Shown here: positions 1 to 64,000 of the stretch, one piece after another
Numbering within the stretch: position 1 is the stretch's first letter
Layout of the letters: each line of letters starts with the position of its first letter
Assembly (NCBI GenBank): GCA_023630215.1
Contig: JALPRQ010000001.1
Span: 1,922,001 to 1,986,000, forward strand
Source: Rhodobacteraceae bacterium NBU2976
Lineage (GTDB): Bacteria > Pseudomonadota > Alphaproteobacteria > Rhodobacterales > Rhodobacteraceae
DNA length: 64,000 nt
Reading direction: 5' to 3'
The notes under the pieces: model-generated
Databases searched by the model: none
Told to the model about the DNA's origin: nothing
The model's input: only the letters and a program-made list of their open reading frames with translations
Made by a program: the position numbers and the translations under genes

Positions 1-1
1 G

Positions 2-661
2 CTGATGGGACAGCGCGTTGTCTATGTGATGACACACGATTCAATCGGATTGGGCGAAGACGGCCCCACCCATCAGCCGATCGAACAGTTGGCTTCGTTG
101 CGGGCGACACCGAACATGTATGTGTTCCGTCCCGCGGACACGGTGGAAACTGCCGAGGCATGGGAATTGGCCCTGTCCGCACAGGGGACACCGTCCGTTT
201 TGTCGCTGACGCGTCAGAATTTGCCGACCGTTCGGACCAAACATACCAACAAGAACCTGACGGCCATGGGGGGGTATGTTTTGGCTGATGCGGACGCGAA
301 GCGGCAGGTGATCCTGATCGCAACCGGATCCGAAGTTGAAATCGCCATGGATGCCAAAGCCGCACTGGAAGCCAAGGGCATTGGCACGCGGGTCGTATCC
401 ATGCCATGTTGGGAGCTTTTCGAAGCGCAGGATGAAGCCTATCGCAAGCGCGTTCTGCCCGCGGGTTCAGTCCGCATCGGGATCGAAGCCGCGTCCGGGT
501 TCGGCTGGGATAAATGGTTGACCGGCGAACGTGGCAATTCCAAAAAGGCGGCTTTTGTCGGGATGGAAGGGTTCGGGGCATCCGGCCCGATCGAAGACCT
601 GTACAAACATTTCGGAATCACGGCAGAAGCGGTCGTCGCCAAGGCCGAAGCGCTGCTGTAG
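2..661 (+). CDS. tkt: Transketolase, C-terminal part (left-truncated by window)
   Basis: The reading frame is open to the left edge, so only about 219 residues of a protein that is usually near 660 are present. The piece begins inside the pyrimidine-binding domain, with the transketolase motif [16 protein letters not shown], and continues through the C-terminal domain ([20 protein letters not shown]) to a TAG stop. Transketolase is a cytosolic, thiamine-diphosphate enzyme that moves two-carbon units between sugar phosphates in the pentose phosphate and Calvin pathways. A hairpin follows the stop. The family call is certain; the start lies outside the window. Confidence 0.97.
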
Positions 662-672
662 GTGATTTTGTT

Positions 673-716
673 AACGCGATCGAAGGAATGCCCGGCGAAA
701 GTCGGGTATTCGCGTT
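673..716 (+). terminator. Hairpin after transketolase
   Basis: Arms AACGCG (673-678) and CGCGTT (711-716) enclose a second helix, AATGCCCG against CGGGTATT, with one G-T pair. It lies 12 bases after the transketolase stop. No T-run follows, so it may be a 3' end stabiliser or a weak or Rho-assisted terminator rather than a classic intrinsic one. Confidence 0.45.
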
Positions 717-749
717 GAGTGATAGCGGCTGGTAGGCAGCAATGGTCTG

Positions 750-899
750 ATGGACAATAAAACGGCCCTTTTTCTGGTGATTGTGATTGTCGGTGTGGTT
801 GTCGCCGATCTTTACTTTCTGGAATTTGATCTGCTGCAATTCCTGTTTCGCCGCCTGACACAATTCACTGATTGGCTTGCCTTCTGGCGCAAGATTTAA
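750..899 (+). CDS. 49-residue single-helix membrane microprotein
   Basis: An ATG at 750 opens a 49-codon frame that ends at TAA 897-899. The product starts MDNKTALFLVIVIVGVVVAD: a short polar N-terminus, one strongly hydrophobic helix (about residues 6-24), then an amphipathic aromatic-rich tail (FRRLTQFTDWLAFWRK). The likely location is the inner membrane with a basic, tryptophan-bearing tail at the membrane face. It lies between tkt and ftsB on the same strand, with no strong ribosome binding site visible. I do not recognise a named family. The regular codon pattern and the clean amphipathic design argue for a real gene, but at this length chance cannot be excluded. Confidence 0.65.
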   Translation: MDNKTALFLVIVIVGVVVADLYFLEFDLLQFLFRRLTQFTDWLAFWRKI

Positions 900-920
900 C
901 CCCGACAAAAAAAATTCCTC

Positions 921-960
921 GCGAATCAGTTTAGGGATTCACAAGGCGAATCACTTGTGA
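921..960. promoter_or_regulatory. Operator-like repeat cluster upstream of ftsB
   Basis: The 7-base inverted repeat TCACAAG / CTTGTGA (939-945 and 954-960) has an 8-base spacer. The spacer contains GCGAATCA, which is a direct copy of 921-928. It sits 50-90 bases before the ftsB GTG start. The shape suggests a dimeric regulator site; no regulator can be named from the sequence. Confidence 0.35.
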
Positions 961-1008
961 CATGATTCGGGTCAGAGGCGGCGAACGCCCGACTGACGAG
1001 GCAGATAA

Positions 1009-1311
1009 GTGGAACAGGTTAGCGCAAAATCCGGATTTTTCGGACTGATTGCATCAACATTGGTGATCGCCGGTGTTGGCCTGTTCGGTTATGCGGGATT
1101 GCAGGGCGAATATGGGATGTTCCGCCTGTTTCAGGTGGAGGCACAAGAAGCCCAGCTGCAAAAGACGCTGGACGAAGTGCAATCCCAACGGATCGAGCTG
1201 GAAAACCGTACGATGCGGCTGTCCAACGATTATCTGGATCTGGATCTGCTGGATGAACAAGCCCGCAAAGTCCTGGGGATGGCCCGGGGCGACGAGATTA
1301 TCATCCGTTGA
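1009..1311 (+). CDS. ftsB: FtsB/DivIC-type septum formation initiator
   Basis: A 100-residue bitopic protein. A short cytoplasmic N-terminus is followed by a transmembrane helix (about residues 10-30, FFGLIASTLVIAGVGLFGYA) and a periplasmic coiled coil (about 40-80), then a conserved end around LLDEQARKVLGMARGDEIII. FtsB-type proteins join FtsQ and FtsL in the divisome. The start is GTG at 1009; the preceding GAGGCAGATAA contains a weak ribosome site. In many alphaproteobacteria this gene stands directly before pdhA, as here apart from one inserted kinase gene. Family assignment is good; the symbol follows alphaproteobacterial usage (DivIC family). Confidence 0.88.
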   Translation: MEQVSAKSGFFGLIASTLVIAGVGLFGYAGLQGEYGMFRLFQVEAQEAQLQKTLDEVQSQRIELENRTMRLSNDYLDLDLLDEQARKVLGMARGDEIIIR

Positions 1312-1341
1312 CCTTTTCCCCAGCGTGAGGTTGGGTTCAGG

Positions 1342-2109
1342 ATGGCAGACGAAATCCCCCTCTCTGGCGGTAACGTGAATACGGGCGTTGTGCGCGTGGG
1401 TGACACGGTGCGTCGTGCTGTTGGCCCCTATTCCGATAACGTGCATCACTTGTTGAAACATCTAAAGGAGAGCGGCTTCGGGTATTCCCCTCGGTTCCTT
1501 GGGATTGACGAGAACGGGCGCGAGATACTGTCTTTTATCGACGGTAGCGCGGAGTTTCCCAGTGACATGTGGACGAAGGATCGCGCCCTAGTGCGGGCGG
1601 CCAAGATGCTGCGCGCCTTTCATGACGCAACTTTGCCACTTCTGCACTTGCCAGTAGAAGGCTGGGCGTTTGCGCATCCCAAGCGCGAAGTCATCTGCCA
1701 CAATGATTTCGCGCCCTACAACATGATCTTTCAGGAGGGTATGCCAGTTGGCATAGTTGACTTTGATCTTGCCGGCCCGGGTCCGCGGTTAAGGGATTTG
1801 GCATATCTAACCTATTGGATGGTGCCGCTGAGTTATGCGTATGTCGAATTGGAGGAGGCGCGTCGCGCGGCGGTCATTGAGCGCGTTCGGCTGATATGCC
1901 GGACATATGGGACGGTGGAGTACACGGCGTTGCTGGATATGGTGGCTGAGGTTCTGGCGCACATGGCCGACCCCAACGCCGCCGCGCAGATGATCGGGGG
2001 GGAAGCGGCTGGGCGTCTGGCGGACGGTGGACATTTTGACCATTGGGCGCAGCAGTCGAAAATGTTTGATCAGAACCGCGAACAGATTCTCCACAAGCTG
2101 ACCGAGTAA
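1342..2109 (+). CDS. APH/choline kinase-fold phosphotransferase
   Basis: A 255-residue protein with the C-terminal signature of the aminoglycoside phosphotransferase superfamily: VICHNDFAPYNMIF (catalytic loop HxDxxxxN variant, about residues 117-130) and GIVDFDLAGPGPRLRDLAYL (metal-binding DFD, about 137-156). The N-terminal lobe is short and its nucleotide loop is not obvious (GVVRVGDTVRRAVGPYS is the likely beginning). Such enzymes phosphorylate small molecules (aminoglycosides, choline, homoserine, fructosamine, methylthioribose); the substrate here cannot be told. It lies 30 bases after ftsB and before the pdhA promoter, in a place where many relatives have no gene. The family is secure; resistance is not implied. 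Confidence 0.85.
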   Translation: MADEIPLSGGNVNTGVVRVGDTVRRAVGPYSDNVHHLLKHLKESGFGYSPRFLGIDENGREILSFIDGSAEFPSDMWTKDRALVRAAKMLRAFHDATLPLLHLPVEGWAFAHPKREVICHNDFAPYNMIFQEGMPVGIVDFDLAGPGPRLRDLAYLTYWMVPLSYAYVELEEARRAAVIERVRLICRTYGTVEYTALLDMVAEVLAHMADPNAAAQMIGGEAAGRLADGGHFDHWAQQSKMFDQNREQILHKLTE

Positions 2110-2152
2110 CAGCGATTTTTCTGACCCCTTAAAATAAAGGGAAAAAATCCGC

Positions 2153-2181
2153 GTGACCTTCCCTTTCCCATGGGTTACAAT
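2153..2181 (+). promoter_or_regulatory. Predicted pdhA promoter
   Basis: GTGACC (2153-2158), a 17-base spacer and TACAAT (2176-2181) fit a housekeeping sigma-70 promoter. It would give a leader of roughly 30 bases before the pdhA ATG at 2217, which carries the ribosome site GAAGGAGAG. This places the pdh operon under its own promoter, after the kinase gene. Confidence 0.55.
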
Positions 2182-2216
2182 AATAGTTCAATATTAAACT
2201 TCTTGAAGGAGAGCCC

Positions 2217-3218
2217 ATGGCTGCCAAGAAGCCGAATGTGTCGAAGGATGAGCTCCTCGAATATTATCGCGAAATGTTGTTGATCCGCCGGTTCGAAGAA
2301 AAAGCGGGGCAATTATACGGGATGGGTCAGATTGGGGGCTTCTGCCACCTCTATATCGGTCAGGAAGCCGTTGTGGTCGGACTGGAAGCCACAGCCAAAG
2401 ATGGCGATCAACGTATCACGTCTTATCGCGATCACGGGCATATGCTGGCCTGCGGGATGGACCCCAAAGGTGTGATGGCCGAATTGACCGGACGCGAGGG
2501 TGGCTATTCCAAGGGCAAAGGTGGCTCTATGCACATGTTCTCTAAGGAGAAGGATTTTTACGGTGGCCACGGGATCGTCGCCGCGCAGGTTCCGCTTGGC
2601 ACGGGGCTGGCCTTTGCGAACAAGTACAAAGGCAATGACAACGTGACCTTTACCTATTTCGGCGATGGCGCAGCCAACCAAGGTCAGATTTACGAAAGTT
2701 ACAACATGGCGTCTTTGTGGAAGCTGCCTGTTGTCTATGTGATCGAAAACAACAAATACGCGATGGGAACCAGCCAGCAGCGCGCGTCATCTTCCCCCAA
2801 ACTTTATACGCGTGGGGAAGCGTTCAGCATTCCCGGCGAGGAAGTTGACGGAATGGACGTGCTGGCAGTGAAAGCCGCTGGTGAGAAAGCGGTCGCGCAC
2901 TGTCGTGCCGGCAAAGGTCCGTATATTCTAGAGATGAGCACGTATCGCTATCGCGGACATTCCATGTCCGATCCGGCAAAATACCGGACGCGTGAAGAGG
3001 TGCAGAAAATGCGCGAGGAGCATGATCCCATCGAACAGGTCCGTAAGATTCTGTTGACGGGTGATCACGCCTCTGAAGACGATCTGAAAGATATCGACAA
3101 AGATATCAAGAAAGTGGTGGCCGAAGCCGCCGACTTTGCCGTTGAAAGCCCCGAGCCGGATGTGTCCGAGCTTTGGACAGATATCTACGCCAAGGAAATC
3201 CCACAGGAGGCAGTGTAA
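2217..3218 (+). CDS. pdhA: Pyruvate dehydrogenase E1 component, alpha subunit
   Basis: A 333-residue E1alpha. The thiamine-diphosphate motif runs from [13 protein letters not shown] to [11 protein letters not shown], and the conserved loop [13 protein letters not shown] follows near residue 245. The protein decarboxylates pyruvate together with PdhB and passes the hydroxyethyl group to lipoyl domains of the pyruvate dehydrogenase complex in the cytosol. Its stop overlaps the pdhB start by one base, so the two subunits are probably translationally coupled. The length is normal for the heterotetrameric E1 of alphaproteobacteria. A strong ribosome site (AAGGAGAG) precedes the ATG. Confidence 0.98.
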
Positions 3219-4594
3219 TGGCGACCAATATCCTGATGCCCGCGCTGTCCCCGACGATGGAAGAAGGCACGCTCGCCAAATGGCACGTGAAGGAAGGTGA
3301 CACGGTCAGCTCCGGCGATGTCATTGCGGAAATTGAAACCGACAAGGCCACGATGGAATTCGAAGCCGTTGACGAGGGTGTCATTGGCAAGATCGTTGTC
3401 GCCGAAGGCACCGAAGGCGTAAAAGTTAACGACGTGATCGCTGTGCTGGTAGAAGATGGCGAAGAGGTTGGCGACGTGGAATCCCCTGCCCCGAAAGCCG
3501 AGACCAAAGCGGTCGAAGCGTCACCAACCGAACCAGACGAACCCGCCGTTGCCTCACCACAAGCGGAACCGGTTGCCGTACCGGACGAGCCGGAGCTGCC
3601 CGAAGGCACGACCTTCAAGCAAATGACGGTCCGCGAAGCATTGAACGCCGCCATGGCCGAAGAAATGCGCCGTGATCAAGACGTGTTCCTGATGGGCGAA
3701 GAAGTGGCGCAATATCAGGGCGCTTACAAGATTTCACAAGGGTTGCTGGATGAATTTGGCGACAAGCGTGTGATTGACACGCCGATCACTGAACATGGTT
3801 TTGCAGGTTTGGGTGTCGGGGCAGCTTTTGGTGGTCTGAAACCGATTGTCGAGTTCATGACCTTCAACTTCGCCATGCAGGCGATGGATCAGATTATCAA
3901 CTCGGCGGCGAAGACGCTTTATATGTCGGGCGGCCAGATGGGATGTCCAATAGTGTTCCGCGGCCCGAACGGCGCTGCAGCCCGTGTAGGAGCGCAGCAC
4001 AGTCAGGATTACGCTGCGTGGTACGCGCATATTCCGGGGCTGAAGGTTGTGATGCCCTATACGGCGGCGGACGCCAAAGGGCTTCTGAAATCGGCGATCC
4101 GTGACCCGAACCCGGTGATTTTCCTTGAAAACGAGATTCTTTATGGGCGCACGTTTGATGTGCCCGAAATCGATGATTACACCGTTCCCATTGGCAAGGC
4201 AAAAATCGCCCGCATAGGGGATGATGTGACCATCGTCAGCTTCGGGATCGGGATGCAATATGCCATGGAAGCGGCGGATAAGTTGGCTGCTGATGGCATA
4301 TCTGCCGAGGTCGTAGACCTGCGTAGCTTGCGCCCGATGGACACGGAAACGGTGATAAACTCCGTCAAGAAAACCAACCGCTGTGTGACTGTTGAGGAAG
4401 GCTTTCCGGTGGGGTCCATCGGCAACCATATCTCGGCCGTTTTGATGGAGCAGGCGTTCGATTACCTGGATGCACCGGTCATCAATTGCACGGGCAAGGA
4501 CGTTCCGATGCCCTATGCGGCAAACCTTGAAAAACTGGCGCTGGTTACCACTGACGAGGTTATCGAAGCCGTCAATAAAGTTACCTACCGCTAA
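3218..4594 (+). CDS. pdhB: Pyruvate dehydrogenase E1 component, beta subunit with N-terminal lipoyl domain
   Basis: A 458-residue fusion. Residues 1-82 form a biotinyl/lipoyl domain with the modified lysine K43 in [11 protein letters not shown]. Residues 83-130 form an acidic, Pro/Ala-rich linker. From about 135 onward lies the E1beta transketolase fold ([43 protein letters not shown]). I chose the ATG at 3218, after CAGGAGG, because it begins exactly at the lipoyl domain; a longer frame from 3173 would run inside pdhA. E1beta subunits carrying a lipoyl domain are known in alphaproteobacteria. It is followed after 12 bases by pdhC. Confidence 0.98.
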
Positions 4595-4606
4595 GGAGAG
4601 CACGCA

Positions 4607-5905
4607 ATGCCGATCAATATCCTGATGCCCGCGCTTTCCCCGACAATGGAGGAAGGGACTCTGGCAAAATGGCACGTCAAGGAAGGGGATGACGTATCCT
4701 CGGGTGACGTGATTGCCGAGATTGAAACCGACAAAGCGACGATGGAATTCGAAGCCGTTGACGAGGGCAAAGTTGGCAAAATCGTTGTGGCGGAAGGGAC
4801 CGAAGGTGTGAAGGTCAATGACTTGATCGCAGTGTTGCTGGAAGATGGCGAAAGCACGGATGATATTTCTGACGCGCCAGCGCCGAAACCGGCAGCCAAG
4901 GCAGAAGAAGCCCCAAAGGAAGAACCGAAAGCCGACAAACCAACTGAACCCGCAAAATCCCCTGAAAGCACCGGTAAAGCCGCCCCTGCCCCAAAAACAG
5001 GAGGACGGATCTTTGCCTCACCATTGGCGCGGCGGATTGCGGCGGACAAAGGCATCGACCTGACGAAAGTTGATGGAACGGGCCCCAAAGGTCGAATTGT
5101 AAAGGCAGATATCGAAAGCTACCGGCCCGCAGCCAGCGGCGAAGAAACACATGCGTCTCCGCCACTTGCCAGCAGTGCCAGCAGCGACACTATCAAGAAA
5201 ATGTATGCAGATCGCGAGTTTGAGGAAGTCACCCTCGACGGGATGCGCAAAACGATTGCGGCGCGCCTGACCGAGGCGAAACAGACAATTCCGCATTTCT
5301 ATCTGCGTCGCGACATTAAACTGGATGCCTTGCTTGCCTTCCGCTCGCAACTGAACAAACAGTTGGAAAGCAAAGGCGTGAAATTGTCGGTGAATGATTT
5401 CATCATCAAGGCTGGTGCGTTGGCGCTTCAGGACAATCCCGATTGCAATGCCGTTTGGGCGGGCGATCGCGTGCTGAAACTTAAACCCTCTGACGTGGCG
5501 GTGGCCGTTGCGATTGAAGGCGGGCTATTCACTCCGGTTCTGCGGGACGCTGAAACGCGCACCCTGTCTGACCTGTCGGCACAGATGAAAGACCTTGCTG
5601 CGAGGGCACGTGACCGCAAACTCGCCCCCCATGAATATGTCGGGGGCAGCTTTGCAATTTCCAATCTTGGCATGATGGGTATCGATAATTTCGACGCAGT
5701 GATCAACCCACCGCAAGCCTCGATTCTGGCCGTGGGTGCAGGCGTGAAAAAACCGGTTGTGAATGCAGATGGCGCGCTGGCAACCGCCACGGTTATGTCG
5801 GTAACGCTTTCGGTTGATCACAGGGTTATTGATGGTGCGCTAGGGGCAACATTCCTGGCATCGATTGTCGATTATATCGAAAATCCGCTGACGATGCTGG
5901 TATGA
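4607..5905 (+). CDS. pdhC: Dihydrolipoamide acetyltransferase (E2) of pyruvate dehydrogenase
   Basis: A 432-residue E2. It has one lipoyl domain (residues 1-82, lysine in ETDKATMEF), an Ala/Pro/Glu linker, a peripheral subunit-binding domain (about 132-170, beginning [17 protein letters not shown]) and a catalytic acyltransferase domain (about 205-432) with the active-site motif [11 protein letters not shown]. It transfers the acetyl group to CoA and forms the core of the complex. The ribosome site AAGGAGAG precedes the ATG. The E3 gene is not adjacent: lpdA lies about 45 kb away at 51463-52851. The gene converges with a small minus-strand gene whose stop begins at the next base. Confidence 0.98.
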
Positions 5906-6058
5906 TTATTCCGAGAGCGTTGGGGGAGCAGAGACATCAGCGACCGGGGCGGATGGACCAAAATTCGTCCCAAAAGCTGCCCAAATGGCCAGCAGAATGA
6001 TCGCTACCGAACATACGATTGCAAGCGTATTCTTCAAATCTGTACTCTCTGCACCCAT
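5906..6058 (-). CDS. 50-residue single-helix membrane microprotein
   Basis: ATG at 6058 (minus strand), stop TAA at 5906-5908. The 50-residue product begins MGAESTDLKNTLAIVCSVAI. It has a polar N-terminus, one transmembrane helix (about residues 11-29), then a Pro/Ala-rich tail ending PPTLSE. An AGGGA ribosome site lies about nine bases upstream of the ATG. The gene abuts pdhC tail to tail with no spare base between the stops. I do not recognise a named family. The ribosome site, helix and soluble tail make it a likely real gene. Confidence 0.6.
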   Translation of the reverse strand: MGAESTDLKNTLAIVCSVAIILLAIWAAFGTNFGPSAPVADVSAPPTLSE

Positions 6059-6183
6059 TATGCGATCCCTAGCTTGTGTCCCTACATGCTATTCACCGCC
6101 CCAACACCTCGGCCCACTTACGTTAACAGTTCGTCAAGAATGTGGCAGACCAGCGGAAAATCGATTTTGGGAGATAAATTTTT

Positions 6184-6275
6184 GAAAAAGCAAGATTTCA
6201 AGGCTTTTTCCACCAATACTATTGACGAAAAACCTGTAATCTTACACTTATCGCGAGGACCGGGAGAATCCGGTC
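6184..6275 (+). promoter_or_regulatory. infC leader with two hairpins
   Basis: Within the 247 bases between the minus-strand microprotein and infC there are two perfect helices: GAAAAAGC / GCTTTTTC (6184-6191 and 6213-6220), which resembles a terminator on either strand, and GACCGG / CCGGTC (6258-6263 and 6270-6275), about 30 bases before the start codon. Translation initiation factor 3 genes are often autoregulated through their leader; a role here is inference. Apart from this I see nothing in 6059-6305. Confidence 0.4.
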
Positions 6276-6305
6276 GTAATAGAAATAGTATGAAGGAGGC
6301 TTAAC

Positions 6306-6848
6306 ATAGCCCGTAGACCACACAATGCGCCGCCGACGCGCGATACCGGACCACGTATCAATGAACGTATCAGATCGGATGAAATTCGCCTGATTGGCGC
6401 TGACGGTGAGAATGTCGGCGTTGTCTCCCCCGCCAAGGGGTTGCAGATGGCCATCGATGCCGGGTTGGATCTGGTTGAAATCTCGCCGAACGCGACACCG
6501 CCTGTCTGTAAGATCATGGACTTTGGCAAATATAAATACGAACAGCAGAAACGTGAAAGCGAAGCGCGCAAAAAGCAGAAGATCATCGAGATCAAAGAGG
6601 TCAAATTCCGACCCAACACAGATACGCACGATTACGAAGTGAAAATGCGCAATGTTGTGCGGTTTCTGGAAAATGGGGACAAGGTCAAGGTCACCTTGCG
6701 GTTCCGCGGACGCGAGATGGCGCATCTTGAGCTGGGCCGAAAACTTCTGGAGCGCGTTGCCGACGATATCAGCGAAATTGGCAAGGTTGAATCCATCCCC
6801 AAAATGGAAGGCCGTCAGATGGTCATGATGATTAATCCTGGCAAATGA
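6306..6848 (+). CDS. infC: Translation initiation factor IF-3, ATA start
   Basis: A 180-residue IF-3. The N-terminal domain starts [20 protein letters not shown]; the linker helix is lysine-rich ([18 protein letters not shown]) and the C-terminal domain ends [14 protein letters not shown]-3 binds the 30S subunit and checks start-codon pairing. I place the start at ATA 6306-6308: the ribosome site GAAGGAGG ends eight bases upstream, there is no ATG, GTG or TTG in frame at the N-terminus, and the conserved IF-3 N-terminal sequence begins right there. A later ATG at 6441 would remove 45 conserved residues. Non-canonical starts are known for infC and allow IF-3 to repress its own translation. An intrinsic terminator follows. 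Confidence 0.95.
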
Positions 6849-6867
6849 TACGCCTTAAACCCTGTTT

Positions 6868-6896
6868 GAAAGCGGGCAACTTGCCCGCTTTTTCAT
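6868..6896 (+). terminator. Intrinsic terminator of infC
   Basis: AAGCGGGC - AACTT - GCCCGCTT followed by TTT, 22 bases after the infC stop. A strong eight-base stem with a T-run on the plus strand. Confidence 0.9.
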
Positions 6897-6930
6897 TTTG
6901 TTACCGGAAAAATCGAAATAGATTCGGATC

Positions 6931-7815
6931 ATGACGCGATCACAGAACATCTATTATGCTGTCGAATATGCACTCGTCCGGCTTTTGCTAGGCCTGCTGA
7001 GGGCTTTTCCGGTCAGGATACGCCTGTCACTTGGGGCACGCGCTTTAGGGCGGATATTGCAAAGCTCGCGTAATGCGCGCAGGAGGGTTTACCAGAACCT
7101 GCGCTATATCTATCCCGAATTGTCATCGCACGAACATGACGAAATCTTCCGGGAGGTCTGCCAGACCTTTAGCCATACTCTGATCGAAATTCTGAACAAT
7201 GATGCGTATGGCCCGCTAACAGACAGGTTTCATGCCACCGGCCCGGGGTTGGAGGTTATCAATGCGCGGCCACCGAATGCGGGTTTCGTGCTGGTGTCGG
7301 GGCATTTTGGCCAATGGGATGCCGCACGACACTATCTGAAATCGCAAGGACGCGAAGTTGGGGCGGTTTATCGTCCGTCCAACAATCCCTATTTTGACAG
7401 GCTGTTCCTGAAACAGATCGGCCACGCCGGGAATCCGATTTTTGCCAAAGGACGGCGCGGAACGATGGAGATGGTGCGGCATGCCAAATCTGGCGGCGCT
7501 GTTGCGATATTGCTGGATCAGAAGTTTGGCGGCGGCGAGAAGTTGGATTTTCTGGGCAAACCGGCGACTACGTCTCTGGCAGCGGCTGAAATCGCCTTGA
7601 AATTCGATTTACCCCTAATTCCTGTTTATGGCGTACGCCGACCGGATAGCCCCGATATAGATATTATTTTTGAGGCACCGATCCCACCAACAAATGCGCG
7701 CGAAATGACACAGGCGTGCAATGACAGTTTGTCCAACATGGTGTCGCGACATCCGGGCCAATGGTATTGGTTCCATCGCCGATGGCACACCAAAAAAGGG
7801 ATGCCTGTGACGTGA
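6931..7815 (+). CDS. Lipid A-type lauroyl/myristoyl acyltransferase family protein
   Basis: A 294-residue member of the LpxL/HtrB acyltransferase family. It has an N-terminal hydrophobic anchor (about residues 13-27), the catalytic HxxxxD motif at H125-D130 in VSGHFGQWDAARHY, and the later conserved segments AILLDQKFGGGEKLDFLG and YWFHRRWH near the C-terminus. These inner-membrane enzymes transfer acyl chains from acyl-ACP to lipid A precursors on the cytoplasmic side; relatives also acylate other lipids (for example ornithine-type lipids). It stands alone after the infC terminator. The family is certain; the exact acceptor is not. Confidence 0.9.
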   Translation: MTRSQNIYYAVEYALVRLLLGLLRAFPVRIRLSLGARALGRILQSSRNARRRVYQNLRYIYPELSSHEHDEIFREVCQTFSHTLIEILNNDAYGPLTDRFHATGPGLEVINARPPNAGFVLVSGHFGQWDAARHYLKSQGREVGAVYRPSNNPYFDRLFLKQIGHAGNPIFAKGRRGTMEMVRHAKSGGAVAILLDQKFGGGEKLDFLGKPATTSLAAAEIALKFDLPLIPVYGVRRPDSPDIDIIFEAPIPPTNAREMTQACNDSLSNMVSRHPGQWYWFHRRWHTKKGMPVT

Positions 7816-8129
7816 CCTAACTAGGTTCATGATATGGTCAGGCCATGTGATGGGATGATTGTGCCCAAAAGCGTTTTTGGCAAGATATTCGAACAGCGGG
7901 AGCATGGGGTGGAGAGTGCCGCAGGTTCGTAGAAGCGCTTGCAGACGGCAAAGCCGGTAAGTGGTCGATGTAAGGGTCATTTGAGCGGCCCTGTCGAACC
8001 GCAATCGCGTTGCGATTAATACGGTCGCCGTAAGCGCACGAAAGCATTTTTTCGCGCACGCCCAAGATCAGTCTGTTCCCTCAAGAGGAAATCCGGTATG
8101 ACACATCAACATCAGGAACGGAGGTCATC
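7816..8129. other. Intergenic stretch without recognised gene
   Basis: 314 bases between the acyltransferase and a small secreted protein gene. The only structures seen are a short hairpin AATCGC-GTT-GCGATT (8003-8017) and the ribosome site GGAACGGAGG that belongs to the next gene. A minus-strand frame covering 7838-8065 has no ribosome site or recognisable protein character and was not called. The promoter of the next gene should lie here, but no clear -35/-10 pair was found. Confidence 0.5.
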
Positions 8130-8393
8130 ATGCAGTCAATTTGGGGGTCTATCGTCATTGTCGCCCTGTCCGCAGGCGCAGCCTTTTCGCAAGCCGGCGA
8201 TCCACAACAAATGATCGTGCCGATGGTGCAATCCTTTGGTTATCCCTGTGGCAAGGCGCTTTATACCGTTCCCCACAATTCGACAAACCAGACTTTTGAC
8301 CTCGTCTGTTCCGAGAATGCCAACGGGTCAGGTGCTGAACATACCTATGTTATCGACCTTTCGACGGGCACGCTGACAGTTACACCAAAATAA
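8130..8393 (+). CDS. Small secreted protein of unknown function
   Basis: An 87-residue protein with a Sec signal peptide (hydrophobic core VIVALSAGAAFS, predicted cut after AFSQA, about residue 22). The mature part has two cysteines (in YPCGKAL and LVCSENANG) that could form a disulfide in the periplasm, and an isolated beta-type C-terminus (YVIDLSTGTLTVTPK). A good ribosome site (GGAACGGAGG) precedes the ATG. It is convergent with the next gene, with two bases between stops. No family recognised; secretion is well supported. Confidence 0.75.
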   Translation: MQSIWGSIVIVALSAGAAFSQAGDPQQMIVPMVQSFGYPCGKALYTVPHNSTNQTFDLVCSENANGSGAEHTYVIDLSTGTLTVTPK

Positions 8394-8395
8394 CC

Positions 8396-9523
8396 TCAGA
8401 ACGACACGACCAGATCGTCAATCACCAACTGCCAGAAATGTTCTGTGCTAATCGCGACCCTGTCCACATCGGCGATATTGGGTTGGTATATGATCGGCGA
8501 GAAGGCGGACAACCCGATTTCATCCCGCAGGACCAGCTCGTCACCTCGATAGAATTCGAAAATCGCGATCTCGCCCTCGGCATTAGACCAGCCTAACGAT
8601 AATATGGCTTGATGAAATGTGAATCCCCCATCGCGGGACAGTTCCCCGGGATGACCCGAGCTTGAATAGACAATATTCTCGCCACTAACCGCGCCATTCG
8701 TGTACCCCTGAACGTCGCCGGAATAGATTGCCTCTAGAGCGTTGAGGTTGAACCAGTTTAAACCGCCATAGCCATTTGGCACTTTTTGCAATCCCGCCGC
8801 TGCCAGATCTTCGAAATGGAGCACTTGCTTTTCAGCATCCTGCGCTTTCCGGGGACCAACCGTTCCAACATCCACCGGGAAGGTTTCGACCTCCACAGGA
8901 ATGACGATTTCCCCAACCGAAAGATCCCACGTGCCCTCGGCGACCCCAACGATAAACTGACCATCTTCTTGTGTTTGGGTGCGTCCCATTTCTGTGCCGT
9001 TCTGGCTGATCACAACAGTATCCCCCAGATGGGCAGGAACTGTCCCACGAATGAAAGTATATTGCGCCAGTCCTACAGGTCGCATCATGCTGGTCAAAAC
9101 CAGTCCACTGATTGATCCTGGCAATTCGACCATTTCAACACTCTGCTCGGCGTTTTCGGTTGTTACATACCAACCTGGTGGTGGAACCACGACGAAATCA
9201 TACGTCCCCGGGCTGGAAAGCGGTGAATCTTCGGTGATTGCCGATGACAGGAAATTGGCAAACCCAACCGTATTGGTGCGTGCGGCGTCAACCGGTGCGC
9301 CATCCTTGCCCAGCGCAACAAATATCCCGGCAAAGGCGCGATCATCAATGTCATAGATTCCATTTCGATTGCGATCTTGGAATACAAACGAGGAGAGATT
9401 GATCCCCGATTCCGAACTGCTCCAATCCGTGCGCTGTGGATAGGACATTAGCGATAGGTCTGATTGCGCGACCGCACTTTTCGTGATCACGGCAAGTAAG
9501 AGTGCTGTAAGAAACCGAGACAT
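8396..9523 (-). CDS. Secreted protein with an SdrD-B/Cna-B-like domain
   Basis: A 375-residue exported protein. The start is ATG 9523 (MSRFLTALLLAVITKSAVAQ), which gives a compact signal peptide; an in-frame ATG 15 bases upstream only adds residues before it. Residues about 35-115 contain a calcium-loop-like segment, FQDRNRNGIYDIDDRAFAG, as in SdrD-B or dockerin-type repeats, followed by Cna-B-like strands (VVPPPGWYVTT). A second beta domain (about 145-205) and a C-terminal domain (about 220-375) follow; the latter contains LHFEDL near its start and WQLVIDDLVVSF at its end, which resembles a carbohydrate-binding-like jelly roll. No sorting motif is visible. Function unknown; extracellular or periplasmic location is inferred. 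Confidence 0.75.
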   Translation of the reverse strand: MSRFLTALLLAVITKSAVAQSDLSLMSYPQRTDWSSSESGINLSSFVFQDRNRNGIYDIDDRAFAGIFVALGKDGAPVDAARTNTVGFANFLSSAITEDSPLSSPGTYDFVVVPPPGWYVTTENAEQSVEMVELPGSISGLVLTSMMRPVGLAQYTFIRGTVPAHLGDTVVISQNGTEMGRTQTQEDGQFIVGVAEGTWDLSVGEIVIPVEVETFPVDVGTVGPRKAQDAEKQVLHFEDLAAAGLQKVPNGYGGLNWFNLNALEAIYSGDVQGYTNGAVSGENIVYSSSGHPGELSRDGGFTFHQAILSLGWSNAEGEIAIFEFYRGDELVLRDEIGLSAFSPIIYQPNIADVDRVAISTEHFWQLVIDDLVVSF

Positions 9524-9539
9524 GGTTATGTAATCCAAT

Positions 9540-9569
9540 AAAAAAAGGCCACGTTCAATACGTGGCCTG
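9540..9569 (-). terminator. Intrinsic terminator of the first one-helix secreted protein
   Basis: On the minus strand GGCCACG - TATTGAA - CGTGGCC is followed by seven T. It lies about 40 bases after the stop of the 9606-9851 gene and just before the start of the 8396-9523 gene, so it separates these transcripts. Confidence 0.9.
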
Positions 9570-9605
9570 TTTGTAGGTTATCAGACGATCAGTCCAAACG
9601 TGAAA

Positions 9606-9851
9606 TTATTGTTCATTCATAACTTCAACCAAACCGTTTGCAACCATACCGCTTTCGTTGTCTTGGCTGATCGCCAGTGCAATCAAACCAATCGCGATCA
9701 GCGGAATAATCCAAGCGCCCGAAGAACCCATCGGAGCTGCTTCTTCGACCATCATCGGTGCCGCCGGTTCAACATAAGTCAGGCTACCCGCGGACGCGGT
9801 CGATGCAAAAGCCGTCAACGAGATCATTGTTGCTGCAATCAGTGTTTTCAT
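9606..9851 (-). CDS. Small exported one-helix protein, copy A of tandem pair
   Basis: An 81-residue protein. A signal peptide (cut after ASTASA, about residue 21) leads to the strand GSLTYVEPAAPMMVEE, a short Gly/Ser hinge, then a hydrophobic helix (AWIIPLIAIGLIALAIS, about residues 46-62) and a polar tail. The mature protein would be held in the inner membrane by the C-terminal helix with its Pro/Glu/Met segment in the periplasm. It is 159 bases from a close paralogue (10011-10262), with a terminator between, so the two are separate transcripts. Proteins of this type recur in roseobacters but I know no function. Confidence 0.82.
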   Translation of the reverse strand: MKTLIAATMISLTAFASTASAGSLTYVEPAAPMMVEEAAPMGSSGAWIIPLIAIGLIALAISQDNESGMVANGLVEVMNEQ

Positions 9852-9890
9852 CTTTTTCCCTCAAGATTTGTTTCTGTCTAATCGTAACGT

Positions 9891-9932
9891 AAAATTGCGA
9901 AGATTCAAAGTTGTTAGAATCTTCGCATTTTT
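9891..9932 (-). terminator. Intrinsic terminator of the second one-helix secreted protein
   Basis: A perfect ten-base stem GCGAAGATTC / GAATCTTCGC (9897-9906 and 9917-9926). T-runs are present on both strands (AATTTT on the minus strand, ATTTTT on the plus strand). It lies about 85 bases after the stop of 10011-10262. Confidence 0.82.
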
Positions 9933-10010
9933 AGTCGTTGTGTTCGATACGAATGGGGAAGCATCCTTAGAGAGCGGCTGCTATCCCCAACCTCATAAAC
10001 TGACGAGAGG

Positions 10011-10262
10011 TTAGTTAGACAATTCTTCGATAGCCTGGCCCTGTTGCGGAAGCTGCGGACCATTGTCATCATCCTGGCTGATCGCCAGTGCAATCAGGCC
10101 AATCGCGATCAGCGGAATGATCCAAGCACCCGAAGAGCCCATCGGAGCCTCTTCTTCAACCATCATCGGTGCTGCCGGTTCAACATAGGTCAGGCTGCCC
10201 GCCTGAGCGGTGGATGCGGCGATCAAGCTTGCAAGAGCCAGAGAAGTCGCGAGTTTTTTCAT
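10011..10262 (-). CDS. Small exported one-helix protein, copy B of tandem pair
   Basis: An 83-residue paralogue of the 9606-9851 product. The signal peptide is different in sequence (cut near TAQA). The mature core is almost the same: GSLTYVEPAAPMMVEE, then EAPMGSSGAWIIPLI and the same hydrophobic helix. The C-terminal tail has diverged (DDDNGPQLPQQGQAIEE versus DNESGMVANGLVEVM). The ribosome site AAGAGGAT lies just upstream of the ATG on the minus strand. Conservation of the mature core against divergent ends suggests selection on the periplasmic strand plus helix. Function unknown. Confidence 0.82.
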   Translation of the reverse strand: MKKLATSLALASLIAASTAQAGSLTYVEPAAPMMVEEEAPMGSSGAWIIPLIAIGLIALAISQDDDNGPQLPQQGQAIEELSN

Positions 10263-10392
10263 AATATCCTCTTGGTTTTGAGTTATATGTTTTCATATCG
10301 TTAACGCCGCCTCAAAGAAATAGTTGGTCATGCGTATTGCGTCGCAATCGGCGAAAATCCACTGTATAGTTGTGAAAATGCAACAATTTATG

Positions 10393-10477
10393 TGGTACCC
10401 GAGGCCGGACTCGAACCGGCACACCTTGCGGCGGCGGATTTTGAATCCGCTGCGTCTACCAATTCCGCCACTCGGGC
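10393..10477 (-). tRNA. tRNA-Leu (anticodon CAA)
   Basis: An 85-base type II tRNA with encoded CCA. The acceptor stem is GCCCGAG / CTCGGGT with discriminator A; the anticodon loop TTCAAAA gives anticodon CAA (reads UUG). It has a long variable arm and the T-arm GCCGGTTCGAGTCCGGC. All features of tRNA-Leu are present. Confidence 0.97.
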
Positions 10478-10607
10478 ACATGCTGGATCGGCGGTAGGGT
10501 CACGATCCGTGCGAGGCATCTGCTATCAAAAGCCGATCTCCGCGTAAAGAGACATTCGCGCATCTTGCGGGCTTGACCTGACCGCAACGGCATGGTGCAT
10601 AGCGTCG

Positions 10608-11186
10608 ATGTTACGCGGGCTTTATAACTGGACAATGTCCCTTGCCGAAAGCCGCCATGCCCTATGGGTTTTGGCGGTTGTCAGCTTTTTTGAAGCCTCG
10701 GTGTTCCCGATTCCCCCGGATGCGTTGGTGATTCCGATGGTGTTGGCGGCCCCCAAACGTGCTTGGTTGATCGCGGGAATCACCACGATATTTTCAGTTC
10801 TGGGCGGGGCGCTGGGATATGTGTTCGGTGCTTTCCTTTATGAAGAATTCGGGATCCGTATTCTGGAGGCCTATGGCAAAACCGACGCGTTCAACGATTT
10901 CGCCGGATATTACAATGAATATGGTGCAGCAATCCTGTTGATATCCGGGATCACACCTGTACCGTTCAAGGCAACCACAATCCTTTCGGGCGCTACCGGT
11001 CTCAACTTTGTGACCTTTATGCTGTTTAATCTGATTGCGCGTGGAATCCGGTTCTATATCGTTGCGGCTCTATTGTGGAAGTTTGGCCCGCCCATGCGCG
11101 ATTTTATTGAACGCCGGCTTGGTCTTGTCTTCCTGATTGGGGTAATCTTGTTGATCGGAGGCTTCTACGTCTTATGGCTGGCTTGA
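10608..11186 (+). CDS. YqaA-like DedA superfamily membrane protein
   Basis: A 192-residue integral membrane protein with about four to five hydrophobic segments. It carries the DedA-family signatures FFEASVFPIPPDALVIP (about residues 27-43) and the re-entrant-type motif ISGITPVPFKATTILSG (about 112-128), followed by an arginine-containing helix (LIARGIRFYIVAAL). DedA proteins are linked to lipid scrambling or transport and membrane homeostasis. Its last 13 bases overlap the dsbB start, so the two are co-translated. The ATG at 10608 lacks a strong ribosome site. Family certain, activity unknown. Confidence 0.9.
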   Translation: MLRGLYNWTMSLAESRHALWVLAVVSFFEASVFPIPPDALVIPMVLAAPKRAWLIAGITTIFSVLGGALGYVFGAFLYEEFGIRILEAYGKTDAFNDFAGYYNEYGAAILLISGITPVPFKATTILSGATGLNFVTFMLFNLIARGIRFYIVAALLWKFGPPMRDFIERRLGLVFLIGVILLIGGFYVLWLA

Positions 11187-11656
11187 GCATATTTCAAAAA
11201 CGGGCAGTTCTGGCCGCCGGGGGTTCGGCGGCGCTGCTTCTCGGCGCTTTGGGATTTCAATACCTTGGCGGATATGCGCCCTGTAAAATGTGCTACTGGC
11301 AGCGCTGGCCGCACGGGGCGGCGATTCTGATCGGCCTTCTGATCATTGTCCTGCCCAAACGCAGTTTTGCCCTACTCGGGGCACTGGCGGCGGCCATCAC
11401 GTCGGGACTTGGCGTCTATCACGCTGGCGTCGAACAGAAATGGTGGGAGGGGCCGACCAGCTGCACCGGAAGCGGATTAACAACCTCCGACAACCTGTTG
11501 GATTTTAACGCTCCTGTCAATTTGGTCCTATGTGACGAAATCGTTTGGGACCTATTCGGGATCACGATGGCCGGTTATAATGCGTTGGCGTCGGCCGCTC
11601 TGGTTGGGGTCTGGCTGTGGGCTTATGCCTCCAGTTCGGCGTCCCAGTATAAATAA
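11174..11656 (+). CDS. dsbB: Disulfide bond formation protein DsbB
   Basis: A 160-residue four-helix inner-membrane protein. It has the quinone-proximal pair C37-x-x-C40 (YAPCKMCYWQRWPH) and the periplasmic second pair C97 (TSCTGSG) and C120 (LVLCDEI). DsbB reoxidises DsbA and passes electrons to ubiquinone. The gene overlaps the upstream YqaA-like gene by 13 bases and overlaps the convergent HNH gene by 34 bases at the 3' end. All four redox cysteines are present, so it should be active. Confidence 0.95.
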   Translation: MAGLSIFQKRAVLAAGGSAALLLGALGFQYLGGYAPCKMCYWQRWPHGAAILIGLLIIVLPKRSFALLGALAAAITSGLGVYHAGVEQKWWEGPTSCTGSGLTTSDNLLDFNAPVNLVLCDEIVWDLFGITMAGYNALASAALVGVWLWAYASSSASQYK

Positions 11657-12204
11657 TCCATCCAACTTTCATGCAGGAAGTTAGGCGGGAACTTCCGCCC
11701 CTTGTTCTGTAACTGCATCGGATCGGGCCGCACGGGCGTACGCGAAAGGCGCATCCCCGCCTGCTTCAGTGATTTCGATCCTTTGCGCAGATTACATGGC
11801 CCACAGGATGCCACCACATTTTCCCAAGTCGTCCGTCCGCCGCGCGCCCGTGGGATCACGTGGTCAAAGGTCATGTCGCCCTTGGCCCCACAATATTGAC
11901 ACTGGAATTCATCCCGCAGGAACAGGTTGAACCGGGTGAATGCCGCGACCCGCGCGGGTTTTACATATTCCTTCAGCACAACAACTGACGGGATACGCAT
12001 CTCCATCGAGGGGGAATGCACGACCTCGTCATATTCCGCGACGACCGATACGCGGTCCAGGAATGTGGCTTTGATCGCCTCCTGCCATGGCCACAAGGAA
12101 AGCGGCATATACGACAAAGGCCGAAAGTCCGCATTCAGAACCAGCGCCGGGTGATGTTTGGTAAATCCCGGCTGGCGGACAAAATTATTGATATGGACAT
12201 TCAT
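11623..12204 (-). CDS. HNH endonuclease family protein
   Basis: A 193-residue protein with an HNH nuclease fold: zinc pairs CQYC and CGPC flank the core TFDHVIPRARGGRTTWENVV, with the catalytic DH and the asparagine of the second helix. The N-terminal part (ALVLNADFRPLSYMPLSLWP) is typical of a housekeeping HNH family widespread in alphaproteobacteria and cyanobacteria, whose substrate is not established. I chose ATG 12204 (MNVHINNFVRQPGF); a GTG at 12255 would add 17 residues with little family character. The 3' end overlaps dsbB by 34 bases on the opposite strand. Confidence 0.88.
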   Translation of the reverse strand: MNVHINNFVRQPGFTKHHPALVLNADFRPLSYMPLSLWPWQEAIKATFLDRVSVVAEYDEVVHSPSMEMRIPSVVVLKEYVKPARVAAFTRFNLFLRDEFQCQYCGAKGDMTFDHVIPRARGGRTTWENVVASCGPCNLRKGSKSLKQAGMRLSRTPVRPDPMQLQNKGRKFPPNFLHESWMDYLYWDAELEA

Positions 12205-12351
12205 GGCGACTCGACATCCCGTCCTGATTTGCGCATTCGCACCAAGACGGGACACCCCGTCCCAGTTACAGGCGACTATATCTTGCTAAACGCACCTGAC
12301 AAGCCCCTATATGAAGGGGTTTTGTGACAGGCGTTTGACAGTGTGTAAGAT

Positions 12352-13011
12352 TTACAACTTGCCCAGTTGCTTCAGGATAAATTGCAACGCAAGTGTAAGA
12401 CCATCCTGCGCGATTCCGTGTGCCGTCCCCTCGGAGATATGCGTATAGACCTCCATCCCCGCTTTGCTAAGCGCGCTCGCCGCCAGCGGCAGGTTTTCGG
12501 GTGGAACCACCTGATCCTGATCGCCATGGATTAACAGGATCGGCGGTTTGGTTTTCAACTCGGCGTCCAGCAGTTCCGGGTCGAGCAATCGCCCGGAAAA
12601 ACCGACGATCCCCGCCAACTGATCATCGCGGCGCGGACCAACATGAAGCGACATCATCGTGCCCTGCGAAAACCCGATAAGGAACGTTTTGTCTGCCGCT
12701 ACCCCTTCTTTTTCCATCGCTTCAGTCAGGAATTCGTTAAGCAGATCCACGGACGCAGCTTGCGATTGCCGTGCCATTTCTTGGCTGCTGCCATCCATGT
12801 GCGGAATGGGAAACCACTGATACCCCATTGGATTGTTGACGCATTTTTCGGGCGCATTCGGAGCAATAAAAACCGTGTCTGGCAGATATTCCGCCAATAG
12901 GTCACCCAAACCGATCAGATCGCCACCATCCGCCCCATAACCATGAAGGAAAATGACAAGACTTTCTGTATTACCCGACTTGGCTTCGCGTCGTGGTCCA
13001 ATAAGGTTCAT
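12352..13011 (-). CDS. Carboxylesterase/phospholipase, alpha/beta hydrolase
   Basis: A 219-residue hydrolase of the small carboxylesterase (YpfH/EstB-like) family. The triad is visible: S115 in GFSQGTMMS, D166 in HGDQDQVVP and H198 in EGTAHGI; the oxyanion segment is FLHGYGADGGDL near residue 21. Such enzymes cleave short acyl esters or lysophospholipids in the cytosol. The ATG overlaps the stop of the upstream DNA glycosylase gene (ATGA), so the pair is one operon. Longer starts would only add translation of the upstream gene's end. Substrate unknown. Confidence 0.92.
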   Translation of the reverse strand: MNLIGPRREAKSGNTESLVIFLHGYGADGGDLIGLGDLLAEYLPDTVFIAPNAPEKCVNNPMGYQWFPIPHMDGSSQEMARQSQAASVDLLNEFLTEAMEKEGVAADKTFLIGFSQGTMMSLHVGPRRDDQLAGIVGFSGRLLDPELLDAELKTKPPILLIHGDQDQVVPPENLPLAASALSKAGMEVYTHISEGTAHGIAQDGLTLALQFILKQLGKL

Positions 13012-13637
13012 CTGATCCCTTCCCTCTCCTTGGCCACACGGTAATAGGCCCAAAGCAGACGGGCTGCAACCGATCGCCAAGGCGACCAGGCTGTGGCCAT
13101 GTCCCTAAATGTCTTGTCCTTTGGTCTTTCGGGAAGCTCAAAGAGGATGCGCGCTGATTCCTGTAGCGCAAGATCGCCGGGCGCGAACACGTCGGCGCGC
13201 CCCAGACTGAACATCGCATAGATTTCAGCGGTCCACGGACCGATGCCGCGCACGGCGACCAGCTGAGCAATCACGTCGTCTGTCGGGGTCGTGCGCAGCG
13301 CGTCATAGTCGATCCCCGCCCCCGCCAGATCCCGCGCATAAAGAATTTTCTGGCGCGAAAACCCACAGGCCCGCAGATCATCGTCATGCGCAGCAAGGAT
13401 CGCCTCTGGTTCCGTCATCCCTGCCGCCTCCATCCGCGCCCATATGGCGTCAGCCGATGCAACGGAAAGCTGTTGCGAGGTAATCGCGTTCAACAATTCA
13501 GCAAATCCATCCTTTCGACGACGAAGCGGTAAGTCTGGACACGCATCTGCGGCAGATTTGAACCGCGGCTCAGCGCGGCATAACCATTCTAAGCCTTCGG
13601 CGATATCTGCCTGTGAATCGATGATCCGTCCGACCAT
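13008..13637 (-). CDS. DNA-3-methyladenine glycosylase II (AlkA-like)
   Basis: A 209-residue HhH-GPD DNA glycosylase. The helix-hairpin-helix is VAVRGIGPWTAEIYAM (about residues 127-142) and the catalytic aspartate is D155 in VFAPGDLALQ. There is no C-terminal Fe-S cluster, which fits the AlkA class rather than Nth or MutY. It excises alkylated purines in base excision repair. A good ribosome site (GGAGAGGGAT) precedes the ATG. It forms a two-gene operon with the downstream esterase through an ATGA overlap. Confidence 0.92.
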   Translation of the reverse strand: MVGRIIDSQADIAEGLEWLCRAEPRFKSAADACPDLPLRRRKDGFAELLNAITSQQLSVASADAIWARMEAAGMTEPEAILAAHDDDLRACGFSRQKILYARDLAGAGIDYDALRTTPTDDVIAQLVAVRGIGPWTAEIYAMFSLGRADVFAPGDLALQESARILFELPERPKDKTFRDMATAWSPWRSVAARLLWAYYRVAKEREGIR

Positions 13638-13737
13638 ATCCCTCTCCTGTCCGCGCGTTCAGGCTAGACAAAATATCGCGCAGGGAAAACCCATTTCCTG
13701 CTGGTATTCCCCAGTTTCCAACCGTAGAAATGCGCGC

Positions 13738-14958
13738 ATGAATACCCCGAATGACACACTCGCCAAACGCAATGTAAAGGTGCTGGTTGCCGCCCAAGCA
13801 ATTTTGGGCAGCCAGATGCCAGTCTATTTCGTTTTGGGTGGGCTGGCGGGGCAGTATCTGGCAAGCAACCCGTGTTTTGCGACATTACCGATCTCGCTGA
13901 TCGTGCTGGGCTCGATGTTAAGTGCGCCAGTCATGTCGTCGATTATGCAGGCACGTGGGCGCCGTTTTGGGTTTTTGATGGGCACACTTGCCGGTGTGGT
14001 GGGTTCGGCCGTCGCCGCATATGGGTTGTGGATCAACAGTTTTGCGGTGTTCCTTTTGGGCTCGTTCATCTCGGGCTTTTACATGAGCGCGCAAGGTTTT
14101 TATCGCTTTGCTGCTACCGATATGGCGACTCCGGAATTTCTACCCAAGGCGGTCAGCTGGGTCATGGCAGGCGGGCTGATTTCCGCAATCCTTGGCCCAC
14201 AGCTGGTCAATTATACGTCTGATATGTTTTTACCGGTGGAGTTTGTTGGCTCGTATCTTGCTGTTGTTGTTCTCAACATTGTCGGGGCGGCATTATTTTT
14301 GTTTCTGGATATCCCGACACCTGCCAAACCCAGTGCGGACAGCCCACGCGGCCGCACACGGCGCGAGCTGTTAAAAGACCCCGGGATCGTCGTGCCGATG
14401 ATCGCCGCGATGGTCAGCTATTCATTGATGAATTTGGTGATGACCTCGACCCCACTGGCGGTCATCGGCTGCGGATTCGAGCAGGAGGATGCCTCCAATA
14501 TTGTTTCCGCCCATGTGCTAGCGATGTTTGTGCCAAGCTTCTTCACCGGTCACCTTATTCGCCGTTTCGGTGTCGAAGTGATTATCGCCATTGGTCTGGT
14601 GATACTTGCAGGGGCGGGAACCGTTGCCCTTGCAGGTGTTGCACTAGAGAATTTCTATATTGCGCTGGTGCTGTTGGGCATCGGTTGGAATTTTGGCTTT
14701 ATCGGTGGCACAACCATGCTGGCCCGGGCGCACACGCCCGAAGAACGCGGACGTGTTCAGGGTATGAACGATTTTGCGGTCTTCGGTATGGTGACAGTCG
14801 CCTCGCTCAGCTCGGGTGGCTTGATGAACTGTTCAGGCGGCGATGCACAGACCGGATGGGCCGCCGTTAACTACGCGATGATCCCGTTTCTGATGTTGGC
14901 CGGTGGGGCGTTGTTGTGGTTTGTGATTGGTGGGAGGCGCAAGAGATATGTTCAATAG
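13738..14958 (+). CDS. Major facilitator superfamily transporter
   Basis: A 406-residue membrane protein with about twelve hydrophobic segments and MFS features: the loop between helices 2 and 3 (IMQARGRRFGFLMG), and a central hydrophilic loop (about residues 200-218, KPSADSPRGRTRRELLK). I chose ATG 13738 (MNTPNDTLAKRNVKV) because it directly precedes the first helix; a longer frame would run antisense to the glycosylase. Its last 11 bases overlap the start of the HExxH protein gene, implying co-translation. The substrate is not recognisable. Confidence 0.9.
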   Translation: MNTPNDTLAKRNVKVLVAAQAILGSQMPVYFVLGGLAGQYLASNPCFATLPISLIVLGSMLSAPVMSSIMQARGRRFGFLMGTLAGVVGSAVAAYGLWINSFAVFLLGSFISGFYMSAQGFYRFAATDMATPEFLPKAVSWVMAGGLISAILGPQLVNYTSDMFLPVEFVGSYLAVVVLNIVGAALFLFLDIPTPAKPSADSPRGRTRRELLKDPGIVVPMIAAMVSYSLMNLVMTSTPLAVIGCGFEQEDASNIVSAHVLAMFVPSFFTGHLIRRFGVEVIIAIGLVILAGAGTVALAGVALENFYIALVLLGIGWNFGFIGGTTMLARAHTPEERGRVQGMNDFAVFGMVTVASLSSGGLMNCSGGDAQTGWAAVNYAMIPFLMLAGGALLWFVIGGRRKRYVQ

Positions 14959-15661
14959 AACACTCGTCAGCGATGATATAGCCGAGTGGATTCTGGATCA
15001 ATTCCCGGATCGAATTGAATCCTGCGGGCTGACAGAAGCTTTCAAAAACGCCCGATTGGTTCTGCCAACTGAAAAGTATTTTCGACCGATAACGGGAACC
15101 GATCATCAGGCCGCATTATCCTTGTTCGAAGATGTCAAATTGCTGATGGGACTGGAACATCGAAACATTCATTTACATCGGTTATATGACACAACCGAAG
15201 GTGTCGAAACGATTCAATATGGCGTCCTATCCGAGATAGCCGGCACCTATATGTATGACAAAGTCCAGCCTGTGATTTCTTATGCACCTGCCACACAACG
15301 TCTAAGTACGCTTAACTTCATCGCAACACTTGCACACGAATTGGCACATGACTGGATGTATAATGTGGGTTTTGATGAAGAGGATATGACTCATGAACTC
15401 CAAACAGACCTGATCCCGATAATAGTTGGGTTTGGGTTGATCATACCACTTGGTGCGCGTGAAATCGGTTGGTCTGGGTATCTGTCGAACGAAGCACGGA
15501 TTTTCGCCCTTGCGACCTTCATGGCTATTAAAGACCTTCCAATCGAGGTCATTCGTCCTTTTCTGGACGGAAACCTTAAGAAGAAACTGACAATGGCGCA
15601 AAAGCAGTTGACCACATACTCGGACGACATTGCCGAATTGCGCGCTTCCCTGCTGGGATAG
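14948..15661 (+). CDS. HExxH-containing putative zinc metallopeptidase, unknown family
   Basis: A 237-residue protein without a signal peptide. It contains the zinc-protease motif TLAHELAHDWMYN (H130, E131, H134), followed after 15 residues by THELQTDL, where E150 or D154 could be the third ligand. After that comes a hydrophobic stretch (LIPIIVGFGLIIPLGA, about residues 154-170). The ATG at 14948 has a GGGAGG ribosome site inside the end of the MFS gene, and overlaps that gene by 11 bases. Sample counts of GC in this gene (24 of 60 and 26 of 60 bases) are well below its neighbours, which suggests later acquisition. I do not recognise the family; peptidase activity is inferred from the motif only. 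Confidence 0.75.
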   Translation: MFNRTLVSDDIAEWILDQFPDRIESCGLTEAFKNARLVLPTEKYFRPITGTDHQAALSLFEDVKLLMGLEHRNIHLHRLYDTTEGVETIQYGVLSEIAGTYMYDKVQPVISYAPATQRLSTLNFIATLAHELAHDWMYNVGFDEEDMTHELQTDLIPIIVGFGLIIPLGAREIGWSGYLSNEARIFALATFMAIKDLPIEVIRPFLDGNLKKKLTMAQKQLTTYSDDIAELRASLLG

Positions 15662-15663
15662 GC

Positions 15664-16470
15664 CTATAATCGCCCCGTTATCACTGACCAGAGCAGAGCG
15701 CGGGATTTGCGGAAATCAGATAGACTTGGCGGGATGGCTAAAAGGGTTTCCGGGGATGTCCTCACCTGGCGCAGCAGCGCACGCGCCTGAAAGGCTGGCA
15801 AGATCGCGGGGCGGAGCGCCTTGGGCAGCGACTTCGCTACATTTAACCGTGCCAATCCTTCGGCCGCGATTTCCGATACAGCCTGCGCTAGATTGGCGGG
15901 CACTTCGCACCCGATCACAGCATTTCGATCAAGTGGACCTTCAACAGGTACTGGGTCTTTGTGGGCACTATAAAGTGCAGGTAATGCGCGAAGCATATTC
16001 GCCACCCCATTTGCATAGCCGACGTCACGAATTGATATAGGTGCGTCGGAGTCTAACGTCCGTGCGGCCATTTCCATCAGATTGCTCGAAGTAGCCTCGA
16101 TATAATCATCAAACGCCGCCCGATCATCATGCGGGTCCCGATAAATATCAAACCGCCGCGCCACGATCAGCCCGTCGAACAGGTCGCGCGGCAGGTTGTG
16201 TTCGTTGATGATATGCGCCAGCGGGATGACCACCTCGTGCTGGCGGATCGGTTTGCCGTCGTAAATCTCGCCAATTGCATCGGCCCACCATTGCAGGCGC
16301 ATTTCGGCGATCATTTCTTCCTGCGTAACCCACGGCGCCCGCGCGATTTCAAGGTTAAAGGCGTAAAGCACCAGAAGCCGTGCGCGCACCTCGCGCGGCG
16401 AGGCGAGGACTGTACGAAACCGGTCCGGGTCCCCTGCCCTGACGATCTCGGCGCAGGCGTCAACGCTCAT
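15664..16470 (-). CDS. Squalene/phytoene synthase-like protein (NDUFAF6-like)
   Basis: A 268-residue all-helical protein of the squalene/phytoene synthase fold. The conserved segment EMRLQWWADAIGEIYDG (about residues 56-72) matches the R/QxWWxDAI signature shared with the mitochondrial complex I assembly factor NDUFAF6. The first Asp-rich metal motif of true prenyl synthases is not obvious, so synthase activity is doubtful. The ATG overlaps the end of cimA by four bases on the same strand. No carotenoid genes are nearby, which favours the NDUFAF6-like assembly role. That role is inference. Confidence 0.82.
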   Translation of the reverse strand: MSVDACAEIVRAGDPDRFRTVLASPREVRARLLVLYAFNLEIARAPWVTQEEMIAEMRLQWWADAIGEIYDGKPIRQHEVVIPLAHIINEHNLPRDLFDGLIVARRFDIYRDPHDDRAAFDDYIEATSSNLMEMAARTLDSDAPISIRDVGYANGVANMLRALPALYSAHKDPVPVEGPLDRNAVIGCEVPANLAQAVSEIAAEGLARLNVAKSLPKALRPAILPAFQARALLRQVRTSPETLLAIPPSLSDFRKSRALLWSVITGRL

Positions 16471-18095
16471 ACAGGCTTGGCCCCGTCATGGATCAGCTTC
16501 CATGTGATCGCATCTACCAGCGCTTGGAAGGACGCATCCACAATATTCGCCGACACACCGACGGTCGACCATCGGTGGCCGTCATCATCCTCGCTATCAA
16601 TGATGACACGGGTCACGGCCTCGGTCCCACCATTGGTGATGCGCACACGGAAATCGACCAGACGCATGTCGTCGATATAACCTTGATACGGGCCGAGATC
16701 CTTGCCCAACGCACGGGACAGCGCGTTCACCGGCCCCTGATCGGCGTCATCATCTGGCGAGTGGCTTTCGGAGACGGACATAACGCGCTCACCCGCGATG
16801 ACGGCAACGACGACGGCTTCCGATACGGTTATCATCTTTTTCAGCGCGTTTTGGCGGCGCTCAACGGTGACGCGATAGCGCTCGATATCGAAGAATTTCG
16901 GCTTTTGTCCCAGTATGTCCCGCGCCAGCAGTTCGAACGAGGCCTGCGCACTGTCATAGGCATAGCCCTGATCCTCGCGGCTTTTGACGGCGTCTAGAAT
17001 CGCCTGCAACGCCGGATCACCCTTTTCAACGCGCAGGCCAGCATCCGCCAGACGTTCACGCAGGTTCGACTGCCCGGCCTGATTGGACATGGGCACCTTG
17101 CGCTCGTTCCCCACAGTTTCGGGTGGGATATGCTCATAGGTCGTTGGGTTTTTCAGGATCGCGCTGGCATGGAGACCCGATTTGTGCACAAACGCCGACG
17201 CGCCAACATAGGCCGCGTGCGAATTGGGGACGCGGTTCAGGATTTCATCCACCATGCGTGACACGCGGGTAAGCGTTTTCAGGCTGTCCTTTGTCACGCT
17301 CAGTTCAAACTGGCTGGCATAGGGTTCCTTCAGCAGCAGTGTCGGGATCAGCGTGATCAGGTTGGCATTGCCGCAGCGCTCGCCCAGCCCGTTGAGCGTA
17401 CCCTGCACCTGTCGCGCCCCGGCCTCGATCGCGGCCAGCGAGTTGGCGACAGCCTGTTCGGTGTCATTATGCGTATGGATGGCGATATGATCGCCGGGGA
17501 TGCCAGCGTTGATCGCGGCCGCCACGCCGGCACGGATGTCATGCGGCATCGCGCCGCCGTTGGTGTCACACAGCACGACCCAGCGCGCGCCGTTGTCATA
17601 GGCGGCCTTGATGCAGGACAAGGCATAATCCGGGTTCGCTTTGAACCCGTCAAAGAAATGCTCCGCGTCGAACAGCGGTTCCTGTTTGCGATCAGCGATC
17701 AGCTTGATCGAAGCCGCGATGTTCTCGACATTTTCGTCAAGACTGGTTTGCAGCGCCTCTGTCACATGAAAATCATGCGTTTTGCCCACAAGGCAGACGG
17801 CAGGTGTGCCCGCGTTTACAACGGCGGACAGCACGTCGTCATTTTCCGCCGAGCGGCCCGAGCGTTTGGTCATGCCGAACGCGGTGAAGATCGCGTTTTT
17901 CAGTTTGGGTGGCGTGCCGAAGAACTCGCTGTCCGTCGGGTTCGCCCCGGGCCAACCACCCTCGACATAGTCGACGCCAAGTTCATCAAGCGCAGCCGCA
18001 ATCCGCCGCTTGTCATCCGCCGAGAAATCCACCCCATGCGTCTGCTGCCCATCGCGGAGCGTGGTGTCGAACAAGTAAAGGCGTTCTTTAGTCAT
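16467..18095 (-). CDS. cimA: Citramalate synthase
   Basis: A 542-residue LeuA/CimA-type enzyme. The N-terminal TIM barrel starts LYLFDTTLRDGQQTHGVDFS (metal-binding DTTLRDG), with VEGGWPGANPTDSEFF, then IHTHNDTEQAVANSLAA (metal histidines) and LNGLGERCGNANL. The C-terminal LeuA-type regulatory domain (about residues 400-520) includes the MRLVDFRVRITNGGTEAVTR segment. It condenses pyruvate and acetyl-CoA to citramalate for isoleucine synthesis, consistent with ilvC in the same window. The WPGANPTD motif separates it from homocitrate and isopropylmalate synthases. It overlaps the downstream gene by four bases. Confidence 0.93.
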   Translation of the reverse strand: MTKERLYLFDTTLRDGQQTHGVDFSADDKRRIAAALDELGVDYVEGGWPGANPTDSEFFGTPPKLKNAIFTAFGMTKRSGRSAENDDVLSAVVNAGTPAVCLVGKTHDFHVTEALQTSLDENVENIAASIKLIADRKQEPLFDAEHFFDGFKANPDYALSCIKAAYDNGARWVVLCDTNGGAMPHDIRAGVAAAINAGIPGDHIAIHTHNDTEQAVANSLAAIEAGARQVQGTLNGLGERCGNANLITLIPTLLLKEPYASQFELSVTKDSLKTLTRVSRMVDEILNRVPNSHAAYVGASAFVHKSGLHASAILKNPTTYEHIPPETVGNERKVPMSNQAGQSNLRERLADAGLRVEKGDPALQAILDAVKSREDQGYAYDSAQASFELLARDILGQKPKFFDIERYRVTVERRQNALKKMITVSEAVVVAVIAGERVMSVSESHSPDDDADQGPVNALSRALGKDLGPYQGYIDDMRLVDFRVRITNGGTEAVTRVIIDSEDDDGHRWSTVGVSANIVDASFQALVDAITWKLIHDGAKPV

Positions 18096-18107
18096 GTGTA
18101 TGCTCCA

Positions 18108-18166
18108 CGTCCCGGCCCTTGAGCCGAGACCTCGCGTCCAAGAGGTCCCGGCTCAAGCCCGGGACG
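18108..18166. repeat. Long palindromic repeat between cimA and cysS
   Basis: The arms CGTCCCGGCCCTTGAGCC (from 18108) and GGCTCAAGCCCGGGACG (to 18166) belong to a nearly perfect 25-base inverted repeat around the loop GCGTCCAA. The sequence type (GGGACG...CGTCCC with CTTGAGCC) resembles dispersed palindromes common in alphaproteobacterial intergenic regions. It is 12 bases upstream of the cimA ATG and overlaps no gene. Confidence 0.75.
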
Positions 18167-18208
18167 GGGTCATTTGATTGGTTACGGTTTCGCGAACCCC
18201 ACAAGGCC

Positions 18209-18284
18209 CGCCCGGCGGCACCGCCGGGCAGCGCCCGATCCGCCCCCACGGGCGGGCGCTTCTCGCCCCCCCTCGGATCGGGCG
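18209..18284. repeat. Compound GC-rich palindromic element next to cysS
   Basis: Two stacked palindromes: CCCGGCGG-CA-CCGCCGGG (18211-18228), then CGCCCGATCCG / CGGATCGGGCG (18232-18242 and 18274-18284) with an inner CGCCC / GGGCG type helix. This architecture looks like a dispersed repeat of Rhodobacteraceae genomes rather than a terminator, since no T-run follows. It ends 27 bases from the cysS stop, beside the low-GC 3' half of that gene. Confidence 0.75.
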
Positions 18285-18311
18285 ATGCCCTCAGTTCTGT
18301 GTTGGGATGGG

Positions 18312-19763
18312 TCATTTCAGGTCCTCAATTCTTTTAGGATCAAAACCAGCAGTAGGTATTAATTCTACTGCATCTTTAGAAATCTGAACATTTACACCTG
18401 CTTCGACCAAAGCGTTCTTAAGGAAATCCACTCGAGAAAAATCACGTGAAGACCGTGCTATTTGGTATTCCGAGTTGAGTATCTCAGACAACTTCTGGAG
18501 CCCTTCGCTTGCAGCCTTATCGAATTGTTCGAATTTAAGAAAGTCGAGCCCAAGGAGATGCCCAATCGACCAGATTTTACGATGCGCATCGTCGATCTCG
18601 TCATCCGACAACTCGACCCTGTTCAGGCCTTCAAGTTGCGTTGAAATATCCTGTAAGATCGTAATCGCAAGTGATGTGTTCAGATCATCTGACAGTGCAT
18701 CCAAAACCTCTTTCGGGAGGTAAGTACGAGAGAATTCGCCCGGTGATGCGAGATACTCTTTTGTTATCCAAGATCGAGAAACCAACTCAGAAGATATAAT
18801 TGCCAGTTTTCGATATGCCGAGTCCGCCTTTCCGGAAGAATAGTTCATCGGCTTTGAATAATGCGTCTGCAGGAACACAAACCGGATCACCTCGCCCGGA
18901 ACGCCTTGATCCAGCAAGTCGCGCACGGTGAAGAAATTGCCCAAAGACTTGGACATTTTCTTCCCCTCGACTTGCAACATCTCGTTATGGACCCAGTAGC
19001 GGGCAAAGCCGCCCTCGGGGTGGGCGCAGGCGGATTGGGCGATCTCATTCTCATGATGCGGGAATTGCAAATCAATCCCACCGCCGTGGATGTCAAAACT
19101 TTCGCCCAGCAGCTCATACGCCATGGCCGAGCATTCGATATGCCAGCCGGGACGCCCCCGGCCCCACGGGCTATCCCAGCCCGGGATGTCGTCGGTGGAG
19201 GGCTTCCACAGCACAAAATCCATCGGGTCTTCCTTGAATGGCGCAACCTCGACGCGGGCACCCGCGATCATGTCATCAACCGAACGGCCCGACAGCGCGC
19301 CGTAGTCCTGATAGGACCGCACGCGGAACAGGACGTGCCCCTCGGCCTCGTAAGCGTGACCCTTTGCGATCAGGTCGGAGATCATCGTGATCATCGGTTC
19401 GATATAGGCCGTGGCCCGCGGCATATGCGTGGGCTCTAACGCCCCCAACGCGCCCATATCGTCCAGATACCATTGCGACGTTTCGGCCGTGATCTCGCCA
19501 ATCGAGCGCCCACTCTCCGCCGCCCGCGCGTTGATCTTGTCATCCACGTCGGTAAAGTTCCGAACATAGGTCACGTGATCCGCGCCATAGACATGCCGTA
19601 GCAGTCGGAACAAAACGTCGAACACCACAACGGGCCGGGCATTCCCCAGATGTGCGCGATCATAAACCGTCGGCCCACAGACATACATGCGCACGTTCTT
19701 GGGATCGAGGGGTTCAAACGCCTCGACCTGACGGGTTTTTGTGTTTCTCAACCGGATGCTCAT
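18312..19763 (-). CDS. cysS: Cysteinyl-tRNA synthetase with a composition break
   Basis: A 483-residue class I synthetase. It has the zinc ligands C in [10 protein letters not shown] and WHIECSAM with PHHENE, the HIGH-type motif AHLGNARP and the KMSKS loop ([12 protein letters not shown]). The C-terminal part (about residue 300 on) holds the anticodon-recognition helices. ATG 19763 ([16 protein letters not shown]) is chosen because the family starts there. The 5' two thirds is GC-rich like its neighbours, while the 3' part, 18312 to about 18850, drops to near 40% GC (22, 26 and 28 GC per 60 bases in three samples against 37 in one at 18961). The frame stays intact, so the enzyme should be whole. 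Recombination is inferred. Confidence 0.95.
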
Positions 19764-19929
19764 AGCCCAATTTCCCATACGCAGTGCGCCTGCGGCGGGC
19801 CTAGCATTTTGATCTTTTAAAGGAAATACAAGAACGCGCCGCGGACGATATGTCAGCAGATAATGCAAATCTCACAAATGCAGATCGACGTTCTCATGTG
19901 GGTGCTTATGTCAGTCCAAAGATTGAAAA

Positions 19930-20523
19930 TCAAGCATTTTGACGTTTGAAAAGCCGCCCGATCTTCTTGGTGCGAGGTAACCACCAGACAATCAAACCGG
20001 AAATGGCAAAGATCATCAATGCAAACGCAATGACGTCGGCAATGAAGGTCCCGAAAGTGCTGGTCAACCAGCCCCGCGTGTGCAACGTCTTGAACGCGGA
20101 CCCCCAATAGACCTTGTTGTGCAACAATGTCCCGTCCGGGGCAAAAGTTTTGCGCGTGAACCCTTCTTTGACGAAATAATGTCCTGTGGGTTGGCTTAGG
20201 ATGACTTGCCCGTCACCCACTGTGATCAAGATGGCCTGCCGGCCGTGATAGCTATCAAAGTCGATCCGATCCAGTCGCTGGTCCGGCCAAAGCTGTTGGG
20301 CCAGCGCGCGCGCCATGGCTTCGTCAGCGCCAATATCCGGCCAATCGGCAAACTGGCTTTCGTCGTAAGATGGCCCCTCGAACCAGGATAGGACCATGCG
20401 CGAATGGTTCAGATAGAAACCGGTAAAGCCGATGATCAAAATCCAGGGGAAGATAATAATCCCCATCCAGCCATGAATGGTGCGCAATGACTTCAATAGT
20501 CTGGCTTTGGTTGCCTGCTTCAT
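19930..20523 (-). CDS. PepSY-associated transmembrane protein
   Basis: A 197-residue inner-membrane protein with an N-terminal helix (GWMGIIIFPWILIIGFTGFYL, split here as HGWMGIIIFPW and ILIIGFTGFY), a periplasmic PepSY-like domain (about residues 45-140) and a C-terminal helix (IADVIAFALMIFAISGLIVW) followed by a basic tail. The histidine in RTIHGWMG and the one in LHTRGW near the second helix could bind heme, as in PepSY-TM ferric reductase-like proteins. Such proteins often serve iron-siderophore reduction. No iron gene is adjacent, so the role stays open. Confidence 0.82.
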   Translation of the reverse strand: MKQATKARLLKSLRTIHGWMGIIIFPWILIIGFTGFYLNHSRMVLSWFEGPSYDESQFADWPDIGADEAMARALAQQLWPDQRLDRIDFDSYHGRQAILITVGDGQVILSQPTGHYFVKEGFTRKTFAPDGTLLHNKVYWGSAFKTLHTRGWLTSTFGTFIADVIAFALMIFAISGLIVWWLPRTKKIGRLFKRQNA

Positions 20524-20611
20524 AAGCGAACCCTTTTATTTCACGTAACGCGAATCGTTATTTAACAGAATATTCCTGTCAAATTCCTGACAAAAAAAGC
20601 CCTACGCATGC

Positions 20612-20640
20612 TTGACGAAAGCAAGTGCTTTGCGTAGATG
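20612..20640 (+). promoter_or_regulatory. tRNA-Gln promoter
   Basis: TTGACG (20612-20617), an exact 17-base spacer and TAGATG (20635-20640), 13 bases before the tRNA. This is a good stable-RNA promoter. It is embedded in a dyad, CTACGCA (20602-20608) with TGCGTAG (20631-20637). On the minus strand the dyad ends in seven T and could also terminate transcription. Confidence 0.7.
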
Positions 20641-20653
20641 GTGGCCTCTCGAT

Positions 20654-20727
20654 TGGGGAATAGGTTAACGGTAGACCCGCAGACTCTGACTCTGTTAGTC
20701 CTGGTTCGAATCCAGGTTCCCCAGCCA
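20654..20727 (+). tRNA. tRNA-Gln (anticodon CTG)
   Basis: A 74-base tRNA with encoded CCA. The acceptor stem is TGGGGAA / TTCCCCA (U1-A72, typical for glutamine) with discriminator G; the anticodon loop CTCTGAC gives CTG (reads CAG). The T-arm is CCTGGTTCGAATCCAGG. A surface glycan gene block follows directly downstream. Confidence 0.97.
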
Positions 20728-20797
20728 GATCCCACACATTTTGCTCGCACCTTTGGCTTGGGTTGGGTATTCAACCCCAAGACAACGGGAGTTTGGT

Positions 20798-21502
20798 ATG
20801 ACCACAGAACCAACCAAAGGCGTTATTCTGATTTCATCGGGCGAGCGGCACGCTTGGGCCGCCTATTACTGCGCCCGTTCAATACGCCGCAGCAACCCCG
20901 ATTTGCCAATCACCTTATTCACTGACCACAAGATGCCCGAGGATGGCACGTTTACCGAGCAGGTCGCCATCGACGACGGGCACCGCCGTTCAAAAATCGA
21001 CAAGATGCCGCTTAGCCCCTACGACTATTCGCTCTATCTGGACTCCGACATCCGCGTCATCCGTCCACTGGATGATATGTTCAGAATTCTCGAAAAATTC
21101 GACCTCGCAATAGCGCATGCCCATGCTCGAAACCGGGAAGCAACGACGGTGACGTGGCGGGAAGACATTCCCAAAGCATTTCCACAATTGAATGGTGGGG
21201 TGATCTTGTATCGAACAAACCCCGCCGTCACTAAAATGATTGCCGACTGGCAGCACGGTTATCAAACAGCGGGATTTAAAAAGGACCAGGTATCCCTCCG
21301 CGAGCTGCTCTGGATGACGGAAAAAATACGCTGGACAGTACTACCTCCCGAATTCAACATACGATATCGAAAATACCTTCGTGTATGGCATGGTGAGGAA
21401 GCTGATCCCGCAATCCTCCATTTTGGTAAATACGGCAAACGCTACACGCTTTTATGGAACAGTTGGATGCGCAAGCGCGGCTGGTTTCGGTTCCTTATCT
21501 GA
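20798..21502 (+). CDS. Nucleotide-sugar glycosyltransferase-like protein (GT-A fold)
   Basis: A 234-residue cytosolic protein. It begins with a Rossmann-type strand (GVILISSGERHAWAAYYCARS) written here in pieces GVILISSGERHAW and AYYCARSIRR, and has the metal-binding motif YLDSDIRVIRPLDDMF (about residues 75-90), followed by LNGGVILYRTN, a pattern of GT8-like and related sugar transferases. I chose ATG 20798 (MTTEPTKG) because the strand starts directly after it; an earlier start at 20741 would begin inside the tRNA trailer. The 3' end overlaps the convergent GT2 gene by eight bases. The sugar and acceptor are unknown. Confidence 0.8.
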   Translation: MTTEPTKGVILISSGERHAWAAYYCARSIRRSNPDLPITLFTDHKMPEDGTFTEQVAIDDGHRRSKIDKMPLSPYDYSLYLDSDIRVIRPLDDMFRILEKFDLAIAHAHARNREATTVTWREDIPKAFPQLNGGVILYRTNPAVTKMIADWQHGYQTAGFKKDQVSLRELLWMTEKIRWTVLPPEFNIRYRKYLRVWHGEEADPAILHFGKYGKRYTLLWNSWMRKRGWFRFLI

Positions 21503-22436
21503 ACCACGCGTACAGCTTTACCTTCAGACGATCCTTTGTTGAAAGTGCCGAAAGAAGTGAGCGTATTTGCGTCCCCGACAGCCCCTGCGCGGTGCTGATA
21601 AATCGCATGACATGACGTGAAAAAGCGTGGGCATATTCTGTTTGAGCCATCAAGGGTTGAAGCGCGCAAAGCTGGGATAAAACCGTCTCCTCGGTGATGT
21701 CATTCATGTCGACCTGTGGCGCATTCACCTGTTGTCCCAAATGGCTGGCGATGGCCGCAACACTATACAAAGTCTGCCGGGACCGGTTTGCGGAATCCGA
21801 CGTGCGCGTATTGTGTTTGCGGTATTGCAGTAAAACATCTGGCAGATTGGCAATATCGCCGACACTCAGCAACCGAAGCCAAAGATCATAATCCTGCGAG
21901 GTCAGAAAATTCTCGCGGTAACCGCTGATCTGGCGCAAGGCGCTCCGGCGGATCATCGCGCTTGGGTGGCAGACGCAATTGCGCATAAGTAGCCTGTCGC
22001 GGATATCGGCCGGGTTTGAGGGATATTTTCGAATTCGTAACGGATTGTCGTCAGCATCAATCGTTTGCACCGCTGTCCCCAAGGCCACACATTCCGGATG
22101 CGCGGTCATCCAGTCACGCTGTATGGCGAAGCGTTCAGGTAAAGAAATGTCATCGGCATCCATACGTGCAATCAGGTCTGCGTTTGTCTTTTCCAACGCC
22201 AGATTAAGCGCAGCGGCCAATCCACGCCCCTCCCCCTGAAGCAATGTAATACGGGGGTCTTGTGCAGCATATCGCGCTAAAACCTCAGCGGTTTCGTCCG
22301 TCGATTTGTCATCCATGATCAGAAACTGAAAATCCCGGAAAGTCTGTGTCAGAATACTGTCGATAGCCGGGGGCAGATACGCGCCACCATTGCGAACGCT
22401 CATCACGACACACAGATCGGGTTTTGCCGGCGACAC
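21495..22436 (-). CDS. Glycosyltransferase family 2
   Basis: A 313-residue GT2 enzyme: CVVMSVRNGGAYLPPAIDSI at the N-terminus, FLIMDDKSTDETAEVL (nucleotide-binding Asp), ADLIARMDADDISLPERF (DxD metal motif, about residue 95) and the C-terminal base motif SQDYDLWLRL (about 180-189). It should add one sugar to a surface glycan from a nucleotide sugar at the cytosolic face. The start is GTG 22436, two bases after the stop of the upstream sulfotransferase gene, so it is in the same operon. No transmembrane segment is present. Confidence 0.92.
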   Translation of the reverse strand: MSPAKPDLCVVMSVRNGGAYLPPAIDSILTQTFRDFQFLIMDDKSTDETAEVLARYAAQDPRITLLQGEGRGLAAALNLALEKTNADLIARMDADDISLPERFAIQRDWMTAHPECVALGTAVQTIDADDNPLRIRKYPSNPADIRDRLLMRNCVCHPSAMIRRSALRQISGYRENFLTSQDYDLWLRLLSVGDIANLPDVLLQYRKHNTRTSDSANRSRQTLYSVAAIASHLGQQVNAPQVDMNDITEETVLSQLCALQPLMAQTEYAHAFSRHVMRFISTAQGLSGTQIRSLLSALSTKDRLKVKLYAWFR

Positions 22437-22438
22437 GG

Positions 22439-23173
22439 TTAAATCTGTCCATCGCTGTAGAACAGGTCGTAATCTTCCTCATACATTTTCTGGATCAGTT
22501 TGCGTTCGTAATCGCCTACATATTCTGCAACCTTACTGGAAGCGCCGGTCTGTTCCACCTGTTTGCTGTCGATCTGTAATTTCTGGCCAAAAATCTCGCC
22601 AACAATCATTTCCAGATCAGCATTCAGATTTTCAAACTTGGCCAGACAACTATACCCCTTTCCCTTAAAGGGCAGGATTTGTGCCTGTGGTGACCAATGC
22701 GGATTTTTCATCAGCAGATCACGATCCAGCAATTCCAGAAACGATCGAAACGAGATCAACTCGTTATCCGTTCCGGGTTCGGTAAATTCAAATTTCCCCT
22801 GAAATGATGGATTGCGAGTTTTGTCCATCCAGGCAGACAGCACACGCGACGCAGGTTCACGGGTGAACGCAAAGCTGAAACTTTCATGAAATTGTTCCAA
22901 TCGCGGAAGGTCGCGCAGTTCGCGTTTGGATTTGCTGCCGGTAGGGTCATCTTCGAACTGCCGTTTTTCGGGCATATAGTTCAGCAATGTCTTGCAAATC
23001 GTCGAATTGGCAACTTTGGGGATGCGAACATAGGTAAAATTGTGTGGACGCGAATAGCATATCCGGCGCATCACATTGTTTTGCAGCCCGGGATAGATAT
23101 CCTTGATCAGCGGATGTCTGGACTTTCCCCCATATTGCCAAATGGCTTTGGCTTTCACAAAAATATAACGCAT
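22439..23173 (-). CDS. Sulfotransferase (family 2 type)
   Basis: A 244-residue sulfotransferase. The 5'-phosphosulfate loop is YVRIPKVANSTICKTL (about residues 48-63) and the 3'-phosphate motif is FAFTREPASRVLSAWMDKTR (about 100-119). These bind PAPS, the sulfate donor. Enzymes of this group sulfate carbohydrates. The gene is fourth in a tight minus-strand run with two glycosyltransferase-like genes and a second sulfotransferase, which points to sulfation of a cell-surface glycan. ATG start; the upstream gene ends three bases away. Lower GC than the core genes (24 of 60 in one sample at 22441). Confidence 0.88.
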   Translation of the reverse strand: MRYIFVKAKAIWQYGGKSRHPLIKDIYPGLQNNVMRRICYSRPHNFTYVRIPKVANSTICKTLLNYMPEKRQFEDDPTGSKSKRELRDLPRLEQFHESFSFAFTREPASRVLSAWMDKTRNPSFQGKFEFTEPGTDNELISFRSFLELLDRDLLMKNPHWSPQAQILPFKGKGYSCLAKFENLNADLEMIVGEIFGQKLQIDSKQVEQTGASSKVAEYVGDYERKLIQKMYEEDYDLFYSDGQI

Positions 23174-23176
23174 CCC

Positions 23177-23797
23177 CTACCCTTTTTCGTTTGCCAATTG
23201 CGGCGACGCCAGATCATAACCATAACGCTCAAAGTCCTGACGATAAAACTGCATGATCCTTGCCCGATCCTTGTCCGTGACGCGGACCTTGATGCGCTGA
23301 CCTTCGTTTTTCTTATCCAGACTTGCCTGCCCTCCAAAAAGGGCGTTCAGGCGGCTGGCAACCTTGTCCAATCCGTCTTCATAGCGAAACACCTCGCAGC
23401 CGGGGACTTCGAACGCTGTTTGTGGCCGCATATGGCCGTCATGGAAGCCGGGATCGCGCTTTGCGCGCCACAAGGCATACCGCAACCATAGCGAAAAGGA
23501 TGGCGTGAACTGGGATCTGCCGGGTCGGATTTTCACCCTGTAGCGATATTCGCTGACCATACGGTCGACAGGATGACGCACAACCATGAAAGTATAGTCA
23601 AAGAAATTTGCGGGAAACAGCCCTTCAATCGTGGCGGCATGCATATGCGTCGGGAAAAAGTCGCGCGAATGGGTGGGCACGCGTTTGTCCCCAGTCACGT
23701 CGCCAAAATTGCGCAAAAAGGCCGTAATCGCATTGCCGCCCGTCTTGGGTATATGCACGAACAGCACGGACATTCCGTTGACGCGAATGATCGGCAT
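23177..23797 (-). CDS. Sulfotransferase family protein
   Basis: A 206-residue protein with the PAPS loop VLFVHIPKTGGNAITAFL (about residues 11-28) and the 3'-phosphate motif MVVRHPVDRMVSEYRYRVK (about 71-89). The sequence VHIPKTGG is typical of carbohydrate sulfotransferases of the heparan/chondroitin 2-O type (family 2). ATG 23797 overlaps the last base triplet of the upstream gene (ATGA type), so translation is coupled. It and the 22439-23173 product differ enough to act on different positions or sugars. The acceptor is unknown. Confidence 0.88.
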   Translation of the reverse strand: MPIIRVNGMSVLFVHIPKTGGNAITAFLRNFGDVTGDKRVPTHSRDFFPTHMHAATIEGLFPANFFDYTFMVVRHPVDRMVSEYRYRVKIRPGRSQFTPSFSLWLRYALWRAKRDPGFHDGHMRPQTAFEVPGCEVFRYEDGLDKVASRLNALFGGQASLDKKNEGQRIKVRVTDKDRARIMQFYRQDFERYGYDLASPQLANEKG

Positions 23798-24630
23798 CAG
23801 AGCTCTTCTCCGATCCAAAGATCGCGCAGCCATGACGCTGGACGTGTATGGCGCAGCACCCCACCTTTATAGCCTTCGACCGCTTCCTCCATCTTGGGAG
23901 ACCCGTGAAAACACATGACCCGTGCGTTCTGTGGCAAACGGGGCTCCATCAGGTAATTGAGCGGCGGCACGCGCATCGCGTCACGTTTGAAGCTGGCAAT
24001 CCAATCATCTGGGAAATACGCAAACTCGCCATGTTCCTGCGCAATCATCGAGGTGTATTTCTGTTCGGAGACATTGGCCTTTTGCATCCAGTTCACCGGG
24101 TCTTTGACAAATTCCGTATAGAGGAATCCGTGACGCGACGGATCAAACCGAAAGACCGAACCATGCCCATCCGGACGCCCGCGTCGTTTCGCAAGCCAAT
24201 CGTGTCGCATGCAGATTTTGCCGGGCGAGACGGTAAAGAGATCACTTAGATCGCCCGTAATCACGACATCAAGATCGAAGCCCAAAATCGGACCGGACTG
24301 TGCGACAGCCCCGGGCTTAAACAGGCTGACCTTGCGCAGCGCACCCTTTCGCGCACTGGTCTTAAGGGTTTCGGTGACCGCTTCATCAAACGGCTCAACC
24401 GGGATCGGAATGGCGCGAATATCCGGGTGCAGACCCGATGGATCATCGGTCATGCAGGTAAATGCGATATCCCCGTCCAAATGACGGCGCACGCCATCAA
24501 ATAGCCGATTGACATATTCGGGGGAATATTTGTTTCCCCACTTGATACAGGCTATCTGGTACAAAGAACCTCGAAAGTGCTTGTTTTCGGTTTTGGATAC
24601 TGACGACTGCTCATGCGCCCTCCGCGTCAA
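23797..24630 (-). CDS. Glycosyltransferase-like protein
   Basis: A protein of up to 277 residues. It carries a GT-A type pattern: YQIACIKWGNKYSPEYVNRL at the beginning, GPILGFDLDVVITGDLSDLF (DxD metal motif, about residue 115-133) and PPLNYLMEPRLPQNARVMCF, then FHGSPKM near the end. This resembles bacterial proteins annotated as glycosyltransferase or capsular sugar transferases. The only in-frame start at the far 5' end is a TTG at 24630 without a ribosome site; a TTG near residue 22, after CGAGGTTC, is an alternative, so the first residues are uncertain. First gene of the sulfotransferase/glycosyltransferase operon. Confidence 0.75.
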   Translation of the reverse strand: MTRRAHEQSSVSKTENKHFRGSLYQIACIKWGNKYSPEYVNRLFDGVRRHLDGDIAFTCMTDDPSGLHPDIRAIPIPVEPFDEAVTETLKTSARKGALRKVSLFKPGAVAQSGPILGFDLDVVITGDLSDLFTVSPGKICMRHDWLAKRRGRPDGHGSVFRFDPSRHGFLYTEFVKDPVNWMQKANVSEQKYTSMIAQEHGEFAYFPDDWIASFKRDAMRVPPLNYLMEPRLPQNARVMCFHGSPKMEEAVEGYKGGVLRHTRPASWLRDLWIGEEL

Positions 24631-24657
24631 CGAATTGCATGAAACCTATAAAAAAGT

Positions 24658-25827
24658 CTAGTCGACAGAAGATAATTGATAGGCCACCCCATCTCCAACG
24701 GACAGAAACCAAATGCTGCCATCCGGGGCTTCGCGGATATCGCGTATGCGGATAAAGTCATCCCGAAACAGCTGTTCGGCTTCGCGCATACCCTCGCCCG
24801 TTTGTTCAAGACGAGAGATATAGCTGAATTTCAGAGATCCGACAAAAATATCCCCCGCCCAGTCAGGAAACATCTTACCCGAATAGATCATCATGCCCGA
24901 TGGTGCGATCGACGGATCCCAATAAAAAACCGGCTGTTCCAATCCGTCTGCTTCTGTGCCAATCCCGATTGTGCTGCCGTTATAGTCCCACCCATAGGTA
25001 ATCGTTGGCCAGCCATAGTTCAAACCCTTGCCGGGTTTGTTGATTTCATCGCCCCCTTGTGCCCCATGTTCAACCGTCCAGAGTTCCCCAGCAGGCGAGA
25101 GCGCCGCCCCTTGCGGGTTTCGATGTCCGTAAGACCAGATTTCGGGTAATGCCCCACTTTCGGCAAACGGATTGTCTGCGGGAATGCTGCCGTCGCGTGC
25201 GATCCGCACGATCGCGCCATTGTGCGTCATTGGATTCTGCGCCTGACCCCGGTCCCCCCTGTCCCCTAATGTCACCCACAAGGTTCCGTCAGGTGCCTCG
25301 ACGATGCGCGAGCCAAAATGCTGTCCACGGCCCGTCGGGCGGTTCATCACAAATATGTCGCGCAGGTTTTCCAAACGCGCCGGATCCTTGCGAAATGTTG
25401 CAACCGCAACGGCGGTCGCCGCGCCTCCGTCAACAGGCTTGGCATAGCTCAGGAAAATCTCGCCCGTTTCGGCGAAATCGCGGGCAACGACCACATCCAG
25501 CAATCCACCCTGTCCCGATGCCCACACGCCCGGTGCTCCAGTGACATTGGTCAGCTGTCCATCATCGTTGAAAAGCAACAAACGGCCATCCCGTTCGGTT
25601 ATCAATCCGCCCGAATCTGGAAAGAAAGCGATTGCCCAAGGTTCATCAAGACCCGTCAGTTCAGCGGTAACCGACACCGGCCCGATCGATGTCGTGAATA
25701 TGTCGGCCGTTGTGCTTGTCGCAATCGTGACCGGTGCGACCAGCAGCAAAAGCCTTGTCCACCTGACTGTCCGCACTAAAGGTGCTAGGGCAGGTCCAGT
25801 TTGCTTGGGTTTAATCCAACCGAACAT
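24658..25827 (-). CDS. PQQ-dependent sugar dehydrogenase, six-bladed beta-propeller
   Basis: A 389-residue soluble aldose-dehydrogenase-type protein (YliI/GSDH family). A signal peptide (TRLLLLVAPVTIATSTTA, about residues 26-43) sends it to the periplasm. Family motifs: GLDEPWAIAFFPDSGGLITE near the N-terminus of the mature protein, GQGGLLDVVV, GRGQHFGSRIVEAPDGTL (catalytic histidine), WSYGHRNPQGAALSP, VEHGAQGGDEIN and LNYGWPTITYG. ATG 25827 overlaps the 3' end of a 41-residue gene by 17 bases, linking it to the formate dehydrogenase operon. It oxidises sugars with PQQ; no PQQ synthesis genes are in this window. Confidence 0.9.
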   Translation of the reverse strand: MFGWIKPKQTGPALAPLVRTVRWTRLLLLVAPVTIATSTTADIFTTSIGPVSVTAELTGLDEPWAIAFFPDSGGLITERDGRLLLFNDDGQLTNVTGAPGVWASGQGGLLDVVVARDFAETGEIFLSYAKPVDGGAATAVAVATFRKDPARLENLRDIFVMNRPTGRGQHFGSRIVEAPDGTLWVTLGDRGDRGQAQNPMTHNGAIVRIARDGSIPADNPFAESGALPEIWSYGHRNPQGAALSPAGELWTVEHGAQGGDEINKPGKGLNYGWPTITYGWDYNGSTIGIGTEADGLEQPVFYWDPSIAPSGMMIYSGKMFPDWAGDIFVGSLKFSYISRLEQTGEGMREAEQLFRDDFIRIRDIREAPDGSIWFLSVGDGVAYQLSSVD

Positions 25828-25936
25828 TCGACGAGGCCGTTCGCTCGGCTGTTGACCATCCAGAATTTTCCAAAATGGCTTCGGCCAGAAAGGCGATGGT
25901 GAATGCCCCAATCGTGGCCAATACGATCATACGCAT
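25811..25936 (-). CDS. 41-residue membrane microprotein in the fdh operon
   Basis: ATG 25936 to TAA 25811-25813 encodes 41 residues beginning MRMIVLATIGAFTIAFLAEA, a single hydrophobic helix, then a polar tail (SGWSTAERTASSNVRLD). The ribosome site GGGAGAAG lies just before the ATG. It sits 12 bases after the stop of the cytochrome b subunit gene and overlaps the next gene's start by 17 bases. Position and helix suggest a small membrane partner of the formate dehydrogenase gamma subunit, but this is inference. No family recognised. Confidence 0.7.
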   Translation of the reverse strand: MRMIVLATIGAFTIAFLAEAILENSGWSTAERTASSNVRLD

Positions 25937-25948
25937 ATCAGCTTCTCC

Positions 25949-27124
25949 CTATTCGGCCGGCGTGGTCGAAGAATTGGCCTTCTCGACCTCTTCGAACCAA
26001 AGGCTGTGATGCTCTTTTGCCCACTGTTTCTCGACCTGTCCTGACCCCATCGCGGCATAAGCGCCTTCCATGCCGACGGACCCGATATAGATATGCGCCA
26101 GGATAATGGCGATCAGGACAAAGGACACGATCGAATGCCACAAGACCGCCAACTGCATTTCCTCATGCGGCAGCAGCTCGGTTGGGAGATCAAACCCAAA
26201 GTTGTTCAACACCGAGAATGTGTGGGAAAACAGATGGAATTCAAACGGAAACAATAGTGACAGTCCGGAAACCGAAATCGATCCGCCCAGAATAATGACC
26301 GACCAGAAGATCAGTTTTTGCCCGGCGTTAAACTTCTTTGCTGGCGGATGTGAATGTTTGGAGAACAGGCCGCCACCTTTTAGTAACCAGCCAATATCAT
26401 GTCGCGACGGCAGATTGTGAAGCACCCAGAACAGGAAGACCCAGATCAGTGCCAACATAAAGGCCCATGAAATATTGTTATGCACCCATTTCCCGATCCA
26501 GGCATAGGCTGAAAATGCTTCCTTCCCGAACAAGGGGATCAAGGCGACACGCCCAAACAGCGACGCAAGTCCTGTCACCGCAAGAATGATAAAGGAAATC
26601 GCCAGCAACCAATGCCCAAATCGTTCCAACGGTTTGAAACGTTCGATAGTCGTCCCGGTTTTTTCGCCTTCAATCCGAATTTTGCCGCGTAGAATATAGA
26701 ATAACAGCAGAACACCCAACATACCCAACAACAGATAGCCACCATAGGTGCGCAGCGGTCCGGCACGGAAGTTTAGCCATTTCATGCCAGAATCTTGCAT
26801 GACCACATCGGCGGCAGCCGTTCGTGATGACACCGAAAGGTCCGTCTCGCCCCAGCGATAGGCGCGCCAAATGTCGGCATCAGACGCCCCGCCAAGAACC
26901 CCCAAATCGGCCGAGGATGGTGCGGCGCTTTCGGGATCGCCCAATTGTTCAAGCTGATAGGTCGTGTCGATCGTCTGACCCGCCTGGCGTGCCAGGATAT
27001 CTTCCAATGTTTGCGCACCACCGGTAGCGGACCGGTCAACCTCCTGAGCCGACAGGCTCAACGGGAACAGGAACGCAAGAATGAACAGGAATATCCGAAT
27101 TCCATTGGTGACAGGTTTTCGCAT
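25949..27124 (-). CDS. fdhC: Formate dehydrogenase gamma subunit, cytochrome b556
   Basis: A 391-residue membrane protein. It has a signal-like first helix (IRIFLFILAFLFPLSLSA), a soluble stretch to about residue 120, then four to five transmembrane helices. Heme b ligand candidates are histidines in LERFGHWLLAISF, GKWVHNNISWAF and the late IILAHIYIGSVG. The final region (GSGQVEKQWAKEHHSLWFEE) is typical of FdoI/FdnI-type subunits. It takes electrons from the beta subunit and reduces quinone. The gene follows fdhB across a GC-rich hairpin. The N-terminal extension is longer than in E. coli FdnI (217 residues), as is usual for this group. Confidence 0.94.
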   Translation of the reverse strand: MRKPVTNGIRIFLFILAFLFPLSLSAQEVDRSATGGAQTLEDILARQAGQTIDTTYQLEQLGDPESAAPSSADLGVLGGASDADIWRAYRWGETDLSVSSRTAAADVVMQDSGMKWLNFRAGPLRTYGGYLLLGMLGVLLLFYILRGKIRIEGEKTGTTIERFKPLERFGHWLLAISFIILAVTGLASLFGRVALIPLFGKEAFSAYAWIGKWVHNNISWAFMLALIWVFLFWVLHNLPSRHDIGWLLKGGGLFSKHSHPPAKKFNAGQKLIFWSVIILGGSISVSGLSLLFPFEFHLFSHTFSVLNNFGFDLPTELLPHEEMQLAVLWHSIVSFVLIAIILAHIYIGSVGMEGAYAAMGSGQVEKQWAKEHHSLWFEEVEKANSSTTPAE

Positions 27125-27172
27125 GGACTGCGCACTCCCCCAGTTGCTGCAATACGGCTATGTACGGAAATG

Positions 27173-27199
27173 CTGCGGGCCGCAAGGGGCGGCCCGCAG
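27173..27199 (-). other. GC-rich hairpin between fdhB and fdhC
   Basis: CTGCGGGCCG / CGGCCCGCAG, a ten-base perfect stem with a seven-base loop, just after the fdhB stop. There is no T-run on the minus strand (GCATTTCC follows). It may protect the upstream mRNA or reduce fdhC expression relative to fdhAB. A full terminator is unlikely since fdhC has no other evident promoter. Confidence 0.55.
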
Positions 27200-27212
27200 G
27201 AATTACATCCGA

Positions 27213-27809
27213 TTAATTACCGGCTTTGGTGTCGTAAGCAGTGCCCCAACCCCAAGCGCCCGAACCGAACCCGCGCGCAACAACGCGTTCGCGATAGATC
27301 GCGGACACATCATCGCCGTCACCGGCCAGAAGGGCTTTGGTGGAACACATTTCTGCACAGATCGGCAGTTTGCCTTCGGCCAGACGGTTGCGACCATATT
27401 TCTGGAATTCGGCTTCGGAGTGATCTTCCTCCGGGCCACCATTACAGAAGGTGCATTTGTCCATCTTGCCGCGGGAACCATAGTTACCAGCCTGCGGGAA
27501 CTGCGGAGCGCCAAACGGACATGCGTAGAAGCAGTATCCGCAACCGATACACAGGTCCTTGGAGTGCAGTACAACCCCGTCGGCCGTCTGATAGAAACAG
27601 TCGGTCGGGCAGACGGCCATACAAGGCGCATCCGAGCAGTGCATACAGGCCATAGAAATCGAGCGCTCTCCCGGTGAGCCATCATTGATCGTCACCACGC
27701 GGCGACGGTTGATGCCCCAGGGGACTTCGTGCTCGTTCTTACAGGCGGTGACGCAGGCGTTGCACTCGATGCAACGTTCGGCGTCGCAGAGAAATTTTAC
27801 TCGTGCCAT
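27213..27809 (-). CDS. fdhB: Formate dehydrogenase beta subunit, 4x[4Fe-4S]
   Basis: A 198-residue iron-sulfur protein with four cysteine sets: CIECNACVTACKNEH (about residues 13-27), CMHCSDAPCMAVCPTDC (about 55-71), CIGCGYCFYACPFG (about 87-100) and CTFCNGG with CAEMCSTKAL (about 120-160). It wires electrons from the molybdenum subunit to the membrane cytochrome. It is not fused to a transmembrane helix, unlike FdnH. The gene sits 12 bases after fdhA with ribosome site AAGGAGCAACG and before the hairpin preceding fdhC. Confidence 0.96.
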   Translation of the reverse strand: MARVKFLCDAERCIECNACVTACKNEHEVPWGINRRRVVTINDGSPGERSISMACMHCSDAPCMAVCPTDCFYQTADGVVLHSKDLCIGCGYCFYACPFGAPQFPQAGNYGSRGKMDKCTFCNGGPEEDHSEAEFQKYGRNRLAEGKLPICAEMCSTKALLAGDGDDVSAIYRERVVARGFGSGAWGWGTAYDTKAGN

Positions 27810-27821
27810 TTTCGTTGCTCC

Positions 27822-30728
27822 TTATGCTACTGAAACTTTGCAGAGCGTCACTTTGGACTCCTGCATCTGTGTCACTGAGTCGTATCCATAGGTGAATGCC
27901 GTGTTTGCGGCCTCGCCCAGAACATAGGGGTCTGCACCTTCAGGATATTTGTGCCTGAGGTCCTCGCCCTGCAAATGTCCACCAAAGTGGAAGGGCATGA
28001 ACACAACACCCGGCGCAACGCGTTCGGTGATCATGGCCATAACCTTGACTTTCGCACCTTCAGCGCCTTCAACCCAGACATCCGCCCCATCACGAACACC
28101 AAGGTTATTGGCGTCGCGTGGGTTGATCTCGACAAACATGTCCTGTTGCAGTTCGGCCAACCACGGGTTGGAGCGGCTTTCGTCGCCACCACCCTCATAC
28201 TCGACAAGACGACCCGAAGTTAGAATAATCGGATATTCCTGCGAGAAATCGTTCTTTTGGATCGATTCGTACATGGTTGGAACACGCCAGAACTTCTTGT
28301 CGGCATAGGTTGGATATTTGGCAACCAGATCACGACGCGGCGTATAAAGCGGCTCGCGATGTAGCGGCACCGGATCCGGGAAGGTCCACACAACAGCGCG
28401 GGCCTTGGCGTTGCCGAACGGGGCACATTCATGCAGGATCGCAACACGCTGGATACCGCCGGAAAGGTCCGTTTTCCAGTTGACGGAACCGATATTGTCG
28501 CCGCCCACAGCTTCAATGGACGCGCGTTCGTCAGCCGTCAAATCGCTGTCCCAGCCAAGGTCCATCAGCATCTGCATCGTGAATTCGGGATAGCCATCCT
28601 GAATTTCCGAACCAACAGAATAGACCCCTTCGGCCAGCAGGTTCACACCGTCACGTTCCACACCGAAACGGGCGCGGAATGTCAGACCGCCCTGAGACAC
28701 CGGTAGCGACATATCATACAGATTTGCCGTGCCCGGATGGTTCATCTCGGGGGTGCCCCAACAGGGCCAGGGCATTCCATAGAAATCCCCGTCAGCGGGT
28801 CCGCCAATTGCCCGCAGGCTGGTTTTGTCGAACGTATGCTGGTTAGCCATATGTAGCTTCAACCGCTCGGGTGACTGACCGGTATAGCCGATGGTCCACA
28901 TACCGCGGTTGATCTCGCGGGTGATATCCTCGACGTTTGGCTCGTCTTCGGCATCCATCGCGATATTGCGGAAAATGCGATCGGCAAAGCCGAATTTTTT
29001 CGCAAATTTGGCGATGATGATGTGATCCGGAAGAGATTCAAACACAGGCTCGACCACCTTGTCCCGCCATTGGATCGACCGGTTCGACGCCGTTGCCGAG
29101 CCACGCGTTTCGAACTGAGTCGAAGCGGGCAACAGGTATACACCATCGGTGCGATCATGCAGAACGGCCGAAACGGTCGGATACGGATCGATCACAACCA
29201 GCAAATCGAGCTTTTCCATCGCCGTTTTCATTTCGACCTGACGGGTCTGCGAGTTGGGAGCATGGCCCCAGAACACCATCGCACGGGTATTGTCAGGCTG
29301 GTCGATGTTTTCCGCATCTTCCAGAACACCGTCGATCCAGCGCGACACCGGAATACCGGTTTCGTTCATCATCAGGCGGTCGGCACCGTCGGCCCCTGCC
29401 CCTTCCATGACCGAGAACCGGCTCTTCAGCCAATCCAGATCCTCGCCCCAGACACGGGCGAAATGGGCCCATGATCCGGGTGCCAGACCGTAATAACCCG
29501 GCAATGTATCTGCCAGAACACCAAGGTCCGTCGCGCCCTGCACGTTGTCATGGCCACGATAGATGTTCGTGCCGCCACCAGCCGTGCCCATGTTGCCAAG
29601 GGCAAGCTGCAGGATGCAGTAAGCGCGGGTATTGTTGTTACCGTTGGTATGCTGGGTTCCGCCCATACACCAGATTACGGTGCCAGGACGATTGTTCGCC
29701 AAGGTCCGTGCAACACGTTCCAACTGGCTGCCCGGCACACCCGTCACGTCTTCAACAACGTCCGGCGTCCACTGGTTGACCTCGTTCTGGATTTCTTCCA
29801 TGCCGTAAACACGGGTCCGAATAAATTCCTTGTCTTCCCAGCCATTTTCGAAAATGTGCCACAAAATGCCCCAGACCAGTGCAACATCTGTTCCCGGACG
29901 GAAGCGCACATATTCATCTGCATGGGCCGCCGTGCGCGTGAAACGTGGATCGCACACGATCAACGGAGCGTTGTTTTCTTCCTTAGCTTTCAGCATATGA
30001 AGCAGGGACACGGGGTGTGCCTCGGCCGGGTTGCCACCGATCAGGAAGATCGCTTTGGAATTGTGAATGTCATTGTAACTGTTGGTCATGGCGCCGTAGC
30101 CCCATGTATTCGCCACGCCAGCCACTGTCGTCGAGTGACAGATACGCGCCTGGTGGTCGATATTGTTCGTCCCCCAATAGGCGGCGAACTTGCGCAACAG
30201 ATAGGCTTGTTCGTTGGAATGCTTGGCCGATCCCAGCCAGTACACCGAATCCGGACCGCTTTCCTCGCGGATTTCCATCATCTTGTCGCCGATCTCGTTG
30301 ATCGCCTGTTCCCAGCTGACGCGTTTCCACTCGCCACCTTCCATTTTCATGGGGTATTTCAGGCGACGCTCTCCATGAGCATGTTCGCGCACCGCAGCCC
30401 CTTTGGCGCAATGTGCACCCAGGTTGAACGGGCTGTCCCAGCCAGGTTCCTGTCCGACCCAAACGCCATTGTCGACTTCGGCAATAACCGTACAGCCGAC
30501 TGAACAGTGCGTGCAGACCGATTTGATCGTTTCCACTGACCCCATCGCGGTTTGTGCAGATGCCTGCTGAACGGTTCCGCCCAACGCCCCAACGGTTGCC
30601 AGACCACCAATGGTCAGACCCGAAGAGCGCAGGAATGACCGGCGATCAACTGACGTTTCTGAAATTCGCGACAGGATAGAATCTGATTTAGAGCGCTGAG
30701 CCACTCCGCTCGTCTTTTTCCTGAGCAT
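27822..30728 (-). CDS. fdhA: Formate dehydrogenase catalytic subunit, cysteine type
   Basis: A 968-residue molybdopterin oxidoreductase. Its twin-arginine signal DRRSFLRSSG (residues 28-37) sends it to the periplasm. One [4Fe-4S] cluster is bound by C72, C75, C79 and C107. The active-site metal ligand is C197, followed by H198 in QARICHSTTVAG; this is the place of selenocysteine in E. coli FdnG, so here the enzyme uses cysteine and no SECIS is needed. The C-terminal molydopterin-dinucleotide domain holds ILTSGRLVEYEGGGDESRSN. The gene is third from last in a seven- to nine-gene operon that begins at the DUF3305 gene. A ribosome site GGGAGAACGAGAA precedes the ATG. Confidence 0.97.
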   Translation of the reverse strand: MLRKKTSGVAQRSKSDSILSRISETSVDRRSFLRSSGLTIGGLATVGALGGTVQQASAQTAMGSVETIKSVCTHCSVGCTVIAEVDNGVWVGQEPGWDSPFNLGAHCAKGAAVREHAHGERRLKYPMKMEGGEWKRVSWEQAINEIGDKMMEIREESGPDSVYWLGSAKHSNEQAYLLRKFAAYWGTNNIDHQARICHSTTVAGVANTWGYGAMTNSYNDIHNSKAIFLIGGNPAEAHPVSLLHMLKAKEENNAPLIVCDPRFTRTAAHADEYVRFRPGTDVALVWGILWHIFENGWEDKEFIRTRVYGMEEIQNEVNQWTPDVVEDVTGVPGSQLERVARTLANNRPGTVIWCMGGTQHTNGNNNTRAYCILQLALGNMGTAGGGTNIYRGHDNVQGATDLGVLADTLPGYYGLAPGSWAHFARVWGEDLDWLKSRFSVMEGAGADGADRLMMNETGIPVSRWIDGVLEDAENIDQPDNTRAMVFWGHAPNSQTRQVEMKTAMEKLDLLVVIDPYPTVSAVLHDRTDGVYLLPASTQFETRGSATASNRSIQWRDKVVEPVFESLPDHIIIAKFAKKFGFADRIFRNIAMDAEDEPNVEDITREINRGMWTIGYTGQSPERLKLHMANQHTFDKTSLRAIGGPADGDFYGMPWPCWGTPEMNHPGTANLYDMSLPVSQGGLTFRARFGVERDGVNLLAEGVYSVGSEIQDGYPEFTMQMLMDLGWDSDLTADERASIEAVGGDNIGSVNWKTDLSGGIQRVAILHECAPFGNAKARAVVWTFPDPVPLHREPLYTPRRDLVAKYPTYADKKFWRVPTMYESIQKNDFSQEYPIILTSGRLVEYEGGGDESRSNPWLAELQQDMFVEINPRDANNLGVRDGADVWVEGAEGAKVKVMAMITERVAPGVVFMPFHFGGHLQGEDLRHKYPEGADPYVLGEAANTAFTYGYDSVTQMQESKVTLCKVSVA

Positions 30729-30840
30729 TTCTCGTTCTCCCTTGCTGGACCCTCTGGCCTAGCTTGATGATGTTTTTCCGGGTGTCGGCCTCACGTTGCC
30801 TTGTCCGGGATTACATACTCGTTACATACCGAGGACCGGC

Positions 30841-31032
30841 TCAGAACCGGGCGCTCTCCAAATATTTTTTGACATGGTCGGTCATTTGCAGCCCGCCATG
30901 ATTGATCGGAGCCTCTTGTGCAGCGGCCTGTGTCCCCACAACGGCCGTCGCAGCCGCCGTAGGAGCGGCTACCGCTGCAAGCTTCAGAAAGTCACGGCGA
31001 CTTGTGTCGGCGTCCTTCTTGTTCTCTGGCAT
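30841..31032 (-). CDS. Small Tat-signal protein of the formate dehydrogenase region
   Basis: A 63-residue protein made almost wholly of a twin-arginine signal (TSRRDFLKLAAVAAPTAAAT, about residues 10-29) and a short mature tail (INHGGLQMTDHVKKYLESAR). Short proteins of this kind occur just upstream of formate dehydrogenase alpha genes in many proteobacteria and form a recognised family (formate dehydrogenase region TAT target). Their role, perhaps as a small exported subunit, is not established. Ribosome site GGGAGTATGAA precedes the ATG. It lies between the TorD-like chaperone and fdhA genes. Confidence 0.88.
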   Translation of the reverse strand: MPENKKDADTSRRDFLKLAAVAAPTAAATAVVGTQAAAQEAPINHGGLQMTDHVKKYLESARF

Positions 31033-31066
31033 TTCATACTCCCTTGGTTAGTGGCCTTGCGGCCGA

Positions 31067-31684
31067 TTAGTGTGCGCTGTCGCCCGTCATGCGAAACGCT
31101 TCTTTTTCGATCGCCATAAAGGCCCGTCCAACGGTCCCCAACGGCGCGTACAAAACCGAATGCTTGGCCTTTTCCAAATCAGCAAAGAAATGCCCCGCCC
31201 AGGAGCCAAGATGCCGATTGAAAAAGTCCCGCTGCTTATCCAATGAAATTGGCGCTGCAAAACGCCCACGGATCATTGCCCCCATCATTTCGCAAAGCGA
31301 CGCGATATTGTCTTCGGGTTCGAACACATTGTCCGCGCGTTCCAGTCCAAGGCTGATCATATCCTTGCGCAGCGCCGCCAACGGCTTTTCATGCAGGAAC
31401 CCGGTCAAGTAATAGCTGGCATAGGGAAGCAGCTCGCCCCGAGTCATCCCGATGAACAGGGCATTATATTCACGCTCGGCGGCTTTGGTGTTCGTGGCAC
31501 GTGCTACTTTGGATAGCGCGGCTATGGCTTCGCCAATCTCTGAACTGTCACCCGTCAAGTCGGCCGTTTTTTTGAGGAGGTCCGCGCTTGGGGGATGAGA
31601 CAACATTGCGCCAAGGAAATCGTAAAGATCCGCGCGCAGCAAATCTTCCTCTGCAATGTCATACACTCTCGCGGTACTCGTCAA
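31067..31684 (-). CDS. TorD/DmsD-family chaperone for formate dehydrogenase
   Basis: A 205-residue helical protein of the TorD family: ADLYDFLGAMLSHPPSADLL at the N-terminus, then the family hallmark EYNALFIGMTRGELLPYASY (about residues 74-93) and DNIASLCEMMGAMI. These chaperones bind Tat signals of molybdoenzymes and guard cofactor insertion before export. Its place directly upstream of the fdh genes indicates FdhA as client. The frame starts with a TTG at 31684 after GGGGGCGACTT; no ATG is in frame near it. Some start uncertainty remains. Confidence 0.87.
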   Translation of the reverse strand: MTSTARVYDIAEEDLLRADLYDFLGAMLSHPPSADLLKKTADLTGDSSEIGEAIAALSKVARATNTKAAEREYNALFIGMTRGELLPYASYYLTGFLHEKPLAALRKDMISLGLERADNVFEPEDNIASLCEMMGAMIRGRFAAPISLDKQRDFFNRHLGSWAGHFFADLEKAKHSVLYAPLGTVGRAFMAIEKEAFRMTGDSAH

Positions 31685-31817
31685 AAGTCGCCCCCAATAG
31701 CTTTTGTCTCCTTAAGGTTAATAGAAGGAATTGCATCTCGCAAAGTAAAAAATTTAAATTTGGTCAGAAAAATTTTCCAATTTTCTCTATTTTATACCAA
31801 GTGTTTTTATCGGGAAA

Positions 31818-32435
31818 TCACTCAAAACTGAATGTCATGCGTTTTCGCGTCGCTATTACTGGTTCATCCAGTGGTTGAGCCGCGTGTTCGTCATCATCCA
31901 ACTTCGCAAGTTCATCGGACTCCGCAACCTCCGAAGATGCTTCCAAAATTTCGTCTGGCGCGGTTTCTGCACCATCCACATCCGATATTACCGGATTTTC
32001 TGCCGAATCAACCGTGGATCGTTCCAGCTCCTGCTCGGCTTCGCGCAACAGCTTTGCGGCATATCCCTTGCCAACTTCGTAAGCGGTCTTCATTGGCGCA
32101 GACGACAGGGCAGCGTCAGTGAAATCCCCGTCATAATCATTCAACCCGTCGACATTTGCCAAGACCGGATTGCTGCTCCACAGCTTGCGCAATGCGCGGC
32201 GGCGAATGCGTTCGGGAATATTGATTTTCATGAATACGGAAAAATCATCACCTTGTTGCATGTCTTCGGGGTCTTTCAGACCCAGTTCGGCAAGAATGTC
32301 CGCATCCTCCCGCACATCTTCGATCTCGGGAATTTCGGTGGATTCAACCTCGCCCTCTTGCTCAAGCTCGATCTCCTCGGCCTGCACTTTGCGTTTGCGT
32401 TCCGCCCAGCGGCTGGCAAAAGACTTTTCGGTCAT
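31818..32435 (-). CDS. DUF3306 family protein
   Basis: A 205-residue acidic protein. It begins with a basic motif (SFASRWAERKRKVQAEE) and has the DUF3306 core FSVFMKINIPERIRRRALRKLW (about residues 65-85), LWSSNPVLANVDGLNDYDGD and a long acidic, low-complexity C-terminus. Members are found with DUF3305, TorD and formate dehydrogenase genes; function unknown, presumed accessory. The ATG overlaps the DUF3305 stop by four bases. Confidence 0.85.
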   Translation of the reverse strand: MTEKSFASRWAERKRKVQAEEIELEQEGEVESTEIPEIEDVREDADILAELGLKDPEDMQQGDDFSVFMKINIPERIRRRALRKLWSSNPVLANVDGLNDYDGDFTDAALSSAPMKTAYEVGKGYAAKLLREAEQELERSTVDSAENPVISDVDGAETAPDEILEASSEVAESDELAKLDDDEHAAQPLDEPVIATRKRMTFSFE

Positions 32436-32986
32436 TCTTTTCTCTCTCTGCGGCTTTGCGGGGTGCGATAGACATCTGCCACCTGACGAATTCTGGCATC
32501 ACCAATCCCGTCTTGTTCGTCTTTCACCAAATGTGGACGACGTTTGCGTTTTACAAATTCTTCCTCGGTGTGGTGCCGATCCACAAAATCCCAGATAAAT
32601 TGATGCAGAAAATCAGGGAGCGCCACCTGTTCGACCAGATCTTCCGCAGCGTCGCTAAAATCCTGCGCCTCGTATGCTGACGCGGTCACCGTATGCAGAT
32701 CATAATCACGCCCGGGCAATTGCGAGCGTCGCAAAACCACATATGCGCTGGGCGGGTTGGTTGACAGTCCGACCAGATAGCCTTCGGTATCAGTCCGATA
32801 TAACGTAAGCGGCACAGTGCCCGCGTAAAAATCTGTCGCCTCGCCATCGACACGTGTTGCGGTCCAGGCAGCCATCTCCACGGCGGGCGCAATCGCAATC
32901 GGTTTATAGGCCCATTTGGCCCAACGGGTGATACCGAGGGTCCGCCTGACCATCACGCCTACATTTATGGATTTGCTTTTTTCCAC
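32432..32986 (-). CDS. DUF3305 family protein
   Basis: A protein of about 184 residues. The DUF3305 core is SINVGVMVRRTLGITRWAKW, then PIAIAPAVEMAAW and an end of basic residues. I place the start at GTG 32986 because the family begins close to the GVMVRR strand; longer frames extend antisense into the divergent polyferredoxin gene. It is the first gene of the formate dehydrogenase operon, divergent from the gene at 33081 across a region of 94 bases that should hold both promoters. Function unknown; accessory to formate dehydrogenase by association. Confidence 0.8.
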   Translation of the reverse strand: MEKSKSINVGVMVRRTLGITRWAKWAYKPIAIAPAVEMAAWTATRVDGEATDFYAGTVPLTLYRTDTEGYLVGLSTNPPSAYVVLRRSQLPGRDYDLHTVTASAYEAQDFSDAAEDLVEQVALPDFLHQFIWDFVDRHHTEEEFVKRKRRPHLVKDEQDGIGDARIRQVADVYRTPQSRRERKE

Positions 32987-33080
32987 CTTGTCCAATCCCA
33001 AAAGCCGATTGCATTCAACTATGAGATCGTTAGCAATGGTTTTCAAGGCCAGTAACGCGCCACCTAGGGAGGAGCCAGGT

Positions 33081-35066
33081 ATGTCAGCGACACTTCTGCT
33101 GTGCAGCTGCGAGAAAACGCAGACTGTCGACAGGGACACAATCTCTCGGATCACGGGATTGTCGTGTGGGCGTGTGCACGAGTCGCTGTGTGATCGCGAA
33201 CTGGATGTCACCGCCGAGGCTTTGCGCAATGGCGAAACCATCATCGCGTGTGGTCAGCAACGCAGTTTCTTTCAGGATCTTGCGGCCGAGCTAGAGGTCA
33301 GCGCACCCCTATGCGTGGACATCCGCGACCGCGCTGGCTGGTCCAAGGACGCCAAGAACAGCGCAGCAAAAATGGCAGCGCTGATTGCCGAGGGGTTGTT
33401 GCCAACGCCAAACACAAAGACATTTGATATACAATCGGACGGCGTTTGTCTGATCCTTGGGCGCGACGAATCTGCGTTGCAGGTTGCCAAGATGCTCTCG
33501 CAGCAATTGAGCGTAACGGTGTTATTACCAGAACCTGTCGATCTGGCCCCGTCGGACATCGTGGATTTTGATCTGATCATCGGCGAAATGCGAAATGCGT
33601 CCGGATCGCTGGGACATTTCGCGGTTACGATTGACGGATTGCGGTCCCCTCGTCCCAGCGGACGCGGGTCGATGGAATACACGTCGCCCAAGGATAAAGG
33701 CAGTTCACAATGCGACATTATACTTGATCTGCGTGGTGGCGCCCCCTTGTTCAGCGCGGACGCGAAGCGCGACGGCTATTTGCGCGCCGATCCGCGTGAT
33801 CAGATCGCTGTCAGCGCCGCCGCCATCAGCGCCAGCAATCTGATGGGGACATTTGAGAAATCATTATATGTTACGTTTGCCGAGGAGCTTTGTGCTCATG
33901 AACGTGCTGGCCAATCGGGTTGTTCACGCTGCCTGAATGTTTGCCCAACCGGGGCGATATTACCGGGGACCGATCATATCAGCATCGATCCCAATATTTG
34001 CGCTGGTTGCGGATCTTGTGCTGCGGTCTGCCCGTCAGGCGCGGTCAGTTTTGACGATCCGGCTGACAGTTTTGTCCATCGGCGCATTCAGACACTTTTG
34101 GACACCTATCGTGACGCCGGGGGGAAAATTCCCAGCCTGCTGATCCACGACACAGAATTCGGCCGACCACTTTTAGAATATGCCGCCCGCTATGGGGATG
34201 GATTGCCCGCACATGTTTTGCCGCTCGAGGTCAGCAATCTTGCAGGGATCGACCATTCGCTGTGCCTTGCGGCCCTGACCTATGGCGCCCAGTCAATCAC
34301 CATTCTGGTTGGCCCCAAAACCGAACGTGATGCGTTGGACATTCAACTTCCGCTGATCCGCGCCTTCCTGTCCGGGCTGAATCTTCCCGAAGATGTGGTC
34401 ACGATTCTGGACACGCAGGATCCCGATATCCTTTCAAAAACACTATTCGAGGCGTCCCTGCCCCCGCGCCCGGCCCCTCAGCCAGTACTTGCCCTCGGAG
34501 CACATCGTGATATCACGCGCCTTGCGGTGAAGTCTCTGGCCTCTGCCATGCCCACCGCGCCAGTCATCGCGCTTCCAGACGGCGCGCCTTATGGTGCCGT
34601 CATCGTCAATTCTGACGCCTGCACGCTGTGCCTGTCCTGCGTCAGCCTTTGTCCCACCGGCGCATTGATCGACAACGAGGACAAACCGCAATTGTCCTTT
34701 AAGGAAGATGCCTGTTTGCAATGTGGCATTTGTCGATCTGCCTGCCCTGAATCTGCGATCACGCTGGACCCGCGTTTTGATGCGTCTGACGCCGCCCTCG
34801 GTTCGCGCATCCTCCACGAGGAAGAGCCTTATCCCTGCATCGAGTGTGGCAAATTGTTTGGGGTGAAATCCACGATCGAACGGATTGTTACCAAGCTCGA
34901 AGGCAACCATTCCATGTTCACCAACAGCGATAATACACGGCTGATCCGCATGTGTGACGATTGCCGGGTCAAGGCGCAGTTTCGCAGTGACCAACCCTTG
35001 GCGGAGGGGGATCGTCCACGGGTGCGCACAACAGATGATTACCTGAAGGATCGCAAACCGAACTAA
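33081..35066 (+). CDS. Large 4Fe-4S polyferredoxin associated with formate dehydrogenase
   Basis: A 661-residue cytosolic protein. After a leading SATLLLCSCEKTQ segment comes a middle region with a first ferredoxin pair (CSRCLNVCPTGAIL and CAGCGSCAAVCPSG, near residues 285-325) and a second pair (CTLCLSCVSLCPTGAL and CLQCGICRSACPESAI, near 515-560). A C-terminal CIECGKLFG with MCDDCRVK could bind zinc or a further cluster. ATG 33081 follows an AGGGAGGAGCC ribosome site. It is divergent from the DUF3305-fdh operon. Similar proteins accompany formate dehydrogenases; an electron-transfer role to or from FdhA, or in sulfur transfer to the cofactor, is inference. Confidence 0.82.
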   Translation: MSATLLLCSCEKTQTVDRDTISRITGLSCGRVHESLCDRELDVTAEALRNGETIIACGQQRSFFQDLAAELEVSAPLCVDIRDRAGWSKDAKNSAAKMAALIAEGLLPTPNTKTFDIQSDGVCLILGRDESALQVAKMLSQQLSVTVLLPEPVDLAPSDIVDFDLIIGEMRNASGSLGHFAVTIDGLRSPRPSGRGSMEYTSPKDKGSSQCDIILDLRGGAPLFSADAKRDGYLRADPRDQIAVSAAAISASNLMGTFEKSLYVTFAEELCAHERAGQSGCSRCLNVCPTGAILPGTDHISIDPNICAGCGSCAAVCPSGAVSFDDPADSFVHRRIQTLLDTYRDAGGKIPSLLIHDTEFGRPLLEYAARYGDGLPAHVLPLEVSNLAGIDHSLCLAALTYGAQSITILVGPKTERDALDIQLPLIRAFLSGLNLPEDVVTILDTQDPDILSKTLFEASLPPRPAPQPVLALGAHRDITRLAVKSLASAMPTAPVIALPDGAPYGAVIVNSDACTLCLSCVSLCPTGALIDNEDKPQLSFKEDACLQCGICRSACPESAITLDPRFDASDAALGSRILHEEEPYPCIECGKLFGVKSTIERIVTKLEGNHSMFTNSDNTRLIRMCDDCRVKAQFRSDQPLAEGDRPRVRTTDDYLKDRKPN

Positions 35067-35797
35067 CGCATTTCCAGTGGCGCACCCAGATCAGCAGGTT
35101 CCACCTGTGACAGGTAAGCGCCGATATGATCCAATTCGTCCAACGTCAGCATGACGGGTATGATGGCGGGGGGAAATGCTGGATCAAATTCGGGGGTGAC
35201 CCCTTCGACCTGAACAAAAGACGGGTGCGGGTTAAGTGTCCAGAACACTTCATATTTTTCGAACCAGTCTTCGAATGTCCGAAGCGCCATGAAACTGGGC
35301 GTCGAACTGATGCCGCGAAACCGATTGGCCTCGTCCACCACATGACAGCGCCCGCAATGGGTTTGTGCAAGCTGATGTCCCAACTCCGGGTCACCCGGAA
35401 AGTCGTGCACCTCTTCGGTTTCTGTCTTTTCAACCAGCCCCGAATAGAGCGGGGTGCCATCGGGGGAAAAGCTTACAATCGTTCGAATGCCGATATCGGA
35501 CAATAGCCACGCGTAAAACGCTTGTGCACTTTCGCCGTCTGATAAAAGGCTAAGATAGTATGTTTGGCCACTCATATCCTCGAAAAGCGCACGCTCACCT
35601 GAAAGCGAGACCTGCACCTCGCCACCCTCTGCCACCAGCGTCACGGGTTGCGCATGTTTCAGGCTGAATCGCGGCAAAACGAAGGTCCAAAGACCGCTAT
35701 CCACCAGTGTCGGGTCAGACTGCAATCGCACAGGAACCGACTGCGCCAGCGCCGAGCTGGCAAACAAAATTCCACACAGAAGCGTTGAAAGTCTCAC
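35063..35797 (-). CDS. Exported cytochrome c-type protein
   Basis: A 244-residue protein with a signal peptide (STLLCGILFASSALAQ) and one heme c motif, CGRCH, at about residue 148 (AQTHCGRCHVVDEANRF). The N-terminal 125 residues form a beta-rich domain without recognised homology, and PVMLTLDELDHIGAYL near the end holds a possible axial methionine. The start is GTG 35797. The stop shares four bases (CTAA) with the convergent polyferredoxin gene. Its position suggests a periplasmic electron carrier for the formate dehydrogenase region; this is inference. Confidence 0.82.
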   Translation of the reverse strand: MRLSTLLCGILFASSALAQSVPVRLQSDPTLVDSGLWTFVLPRFSLKHAQPVTLVAEGGEVQVSLSGERALFEDMSGQTYYLSLLSDGESAQAFYAWLLSDIGIRTIVSFSPDGTPLYSGLVEKTETEEVHDFPGDPELGHQLAQTHCGRCHVVDEANRFRGISSTPSFMALRTFEDWFEKYEVFWTLNPHPSFVQVEGVTPEFDPAFPPAIIPVMLTLDELDHIGAYLSQVEPADLGAPLEMR

Positions 35798-35889
35798 GCG
35801 TGATCCTTTTCTTTTGTTCGGCCCCTTGCCTTAGTTCGCTGAATGCGCATGGTAAGGACAACTAACCAATCTGACAATGTGGGTGGGAA

Positions 35890-36090
35890 ATGAACGACGA
35901 TCATTACAACATGTCCTTGCGAAAATTCCTGAAACAGGTGGGGGTTACCTCTCAGCAAGCGATCGAATCTGCTGTGCGCGACTCGGGCAAAACCTCGGGC
36001 AGCTTGAATGTGCGCGTGGTGCTGACCTCGCCCGACCTTGACCTCGAACATGTCGTTGATGGGCAGATCGAACTGGGTGGCGAATCGTGA
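35890..36090 (+). CDS. DUF6494 family protein
   Basis: A 66-residue protein starting MNDDHYNMSLRKFLKQVGVT. It is a conserved small protein of alphaproteobacteria with the pattern SLRKFLKQVGVTSQQAIESA and VRVVLTSPDLDLEHVVDG. It has no signal or helix for the membrane. The stop overlaps the start of the ApbC gene by four bases (GTGA), so the two are co-translated, which hints at a link to Fe-S cluster handling. No activity is known to me. Confidence 0.82.
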   Translation: MNDDHYNMSLRKFLKQVGVTSQQAIESAVRDSGKTSGSLNVRVVLTSPDLDLEHVVDGQIELGGES

Positions 36091-37151
36091 GCCTGTCGCG
36101 CGATCAGGTTCTGGCGGCCCTGCGCAACATCGCCAATCCTTTCGGCAATAGCGACATCGTCAGCGACGATGTTGTCCGTGCGCTAACAATCGAAGGCGGA
36201 AACGTCCGTTTTGTGATGGAGGTAGCCCCCGAACATGGGGTTGCGATGGAGGCGGTTCGCCTTGAAGCGGTGACCGCCCTCGAAGCGCTCGATGGTGTGG
36301 ACAAGGTGTCGGCGTTGGTGACGGCTCATTCCACGCCCAAACCGCCCCCTGACCTTGGCACCCGCTCCAACAAGCCGACCGGGCCGCAGAAAATCCCGGG
36401 TGTTGCGAAAATCATCGCAATCGCGTCAGGCAAAGGTGGCGTTGGGAAATCTACGGTCACATCGAATCTGGCGGTCGCATTGGCGGCCGAAGGCAAACGG
36501 GTTGGTCTGCTGGATGCCGATGTCTATGGACCTTCGCAACCCCGGATGCTGGGTATCTCGGGCCGTCCCGCCTCACCCGATGGAAAAACCATTCTTCCGC
36601 TTCGCAATCATGGCGTGACATTGATGTCGGTTGGTCTGATGACCAAAGAAGACGAAGCGGTTGTTTGGCGTGGTCCAATGTTGATGGGCGCACTACAACA
36701 GATGCTAAGCCAAGTGCAGTGGGGACAATTGGATGTGCTGTTGGTTGACCTACCACCGGGCACGGGTGACGTGCAATTGACGCTGGCGCAAAAGGCTGAA
36801 CTGGACGGTGCGATCGTGGTATCCACCCCGCAGGACATCGCATTACTTGATGCCCGTAAAGCCCTGAACATGTTCGAAAAAATGGGAACCCGTGTGTTCG
36901 GCATTATCGAGAATATGTCAACCTATATCTGCCCGAACTGTGGTCACGAGGCCCATGTGTTTGGCCATGGTGGCGCCAAGGCCGATGCCGAACGGCTGGG
37001 CTTGCCTTTTCTGGGAGAGATTCCCCTGGATCTTGATATTCGCCTGGCAGGAGATGGTGGCGCACCGGTGGTTGCCGCGAAACCCAACAGTCCACAGGCG
37101 GGTGCGTTTCGCGCCATCGCCAAACAGTTGGTTGCTGACGGGATCGTCTAA
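36087..37151 (+). CDS. apbC: Mrp/NBP35 family ATP-binding Fe-S carrier
   Basis: A 354-residue P-loop ATPase. An N-terminal DUF59-like domain (about residues 1-80) precedes the Walker A motif SGKGGVGKSTVTSNL (about 114-128), LLDADVYGPSQPRM, and the CxxC pair CPNC in YICPNCGHEAHVFGHGG that holds the bridging cluster. ApbC proteins bind and transfer [4Fe-4S] clusters. The GTG start overlaps DUF6494, and the stop overlaps the next ATG by one base. This couples it to the polyferredoxin and fdh region, where Fe-S assembly would be needed. Confidence 0.94.
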   Translation: MSLSRDQVLAALRNIANPFGNSDIVSDDVVRALTIEGGNVRFVMEVAPEHGVAMEAVRLEAVTALEALDGVDKVSALVTAHSTPKPPPDLGTRSNKPTGPQKIPGVAKIIAIASGKGGVGKSTVTSNLAVALAAEGKRVGLLDADVYGPSQPRMLGISGRPASPDGKTILPLRNHGVTLMSVGLMTKEDEAVVWRGPMLMGALQQMLSQVQWGQLDVLLVDLPPGTGDVQLTLAQKAELDGAIVVSTPQDIALLDARKALNMFEKMGTRVFGIIENMSTYICPNCGHEAHVFGHGGAKADAERLGLPFLGEIPLDLDIRLAGDGGAPVVAAKPNSPQAGAFRAIAKQLVADGIV

Positions 37152-37870
37152 TGAGTTTGCCAGAGGCTGGAGAACCGCAATTTCCCCCATTGCTGCGCGG
37201 TCAGGATAGCGGGCGTGAACCGCCATGGGCCGTCGCCAAGGCACAAGCTTTGGACGGTGCAGACCCGGGCTTGCTGTGTTATCGCCTGACGCCAGAGCGC
37301 CTTCAGGCAAGCCTGTTGCTGGCCCCGGAAATGCGGCTTGAAGCGGCACTGGGCACACAATGTGTCGCCGCCATCGGTTTTGCCGATGCGCTGGGGGCGC
37401 TTGGCCCACCCGAGGTGGGCGTGTATTTCCAATGGCCGGGCACCATTTTGATCAATGGGGCGCGTGCTGGGAATGTTCGCACTCACGCTCCAATTATTGA
37501 CCCGGACCTGGAACCGGATTGGCTGCTTGTCTCGCTTGATCTGCGGATTTATCCAACACAATCCCCGCTCGAACCCGGTGACACCCCCAACGAAACCAGC
37601 CTGATCGAAGAAGGCTGCGGCGAGGTCGCCCCCACCCAATTGCTGGAAAGCTGGTCGCGCCACACGCTGGTCTGGCTACATCGCTTCATGGAAGAGGGCT
37701 TTAAACCCGTTCATGCCGACTGGATGGGCCGCGCTCATGGCGTTGGAGAGCCCTACACCATTAACGATCAGACCGGCACATTTGTTGGACTGGATGAACG
37801 CGGGGGATTACTGTTGCAAACAGCAGAAAAAACCGTCTTGATACCCCTTAGCCAGTGTCTGGAAAGCTGA
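37151..37870 (+). CDS. Biotin/lipoate-ligase-like protein (DUF4444)
   Basis: A 239-residue protein. The N-terminal two thirds (about residues 1-175) follow a biotin/lipoate A/B protein ligase-like fold (LTPERLQASLLLAPEMRLE, FQWPGTILINGARAGNVRTH), and the C-terminal part (ADWMGRAHGVGEPYTIND, then GTFVGLDERGGLLLQTAEK) corresponds to DUF4444. The canonical biotin loop GRGRxGR is absent, so ordinary biotin ligase activity is unlikely. It shares one base with the apbC stop and is followed after one base by DUF6505. Substrate and role are unknown. Confidence 0.82.
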   Translation: MSLPEAGEPQFPPLLRGQDSGREPPWAVAKAQALDGADPGLLCYRLTPERLQASLLLAPEMRLEAALGTQCVAAIGFADALGALGPPEVGVYFQWPGTILINGARAGNVRTHAPIIDPDLEPDWLLVSLDLRIYPTQSPLEPGDTPNETSLIEEGCGEVAPTQLLESWSRHTLVWLHRFMEEGFKPVHADWMGRAHGVGEPYTINDQTGTFVGLDERGGLLLQTAEKTVLIPLSQCLES

Positions 37871-37871
37871 T

Positions 37872-38348
37872 ATGAAACTCGCCCGCACCATCCATTTCGA
37901 CGAGTCCGACTTCAACGTCTTTGCCCGCCCCGCGCAGACAGGGGAATGGGCCATTTCCGGCGGGTTTGAATTTTCGAATTGGGGAGAGGCTGATTTGGTC
38001 GGCAAGCCCAGACAGGCGTTTGCCAATGGCTGGTTAGGGCTGGAGAGCTTTGGTCGTGCAACCTTTGTCGCCGTCACCCATATTGAACCTGCCGAGTTTG
38101 AAGCGCTGGTCGCACAGCTGGCTGGACATTTTCAGACCATTTATGGCGCACCAACCGCCGAGATCGCCGAACAAGCCGCACGTCAGGAACTGGAGTTCAT
38201 GTGTGAATTGGCCGAAGATCAGGAGGTCAACGCCATTCTTGTTGTGACCCGCGAATTGACCGAAGCGGGCGTGAAGGAAAGCTTCCGCGGGATCAAGGCA
38301 CAGGATGCACAGCTGGATCAAATCGGCGTACATGTTTCGGACGACTGA
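37872..38348 (+). CDS. DUF6505 family protein
   Basis: A 158-residue protein beginning MKLARTIHFDESDFNVFA, with the segment GEWAISGGFEFSNWGEADL and a C-terminal half rich in charged helices (ELEFMCELAEDQEVNAILV). Conserved in alphaproteobacteria next to the DUF4444 ligase-like gene, with no known function. No signal peptide or transmembrane helix. The operon DUF6494-apbC-DUF4444-DUF6505 ends here; the next gene has its own upstream region. Confidence 0.8.
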   Translation: MKLARTIHFDESDFNVFARPAQTGEWAISGGFEFSNWGEADLVGKPRQAFANGWLGLESFGRATFVAVTHIEPAEFEALVAQLAGHFQTIYGAPTAEIAEQAARQELEFMCELAEDQEVNAILVVTRELTEAGVKESFRGIKAQDAQLDQIGVHVSDD

Positions 38349-38500
38349 CCGGATAAACCCCTAGAAGTTGTATTTTTGTCGCAAAATGCATATTGTGGCT
38401 GAATTAATTCATTTTCCCATCGAGTTTCCGTTCGGTCAGTATTGACCCAAAAAAATCTCAAATATTAGCATATTTCCAATTATAAAAGGGAGATAAAGTA

Positions 38501-39526
38501 ATGACTTCATTGTTGCGGACAACTTCCGCGATTCTTTTGGTGGCCTCGACAACCGCATATGCAGGTGGCATCAGCCGAACGGATCAAAGTATCGAACTCC
38601 TGTTCGAAGAGGGCAACGTCGCCGAATTCAGCCTTGGCTATGTCATGCCGAATATAAGCGATGATGCGACCGGACTAGAGATGGCCGATGATTATCTGCT
38701 GACATCCGGCGGGATCAAAATGGATTATGGCAGCATCTCGGCTGCCCTGATTTTCGATCAGCCATTTGGTGCGCTTGTCGCCTATCCGATTGGACACCCC
38801 TATAACCCGGTCGAAGCCGATCTTAGGGTAAGTAACATTACCGCGCTGGTCTCCTATAACGTGACCGAGAACATAGAGGTCTTTGGTGGTATCGCGGCAC
38901 AGACAACGTCTGCAAATGCAATCCTGAGCCCGCTTGGCGTTGTCGATGTCAGCCAAGGAACCGGGTTTGGATATGTCCTTGGCGCGGCCTATCAGATACC
39001 GGAATATGCACTTCGCGTTTCTTTGACCTATCGGTCCGAGGTGACCAGCACGCATTCGACACAGATCAATCTCGCGGCCTCGCCTGACACTGAATTTACC
39101 ACACCGCAATCCATCAATCTGGAAGCCCAAACCGGTATCAACCCAAAAACCCTTATATTCGGTTCGGTGCGCTGGACCAATTATGATGCCATCGACATCA
39201 CGATCAGTGGCTTTGCAACTATCATTGATTATACACGGGACGTTTACAGCTATGAACTGGGTGTCGGACGCAAACTGACCGACTCGCTTTCGGCAGCCGT
39301 ATCGGTTGGCTATGAAGCCCCAGATGGGGACGAGGCAAGCCCGTTGGCCCCAACTGATGGACGCACAAGCCTTGGCGCTGCGTTGATCTATACCATGGAC
39401 AACATGGAAATCACCGGTGGCGTGCGCTATGTCTGGTTGGGCGATACCTTCACCACACCGGGTCCGCTGACCTTTAGCGGTAACAATGCATTGGCCGTTG
39501 GCCTTAGCATGAAATACAGCTTCTAA
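38501..39526 (+). CDS. FadL/OmpP1-type outer membrane transport protein
   Basis: A 341-residue beta-barrel with a signal peptide (TTSAILLVASTTAYA). The mature start GGISRTDQSIELLFEEGN and the C-terminal aromatic end (ALAVGLSMKYSF) fit an outer-membrane porin; conserved blocks include YRSEVTSTHSTQIN and FGSVRWTNYDAIDI. FadL-type proteins pass hydrophobic compounds such as fatty acids or aromatics. A good ribosome site (AAGGGAG) precedes the ATG, and an intrinsic terminator follows. The exact substrate is unknown. Confidence 0.9.
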   Translation: MTSLLRTTSAILLVASTTAYAGGISRTDQSIELLFEEGNVAEFSLGYVMPNISDDATGLEMADDYLLTSGGIKMDYGSISAALIFDQPFGALVAYPIGHPYNPVEADLRVSNITALVSYNVTENIEVFGGIAAQTTSANAILSPLGVVDVSQGTGFGYVLGAAYQIPEYALRVSLTYRSEVTSTHSTQINLAASPDTEFTTPQSINLEAQTGINPKTLIFGSVRWTNYDAIDITISGFATIIDYTRDVYSYELGVGRKLTDSLSAAVSVGYEAPDGDEASPLAPTDGRTSLGAALIYTMDNMEITGGVRYVWLGDTFTTPGPLTFSGNNALAVGLSMKYSF

Positions 39527-39545
39527 GCGGCGATAATATCGAAAC

Positions 39546-39578
39546 CTGCCCCGTCAATCGGCGGGGCTAGTTTCTTTT
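39546..39578 (+). terminator. Intrinsic terminator of the FadL-type gene
   Basis: GCCCCG / CGGGGC (39548-39553 and 39562-39567), with an 8-base loop and T-rich run TTTCTTTT after. It lies between the FadL-type gene and the convergent YqeY gene, whose stop falls at its edge. Confidence 0.75.
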
Positions 39579-40050
39579 ACATCAAGCGTTTCTTGATTAA
39601 GGTCCCGGCTTTGGAAAAATCCATCCGTCCGGTAAATTCCGCCTTCAGATGGGCCATAACCTTGCCCATATCGCGGATCGACTCTGCCTGCGTGGCGCTG
39701 ATCGCGCTTTCGATGGCCTGCTCAGCTTCGGCCTCGCTAAGCTGACGAGGAAGAAAATCTTCGATCACTTTGATCTCGGCCCGCTCGGCCTCGCCCAGTT
39801 CGACACGCCCGGCTTCTTCATACATGCGCGCGCTTTCCTGACGTTGTTTGATCATCTTGCCTAGGATACCCAATATCTCCTCGTCACTGACGCCGTCGGG
39901 ATTATCCTCGCTGCGGGCTTCGATATCCTTGTCCTTGATGGCTGCTTGAATCAGGCGGATGGTCGACAGGCGCGGTGCGTCCTTGTCCAGCATTGCTTGT
40001 TTCTGAGCATCCGACAATTTTTTACGCATCACAGGTGACTCCAAATCCAT
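39577..40050 (-). CDS. GatB/YqeY domain protein
   Basis: A 157-residue helical protein: MRKKLSDAQKQAMLDKDAPR, RLSTIRLIQAAIKDKDIEAR, GMIKQRQESARMYEEAGR (written LGKMIKQRQESARMYEEAG) and DMGKVMAHLKAEFTGRMDFS. The YqeY family resembles the tRNA-binding tail of GatB, but its role is unknown. I place the start at ATG 40050 (MDLESPVM), since the family begins near there; an in-frame ATG at 40083 would add 11 residues. Neither start has a strong ribosome site. Confidence 0.88.
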   Translation of the reverse strand: MDLESPVMRKKLSDAQKQAMLDKDAPRLSTIRLIQAAIKDKDIEARSEDNPDGVSDEEILGILGKMIKQRQESARMYEEAGRVELGEAERAEIKVIEDFLPRQLSEAEAEQAIESAISATQAESIRDMGKVMAHLKAEFTGRMDFSKAGTLIKKRLM

Positions 40051-40154
40051 TGGGAACACAAGATCGTCAACATAACCGCTCATGATACGGATAACAACAA
40101 ATGATTAAAAACCTAAGATATTGTTATAATTATATTTATTTCTTTTTCTTTTCC

Positions 40155-40183
40155 TTGACGGCCCGTAAGCCACGCCCTATTTT
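40155..40183 (+). promoter_or_regulatory. Predicted carA promoter
   Basis: TTGACG (40155-40160), a 17-base spacer and TATTTT (40178-40183), 27 bases before the carA ATG. The AT-rich stretch just upstream (40080-40150) may add UP-element character. Confidence 0.7.
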
Positions 40184-40210
40184 CCGCAAAATTCCAAAAG
40201 GATACTGCGC

Positions 40211-41392
40211 ATGACGCACTCTTACCGTTCCGAGTTGGCAGAAGCCTCCGCGCCTGATATCCATGCGCACCCGACAGCAGCGATCGTGTTGGCGGATGGT
40301 CAGGTTTTTTACGGTAAAGGGTTTGGTGCCGAAGGGATCGCCACCGCCGAACTGTGTTTCAACACCGCGATGACCGGCTATCAGGAAATCATGACTGATC
40401 CTTCCTATGCCGGGCAGGTCGTCACCTTCACCTTCCCCCATATTGGAAATGTCGGCGTCAATCCCGAAGATGACGAAACCGGCGATCCTGTGGCCGAAGG
40501 GATCGTGGTGAAATGGGACCCGACGGAGCCTTCGAACTATCGCGCGACCGCAACCCTTGGCGAATGGATGCAACGCCGCGGACGGGTTGGGGTTGGTGGA
40601 ATCGACACCCGTCGCCTGACCCGCACCATACGGATGCAGGGCGCGCCCCACGTTGCAATTCAACATGCAAAGGATGGTCAATTTGATATCGACGCCCTGC
40701 TGGCTGCCGCGCGCAGTTTTCCGGGGTTGGAGGGTCTTGACCTCGCCAAGCAGGTCAGCTGTCGTCAGGCCTATAAATGGGACGAAATGCGGTGGAGCTG
40801 GCCAGACGGATACACAAAACGCACGACCCCCGGCAAACGGATCGTAGCGATTGATTACGGGGCGAAACGAAATATTCTACGGTGTCTTGCCTCGGCTGGG
40901 TGCGATGTAACGGTTCTGCCCGCAACCGCCACCAGCGACGACATCCTCGCGCACGATCCGCAAGGGATATTCCTGTCAAACGGCCCCGGCGATCCCGCGG
41001 CAACGGGCGAATATGCCGTTCCGATGATCCAGGATATGCTGGCACGCGAGATGCCGATCTTTGGGATATGCCTTGGCCATCAGATGCTGGCGCTTGCGCT
41101 TGGTGGACGGACGCTGAAAATGAACCACGGGCATCACGGCGCCAATCACCCGGTAAAGGAACATGCGACAGGCAAGGTGGAAATCACCTCGATGAACCAT
41201 GGGTTTGCGGTGGACACGGCCTCGTTACCCAGCGGGGTCGAAGAAACCCATGTCTCCTTGTTTGACGGTTCAAACTGCGGCATTCGCCTATCGGGCAAAC
41301 CGGTCTTTTCGGTGCAACACCACCCCGAAGCCAGCCCCGGCCCCAAGGACAGTTACTACCTGTTTGACCGGTTCGTCGACCTGATCGATTAA
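40211..41392 (+). CDS. carA: Carbamoyl-phosphate synthase small (glutaminase) subunit
   Basis: A 393-residue class I amidotransferase. The N-terminal domain contains VLADGQVFYGKGFG and NTAMTGYQEIMTDPSYAGQ; the glutaminase domain has the nucleophile in FGICLGHQMLALALGG, SNGPGDP, and the catalytic HHPEASPGP near the C-terminus. It supplies ammonia from glutamine to CarB for arginine and pyrimidine synthesis. carB is not in the window. Ribosome site AAAAGGATA precedes the ATG. Convergent or co-directional neighbours are unrelated. Confidence 0.97.
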   Translation: MTHSYRSELAEASAPDIHAHPTAAIVLADGQVFYGKGFGAEGIATAELCFNTAMTGYQEIMTDPSYAGQVVTFTFPHIGNVGVNPEDDETGDPVAEGIVVKWDPTEPSNYRATATLGEWMQRRGRVGVGGIDTRRLTRTIRMQGAPHVAIQHAKDGQFDIDALLAAARSFPGLEGLDLAKQVSCRQAYKWDEMRWSWPDGYTKRTTPGKRIVAIDYGAKRNILRCLASAGCDVTVLPATATSDDILAHDPQGIFLSNGPGDPAATGEYAVPMIQDMLAREMPIFGICLGHQMLALALGGRTLKMNHGHHGANHPVKEHATGKVEITSMNHGFAVDTASLPSGVEETHVSLFDGSNCGIRLSGKPVFSVQHHPEASPGPKDSYYLFDRFVDLID

Positions 41393-41450
41393 CGTCGCAT
41401 TAACCCTGTTCCGCCACAGTCGCCCTGCCCATCATGGCCATTGTCGCGAG

Positions 41451-42944
41451 TTGAACGTGTATCTGCGATCGGTTTCTCCTTTCCCGTTTCAACGGGTAAA
41501 ACGTGCGTGTGTTGTGCCTGACCTGGCTTTGCCGGAAACGGCGCGTCAGGCCATCGCGCAGGAACAGCTTGCCCGTGCCCATGATCTCTGCCCTGCGCAA
41601 TATTCTTGCCGCACAATCGGTCATATTCTGAAATCAACGCCCGTTCGGTTGTCCATCATGGCATTGATAGCCGTGGTTGTCGTCTTTCCGTTTCATGCGC
41701 TGGCATTCTGGCTGGCATGGATCGCCGCCATTACGCTTGCGACAACGGTGTTGCGATTGTCGGCTCTGACCGCGTCGCTGCGCACCGTCGCGATCCCGAA
41801 TTTCGTGCAAGCCCCCAGAGTCACCCACCTGCCCAGCATCTCGCTGCTTGTTCCGCTGTTTCGCGAAGCGAAAGTGGTTTCCTCATTGCTCGATCACCTC
41901 CAAAGGCTGGACTATCCAACCTCGAAGCTGGAAATCCTCCTATTGCTAGAGGAGACGGACACCCTGACACATGCGCGCCTCGCGGACGTTACCCTCCCCA
42001 GCAACGTCTCCGTGATCGAGGTGCCCAAAGACTGGCTGCAAACCAAACCCAAGGCGATGAACTATGCGCTGACCTTCGTGACGGGTGACATCGTGGGAAT
42101 ATATGATGCCGAAGATCGACCCGAAGCGGATCAACTGCAAAAGGTCGCCGCCCATTTTGCATTTGCGCCAGCCAATGTCGCCTGCCTTCAGGCGCGTCTA
42201 GATTTCTATAATAGCCGTGACAACTGGATCGCGCGGTGTTTCACCATCGATTACACCAGTTGGTTTCAGTTGATATTGCGCGGCATGCAAACGCTTGGCG
42301 TGCCCATTCCGTTGGGCGGAACCAGCGTGTTCTTCCGCCGCACCATTTTATGGGAATTGGGGGGATGGGACGCTTTCAATGTGACCGAAGATGCCGATTT
42401 GGGGGTGCGTCTGGCCCGTTTCGGGTATCGCTGCGAAATGCTCGACAGCACAACATGGGAGGAAGCCAATTGCCGCGCCCTGCCTTGGATACGCCAGCGT
42501 TCTCGCTGGTTGAAAGGATATGGCCTGACGTGGCTTAGCCATATGCGCCGGCCCGGCGGAACCTTGCGCGATCTGGGGTGGAAGGGATTTCTGGGGGTCA
42601 ACACGATCCTGCTGTCGGGGCTGACGTCGCATCTGGCGATGCCGCTATTCCTGATTTTCTGGGCGCTGAGCTTTGGGCTCGACACACCGCTGTTCCATTC
42701 CCTACCCACCACGGCTTGGTGGGGATTTGTCACCATCATGATGCTAAGCGAGATCGCCGTATACCTGATTGCAATCGTTGCGGTTTCCAGCGAGGAAAAG
42801 CGGCATTTGCTGCCCTATATCCTGACACTGCCCTTCTATTGGATGATGGGTAGCCTTGCGGCCTATAAAGCGGTGTTAGAAATGTTGACGGCGCCATTTT
42901 ACTGGGACAAGACCGAACATGGTCACGCCCGTCAGGACGTCTGA
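41451..42944 (+). CDS. Membrane glycosyltransferase family 2 (processive type)
   Basis: A protein of about 497 residues. After a cytosolic N-terminal region (to about residue 60) come two helices (IMALIAVVVVFPFHALAFWL region, about 69-105), then the GT2 domain with SISLLVPLFREAKVVSSLLD, GIYDAEDRPEADQLQ (DxE/D metal site), GVPIPLGGTSVFFRR, FNVTEDADLGVRLARFGY and QRSRWLKGY (QxxRW motif). Three to four C-terminal helices follow (from about 385). This layout fits synthesis and export of an exopolysaccharide. The TTG at 41451 or GTG at 41457 could be the start; neither has a good ribosome site. Its 3' end overlaps the convergent GntR gene by 13 bases. Confidence 0.88.
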   Translation: MNVYLRSVSPFPFQRVKRACVVPDLALPETARQAIAQEQLARAHDLCPAQYSCRTIGHILKSTPVRLSIMALIAVVVVFPFHALAFWLAWIAAITLATTVLRLSALTASLRTVAIPNFVQAPRVTHLPSISLLVPLFREAKVVSSLLDHLQRLDYPTSKLEILLLLEETDTLTHARLADVTLPSNVSVIEVPKDWLQTKPKAMNYALTFVTGDIVGIYDAEDRPEADQLQKVAAHFAFAPANVACLQARLDFYNSRDNWIARCFTIDYTSWFQLILRGMQTLGVPIPLGGTSVFFRRTILWELGGWDAFNVTEDADLGVRLARFGYRCEMLDSTTWEEANCRALPWIRQRSRWLKGYGLTWLSHMRRPGGTLRDLGWKGFLGVNTILLSGLTSHLAMPLFLIFWALSFGLDTPLFHSLPTTAWWGFVTIMMLSEIAVYLIAIVAVSSEEKRHLLPYILTLPFYWMMGSLAAYKAVLEMLTAPFYWDKTEHGHARQDV

Positions 42945-43576
42945 CGATTGGCATCCAGTTGCAAGCGGGTTTCATAGGCTTTGGAAATATGTGCCCGCAG
43001 CGCCTGATCCGCCTTTTGCGGATCACGGTTTTCGATCGCCTCGACAATTGCCATATGTTCATCAAGCGCGGTTCGATCCCGCCCCGTCACGGCAAATGTT
43101 GTCGTTGCCATCAGCGCCATTGACCGATGCAATGTTTCCAACTGTTGGATCAGATAGCGGTTATGACTGGCCAGATGGATCTGGCGATGAAACCTCCGGT
43201 TGGCCCGCGCCAGCTTCTCGGGCTGACCCAGCAGGTCAAAATCCTTCTCGGCCATAGAGCGCAGGACACGCACTTCTTCAGGGGCAGCATGTTGGGCTGC
43301 AAGTTGTCCGGCCAGCCCTTCCAGTTCGGCACGTACCACATACAATTCGCCCAACTGGTCGTGATCAAGCGACGACACCACCATCGAGCGCCCGTCGCGC
43401 ACCAGAACCGCCTGCGTTTCCAAGCGCTGCAACGCTTCGCGGATGGGGGTGCGCGAAACGCCGAACCGTTCCGCCAGTTCGGATTCCACCAATCGGTCAC
43501 CGGGCGAATACATGCCCTGATCAATGGCTTCAAGCACCAGCGAATAGGCGTCTTTTGTTGTGGTTGCTTGGCTCAT
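42932..43576 (-). CDS. GntR-family transcriptional regulator (FCD type)
   Basis: A 214-residue regulator. The N-terminal winged helix includes ERFGVSRTPIREALQRLETQ (about residues 31-50). The C-terminal FCD domain (about 80-205) carries metal and ligand residues in the pattern DRTALDEHMAIVEAIENRD. FCD regulators sense small carboxylates. Its target is unknown; the closest divergent gene is the HAD nucleotidase at 43673. Ribosome site GAGGGAGTGAC precedes the ATG. Confidence 0.92.
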   Translation of the reverse strand: MSQATTTKDAYSLVLEAIDQGMYSPGDRLVESELAERFGVSRTPIREALQRLETQAVLVRDGRSMVVSSLDHDQLGELYVVRAELEGLAGQLAAQHAAPEEVRVLRSMAEKDFDLLGQPEKLARANRRFHRQIHLASHNRYLIQQLETLHRSMALMATTTFAVTGRDRTALDEHMAIVEAIENRDPQKADQALRAHISKAYETRLQLDANRQTS

Positions 43577-43672
43577 GTCACTCCCTCTTCGCAGAAGCTA
43601 TCGCGAGATTATTAATACGTCGAGACATTAATGCCCATTGTCGCGCCCTAATCCCAGCGGTATCGTCATCAC

Positions 43673-44320
43673 ATGCCATATGATGCTTTTTCCCATGTCG
43701 ATTATTGGGTCTTTGACCTTGATAATACGCTGTATCCGCGGTCTGCCCGTCTGTTTGATCAGATCGAGGTGCATATGGCCAGATTTGTCATGGAGAGACT
43801 GGGCGTCGATCATACTGAAGCGCACCGACTGCGCCGATATTATTGGGAGACCCACGGGACAACTTTGGCGGGGTTGATGCATGAGCATAACGTGGAACCT
43901 GACGAGTTCTTAAATGTCGTCCATGACATCAATCTTGATCATCTGGTCCCGGACCACAATCTTCGTGAACAGATCTTGGCCCTGCCGGGGCGCAAGATCA
44001 TTTACACAAACGGTTCGCGCGACCATGGGCACAAGGTCAGCACCGCATGTGGACTGGAGGGGGTGTTTGACGCGATTTACGGTATCGAGGATGCAAACTA
44101 TGTTCCCAAACCTCAAAAAGCCGCCTTTGACCGCATATTTGCCGCTGAAAACATAAACACCCGTCGCGCCGCGATGTTCGAAGACGACCATCGGAACCTA
44201 GCTGTTCCGCACCAAATGGGAATGAAAACCGTTCTTGTCGGCGCAGAGGGAGACGGTGATCATATCCATCACCGGACGGAAGACCTTCCAGGTTTTCTTT
44301 CAGAACTGGTGCGCAGATGA
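43673..44320 (+). CDS. HAD-superfamily pyrimidine 5'-nucleotidase
   Basis: A 215-residue hydrolase. Motif I VFDLDNTLYPRSARL (about residues 13-27) has the nucleophile Asp; motif II is IIYTNGSRDHGHK; motif III/IV is PKPQKAAFDRIF and FEDDHRNLAVPHQMGM. This is the pattern of the SDT1/PHM8-like pyrimidine 5'-nucleotidases. It dephosphorylates UMP/CMP-type nucleotides. The last four bases overlap the UbiH-like gene start (ATGA). The upstream 96 bases are shared with the divergent GntR gene. Confidence 0.93.
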   Translation: MPYDAFSHVDYWVFDLDNTLYPRSARLFDQIEVHMARFVMERLGVDHTEAHRLRRYYWETHGTTLAGLMHEHNVEPDEFLNVVHDINLDHLVPDHNLREQILALPGRKIIYTNGSRDHGHKVSTACGLEGVFDAIYGIEDANYVPKPQKAAFDRIFAAENINTRRAAMFEDDHRNLAVPHQMGMKTVLVGAEGDGDHIHHRTEDLPGFLSELVRR

Positions 44321-45498
44321 CGCGGATAGCAACGGATATTCTGGTCGCAGGTGGCGGAATTGCCGGGATGACCGCGGCACTTGGCATGGCATCGATGGGG
44401 CATCGGGTTATCTGTATTGATCCTGCGCCGCCTGAAATACCTAAACCCGATCTGCGCAGCACGGCCTTTTTCATGCCCTCGGTCCGTTTGTTGCAACGTA
44501 TCGGCTTGTGGGACGCGCTCGCAGATCATGCCACCCCGTTACGGATTATGCGTATCGCCGATGCCGGGGGCGAAGCCTATAAGATCCGCGAGCTGGCGGA
44601 TTTTGATGCGACCGAAATTGGTCAGGACGCGTTTGGCTATAATATCGCAAACCACCGCATCCGTCAGGTGTTGCTGGACAGCATTGCCGCACATCCCAAT
44701 GCCGATCTGATCGCCCCGGATTCGGTGCAGACCCTGCTGCCCCGGACCCATGAAAGCCTGATCTCGCTGACCTCGGGCGCGCAAATCAGCGCTTCGCTTG
44801 TGATTGCAGCGGATGGGCGCAACAGCCGTGTTAGAGAGGCCCTAAATATTCCAATTGCCACGTGGCAATTTGGACAAAAAGCGCTGGTTTTCAACGTGGT
44901 AACAGAAATTGCACACGACAATATTTCAACCGAAATTCACCGCACAGGTGGGCCGTTCACGCTGGTGCCCCTACCCGATGCGGACGGTCAGAACATGTGC
45001 GCAATTGTCTGGATGGCCACAGGACCCGAGATTGAACGGCTCCATAAATTGGAAGACGACGCCTTTGCCCAAGAGGTCAATTTGCGTTCGTGTCAGATAT
45101 TGGGTCAGTTGCGCCCTGTTGGTCCTCGTGTTGTCTGGCCGATCATCGCCCAACGGGCCGAACGCCTGTCGGGGCCACGCACTGTTCTGATTGCGGAAGC
45201 CGCCCATGTTATCCCGCCAATTGGGGCGCAAGGGCTGAATATGAGCCTGTCTGATCTGTCAACGCTGATGGACCTGATCGAGGGCGCTGAGGATATCGGT
45301 GCGCCCGAGATCACGGATCGCTATCACCGCCGTCGCTGGACCGAGATGGCCGTACGCGTGCAGGGGGTTATCACGCTGAACCGTGCCGCGATGGCCAAAT
45401 CGCAAACGCTGCGCGATTTGCGGGTGGCAGCACTCCGTTCACTCTATGGGATCGCACCCGTCCGGCGACGTGTCATGAAGGCCGGTATGGGGGTCTAG
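44317..45498 (+). CDS. UbiH/UbiF-family FAD-dependent hydroxylase
   Basis: A 393-residue flavoprotein monooxygenase. The FAD-binding motif is ILVAGGGIAGMTAALGMASM (about residues 7-26); the second FAD motif is normally GDAAHxxxP, here IAEAAHVIPPIGAQGLNMSL, in which the aspartate is replaced by glutamate (about residue 292). The substrate-side motif is DGRNSRVREAL (about 165). Members hydroxylate the ring of ubiquinone precursors. It is co-translated with the nucleotidase upstream and ends tail to tail with the Lrp gene, sharing CTAG. The position of hydroxylation cannot be decided from sequence. Confidence 0.9.
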   Translation: MTRIATDILVAGGGIAGMTAALGMASMGHRVICIDPAPPEIPKPDLRSTAFFMPSVRLLQRIGLWDALADHATPLRIMRIADAGGEAYKIRELADFDATEIGQDAFGYNIANHRIRQVLLDSIAAHPNADLIAPDSVQTLLPRTHESLISLTSGAQISASLVIAADGRNSRVREALNIPIATWQFGQKALVFNVVTEIAHDNISTEIHRTGGPFTLVPLPDADGQNMCAIVWMATGPEIERLHKLEDDAFAQEVNLRSCQILGQLRPVGPRVVWPIIAQRAERLSGPRTVLIAEAAHVIPPIGAQGLNMSLSDLSTLMDLIEGAEDIGAPEITDRYHRRRWTEMAVRVQGVITLNRAAMAKSQTLRDLRVAALRSLYGIAPVRRRVMKAGMGV

Positions 45499-45953
45499 AT
45501 CGGAACGCTGGTCAGTTTCTCGTCACTAAGCAACACATTGGATTCCACATCCCCTACTCCGGGCAATGTCATGATCCGGCGGCGCAGGATACGTTCGAAA
45601 TCCGCAAGGTCCCGGGCAACTACCTTTAGCCTGTAATCGTAAACCCCCAGCACATGCTGGACCAACTGCACCTCGGGGATTGCGGCAACGGCGCGTTCGA
45701 AATCCTCTAGCGATACTCGTCCGCGGGTTGCGAGTTTCACCCCCAGATAGACCACCACCTCGAATCCCAGCTTCGACCGATCCAGCAACACAGAACGCCC
45801 CCGGATCACCTTGGCTTCCTCTAGCCGTTTAATGCGTCGCCAAGTGGCGGGCTGGGACAGGCCGATAGCTTCACCCACCTCTTTGGCGTTCAGACCACCA
45901 TCCTTTTGCAAGGCGCGAAGGATGGCGCGGTCGGTATCATCAATATCAATCAT
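45495..45953 (-). CDS. Lrp/AsnC-family regulator, copy 2 of an operon pair
   Basis: A 152-residue regulator: N-terminal helix-turn-helix DRAILRALQKDGGLNAKEVG (about residues 7-26) with LSQPATWRRIKRLEE, and the C-terminal RAM domain starting VYLGVKLATRGRVSLEDF and ending with the ligand site region MTLPGVGDVESNVLLSDE. The ATG overlaps the end of the upstream paralogue (ATGA). The pair is divergent from ilvC; Lrp-type proteins often respond to branched-chain amino acids, so ilvC is the natural target. That link is inferred. Confidence 0.93.
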   Translation of the reverse strand: MIDIDDTDRAILRALQKDGGLNAKEVGEAIGLSQPATWRRIKRLEEAKVIRGRSVLLDRSKLGFEVVVYLGVKLATRGRVSLEDFERAVAAIPEVQLVQHVLGVYDYRLKVVARDLADFERILRRRIMTLPGVGDVESNVLLSDEKLTSVPI

Positions 45954-46408
45954 AGCGGCAAGCTTTCGGTATTCTTGACCTCGGACACCAGCATCAACGC
46001 CTCTAGGTCCAACATATGTGGCAGTCGCAAAATTCGCGTGCGATAGATTTCCTGATAATGGGTCAGATCACGGGCGCGAACATCCATGCGAATATCGACA
46101 CGGCCCAAAAGTGTCTGAATGGTTTCGACTTCTGGGATATTTCGGGCTTCGCGGACGAATTCATCCATGGCGTTAGCATGGGTTTTGTCGAGCGTGATGC
46201 GCAGGAAAACCAGAACGGTGAAGCCCAGCGCGCTATAGTCGATATCGACCTTGCGCCCGATGATAATCCCTGCCGCCTCTAACTTTTCCAAGCGACGCCA
46301 GCAGGGCGCGGTCGACATACCCGCCTTGGCGGCCAATTCGGACACGGACTGGCTGGCGTCATCCTGCAACAGGCGAAGTAATCTGCGGTCGGTGGCATCA
46401 ATTTGCAT
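45950..46408 (-). CDS. Lrp/AsnC-family regulator, copy 1 of an operon pair
   Basis: A 152-residue regulator, with DRRLLRLLQDDASQSVSELA and CWRRLEKLEAAGIIIGRKV in the DNA-binding half and a RAM domain (FLRITLDKTHANAMDEFVR) with LDLEALMLVSEVKN at the end. It starts at ATG 46408, 127 bases from the divergent ilvC ATG. That interval contains a TATAGT -10 element for ilvC (46499-46504) and an AATTC / GAATT dyad near 46437-46454 that could bind one of these regulators. The pair might form hetero-octamers. Confidence 0.93.
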   Translation of the reverse strand: MQIDATDRRLLRLLQDDASQSVSELAAKAGMSTAPCWRRLEKLEAAGIIIGRKVDIDYSALGFTVLVFLRITLDKTHANAMDEFVREARNIPEVETIQTLLGRVDIRMDVRARDLTHYQEIYRTRILRLPHMLDLEALMLVSEVKNTESLPL

Positions 46409-46433
46409 ATTTTTTGCTTCTTTATACCGATAA

Positions 46434-47558
<1,125 letters not shown>

Positions 47559-47573
47559 TCGCTTTCGGGTTTT

Positions 47574-47617
47574 AAAAATATTGTCCGGCGGCTATGCTCG
47601 CCGGGCAATATTTTTTT
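47574..47617 (+). terminator. Intrinsic terminator of ilvC abutting the next ribosome site
   Basis: AAAAATATTG (47574-47583) and CCGGCG pair with CGCCGG and CAATATTTTT (to 47615) around loop GCTATGCT, followed by two more T. The next gene's GGAGAG ribosome site begins at 47618, one base after the T-run. Termination here would therefore also switch off the following gene unless reads continue or a promoter lies within ilvC. Confidence 0.88.
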
Positions 47618-47629
47618 GGAGAGAATTTA

Positions 47630-48070
47630 ATGCGCATTTTTTTCGCCACCCTGATTTCCACCCTTTTGTGCGTGACATCCGCGTTTGCGCAAAATCTGGA
47701 GTGCAATATCACAAAATTTGGCGGGCCGGTTAATTTTGCCGGTGCCTATCAACATCAGGTTGACCTGATGCGAAGCTGGATGCCGCCACAGCGGTTTTAC
47801 ATCTATATCAATCCTGATCAGGTCATCCTGCATCACAGCGACGGTGCTGACGGTCAAACTCCGGCGAGTGAAGTCAATCAGAACGGCAATGATATGGCCT
47901 ATATGTTCATTGATTATCCGATTGCCTCGAACAATATGTCGCGAATCCGTCGCACACGTATCACCCTCAATCAAAGTGATCTGAGCTTCTCGATCTTTTT
48001 GCGGATGGGGTCCGGCCCGCAGACACGACGCTCGGGTGGCAGCGCCTGGGGACAGTGCAAACAGATCTAG
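47630..48070 (+). CDS. Secreted protein of unknown function
   Basis: A 146-residue protein with a signal peptide (IFFATLISTLLCVTSAFA, cut about residue 22). The mature part is beta-rich with conserved-looking blocks RFYIYINPDQVILHH and RITLNQSDLSFSIFLRM, and two cysteines that could form a disulfide (NLECNI, and WGQCKQI at the C-terminus). ATG 47630 follows GGAGAGAATTTA; a longer frame from 47594 lies inside the ilvC terminator. No family recognised. Periplasmic location is well supported. Confidence 0.75.
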   Translation: MRIFFATLISTLLCVTSAFAQNLECNITKFGGPVNFAGAYQHQVDLMRSWMPPQRFYIYINPDQVILHHSDGADGQTPASEVNQNGNDMAYMFIDYPIASNNMSRIRRTRITLNQSDLSFSIFLRMGSGPQTRRSGGSAWGQCKQI

Positions 48071-48079
48071 CCTGTCAGA

Positions 48080-48601
48080 TCAAACCGTGCGCAATGCGCC
48101 GATTGAAATCAGGAAGTATATAACGGCCACCATCGTGGTCAGAATGATCGCAACCATTCCGATCACCTGATTGAAAAGCCGTCGCCAACGCAGGCGGCGG
48201 CGCAATTCCTCGCCTGTCCATCCCAGTCGTCTGGCCTTGTAGGCAAAACGCACCGTGAATACCATGACAAGGGTCAGCGGAGCGACCAGCATGAACAGGG
48301 CTGCAAACAATTCAGAACCCATATAAAAGCCCAATGTCCCCAAGGCCGCCAGCATGAAAGCTGCGAATCCGCTGAAGAACACCCCACCTTTGTCGAAATA
48401 ATAAATCAAACGGTCGATGTTGATTTGGATAAGAATCTCGCACCGTTCCGCAAAATCTTCGCCTTTGCGCTCAGCCAGTATGATCATGTCAAACGGCACA
48501 CCCAGTGTCCAATGAGACGTCATCGACCAGGTGACAATGGTCAGGAGCCAATACCAGATGCTCCAGAAGCTTTTCAGATCAAGGAATTCAAAAGGATTCA
48601 C
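48080..48601 (-). CDS. Membrane protein of unknown function, Rhodobacteraceae-type
   Basis: A 173-residue protein with three to four hydrophobic segments (SIWYWLLTIVTWSM, FFSGFAAFMLAALGTLGF, LFAALFMLVAPLTLVMVF, and IGMVAIILTTMVAVIYFLIS) separated by basic loops (RRLRWRRLFNQ). Motif WYWLL...SHWTLGVPFDMI at the N-terminus recurs in roseobacter membrane proteins of unknown function. I start at GTG 48601, six codons before the first possible GTG, because a GGAGG ribosome site stands five bases upstream of it. Divergent from hemB. Confidence 0.75.
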   Translation of the reverse strand: MNPFEFLDLKSFWSIWYWLLTIVTWSMTSHWTLGVPFDMIILAERKGEDFAERCEILIQINIDRLIYYFDKGGVFFSGFAAFMLAALGTLGFYMGSELFAALFMLVAPLTLVMVFTVRFAYKARRLGWTGEELRRRLRWRRLFNQVIGMVAIILTTMVAVIYFLISIGALRTV

Positions 48602-48714
48602 AGACACCTCCGTCGGATGGGCAATCTAGCGAGCGGATGTCCGAATGCAAAGAACGAAATCACTTGAGACGAGGATGGCTTCCATGGCATTGCGATATCA
48701 AAGAAAGGAACGTT

Positions 48715-49722
48715 ATGCCACCGATCACTGCCCCCTTTCCCGCCTCGCGTTCACGCCGGTTGCGGCGCACCCCATGGATGCGTTCCCTAGTGCAGGAAAC
48801 GCGTCTTGACGTTTCGGATCTGATCTGGCCGCTTTTTATCCGTGAAGGGAGCGCGATCGAGGAACCGGTCCCATCGTTGCCGGGTGTCAATCGTCTGAGC
48901 ATTGATATGGCGGTCAAGGCGGCGGAACGCGCGGCAAATCTGGGCATTCCGGTCATTGCGTTGTTTCCCTATACCGACACCGACAAGAAAACCGCGGACG
49001 GCGCCGAAGCCTGGAACCCGGACAATCTGGTTAACCGGGCAACACGGGCGATCAAGGCAGAGGTGCCGGATATCGGTATCATGCTGGATGTGGCGCTTGA
49101 CCCTTATAACTCGGCGGGACATGACGGGATTGTTCGTGACGGGATTGTCCTGAATGACGAAACCTTGCTGGCGCTGGAAAAACAAGCCCTGTCCCATGCC
49201 GAAGCCGGGGCCGACATTCTGGGGCCGTCGGATATGATGGACGGGCGTGTCGGGGTGATCCGACGTGCGTTGGAAAATCACGATTTCCCTGATGTGGCGA
49301 TCATGTCTTATTCGGCGAAATATGCGAGCGCATTCTATGGCCCGTTTCGTGACGCTGTTGGCGCTAGCGGGGCGCTGAAAGGCGACAAGAAAACCTATCA
49401 GATGGATTATCACAATTCCGATGAAGCGCTGCGTGATACCGCCAAGGATATCGCCGAGGGCGCGGATATGGTGATGGTCAAACCGGGTATGCCTTATCTG
49501 GACATATGCCAACGCGTGAAGGCTGAATTGGGTGTGCCGACCTTTGCCTATCAGGTCAGCGGGGAATACGCGATGATCATGGCCGCTGGGCAGAATGGGT
49601 GGATTGATCAGGATAAGGCGATGATCGAAAGTCTGGCAGCCTTTAAGCGGGCGGGTTGCGACGGGGTCCTTACCTACTTTGCCGAACGCGTTGCGCAGAT
49701 GTTGGTCAACGGGTCAGCGTAG
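48715..49722 (+). CDS. hemB: Porphobilinogen synthase, zinc-cysteine-less type
   Basis: A 335-residue 5-aminolevulinate dehydratase. The two active lysines are K202 (SYSAKYASAFYGPF) and K256 (VMVKPGMPYLD, Schiff base). The usual zinc-binding cysteine triad is absent; in its place stands D125-x-A127-x-D129 in MLDVALDPYNSAGHDG, as known for Rhodobacter enzymes that need no zinc. It makes porphobilinogen for heme. ATG 48715 follows AAAGGAACG; earlier in-frame starts lie in the upstream region. Its 3' end overlaps the convergent glycosyltransferase by nine bases. Confidence 0.97.
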   Translation: MPPITAPFPASRSRRLRRTPWMRSLVQETRLDVSDLIWPLFIREGSAIEEPVPSLPGVNRLSIDMAVKAAERAANLGIPVIALFPYTDTDKKTADGAEAWNPDNLVNRATRAIKAEVPDIGIMLDVALDPYNSAGHDGIVRDGIVLNDETLLALEKQALSHAEAGADILGPSDMMDGRVGVIRRALENHDFPDVAIMSYSAKYASAFYGPFRDAVGASGALKGDKKTYQMDYHNSDEALRDTAKDIAEGADMVMVKPGMPYLDICQRVKAELGVPTFAYQVSGEYAMIMAAGQNGWIDQDKAMIESLAAFKRAGCDGVLTYFAERVAQMLVNGSA

Positions 49723-50757
49723 CGTCGCATAGACAGCGTGAATTTGCTCAACCTCGTTTCGAATGGAATGATTGGCAAGGATATCTTTGCGTCCCGCCTG
49801 CCCCATGACAGCCAGCTTCTGCGGGTCCGACAGCATTTCGCGCAGTTTTGCCGCGAGGTCACTGCTGTTGCCTGTTTCGAACAGTTTTCCCGTCTGAGAC
49901 CGAACCAGTTCTGGCCAGATGCCTGCATGCGAGGTCAACACCGGCACACCACATGCCATCGCCTCCATCGGAGTTAATCCGAACCCTTCGACGCGCGAAG
50001 CCGCCACATACAGATCACACGCCTGATAATAGGTAAGTATGTCGCCATTTGACACATGTCCGACAAATCGCACACGATCCGTCAGCCCCTTTTGTGCCAG
50101 ACAGTCCATTTGATCCTTTAGGTAATTCGAATGCTTGGGCAGCGCATCACCGGTGATCACGCAGACCCATTCCGGAAAATCGGGAAGAACCTCACACAAG
50201 GCCTGAACCAGACAATCGGTTCCCTTGGAATGACGAATGCGCCCGAACTTTCCGATGACACGATAGCCATCAAGCCCCAAGGTGCGCTTGGCATCTTCCC
50301 GGTCAGCGGGCATATAAATATCGGTATCAATCCCATGTCCGACAATCGCCGTGTGCCAATCCAGAAACTGCGCCGAACGTTTCGAGGTGGCGATAATGGC
50401 ATCGACGCGGTTCATCAGAACCCGCAACACTCGGCTGTGGCGCTTGGGCGCCGCCGAAGTGAAGACAAGTTTCCAGCGTTGAAACAGGACATATTTCAGG
50501 AACAGACCCAACAGGATATCGATGTCCCGACGGGCGTGAAATATGCGATATCGCCCGGTGTTTGGCTGCGTCCAACCATATCGCAATATCGTCCAGATCG
50601 ACACCTGTCCAGGCAGACCCAATTGTCCCTTGTCCAGAACGGCCACAGGTTCAATTTCCTGCTGCAACGGCACCAGATCGCGTACAGTTTTGGATACACC
50701 CGTAAATCGTCGATGCAAATTGGCAACGACAATGTCGGGCAGGTTGAATTTCGACAT
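49714..50757 (-). CDS. Glycosyltransferase family 4 (group 1)
   Basis: A 347-residue GT-B enzyme. The donor-site region has FGRIRHSKGTDCLVQAL (basic loop) and the EX7E-like motif SRVEGFGLTPMEAMACGVPV (about residues 260-279). The N-terminal acceptor domain contains RRFTGVSKTVRDLVP. It likely adds a sugar in lipopolysaccharide core or another envelope glycan. ATG 50757 follows GGGAGAGTAA. It stands alone between hemB (convergent) and the SYLF gene (divergent). Confidence 0.92.
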   Translation of the reverse strand: MSKFNLPDIVVANLHRRFTGVSKTVRDLVPLQQEIEPVAVLDKGQLGLPGQVSIWTILRYGWTQPNTGRYRIFHARRDIDILLGLFLKYVLFQRWKLVFTSAAPKRHSRVLRVLMNRVDAIIATSKRSAQFLDWHTAIVGHGIDTDIYMPADREDAKRTLGLDGYRVIGKFGRIRHSKGTDCLVQALCEVLPDFPEWVCVITGDALPKHSNYLKDQMDCLAQKGLTDRVRFVGHVSNGDILTYYQACDLYVAASRVEGFGLTPMEAMACGVPVLTSHAGIWPELVRSQTGKLFETGNSSDLAAKLREMLSDPQKLAVMGQAGRKDILANHSIRNEVEQIHAVYATLR

Positions 50758-50914
50758 TTACTCTCCCAAGCTAGGAGCAAATACCAAATATTAATCTTTT
50801 ATCATAGGCACATTTTCGCGACTACGCGATAACATGCTGGCCCCACATTCTATGGTGTGATAGCTTGAACCATCCGGCGAAAAGACCGGTAGAGCAGTTA
50901 TACAGGAGTTTCCC

Positions 50915-51466
50915 ATGACCGTATGGACCCGCCGTGGCTTTATCATTGCTGGAGGCGCCACCGTTGCCGCCTGTTCCAATTCCACGATCAACCAACCCGC
51001 AAGTGAGCTGAATGCTCGCGTGGATCAGGCACGGGCCGAAATGTTTCGCACGATCCCGGGGGCCGAACAACTGGCGGCACAGGCTGCCGGTGTTTTGATC
51101 GTCCCCGATGTTACGCAGGCCGGGCTTATGGTTGGCGGATCATATGGCGAAGGCGCCCTGTTGATCGGCGAGGCGAAGGTCGCTTATTTCTCGTATGCGG
51201 CGGCGTCGTTCGGTCCCCAGATTGGGGTATCGCGATTCAATCATGCGCTGTTCTTCATGACACAGGAAGTGCTGACGCGTTTTCGCTATTCCGATGGCTG
51301 GCAATTGGGTCTTGATGCGGAATATACCACCCCGGAGGAAGCCGGATCGCTGGGCGTGACCACAACCACGATCAACCTGCCCGTCTATGCGCTGGTCTAT
51401 GGCCAGCAAGGGCTGATCCTTGGCGCGACGCTAGAGGGCGGAAAATATACCCCGATCAACCGTTAA
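50915..51466 (+). CDS. SYLF/YSC84-domain lipoprotein
   Basis: A 183-residue protein. The N-terminus has RRGF and a lipobox-like AACS (GATVAACSNS, about residue 20), so it is a likely lipoprotein or Tat-type export. The SYLF domain spans about residues 40-183 (GVLIVPDVTQAGLMVGGSYG, FFMTQEVLTRFRYSDGWQLG and GLILGATLEGGKYTPINR). SYLF proteins bind phosphoinositides or other lipids in eukaryotes; the bacterial role is unclear. Ribosome site ACAGGAG precedes the ATG. Its stop shares TTAA with the convergent lpdA. Confidence 0.88.
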   Translation: MTVWTRRGFIIAGGATVAACSNSTINQPASELNARVDQARAEMFRTIPGAEQLAAQAAGVLIVPDVTQAGLMVGGSYGEGALLIGEAKVAYFSYAAASFGPQIGVSRFNHALFFMTQEVLTRFRYSDGWQLGLDAEYTTPEEAGSLGVTTTTINLPVYALVYGQQGLILGATLEGGKYTPINR

Positions 51467-52851
51467 AGATGGATCATCCGTCCATAGGCATCTAGCACCG
51501 ATTCATGCATCATTTCTGACAGGGTCGGATGTGGGAAAACGGTGTCGATCAGTTCGGCCTCGGTCGTTTCAAGCGTTCGGCCAATGACGTAGCCTTGGAT
51601 TAGCTCGGTCACTTCTGGGCCAACCATATGTGCGCCCAGCAGCTCACCTGTTTTCGCATCAAAGATTGTTTTGATCAGACCCTCGGGTTCGCCCAACGCA
51701 ATGGCCTTGCCGTTACCGATATTGCTGAAACGGCCAACTTTGATCTCGTATCCCAGTTCTTTTGCCTTGGCTTCGGTGTAACCGACGGACGCCACTTGCG
51801 GATGGCAATAGGTGCAGCCCGCGATGCTTTCCGGGCGGATGGCGTGAACCTTCTTCCCGGCGATTTTTTCGGCCACCATCACCCCTTCATGTGAAGCCTT
51901 GTGCGCCAACCAGGGCGCGCCCGCAATGTCACCAATCGCATAGACACCATCAACCCCTGTTCCGCAATACTGATCCACCACCACATGGGTGCGGTCGATC
52001 TTGATACCCAGTTCTTCAAGGCCCAGATTTTCGACATTGCCGACAATGCCCACGGCCGAAATCACCGTATCAAATTCATGCTTTTCGATTTTTCCACCAG
52101 ATTCGATATGCGCTGTGACCTTGCCTTTGGCACGATCCAGCTGTTTGACCATGGATTTCTCCATGATCTTGATGCCCTGTTTTTCGAATTGCTTCTTGGC
52201 GAATTTTGAAATTTCTTCGTCCTCGACCGGCAGAACGCGGTCCAGCACCTCGACGACGGTCGTATCTGCGCCAAGCGTGTTGAAGAAACTTGCAAATTCG
52301 ATCCCGATGGCACCCGATCCGATCACCAGCAGCTTTTTGGGCATCCGTGGCGGGTTAAGCGCATGTTTATAGGTCCAGACCAGATCGCCATCGGCCTCCA
52401 ACCCAGGCAACTCGCGCGCCCGCGCACCGGTGGCGAGGATGATATTTTTGCCTTCCAGCGTCTCGGTTCCCTTTTCGGTCTTGACCGTCACCTTGCCTTT
52501 CGCAGCAATTTTCGCTTCGCCCATCACGACGTCGATCTTGTTTTTCTTCATCAGGAATCCGACGCCACTGGCCAGCTGGTTCGCCACCTTGCGGGATCGT
52601 TTCACAACCGCGTCCAGATCATAACCGAATTTGTCCGCGCTCAGGCCAAATTCCTTGGCCCGTTCCATCAGGTGATACACCTCGGCGGATCGCAACAAAG
52701 CCTTGGTCGGGATACACCCCCAGTTCAGGCAAATACCCCCCAGATGCTCACGCTCGACCACAACAGTTTTCAGACCAAGCTGGGCGGCACGAATGGCGGC
52801 AACATAGCCGCCGGGACCAGCGCCAATTACGATCACATCATAGGAAGCCAT
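51463..52851 (-). CDS. lpdA: Dihydrolipoyl dehydrogenase (E3)
   Basis: A 462-residue flavin disulfide reductase. The FAD motif is VIGAGPGGYVAAIRAAQLG (about residues 8-26); the redox pair is C41 and C46 in GGICLNWGCIPTKALL; the NAD motif is VIGSGAIGIEFASFFN; and the C-terminal active base is in HPTLSEMMHES. It reoxidises lipoyl groups of the PDH, 2-oxoglutarate dehydrogenase and glycine cleavage complexes. It is the natural E3 for pdhABC at 2217-5905. The leader holds a strong stem-loop (52861-52894) touching the ribosome site CAGGAG. Confidence 0.98.
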   Translation of the reverse strand: MASYDVIVIGAGPGGYVAAIRAAQLGLKTVVVEREHLGGICLNWGCIPTKALLRSAEVYHLMERAKEFGLSADKFGYDLDAVVKRSRKVANQLASGVGFLMKKNKIDVVMGEAKIAAKGKVTVKTEKGTETLEGKNIILATGARARELPGLEADGDLVWTYKHALNPPRMPKKLLVIGSGAIGIEFASFFNTLGADTTVVEVLDRVLPVEDEEISKFAKKQFEKQGIKIMEKSMVKQLDRAKGKVTAHIESGGKIEKHEFDTVISAVGIVGNVENLGLEELGIKIDRTHVVVDQYCGTGVDGVYAIGDIAGAPWLAHKASHEGVMVAEKIAGKKVHAIRPESIAGCTYCHPQVASVGYTEAKAKELGYEIKVGRFSNIGNGKAIALGEPEGLIKTIFDAKTGELLGAHMVGPEVTELIQGYVIGRTLETTEAELIDTVFPHPTLSEMMHESVLDAYGRMIHL

Positions 52852-52860
52852 CTGGGTTCT

Positions 52861-52894
52861 CCTGATTATAGTTTAGTCTTAAACCACAATCAGG
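52861..52894 (-). promoter_or_regulatory. lpdA leader stem-loop next to the ribosome binding site
   Basis: On the minus strand the 15-base arms CCTGATTGTGGTTTA and TAAACTATAATCAGG close a four-base loop AGAC. All 15 pairs form if two G-U pairs are allowed. On the plus strand these two positions become A-C mismatches, so the full stem exists only in the lpdA-sense RNA. The 3' arm ends in AGG, part of the AGGAG ribosome site, 9 bases before the ATG. No T-run follows, which speaks against a terminator. Translational control or mRNA processing is the likely role. Confidence 0.7.
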
Positions 52895-52934
52895 ATACCG
52901 GAAAATCCCGGAAGGTGCCAGAGGGGTTATGCCC

Positions 52935-53501
52935 TTACGCGGCAAGGTTTTGCAGCGTGTATCGATACCCACCTGCCGCCAGATAATCCCTCTCTTGCGC
53001 CGAAGATTCCCGCCCCAAAACTTCGTTGCGATACGGAAATCGGCCGAAACTGCGGATCACGGCGCGATGAGCGCGGGCGTGTTTCAGGTTCTCCTCATTG
53101 GGCATACGGGTCAAAAATGCCCGGACAGCCGCGTCCTGATCCCCAACGGATTCCGAATGCATCAGCGGCAGAAAGAAGAACTGGCGGATCCCGCCTTCGA
53201 TCTGTTCGTCCAACCGCATCGCAATGGCGCGTTTTGACAGGCAGACGGCTGTCTGATCCGTGGCAAAGGACCGGGCATCGCCGCGAAACATGTTGCGCGG
53301 AAACTGATCCAACAAAATGATAAGGGCCAACGCAGATTGCGCATTGGTCATCCAATCCCGAAACGCACCCGCCCGCGCCTGTTCCCACAGACCCAGAAAC
53401 CTGTCGCGTATGGTTTGGTCCAATTGATCCGAAACTTCGTACCAACCCTTCGGACCAATCGACTCCCAGAACTCCAAAATCTCTTGCGCACGCCTGTCCA
53501 T
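52935..53501 (-). CDS. DUF924 family protein
   Basis: A 188-residue helical protein with the DUF924 signature ALALIILLDQFPRNMFRGDARSFATD (split as ALIILLDQFPRNMFRG and DARSFATDQTA), the HSE segment FFFLPLMHSESVGDQ and FGRFPYRNEVLGRESSAQE near the end. The family folds like TPR-type helical bundles; function unknown. I chose ATG 53501 after AAGGTGAG; the GTG three codons upstream is less well placed. It is upstream of lpdA on the same strand, 83 bases away, with the lpdA stem-loop between. Confidence 0.88.
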   Translation of the reverse strand: MDRRAQEILEFWESIGPKGWYEVSDQLDQTIRDRFLGLWEQARAGAFRDWMTNAQSALALIILLDQFPRNMFRGDARSFATDQTAVCLSKRAIAMRLDEQIEGGIRQFFFLPLMHSESVGDQDAAVRAFLTRMPNEENLKHARAHRAVIRSFGRFPYRNEVLGRESSAQERDYLAAGGYRYTLQNLAA

Positions 53502-53552
53502 ACTGCTCACCTTGCTCTTTTTTTAGGCAGTTTTGCGCAATTTCCAGAAAAT

Positions 53553-54815
53553 TCAAGAATTTTCTGACGCTGCGTTACCTTCGGCCATTTCCTGCGCCAC
53601 TTCTTGCGCAACCTCGACCGCAACCGCTGATGCCTGAGGCAAAACGGTTGCATAGCTGGCGGTTTCCGAGACTGGCGTCGCCTCGCGCCGTGTGGACCGG
53701 TAAAGACCGTACCCAGCAATCAACAAAAAGATCACCGCCAAAAAGGCGAAATAAGCGTCCGCCCCGAACATCGTCATCAGCCAGCCGATCATCACCGGGG
53801 CCCCCACGGCCCCAACCCCGTTTAGAAACAGTAACCCGCCCGAAGCCGACGCCATGTCCTGTTGGTCCAAATAATCATTGGTATAGGCAATAAGCAGGGA
53901 ATACATCGGGTTGGCAACGCCCCCAACGATAAAAGCCAGCGCGAAGAGAACAAACCGCTGATCCGCGAAACTGGTCCCAAGCCCCAACGAAAGACCAGCA
54001 AAACCTGTGCAGATAATAATCAGCAAGCGTCGATCCATCCGATCTGACAACCAGCCGATCGGCACCAGCATGACCAATCCCCCAAAATAGATGACTGCGA
54101 CAAATACCGAAATATCGCGAACACTTAACCCTGCCTCGGTCCCATAGACAGCAGGCATACCAAAAATTGCGGCAAAGACCGCACCCAGCAAGAACGTGCC
54201 AACGCACCCGGTTGGCGAGGTGCGGAACAGCTGGATCAGACCCATGCGTTTGGTCGCATGAAAGACCGGGGCCGGGCTGATAGACAACAGAATGGGCAGA
54301 AAAGACAATGACACCAGAACCGACATTACAACGAACAAGGTATATTCGCGCGCGTCGGCAAAGTTGACCAGAAATTGCGCCCCGATGATGCCGATCATTT
54401 GAATGATCATATACGCAGACAGCGCCTTGCCGCGGGTTTCGTTAGTTGCGGCGTCATTCAGCCAGCTTTCCGCCGTCACATAAACGCCTGCGAAACTGAA
54501 CCCGACAAGAACACGCATAAGCGTCCAGACAATCGGGTTTGGGATTGCCGCATAGAGGATAAATGCCGCTGAAATCAGCGAGGCGAGAGCCGCAAACACC
54601 CGCACATGCCCTACGCGACGGATCATCACCGGGGCAAGATAAGACCCGCCAAGGAATCCGGCGAAATAGCCGCTCATCACATAGGACATGGCAGCAGGGG
54701 AAAACTCCTCTGCCGCACCACGGATACCCAAAAGCGTCCCCTGAAGACCGTTTCCGGCCATCAGCAGCAACATACCCAACAGCAGCGCCCAGGAATTTTT
54801 AAGAACGGTGATCAC
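53553..54815 (-). CDS. Major facilitator superfamily transporter (UMF2-type)
   Basis: A 420-residue membrane protein with twelve predicted helices. It opens with SWALLLGMLLLMAGNGLQGT and has the MFS loop around GYFAGFLGGSYLAPVMIRRVGH between helices 2 and 3 (split as GYFAGFLGGSYLAPV and IRRVGH), and MLVPIGWLSDRMDRRLLIII in the second half. The C-terminal tail is acidic (VAQEVAQEMAEGNAASE). GTG 54815 follows GAAGGAG. The substrate is unknown. It is transcribed toward the DUF924-lpdA pair. Confidence 0.88.
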   Translation of the reverse strand: MITVLKNSWALLLGMLLLMAGNGLQGTLLGIRGAAEEFSPAAMSYVMSGYFAGFLGGSYLAPVMIRRVGHVRVFAALASLISAAFILYAAIPNPIVWTLMRVLVGFSFAGVYVTAESWLNDAATNETRGKALSAYMIIQMIGIIGAQFLVNFADAREYTLFVVMSVLVSLSFLPILLSISPAPVFHATKRMGLIQLFRTSPTGCVGTFLLGAVFAAIFGMPAVYGTEAGLSVRDISVFVAVIYFGGLVMLVPIGWLSDRMDRRLLIIICTGFAGLSLGLGTSFADQRFVLFALAFIVGGVANPMYSLLIAYTNDYLDQQDMASASGGLLFLNGVGAVGAPVMIGWLMTMFGADAYFAFLAVIFLLIAGYGLYRSTRREATPVSETASYATVLPQASAVAVEVAQEVAQEMAEGNAASENS

Positions 54816-54851
54816 GCGAGACTCCTTCGTCGCCTCTCTACGCCTGTCGGG

Positions 54852-55928
54852 TCAAAGTTCCGAGTCTATTTGCGACGGATTTTTAAAAAGCAGCGAACTG
54901 TCGCCATAAGAAAAGAACCGATAGTGCTGGGAAATGGCGTGGGCATAGATTTCCTTCATCTTGTCCATCCCCACAAGCGCAGCCACCAACATCAACAGGG
55001 TGGATTTGGGCAGATGGAAATTGGTCATCAGCGCATCGGTAACCTTGAACTGATATCCGGGTCGAATGAAAATATCCGTATCCCCGACCCAAGGCAAAAT
55101 ATGGCCCACTCGGTCCGCCGCCGTTTCGATCAATCGCAAAGCCGTGGTGCCAACCGGGATTACCCGCCCGCCACTGGCGATCGTGGCATTTATTGTGTCG
55201 GCGGCAGTTTCGGTCACCTCGCCCCATTCGGCGTGCATTTTGTGGTCTTCAATCTTGTCGACCTTTACCGGCAGGAACGTCCCGGCCCCAACGTGAAGCG
55301 TGACTTCGGTCGATTGCACGCCAATCTCTGCAAGCGTTGCCAGCAATGTTTCGTCAAAATGAAGCGAGGCTGTTGGCGCAGCAACAGCGCCCATGCGGCG
55401 GGCAAAGACTGTTTGATAATCTTCAATATCGGCTGCATCCGCGGCACGTTTCGAAGCGATATACGGGGGTAATGGCATTTCGCCGATGGCGACCACGGCT
55501 TGATCCAGCGCCTCCCCGGATTGTGAAAACCGTAAGGTAACCTCACCGCCGTCTTTTGCGGTCACTTCGGCAGACAGGTCGTCGGTAAACCGGATTATAT
55601 CACCCAAGGCCAACCGTTTCGCAGGCCGCGCAAGCGACGCCCAGACATCTGGTCCCAAGCGCTCAATCAATGTCGCTTCAATTTGCGCTTCACCCGACCC
55701 GCTGGAGGTGTTTCGTCTTCGTATTCCGCGCAATCGGGCCGGAATGACCCGGGTATTGTTGAACACCAACAAATCACCAGCCGCAAGAAATGACGGCAAA
55801 TTATGCACATGCGCATCACGAATGGTTCCATCAGACACAAGCAGTCGCGAGGCTGGACGGGGTTTGACCGGGCGTAGGGCGATCAGTGCCTCGGGCAGAT
55901 CAAAGTCGAAATCATCAAGGGTCAGCAC
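54852..55928 (-). CDS. queA: S-adenosylmethionine:tRNA ribosyltransferase-isomerase
   Basis: A 358-residue QueA. Family blocks: [72 protein letters not shown] and [17 protein letters not shown] near the end. It adds the epoxycyclopentane unit in queuosine synthesis for tRNA anticodons. I chose GTG 55928 (reading VLTLDDFDF) because AAGGAAAA lies seven bases upstream and the family starts there; the in-frame ATGs further upstream have no ribosome site. Divergent from bcp. Confidence 0.95.
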
Positions 55929-56044
55929 GTCATTTTCCTTTTGCGGCCTTCCCATAACGCCGAACGTGATGAAAGAACAGAATAAACCAGTTTTACTTCG
56001 CGTGCGTATCGCTATTCTAGACTGCATTTCCAAGGGGGACCCAG

Positions 56045-56503
56045 ATGCAAGAAAATGACAAGATGCCCGATTTCACCTTGCCGCGCGATGGTGGCGAAAT
56101 GGTTTCGCTTTCGGATTATGCCGGAAAAAAACTGGTGATGTTCCTTTATCCCAAGGATGACACACCCGACTGCACGCTGGAATCGATTGAATTCACGGCG
56201 AAACAGCCCCTGTTCGAAGCGGTCGGCGCTGCAGTGGTAGGTCTTTCAAAAGACAGCGTGAAAAGCCATGACAAGTTCTGTGCAAAGCATGATTTGAAAG
56301 TCCCGCTATTGTCGGACGAAGACAGTGATCTGGTTGAAAAGCTGGGATCATGGGTCGAAAAGAACATGTATGGCAAAACCTATATGGGCATTGATCGCTC
56401 TACCTTCCTGATCGACGGCGACGGGGTCGTGCGCAAGATCTGGCGAAAGGTTAAGGTTGACGGCCATGTTGACGAGGTGTTGGCGGCTGTGAAAGCCCTT
56501 TAG
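56045..56503 (+). CDS. bcp: Thioredoxin-dependent thiol peroxidase (Bcp/PrxQ)
   Basis: A 152-residue peroxiredoxin. The peroxidatic cysteine is C43 in [16 protein letters not shown]; the usual TPGC is here TPDC. A second cysteine, C79 ([10 protein letters not shown]), could be the resolving partner; it is not at the usual C+5 position of PrxQ. The later [20 protein letters not shown] is typical. It reduces hydrogen peroxide and organic peroxides in the cytosol. The ATG follows AAGGGGGACCC. A terminator follows. Confidence 0.94.
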
Positions 56504-56522
56504 GCAAGGGATCGCTTACCAT

Positions 56523-56555
56523 ATGGCAACCGCGAGCCTTTACGGTTGCCATTTA
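56523..56555 (+). terminator. Terminator-like hairpin after bcp
   Basis: ATGGCAACCG / CGGTTGCCAT (56523-56532 and 56543-56552), a perfect ten-base stem followed by TTT. It lies 20 bases after the bcp stop. The T-run is short, so termination efficiency is uncertain. Confidence 0.65.
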
Positions 56556-56611
56556 CCTGTCATTTCCGTAAGCACTTACGCGCAGGTAAACCGTGCGTGG
56601 AGCGAGAGTAA

Positions 56612-57949
56612 ATGACGGGTAAACCCGAACCTAGCGGGGCAATTTTTCGGATAAATCGATCCCTGTCCCGTTTCGTCCCCGAACAAACGATCATCATTCG
56701 CAACCGTGCGGGTGAATCGGAACTGGTTTTGTCACCCCTACAACGTATGGCCATGTTTGCATCGGCGGCGCTGATGATCGGGTGGCTGGTGGTCGCGACA
56801 TCCGCGACCGTTTCTGGGTTCCTGGATTCCGATTCCGCCGAAGCACAATATGACATTCTACAATCCGCCTATGAAACCCGCTTGGCCGAGTTGGCGGCCG
56901 AACGTGACTCGTTTGCGTTAGATGCGCAGGAGACACAGGCCAAGTTTGAACTGGCACTGGAACAGATCGCGGTGCAACAGGACGAACTGATTGCCGCAAT
57001 GACAGTTCAGAACGAGCAGCAGATCACGATGTTCGCGCTGCAACGTAAATTGAACCGCGCCATTACCGAACGCAACGCTGCCCAAGAGAATCTGGACGAT
57101 CTGCAAGCAGAATTCGCCGCTATTGCCGAAGGTACCGGTCCACGGGAAAGCAGCGAAACCGAGCTGATCAATACCTTAACCCGGCTGAATCTTGCGCTAT
57201 CGGAAACCGTTGAACAACGTGATGTCGCGATGATGGAGATTGCGTCACTCGAAGAGCAGATCGACCTGACACAACAGCAAATCCGACTGGATGCGCAGCG
57301 GCGCGACCGGATGATCTCGCAAGTCGAAGACGCTGTGCAACTATCGCTTGGTCCGCTCGAAAACAGCCTCAATCGCACGGGGTTGGATGTTGATAGCCTG
57401 TTGGCCACGATACGACGGAACTATTCCGGGGCAGGTGGCGCAAATTTTACGACGCTAGATAGCCCCTCGCTGGAGGGGTTGGATCCGGTCGATCGCCGGT
57501 TGCAACTGTTGATGCAGAAACTGGACGAGGTGCAGCTATACACCATCGCCGTGTCCAAACTGCCCATTGCCATGCCTGTGCGCAGCGCTTTTCGCTTTAC
57601 CAGCCCGTTCGGGATGCGCGATGGCCGCCCCCATAATGGCATGGATATGGCGGGACCGGTCGGGACGCCGATTTACGCCACCGCGGACGGTTATGTTACC
57701 TTTGCCGGGTGGCAAAGCGGATACGGGAACCTGATCATCATTCAGCATGAATTCGGCTTCACCACCCGATACGCGCATCTTAGCGCAATCCAGGTGGAAA
57801 AGGGCGAAAGAGTCTCGCGCGGGGATCGAATCGGTGATATGGGAAATACCGGTAGAAGTACTGGCAGTCATCTTCACTACGAAGTGCACCTTAACGGAAC
57901 GCCCGTTAACCCAAGTCAATATATAAAGGCAGGACAAGATGTTTACTAA
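56612..57949 (+). CDS. M23-family (LytM) metallopeptidase with coiled coil
   Basis: A 445-residue envelope protein. An N-terminal transmembrane helix (about residues 48-70, MFASAALMIGWLVVATSATVS) anchors it; a long coiled coil follows (about 85-240). The C-terminal LytM domain has zinc ligands H341 and D345 in HNGMDMAG, and H422 in HLHYEVH. H420, the catalytic histidine, is also present, so the enzyme should cut peptidoglycan cross-links. The stop overlaps the bactofilin start by 11 bases. An M23 peptidase directly upstream of a bactofilin is a known pairing in cell shape control. Confidence 0.93.
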   Translation: MTGKPEPSGAIFRINRSLSRFVPEQTIIIRNRAGESELVLSPLQRMAMFASAALMIGWLVVATSATVSGFLDSDSAEAQYDILQSAYETRLAELAAERDSFALDAQETQAKFELALEQIAVQQDELIAAMTVQNEQQITMFALQRKLNRAITERNAAQENLDDLQAEFAAIAEGTGPRESSETELINTLTRLNLALSETVEQRDVAMMEIASLEEQIDLTQQQIRLDAQRRDRMISQVEDAVQLSLGPLENSLNRTGLDVDSLLATIRRNYSGAGGANFTTLDSPSLEGLDPVDRRLQLLMQKLDEVQLYTIAVSKLPIAMPVRSAFRFTSPFGMRDGRPHNGMDMAGPVGTPIYATADGYVTFAGWQSGYGNLIIIQHEFGFTTRYAHLSAIQVEKGERVSRGDRIGDMGNTGRSTGSHLHYEVHLNGTPVNPSQYIKAGQDVY

Positions 57950-58391
57950 GAAAGACGAACCCAAACCCGAATCCAAAGACCTGACAAAAGCCCCGGGCGC
58001 ACCGACAAGCTCTGTCCCGGCACCGTCGCTGTCGAACAAACCGAAACCGTCACCGTCGATCATTTCGTCGGATCTGACGATCAAGGGAAACATCAACACC
58101 ACCGGTGATGTGCAGGTCGAAGGCACGGTCGAAGGGGATATCCGCGCCCATATGCTGACCATTGGCGAAGGCGCGACGATCAAGGGCGAAGTCATGGCAG
58201 ATGACGTTGTCGTTCATGGTCGCGTTGTCGGTCGTTTGCGCGGCCTGAAGGTGCGTCTAACCGCCACCGCACGTGTCGAAGGCGATATCGTTCACAAGAC
58301 CATTGCGATTGAAAGCGGCGCACATTTCGAAGGGTCTGTGCAACGTCAGGATGATCCTTTGTCCTCGACCAGCAGCAAGCCTGCCGCCTGA
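57939..58391 (+). CDS. Bactofilin
   Basis: A 150-residue polymer-forming cytoskeletal protein. A disordered, Pro/Lys/Ser-rich N-terminus (to about residue 40) precedes the beta-helical core with repeating strands (IISSDLTIKGNINTTGDVQV, EGTVEGDIRAHMLTIGEGA, EVMADDVVVHGRVVGRLRG). A short tail follows. Bactofilins polymerise without nucleotide and place wall enzymes at the membrane. It overlaps the M23 peptidase gene upstream, which suggests they act together. Confidence 0.95.
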   Translation: MFTKKDEPKPESKDLTKAPGAPTSSVPAPSLSNKPKPSPSIISSDLTIKGNINTTGDVQVEGTVEGDIRAHMLTIGEGATIKGEVMADDVVVHGRVVGRLRGLKVRLTATARVEGDIVHKTIAIESGAHFEGSVQRQDDPLSSTSSKPAA

Positions 58392-58412
58392 TCGGCCCGA
58401 CATGTTGAACGC

Positions 58413-58446
58413 TAAAGGCTTCGGAACCCTCTGAAGCCTTTTTTCT
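58413..58446 (+). terminator. Intrinsic terminator of the bactofilin operon
   Basis: AAGGCTTC / GAAGCCTT (58415-58422 and 58433-58440), ten-base loop, followed by TTTTCTTT. It lies 24 bases after the bactofilin stop. Confidence 0.9.
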
Positions 58447-58469
58447 TTGCCCTTGTTGCGCGTTATTCA

Positions 58470-58499
58470 TTGCAGTTCCCGTGGATTTCCCTGTATAGT
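58470..58499 (+). promoter_or_regulatory. Predicted gyrA promoter
   Basis: TTGCAG (58470-58475), an 18-base spacer and TATAGT (58494-58499), about 43 bases before the gyrA ATG. Lies just after the bactofilin terminator. Confidence 0.6.
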
Positions 58500-58541
58500 A
58501 AAAAACACAAGATATTGATGTTTTCTAGCTAAAGAACCTGC

Positions 58542-61256
58542 ATGAACGACGATATAGAGACACCGGAAGACGATAACGAACGCCCGGAACGTCCCGCCTA
58601 TGACGGACCGACAATCGATATCGAGACGGAGATGAAAAACTCCTACCTCGATTACGCGATGAGCGTGATTGTCAGCCGTGCGATCCCCGATCTGCGTGAT
58701 GGGTTGAAGCCGGTGCATCGTCGCATTCTCTATGCCATGCACGAAGTGGGAAACACCCACGACAAGCCGTATCGGAAATCCTCGCGTCCGGTTGCTGACA
58801 CGATGGGTAAATACCACCCGCACGGTGACAGCGCGATTTACGACGCATTGGTGCGTATGGCGCAGAATTTTTCCATGTCACTGCCATTGCTGGATGGTCA
58901 GGGTAACTTTGGCTCGATGGATGGCGATGCGCCCGCGGCGTTTCGGTATACCGAGGTCCGCATGGACAAGCCCGCGGCCTATCTGTTGGCCGATATCGAC
59001 AAAGACACAGTCGATATGCAGGACAACTATGACGGCAAGGATCGCGAACCGACCGTCCTCCCTGCCCGCTTTCCGAATATGTTGGTCAATGGCGCGGGCG
59101 GTATTGCCGTCGGTATGGCCACCAACATCCCGCCCCACAATCTGGGCGAGGTGATCGATGCCACACAGGCGCTGATCGAAAACCCCGACCTCGATTCGAT
59201 TGACTTGATGCAATATGTCCCGGCCCCCGATTTCCCGACGGGTGGCGTTATTCTGGGACAGGGTGGTGCGAAAAAAGCCTATACCGAGGGGCGTGGTTCG
59301 GTGATTGTGCGGGCGAAATCGACGGTCGAAGAAATCCGCAAGGATCGCTGGGCAATTGTCGTGACCGAGATTCCCTATCAGGTGAACAAGGCTACGATGA
59401 TCGAGAAGATTGCTGAGATGGCCCGCGACAAGAAGATCGACGGGATCGCGCATGTGCAGGACGAATCCGACCGGTTCGGTGTGCGCGTGGTGATCGAGTT
59501 GAAACGCGATGCCACGGCCGAGGTGGTTCTAAACCAACTGTATCGCTTCACGCCGCTGCAAACCCATTTTGGCTGCAACATGCTGGCCTTGAATGGTGGT
59601 CGCCCGGAAACGCTGACATTGCGCAGTTTCTTGACGAACTTCATCGCGTTCCGCGAAGAAGTTGTGGCACGTCGCACCGCTTACGAGTTGCGAAAGGCGC
59701 GTGAACGCAGTCATATTCTGTGTGGTCTGGCCGTTGCTGTGTCCAACGTAGATGAAATTGTCGCGACCATCCGCGCCTCTGCCGACCCTGCCGAAGCCCG
59801 CGAGAAGTTGATGACACGCCGCTGGCCGGCGCATGACATTGTTGACTACATCAAGCTGATCGACGATCCCAGCCACACGGTGAATGACGATGGCACCTAT
59901 AACCTGTCTGAAACGCAGGCCCGCGCCATTCTGGAATTGCGCCTGCAACGCCTGACGGCGATGGGTGTGCGCGAGGTCACGGACGAGCTGCAGGAGTTGG
60001 CGGCAAAAATCAAAGATTACCTCGATATTCTGCGCTCGCGCGAGCGGATCATGCAGATCATTTCGGACGAATTGGCCGAAGTGAAAGAGCTGTTCGCCGT
60101 CCCGCGTCGTTCCCAGATTGTCGAATTCTCGGGCGATATGGATGACGAGGACCTGATCGAGAAAGAGGACATGGTCGTCACTGTCACCAACTCTGGTTAC
60201 ATCAAACGGACCGCTATTGATGAATTCCGCTCGCAACGCCGTGGTGGCAAGGGATTGCAAGGGATGAACACCAAGGACGAGGATTTCGTCACCACCCTGT
60301 TCGTTGCCAATACCCATACGCCGTTGCTGGTCTTTACCACTGACGGGATCGTCTTTAAGCTTAAAACATGGCGTTTGCCGCAAGGTGGGCGTACGGCCAA
60401 AGGGAAGGCAATCATCAACTTGCTGCCGATCCCGCAAGACGCCACCGTTGCCGCCATTATGCCGGTCGACGTCCCCGAGGAAGAGTGGGACAACTTGCAA
60501 ATCGTCTTTGCGACCTCGACTGGCGATGTGCGTCGCAACGCGCTTTCGGATTTTACGAACGTCATGCGTAACGGCAAAATCGCGATGAAACTGCCCGAAG
60601 GCACGCGCCTGATCAATGCGCGTATCTGCAGCGAACAAAATGACTTCCTGCTGACAACCCTACAGGGTAAAGCGATCCGCTTCCCGGTTACAGATGTGCG
60701 CGTCTTTAAGGGGCGCGATTCCACCGGTGTCCGGGGGATCAAGCTGGCCAAGGGAGACGAAGTTGTGTCCATGTCCATTCTGCGGCATGTCGATGCGACA
60801 TCGGATGAACGCAACGCCTATTTCAAGATGCGCCGCGCAGTGACGGGTGAGGATGGCGCTGATATCGAAGATACGGGCGCATCCATTTCACCAGAACGTT
60901 ATGCTGAACTTTCAGCCCTGGAAGAATGGATTCTGACCATCACGGCAGCCGGGTTTGGCAAACGGTCCTCCTCGCATGAATATCGCGTATCTGGACGGGG
61001 TGGACAGGGTATCACCGCAGCAAACCTGACGCGTCGCGATGATTCAATTGTCGCCACTTTCCCGGTCGAGGATGAAGATCAGATCATGCTCGCTACAAAT
61101 ACGGGCCAATCTATCCGCTGCCCGGTCGAAGGAATTTCGCGTCAAGGTAGAGCATCTTCGGGTGTTCGGGTGTTTAATACCTCTAAAGGCGAGGAAGTCG
61201 TATCCGTTGCCTGGATTGCAGAAAAGAATGACGAGGAAGAAACGCAAAGCGATTGA
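58542..61256 (+). CDS. gyrA: DNA gyrase subunit A
   Basis: A 904-residue type II topoisomerase subunit. The catalytic tyrosine is Y136 in [10 protein letters not shown]. The quinolone pocket reads [14 protein letters not shown] with S97 and D101, the residues of sensitive enzymes. The C-terminal pinwheel begins after about residue 530 with the GyrA box [15 protein letters not shown]. The C-terminus is acidic ([11 protein letters not shown]). GyrA and GyrB introduce negative supercoils. The length is typical of alphaproteobacteria. It follows a separate promoter. Confidence 0.98.
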
Positions 61257-61261
61257 TTGTT

Positions 61262-61325
61262 TTACGGTAAATAAGTAAGCAATGCTTCAGTACTTGCGTA
61301 TAAGCGCCACCGTAACCATTGCTTA
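61262..61325 (+). other. Interleaved inverted repeats between gyrA and the OMP-type gene
   Basis: Four arms in the order A-B-A'-B': TTACGGT (61262-61268), TAAGCAATG (61276-61284), ACCGTAA (61309-61315), CATTGCTTA (61317-61325). A pairs with A' and B with B', which gives the topology of an H-type pseudoknot with 7 and 9 pairs. It lies six bases after the gyrA stop and 24 bases before the next ATG. No T-run follows, so it is not a plain terminator. Confidence 0.45.
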
Positions 61326-61349
61326 AATGTCGAAATTCGGAGGGAAAAA

Positions 61350-62108
61350 ATGTTCACAAGGTTTTTCCTTTGTAGCATAGGACTTGCCATCGCGGCCGGC
61401 GCTGCCCAAGCCGATCTGTATCGACTCGAAAGTCGTCTTGGACTTGGCCTGTCCCTTGCAACCGATTTACCGGGTGGCGACGATTTCGGTTATGGTCTTC
61501 ATGGCGATTACACGGTTGGCCTATATAGCTGGTCAACGCAGATTTATGCGCAAACCGACTATTCGGTGGATATTTTTCATACCAACACGCGTGGGCTGAA
61601 CTGGTCGCTGATCGTGACCAAGGATTTCGGAGCCGTCAAAGCTGGCGGCTTTGTTGGGGCGTTGATGCTGGAAGATCAGAATATTCAATTCTCCGCCGGG
61701 GCAACCGCTATGGCACAGTTTGGAAACGGCGTCACAGCGCAGGCTGAAATTGGCGCGCTCACAGACGGTGAGGATGGCGCCTTCTTTGCCGATAACGCCT
61801 ATTTCGGGCAAATTCGCTTGGATTACGCGATCAACGATACCTTTGGCGTCTATGCCAAATATGGTGCGATTTCCTATGAGGGTCTGGAACAGGCGCGCGG
61901 ATTGGTCGGGGTGACCTATGATGATGCCAGCAGCCCGTGGGAAATGACCGGGGGTGTCGGCGTATTTAACAATGACGGCTCCTATAGTCCGTTAATCTCG
62001 ACCGAATTGCGATATGTCTTTGGCGGTGATCCCCTTCCGCAAACGCCGACCTCGTTGGTGGCCACGCCGTTTGACAAGTTCGAATTCTTCGACTTCAACA
62101 TTCAGTAA
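61350..62108 (+). CDS. Exported beta-rich protein, probable outer-membrane type
   Basis: A 252-residue protein with a signal peptide (FFLCSIGLAIAAGAAQA). The mature part alternates polar and hydrophobic residues with many glycines and aromatics (GYGLHGDYTVGLYSWSTQIY, MTGGVGVFNNDGSYSPLIST), as in a small beta-barrel. The end (FDKFEFFDFNIQ) lacks a typical terminal aromatic, having glutamine last, so classic BAM insertion is uncertain. Ribosome site CGGAGGGAAAA precedes the ATG. Function unknown; an alternative is a periplasmic beta-sheet protein. Confidence 0.72.
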   Translation: MFTRFFLCSIGLAIAAGAAQADLYRLESRLGLGLSLATDLPGGDDFGYGLHGDYTVGLYSWSTQIYAQTDYSVDIFHTNTRGLNWSLIVTKDFGAVKAGGFVGALMLEDQNIQFSAGATAMAQFGNGVTAQAEIGALTDGEDGAFFADNAYFGQIRLDYAINDTFGVYAKYGAISYEGLEQARGLVGVTYDDASSPWEMTGGVGVFNNDGSYSPLISTELRYVFGGDPLPQTPTSLVATPFDKFEFFDFNIQ

Positions 62109-62166
62109 TGATCAGGGGCTTCGTGGCCACTTTTCTTTTGCCTGACACTGCCGTAATTCCAGCGGC

Positions 62167-63516
62167 ATGACGAAACCTATTCATATTATCGGCGGCGGCA
62201 TGGCCGGATCCGAAGCGGCATGGCAGATCGCAAGCGCGGGCGTGCCCGTGATCCTGCATGAAATGCGACCCGTCGTCGGCACGTTCGCGCATCAGACAGA
62301 TGGTTTGGCCGAGCTGGTTTGCTCCAACTCCTTCCGCTCGGACGACCATGAAAATAACGCCGTTGGGCTTTTGCATTGGGAAATGCGCCAAGCTGGCGGT
62401 CTGATCATGGAAATGGGAGACAAACACTCCCTACCCGCTGGGGGCGCATTGGCCGTGGACCGCGTGGCCTTTTCCGATGCGGTGACGGAACGCTTGCTGT
62501 CCCATCCGCTGGTGACGCTTGAGCGCGGCGAGGTTCAGGGTATCCCCCCTGCCGATTGGGACAGTGTCATCGTGGCCACGGGGCCGCTCACGTCAATTAA
62601 ACTGGCCGAAGCAATTGTGGATCACACGGATCAAACTTCGCTGGCCTTTTTCGATGCCATCGCGCCGATTGTCTATGCCGACAGCATCAATATGGATGTC
62701 GCGTGGAAACAGTCCCGCTATGACAAGGGCGAGACCGAGGAACAGCGCACTGCCTATATCAACTGCCCCATGACTGAGGAGCAGTATAACGCCTTTATCG
62801 ACGCACTGCTGGCGGCCGATAAGACCGAATTCAAAGACTGGGAAAAAGACACACCGTATTTTGACGGTTGCCTGCCAATCGAAGTGATGGCGGAGCGCGG
62901 ACGCGAGACGTTGCGTTATGGCCCGATGAAACCTGTTGGCCTGACCAACCCGCATCAGCCGGATGTTAAAGCTCATGCAGTGGTTCAGCTTAGGCAGGAT
63001 AACGCCTTGGGAACGCTGTATAATATCGTTGGCTTCCAGACCAAGATGAAATACGGCGCCCAAACAGAAGTTTTCAAAATGATCCCGGGGTTAGAGGATG
63101 CGAATTTCGCCCGTTTGGGAGGCATTCACCGAAATACGTTCCTGAACTCACCGCGCCTTTTGGATGATCAGATGCGCCTGAAAAACGACCCGCGCCTGCG
63201 GTTCGCGGGGCAAATCACCGGGGTGGAAGGCTATGTCGAAAGCGCCGCCATGGGACTGTTGGCCGGTCGGATGGCCGCAGCGGAACGGCTGGGCCGGACC
63301 CTACCGACCCCACCCAACACCACCGCGATTGGCGCACTGGTCACGCATATCACCGGCGGCGCGGCGGCAAAAACCTTCCAACCGATGAATGTCAATTTCG
63401 GTCTCTTCCCGCCGCTCGATGACATCGTGCGCGGCGGTCGCAAAGGGCGCAAGGAGCGTTACAAGGGCTATACCGACCGCGCCAAAGCGGACTGGCAGTC
63501 ATGGTTAAACACATAG
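62167..63516 (+). CDS. trmFO: Methylenetetrahydrofolate-tRNA-(uracil-54-C5)-methyltransferase
   Basis: A 449-residue flavoprotein. The FAD motif is [18 protein letters not shown] (about residues 4-21), with [20 protein letters not shown] (folate-dependent methylase signature), [20 protein letters not shown] (catalytic cysteine), and the late [13 protein letters not shown] and FNINFGLFPP-like [12 protein letters not shown]. It makes 5-methyluridine 54 in the tRNA T-loop with methylene-THF and FADH2. The last 16 bases overlap the start of gluQ. Confidence 0.97.
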
Positions 63517-64000
63517 AACGCTTCGCGCCGTCCCCGACAGGACCGCTTCATCTGGGCCACGCGTTTTCAGCACTGACCGCATGGGACCGCGCCATGGCCG
63601 AGGGTGGAGATTTCCTCCTCCGTATCGAAGATATCGATCAATCCCGCGCGCGACCCGAATGGGAACAGCAAATTTACGAAGATCTGGAATGGCTGGGCCT
63701 GCACTGGCCCATCCCGGTTATACGCCAATCCGACCGCATGCCCGCTTATCGTGCGGCGTTGCAAAATCTGTGGGATCGCGGGCTTCTATACCCCTGCACC
63801 TGCAATCGGCGAGACATTGAACAGGCGATGGCAGCGCCACAGGAGGGCGTTTTGCCAATCGGTCCGGATGGGTTGATTTACCCCGGAACGTGCCGGGCTC
63901 CGGCGTCCGGACCTCTGCCCGATGGCCCTGTTTCGCTACGTCTCGACATGGCGAAAGCGGCTGAGATAGTTGGCATGATTTCCTATGAAGAGACCGGAGA
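63501..64000 (+). CDS. gluQ: Glutamyl-Q tRNA(Asp) synthetase, N-terminal part (right-truncated by window)
   Basis: The frame begins at ATG 63501, inside the end of trmFO, and runs to the window edge (166 residues seen of about 290). It has the class I synthetase opening [20 protein letters not shown] with the HLGH signature, [17 protein letters not shown], and the CxC pair in [12 protein letters not shown] that with later cysteines binds zinc in YadB/GluQ proteins. The lack of an anticodon-binding domain cannot be checked here. GluQ glutamylates queuosine in tRNA-Asp, a step after QueA (54852-55928). Confidence 0.93.

Follow-up and report, generated by a model that had tools for sequence, protein, structure and literature searches.

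Cra/FruR and other regulators of the LacI family recognise operators that are even-length palindromes, often with CpG at the centre, and the palindrome of PdhR differs from TAGTTTA-N4-TAAACTA, the sequence with which this work is concerned. PdhR itself, in the accessible part of one account, is a pyruvate-responsive protein of the GntR family in gammaproteobacteria and controls the aceEF-lpdA operon (PMC5343134).

A literature search for an operator, a motif or a stem-loop upstream of lpdA, pdhA or malic-enzyme genes returned nothing closer than a network reconstruction for Rhodobacter sphaeroides published in 2015, the accessible portion of which predicts that the LacI-family protein RSP_1663 binds [A/G/T]GTT-N6-8-AAC[A/C/T], with predicted targets that include RSP_2968, RSP_4047-4050, the malic enzyme RSP_1593, and glycolytic and other genes (PMC4344238). 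The same portion assigns two spacer classes, found as two clusters, to this one regulator, and states that experimental analysis is still needed (PMC4344238). RSP_2968 is given as a possible E3 gene of pyruvate dehydrogenase (PDH) in the available part of another paper (PMC12632250), and the available part of a third reports that RSP_2968 and pdhAB are both lower in an R. sphaeroides iscR mutant (PMC4618611). Their joint drop is consistent with co-control. We take RSP_1663 to be the regulator that was later named CceR. The CceR of P. denitrificans is reported, in the text accessible for it, as a repressor of glycolytic pathways and an activator of gluconeogenic enzymes (PMC11323563).

The locus described here lies in a window of 64,000 nucleotides, the whole stretch of DNA that was analysed, in which lpdA, the gene for E3, stands about 50 kb from pdhABC. 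PDH requires E1, E2 and E3 in balance, and a shared operator is a testable answer to the problem of matching their supply from unlinked genes. An initial annotation of this DNA had drawn attention to a stem-loop just upstream of lpdA and had read it as an RNA structure; the evidence below indicates that its core, at 52869-52886, is very probably the DNA operator of a putative homodimeric regulator of the pyruvate node, common to pdhA and lpdA. The features needed for the argument are as follows, with gene names resting on Pfam and NCBIfam.

51463-52851, minus strand: lpdA, 462 aa, dihydrolipoyl dehydrogenase (E3), which passes the TIGR01350 cut-off of 409 with 571 bits
52859-52863, minus strand: Shine-Dalgarno sequence AGGAG of lpdA, its first four bases (AGGA) inside the 3' arm of the stem
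52860-52895, minus strand: full inverted repeat, 16 pairs and a 4-base loop, the outer 9 pairs lying beyond the operator core
52869-52886, minus strand: predicted palindromic operator core of 18 bp, TGGTTTA-AGAC-TAAACTA, differing from TAGTTTA-N4-TAAACTA at 1 of 14 positions; it forms the inner portion of the stem-loop
52876-52881, minus strand: candidate -10 element TAAGAC, within the palindrome, from alignment with relatives
52899-52904, minus strand: -35 position TTTCCG, degenerate, with TT alone kept here (the relatives most often have TTGATG or TTGAAG)
52935-53510, minus strand: DUF924 gene (PF06041, E 2.9e-56), in the same direction as lpdA and 83 bp upstream of it
2153-2181, plus strand: promoter-like GTGACC-N17-TACAAT of pdhA, 9 of 12 consensus matches, with a predicted start within the operator
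2184-2201, plus strand: predicted second operator copy, TAGTTCA-ATAT-TAAACTT, with 2 mismatches in 14, 15 bp upstream of the pdhA start
2217-3218, plus strand: pdhA, pyruvate dehydrogenase E1 alpha, which passes the TIGR03182 cut-off of 394 with 524 bits
3173-4594, plus strand: ORF of the E1 beta gene, next after pdhA (Pfam)

The inverted repeat between DUF924 and lpdA

In the lpdA-sense RNA, read from the minus strand, TCCTGATTGTGGTTTA, the loop AGAC and TAAACTATAATCAGGA form 16 contiguous pairs at 52860-52895, of which 14 are Watson-Crick and two are G-U, with a loop of 4 bases. The stem-loop that had been placed at 52851-52894 with 15 pairs thus exists, and its 3' arm does include the first bases of AGGAG, namely the first four (AGGA) of a motif running from 52863 to 52859. 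When 71 bases containing the stem are folded, the sense strand reaches a minimum free energy of -27.4 kcal/mol, where shuffles average -14.8 (z -4.4; none of 200 shuffles equals it), and the antisense strand reaches -19.9 (z -2.6; equalled by 4 of 200). Contiguous stems of at least 15 pairs with a loop of 3-8 bases occur at 4 places in the window, counted on both strands, against none in 4 block shuffles, each of one strand. The inverted repeat upstream of lpdA is therefore real and beyond chance, and when 67 dereplicated lpdA sites are compared as 46-base folds, that of this genome is the most stable.

Other long contiguous stems in the window lie at 14599-14642 on the plus strand (19 pairs, 7 of them G-U), at 47574-47615 on the plus strand (18 pairs, 2 G-U) and at 18118-18157 on the minus strand (16 pairs, 1 G-U); the last two, with few G-U pairs, could be terminators or repeats.

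What kind of element the lpdA stem might be was approached from several sides. A dispersed repeat was rejected: the 91-base region has no other match at E 0.001 in 13 genomes of the genus, and the 18-mer TAGTTTAATGCTAAACTA, with up to 3 mismatches allowed, matches in this genome the lpdA place alone. An Rfam search of the window at the gathering score returned two tRNAs only and no family match for the stem. Its position between DUF924 and lpdA would suit a transcription terminator of the DUF924 gene; this is extremely unlikely, as the 36-base hairpin is followed by a ribosome site, without a U-run, and the sole terminator-like match, at 52910-52891, is a different and weak stem of 6 pairs. 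The stable sense fold and the overlap with AGGAG, finally, favour an RNA hairpin that would act in cis in the leader of lpdA, if only in RNA that reads through from DUF924, and would mask the ribosome site or mark a processing point. The relatives bear on this last reading, both through the genes at which the palindrome recurs and through the way in which its arms vary.

Conservation of the palindrome and its place at promoters

The sample upstream of lpdA consists of 134 places, made up of 30 loci (this genome, 11 of the same genus and 18 of the family) together with 24 and 80 further ones, with 12 of the 13 least similar places in the 24-locus search left out. TAGTTTA-N4-TAAACTA is present with at most 3 mismatches in 14 in 104 of these 134 regions, against 0.45% of single-base shuffles, and with at most 2 in 98 of them, against 0.04%; in the other 30 no site with 3 or fewer mismatches was found, which counts against the operator reading. 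Removal of 7 near-identical same-genus rows left 97 lpdA sites for closer comparison. In these the left half of the palindrome is better conserved than the right, whose innermost base is T in 54 and C in 43. In most sites, at lpdA and at the other genes, the two central bases form a pyrimidine-purine step, often CG, which favours an operator. What is conserved in the inner 18 bp at lpdA is the sequence. The distance from the palindrome to the start codon is 15-40 nt in the 97 sites and 17 here, the second shortest; its closeness to the start codon is not special to this genome, and the RNA reading gains from the fact that in relatives, too, the ribosome site follows soon after.

Regarding other positions in this genome, the window holds, besides the lpdA site, one palindrome with 3 or fewer mismatches, at 2184-2201 before pdhA. 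Two such palindromes per 64 kb were reached in 9 of 100 shuffles and are unremarkable by number. Across the whole 2.8-Mb genome the best match is the lpdA site and the pdhA site is one of three at 2 mismatches; there are four sites with at most 2 mismatches, the pdhA copy included, and 29 with at most 3 against 99 for a reversed control, so there is no enrichment. In this genome, only the rank and the position of the sites are informative, not their number. Another copy with 2 mismatches, TAGTTTACTATACAACTA, lies at 437143-437160 of contig C1, about 60 bases upstream of a gene for a GntR-type regulator (named by eye); it is perhaps that regulator's own site, or a chance match.

The family gives a much clearer picture. 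Among the best 30 of 135 pdhA loci by protein similarity, this genome's included, every one carries a site with 3 or fewer mismatches. The exact form TAGTTTA-N5-AAACTA occurs in 77 of 149 family genomes, against 14 for the reversed control, and of the 82 exact sites listed in these genomes 23 lie before lpdA, 32 before pdhA, 22 before a malic-enzyme gene and 5 elsewhere, which places 77 of the 82 upstream of pdhA, lpdA or the malic-enzyme gene maeB. One exact 18-mer was found in at least 118 stretches of named genomes; among 80 listed loci that carry it, 55 have it before pdhA, 17 before a malic-enzyme gene and 1 before lpdA, and 7 received no assignment from the script, 4 of which end at the edge of the locus beside what appear to be the usual neighbours of pdhA or maeB. 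By title, two of the 80 are Firmicutes (Virgibacillus and Clostridia), and the rest are, as far as recognised, Rhodobacteraceae, Paracoccaceae or other Alphaproteobacteria. The malic-enzyme query was a fragment, below the NCBIfam cut-off and above both malic-enzyme Pfam cut-offs. The one homologue found with it in this genome, at 153536-154975 of contig C1 and with 52% identity to the query, lacks the operator (best match 6 mismatches), a further point against the operator reading.

As for the protein that might bind, no regulator gene stands out among the genes around the first 30 exact sites. Six genes of the LacI type are present in this genome, none of them within 1 kb of its listed palindrome sites with 3 or fewer mismatches. 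In one relative an exact copy, one of the 5 listed sites outside the three genes, shares bases with the stop codon of a gene judged by eye to be TetR-like. The exact 14-mer TGTTAGCGCTAACA, presumably a CceR site, is present in 16 of the 149 genomes and absent from this one, and does not settle the identity of the regulator.

The palindrome also has a fixed relation to a promoter at lpdA, as seen when the sites are registered on it (96 sites, one of the 97 being too short upstream). TTG stands exactly 18 bases upstream of the palindrome in 68 of the 96, against 6 for the next-best offset, with T at -18 in 88 and G at -16 in 85. With a 17-base spacer, the -10 element would be TAAYGB at palindrome positions 6-11, where positions 6-8 are T in 93, A in 96 and A in 89 of the 96 sites; a -10 element inside the palindrome may explain the stronger conservation of the left half. 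On this geometry transcription of lpdA would start at about palindrome positions 17-18, near 52870, and an mRNA from that start would be without the 5' arm of the stem. The fixed relation is present in the relatives; in this genome the -35 position, TTTCCG, is degenerate and a consensus promoter scan found no promoter at lpdA, which tells against the operator reading here and means that the local geometry is inferred from the relatives.

At pdhA the arrangement differs. No offset of TTG[AC] exceeds 3 of 40 sites, and in this genome GTGACC-N17-TACAAT ends 2 bases before the palindrome (one of two such matches in 151 bases, shuffle mean 0.2). The innermost right base is T in all 40 pdhA rows, in which one genome appears twice or more, and in all 22 maeB rows, the maeB rows and 10 of the pdhA rows having come from a search pattern in which this base could vary. 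The palindrome thus keeps its sequence while it is shifted against the promoter, and in this it behaves as an operator. Its recurrence at other genes, and the promoter within it in relatives, argue against the selection for an RNA structure that the initial annotation had proposed.

Strand neutrality and symmetric flanks

The proposal that the stem is strand-selective rested on its two G-U pairs in the sense RNA and so on two positions only. Little can be built on them, since the odds that two independent positions agree in strand by chance are one in two. In the core of the 97 lpdA sites the sense mispairs are A-C in 58 instances and G-U in 28; selection on the sense RNA is expected to give more G-U than A-C, so this count goes against strand selectivity. 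The excess of A-C comes from the innermost pair (43), and without that pair there are 15 A-C and 28 G-U; promoter asymmetry may lie behind it, and the core count alone is not a strong test. G-U pairs are not enriched.

The ribosome site was considered separately. A contiguous arm extends into it in one of the 96 lpdA sites with a recognisable site, that of this genome, and in three of 96 when one mismatch is allowed. When the sense strand is folded from 25 bases upstream as far as the start codon, three or more of the 6 ribosome-site bases pair with upstream sequence in 60 of 93 predictions, which favours the RNA hairpin; the same masking is found in 54.5 of 93 when the left flanks are swapped (z 1.4; 12 of 100 swaps as high), which is no clear excess. 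Masking appears to be common in these predictions, though not clearly above what composition gives, and the action on the lpdA ribosome site that had been suggested is not borne out.

Regarding the arms outside the core, covariation in relatives, the check that the initial annotation had recommended, revealed that the repeat is conserved upstream of lpdA and that symmetric compensating changes are present. The outer arm sequence is peculiar to this genome, and symmetry at flank pairs 10-14, counted from the centre, is general at lpdA: 245 pairs are Watson-Crick against 206.5 expected on re-dealt right flanks (z 4.9), and 162 against 132.5 after dereplication to 66 sites (z 4.1), in the exact register only. 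Dereplication reduces relatedness in all these flank tests and does not eliminate it. Pairs 15-20 give no signal in register 0; the noise there can be gauged from slides of +1 and +3, with ratios of 1.20 and 1.09 after dereplication (1.13 and 1.12 before). Each of the four Watson-Crick pair types is in excess at the flanks, and stratification by A+T leaves a z of 3.4. A-tract symmetry as the source was rejected, as G-C pairs are also in excess, with z 3.4 after that stratification. In one relative of the same genus the flanks differ and are again nearly palindromic around the lpdA operator, with one mismatch followed by 7 pairs.

This symmetry belongs equally to both strands. At each of three levels of dereplication the native lpdA flanks give more stable folds than swapped flanks do, with sense z values of -5.8, -4.0 and -3.3 and antisense values of -5.8, -3.9 and -3.3; the difference of sense minus antisense has z -0.2 to -0.8, and -0.1 when this genome is removed. 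At pdhA the flank symmetry is weak, with a sense z of -2.4 at one level of dereplication and -0.9 at another, and at maeB it is nil (z +1.1 and +0.3, likewise). The inverted-repeat signal at lpdA therefore extends past the operator core, is strand-neutral and is not diagnostic of RNA. A palindromic operator can mimic a strand-selective RNA hairpin, and to tell them apart by covariation alone requires that it be scored on both strands. The covariation of the flanks and its four pair types speak for an RNA hairpin; with its strand neutrality, the promoter inside the palindrome in relatives, the core mispairs, the recurrence of the palindrome at other genes, the single contiguous arm, the masking by swapped flanks and the lack of an Rfam family on the other side, we regard an RNA hairpin in the lpdA leader as very unlikely.

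The covariation does not fit a plain operator core either, and is unexplained. One possibility, which we hold tentatively, is an extension at the DNA level, in which the operator core is supplemented at lpdA by symmetric flanks that provide extra dyad contacts or a cruciform-prone arm. The strand-neutral signal, limited to pairs 10-14 in the exact register, weak at pdhA and nil at maeB, agrees with this, although an ordinary homodimer site gives arbitrary bases no reason to covary across the dyad, and residual relatedness may inflate the signal. Somewhat less likely is a purely mutational origin, with template switching at an existing palindrome copying one arm onto the other without selection. 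This would account for the strand neutrality, the four pair types and the arms that differ by lineage, the long one of this genome among them; the more perfect palindromes of pdhA and maeB should then show more symmetry, yet theirs is weak or absent. A dual use, as DNA operator and, through the covarying flanks, as a cruciform or a hairpin in read-through mRNA, which here would have grown to reach the ribosome site and added translational control of LpdA, seems unlikely indeed.

A candidate operator and its described counterparts

The reading that we prefer, an operator core shared by lpdA and pdhA, leaves these flank pairs unaccounted for and would work as follows. A dimeric regulator would bind the same palindrome at pdhA and lpdA, and in many relatives at the malic-enzyme gene too, so that E1/E2 and the separately encoded E3 would be switched together. 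At lpdA the palindrome holds the candidate -10 element and overlaps the predicted start, and at pdhA it begins just past the -10 element; these positions predict repression by a block to RNA polymerase. A metabolite of the pyruvate node would presumably lift this repression, and E1/E2 and E3 would rise together. The initial annotation had suggested that the stem could set the supply of E3 against that of the distant pdhABC, and the part of this that survives is the link between the two loci, which share the palindrome; the lpdA site most likely couples E3 to PDH rather than decoupling it. More broadly, a compact regulon of the pyruvate node, spanning a bacterial family, is what the shared palindrome predicts.

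The operator and its gene set had already been predicted in R. sphaeroides, as the accessible part of that reconstruction makes clear, and are not new as a prediction (PMC4344238). Both sites fit the motif given there for RSP_1663, with GGTT-N8-AACT at lpdA and AGTT-N8-AACT at pdhA, each with the 8-base spacer (PMC4344238). With RSP_2968 as a possible E3 gene (PMC12632250), the genes named there correspond to lpdA, pdhABC and a malic enzyme. The regulon described in that part is wider and takes in glycolytic genes (PMC4344238), whereas here the 8-base-spacer class lies almost only at three genes among the sites listed. For a single LacI-type dimer to accept spacers that differ by 2 bases would be unusual. 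The literature search found no report of RSP_1663 binding the 8-base-spacer class, and no paper that firmly identifies a regulator of the palindrome.

With Cra/FruR the present palindrome shares an even length, its centre being mostly pyrimidine-purine and often CG; the half-site is another one, and membership of the binding protein in the LacI family is putative. The likeness to PdhR, as far as the accessible part of that account goes, lies in function, namely a pyruvate-responsive regulator of pyruvate dehydrogenase genes that include lpdA, and the difference lies in organisation, since aceEF-lpdA is one operon and here one palindrome marks unlinked genes (PMC5343134). What the present comparison adds to these systems is the near-confinement of the 8-base class, in many genera, to three genes among the sites listed, the promoter that lies within the palindrome at lpdA, and the covariation of the flanks around it.
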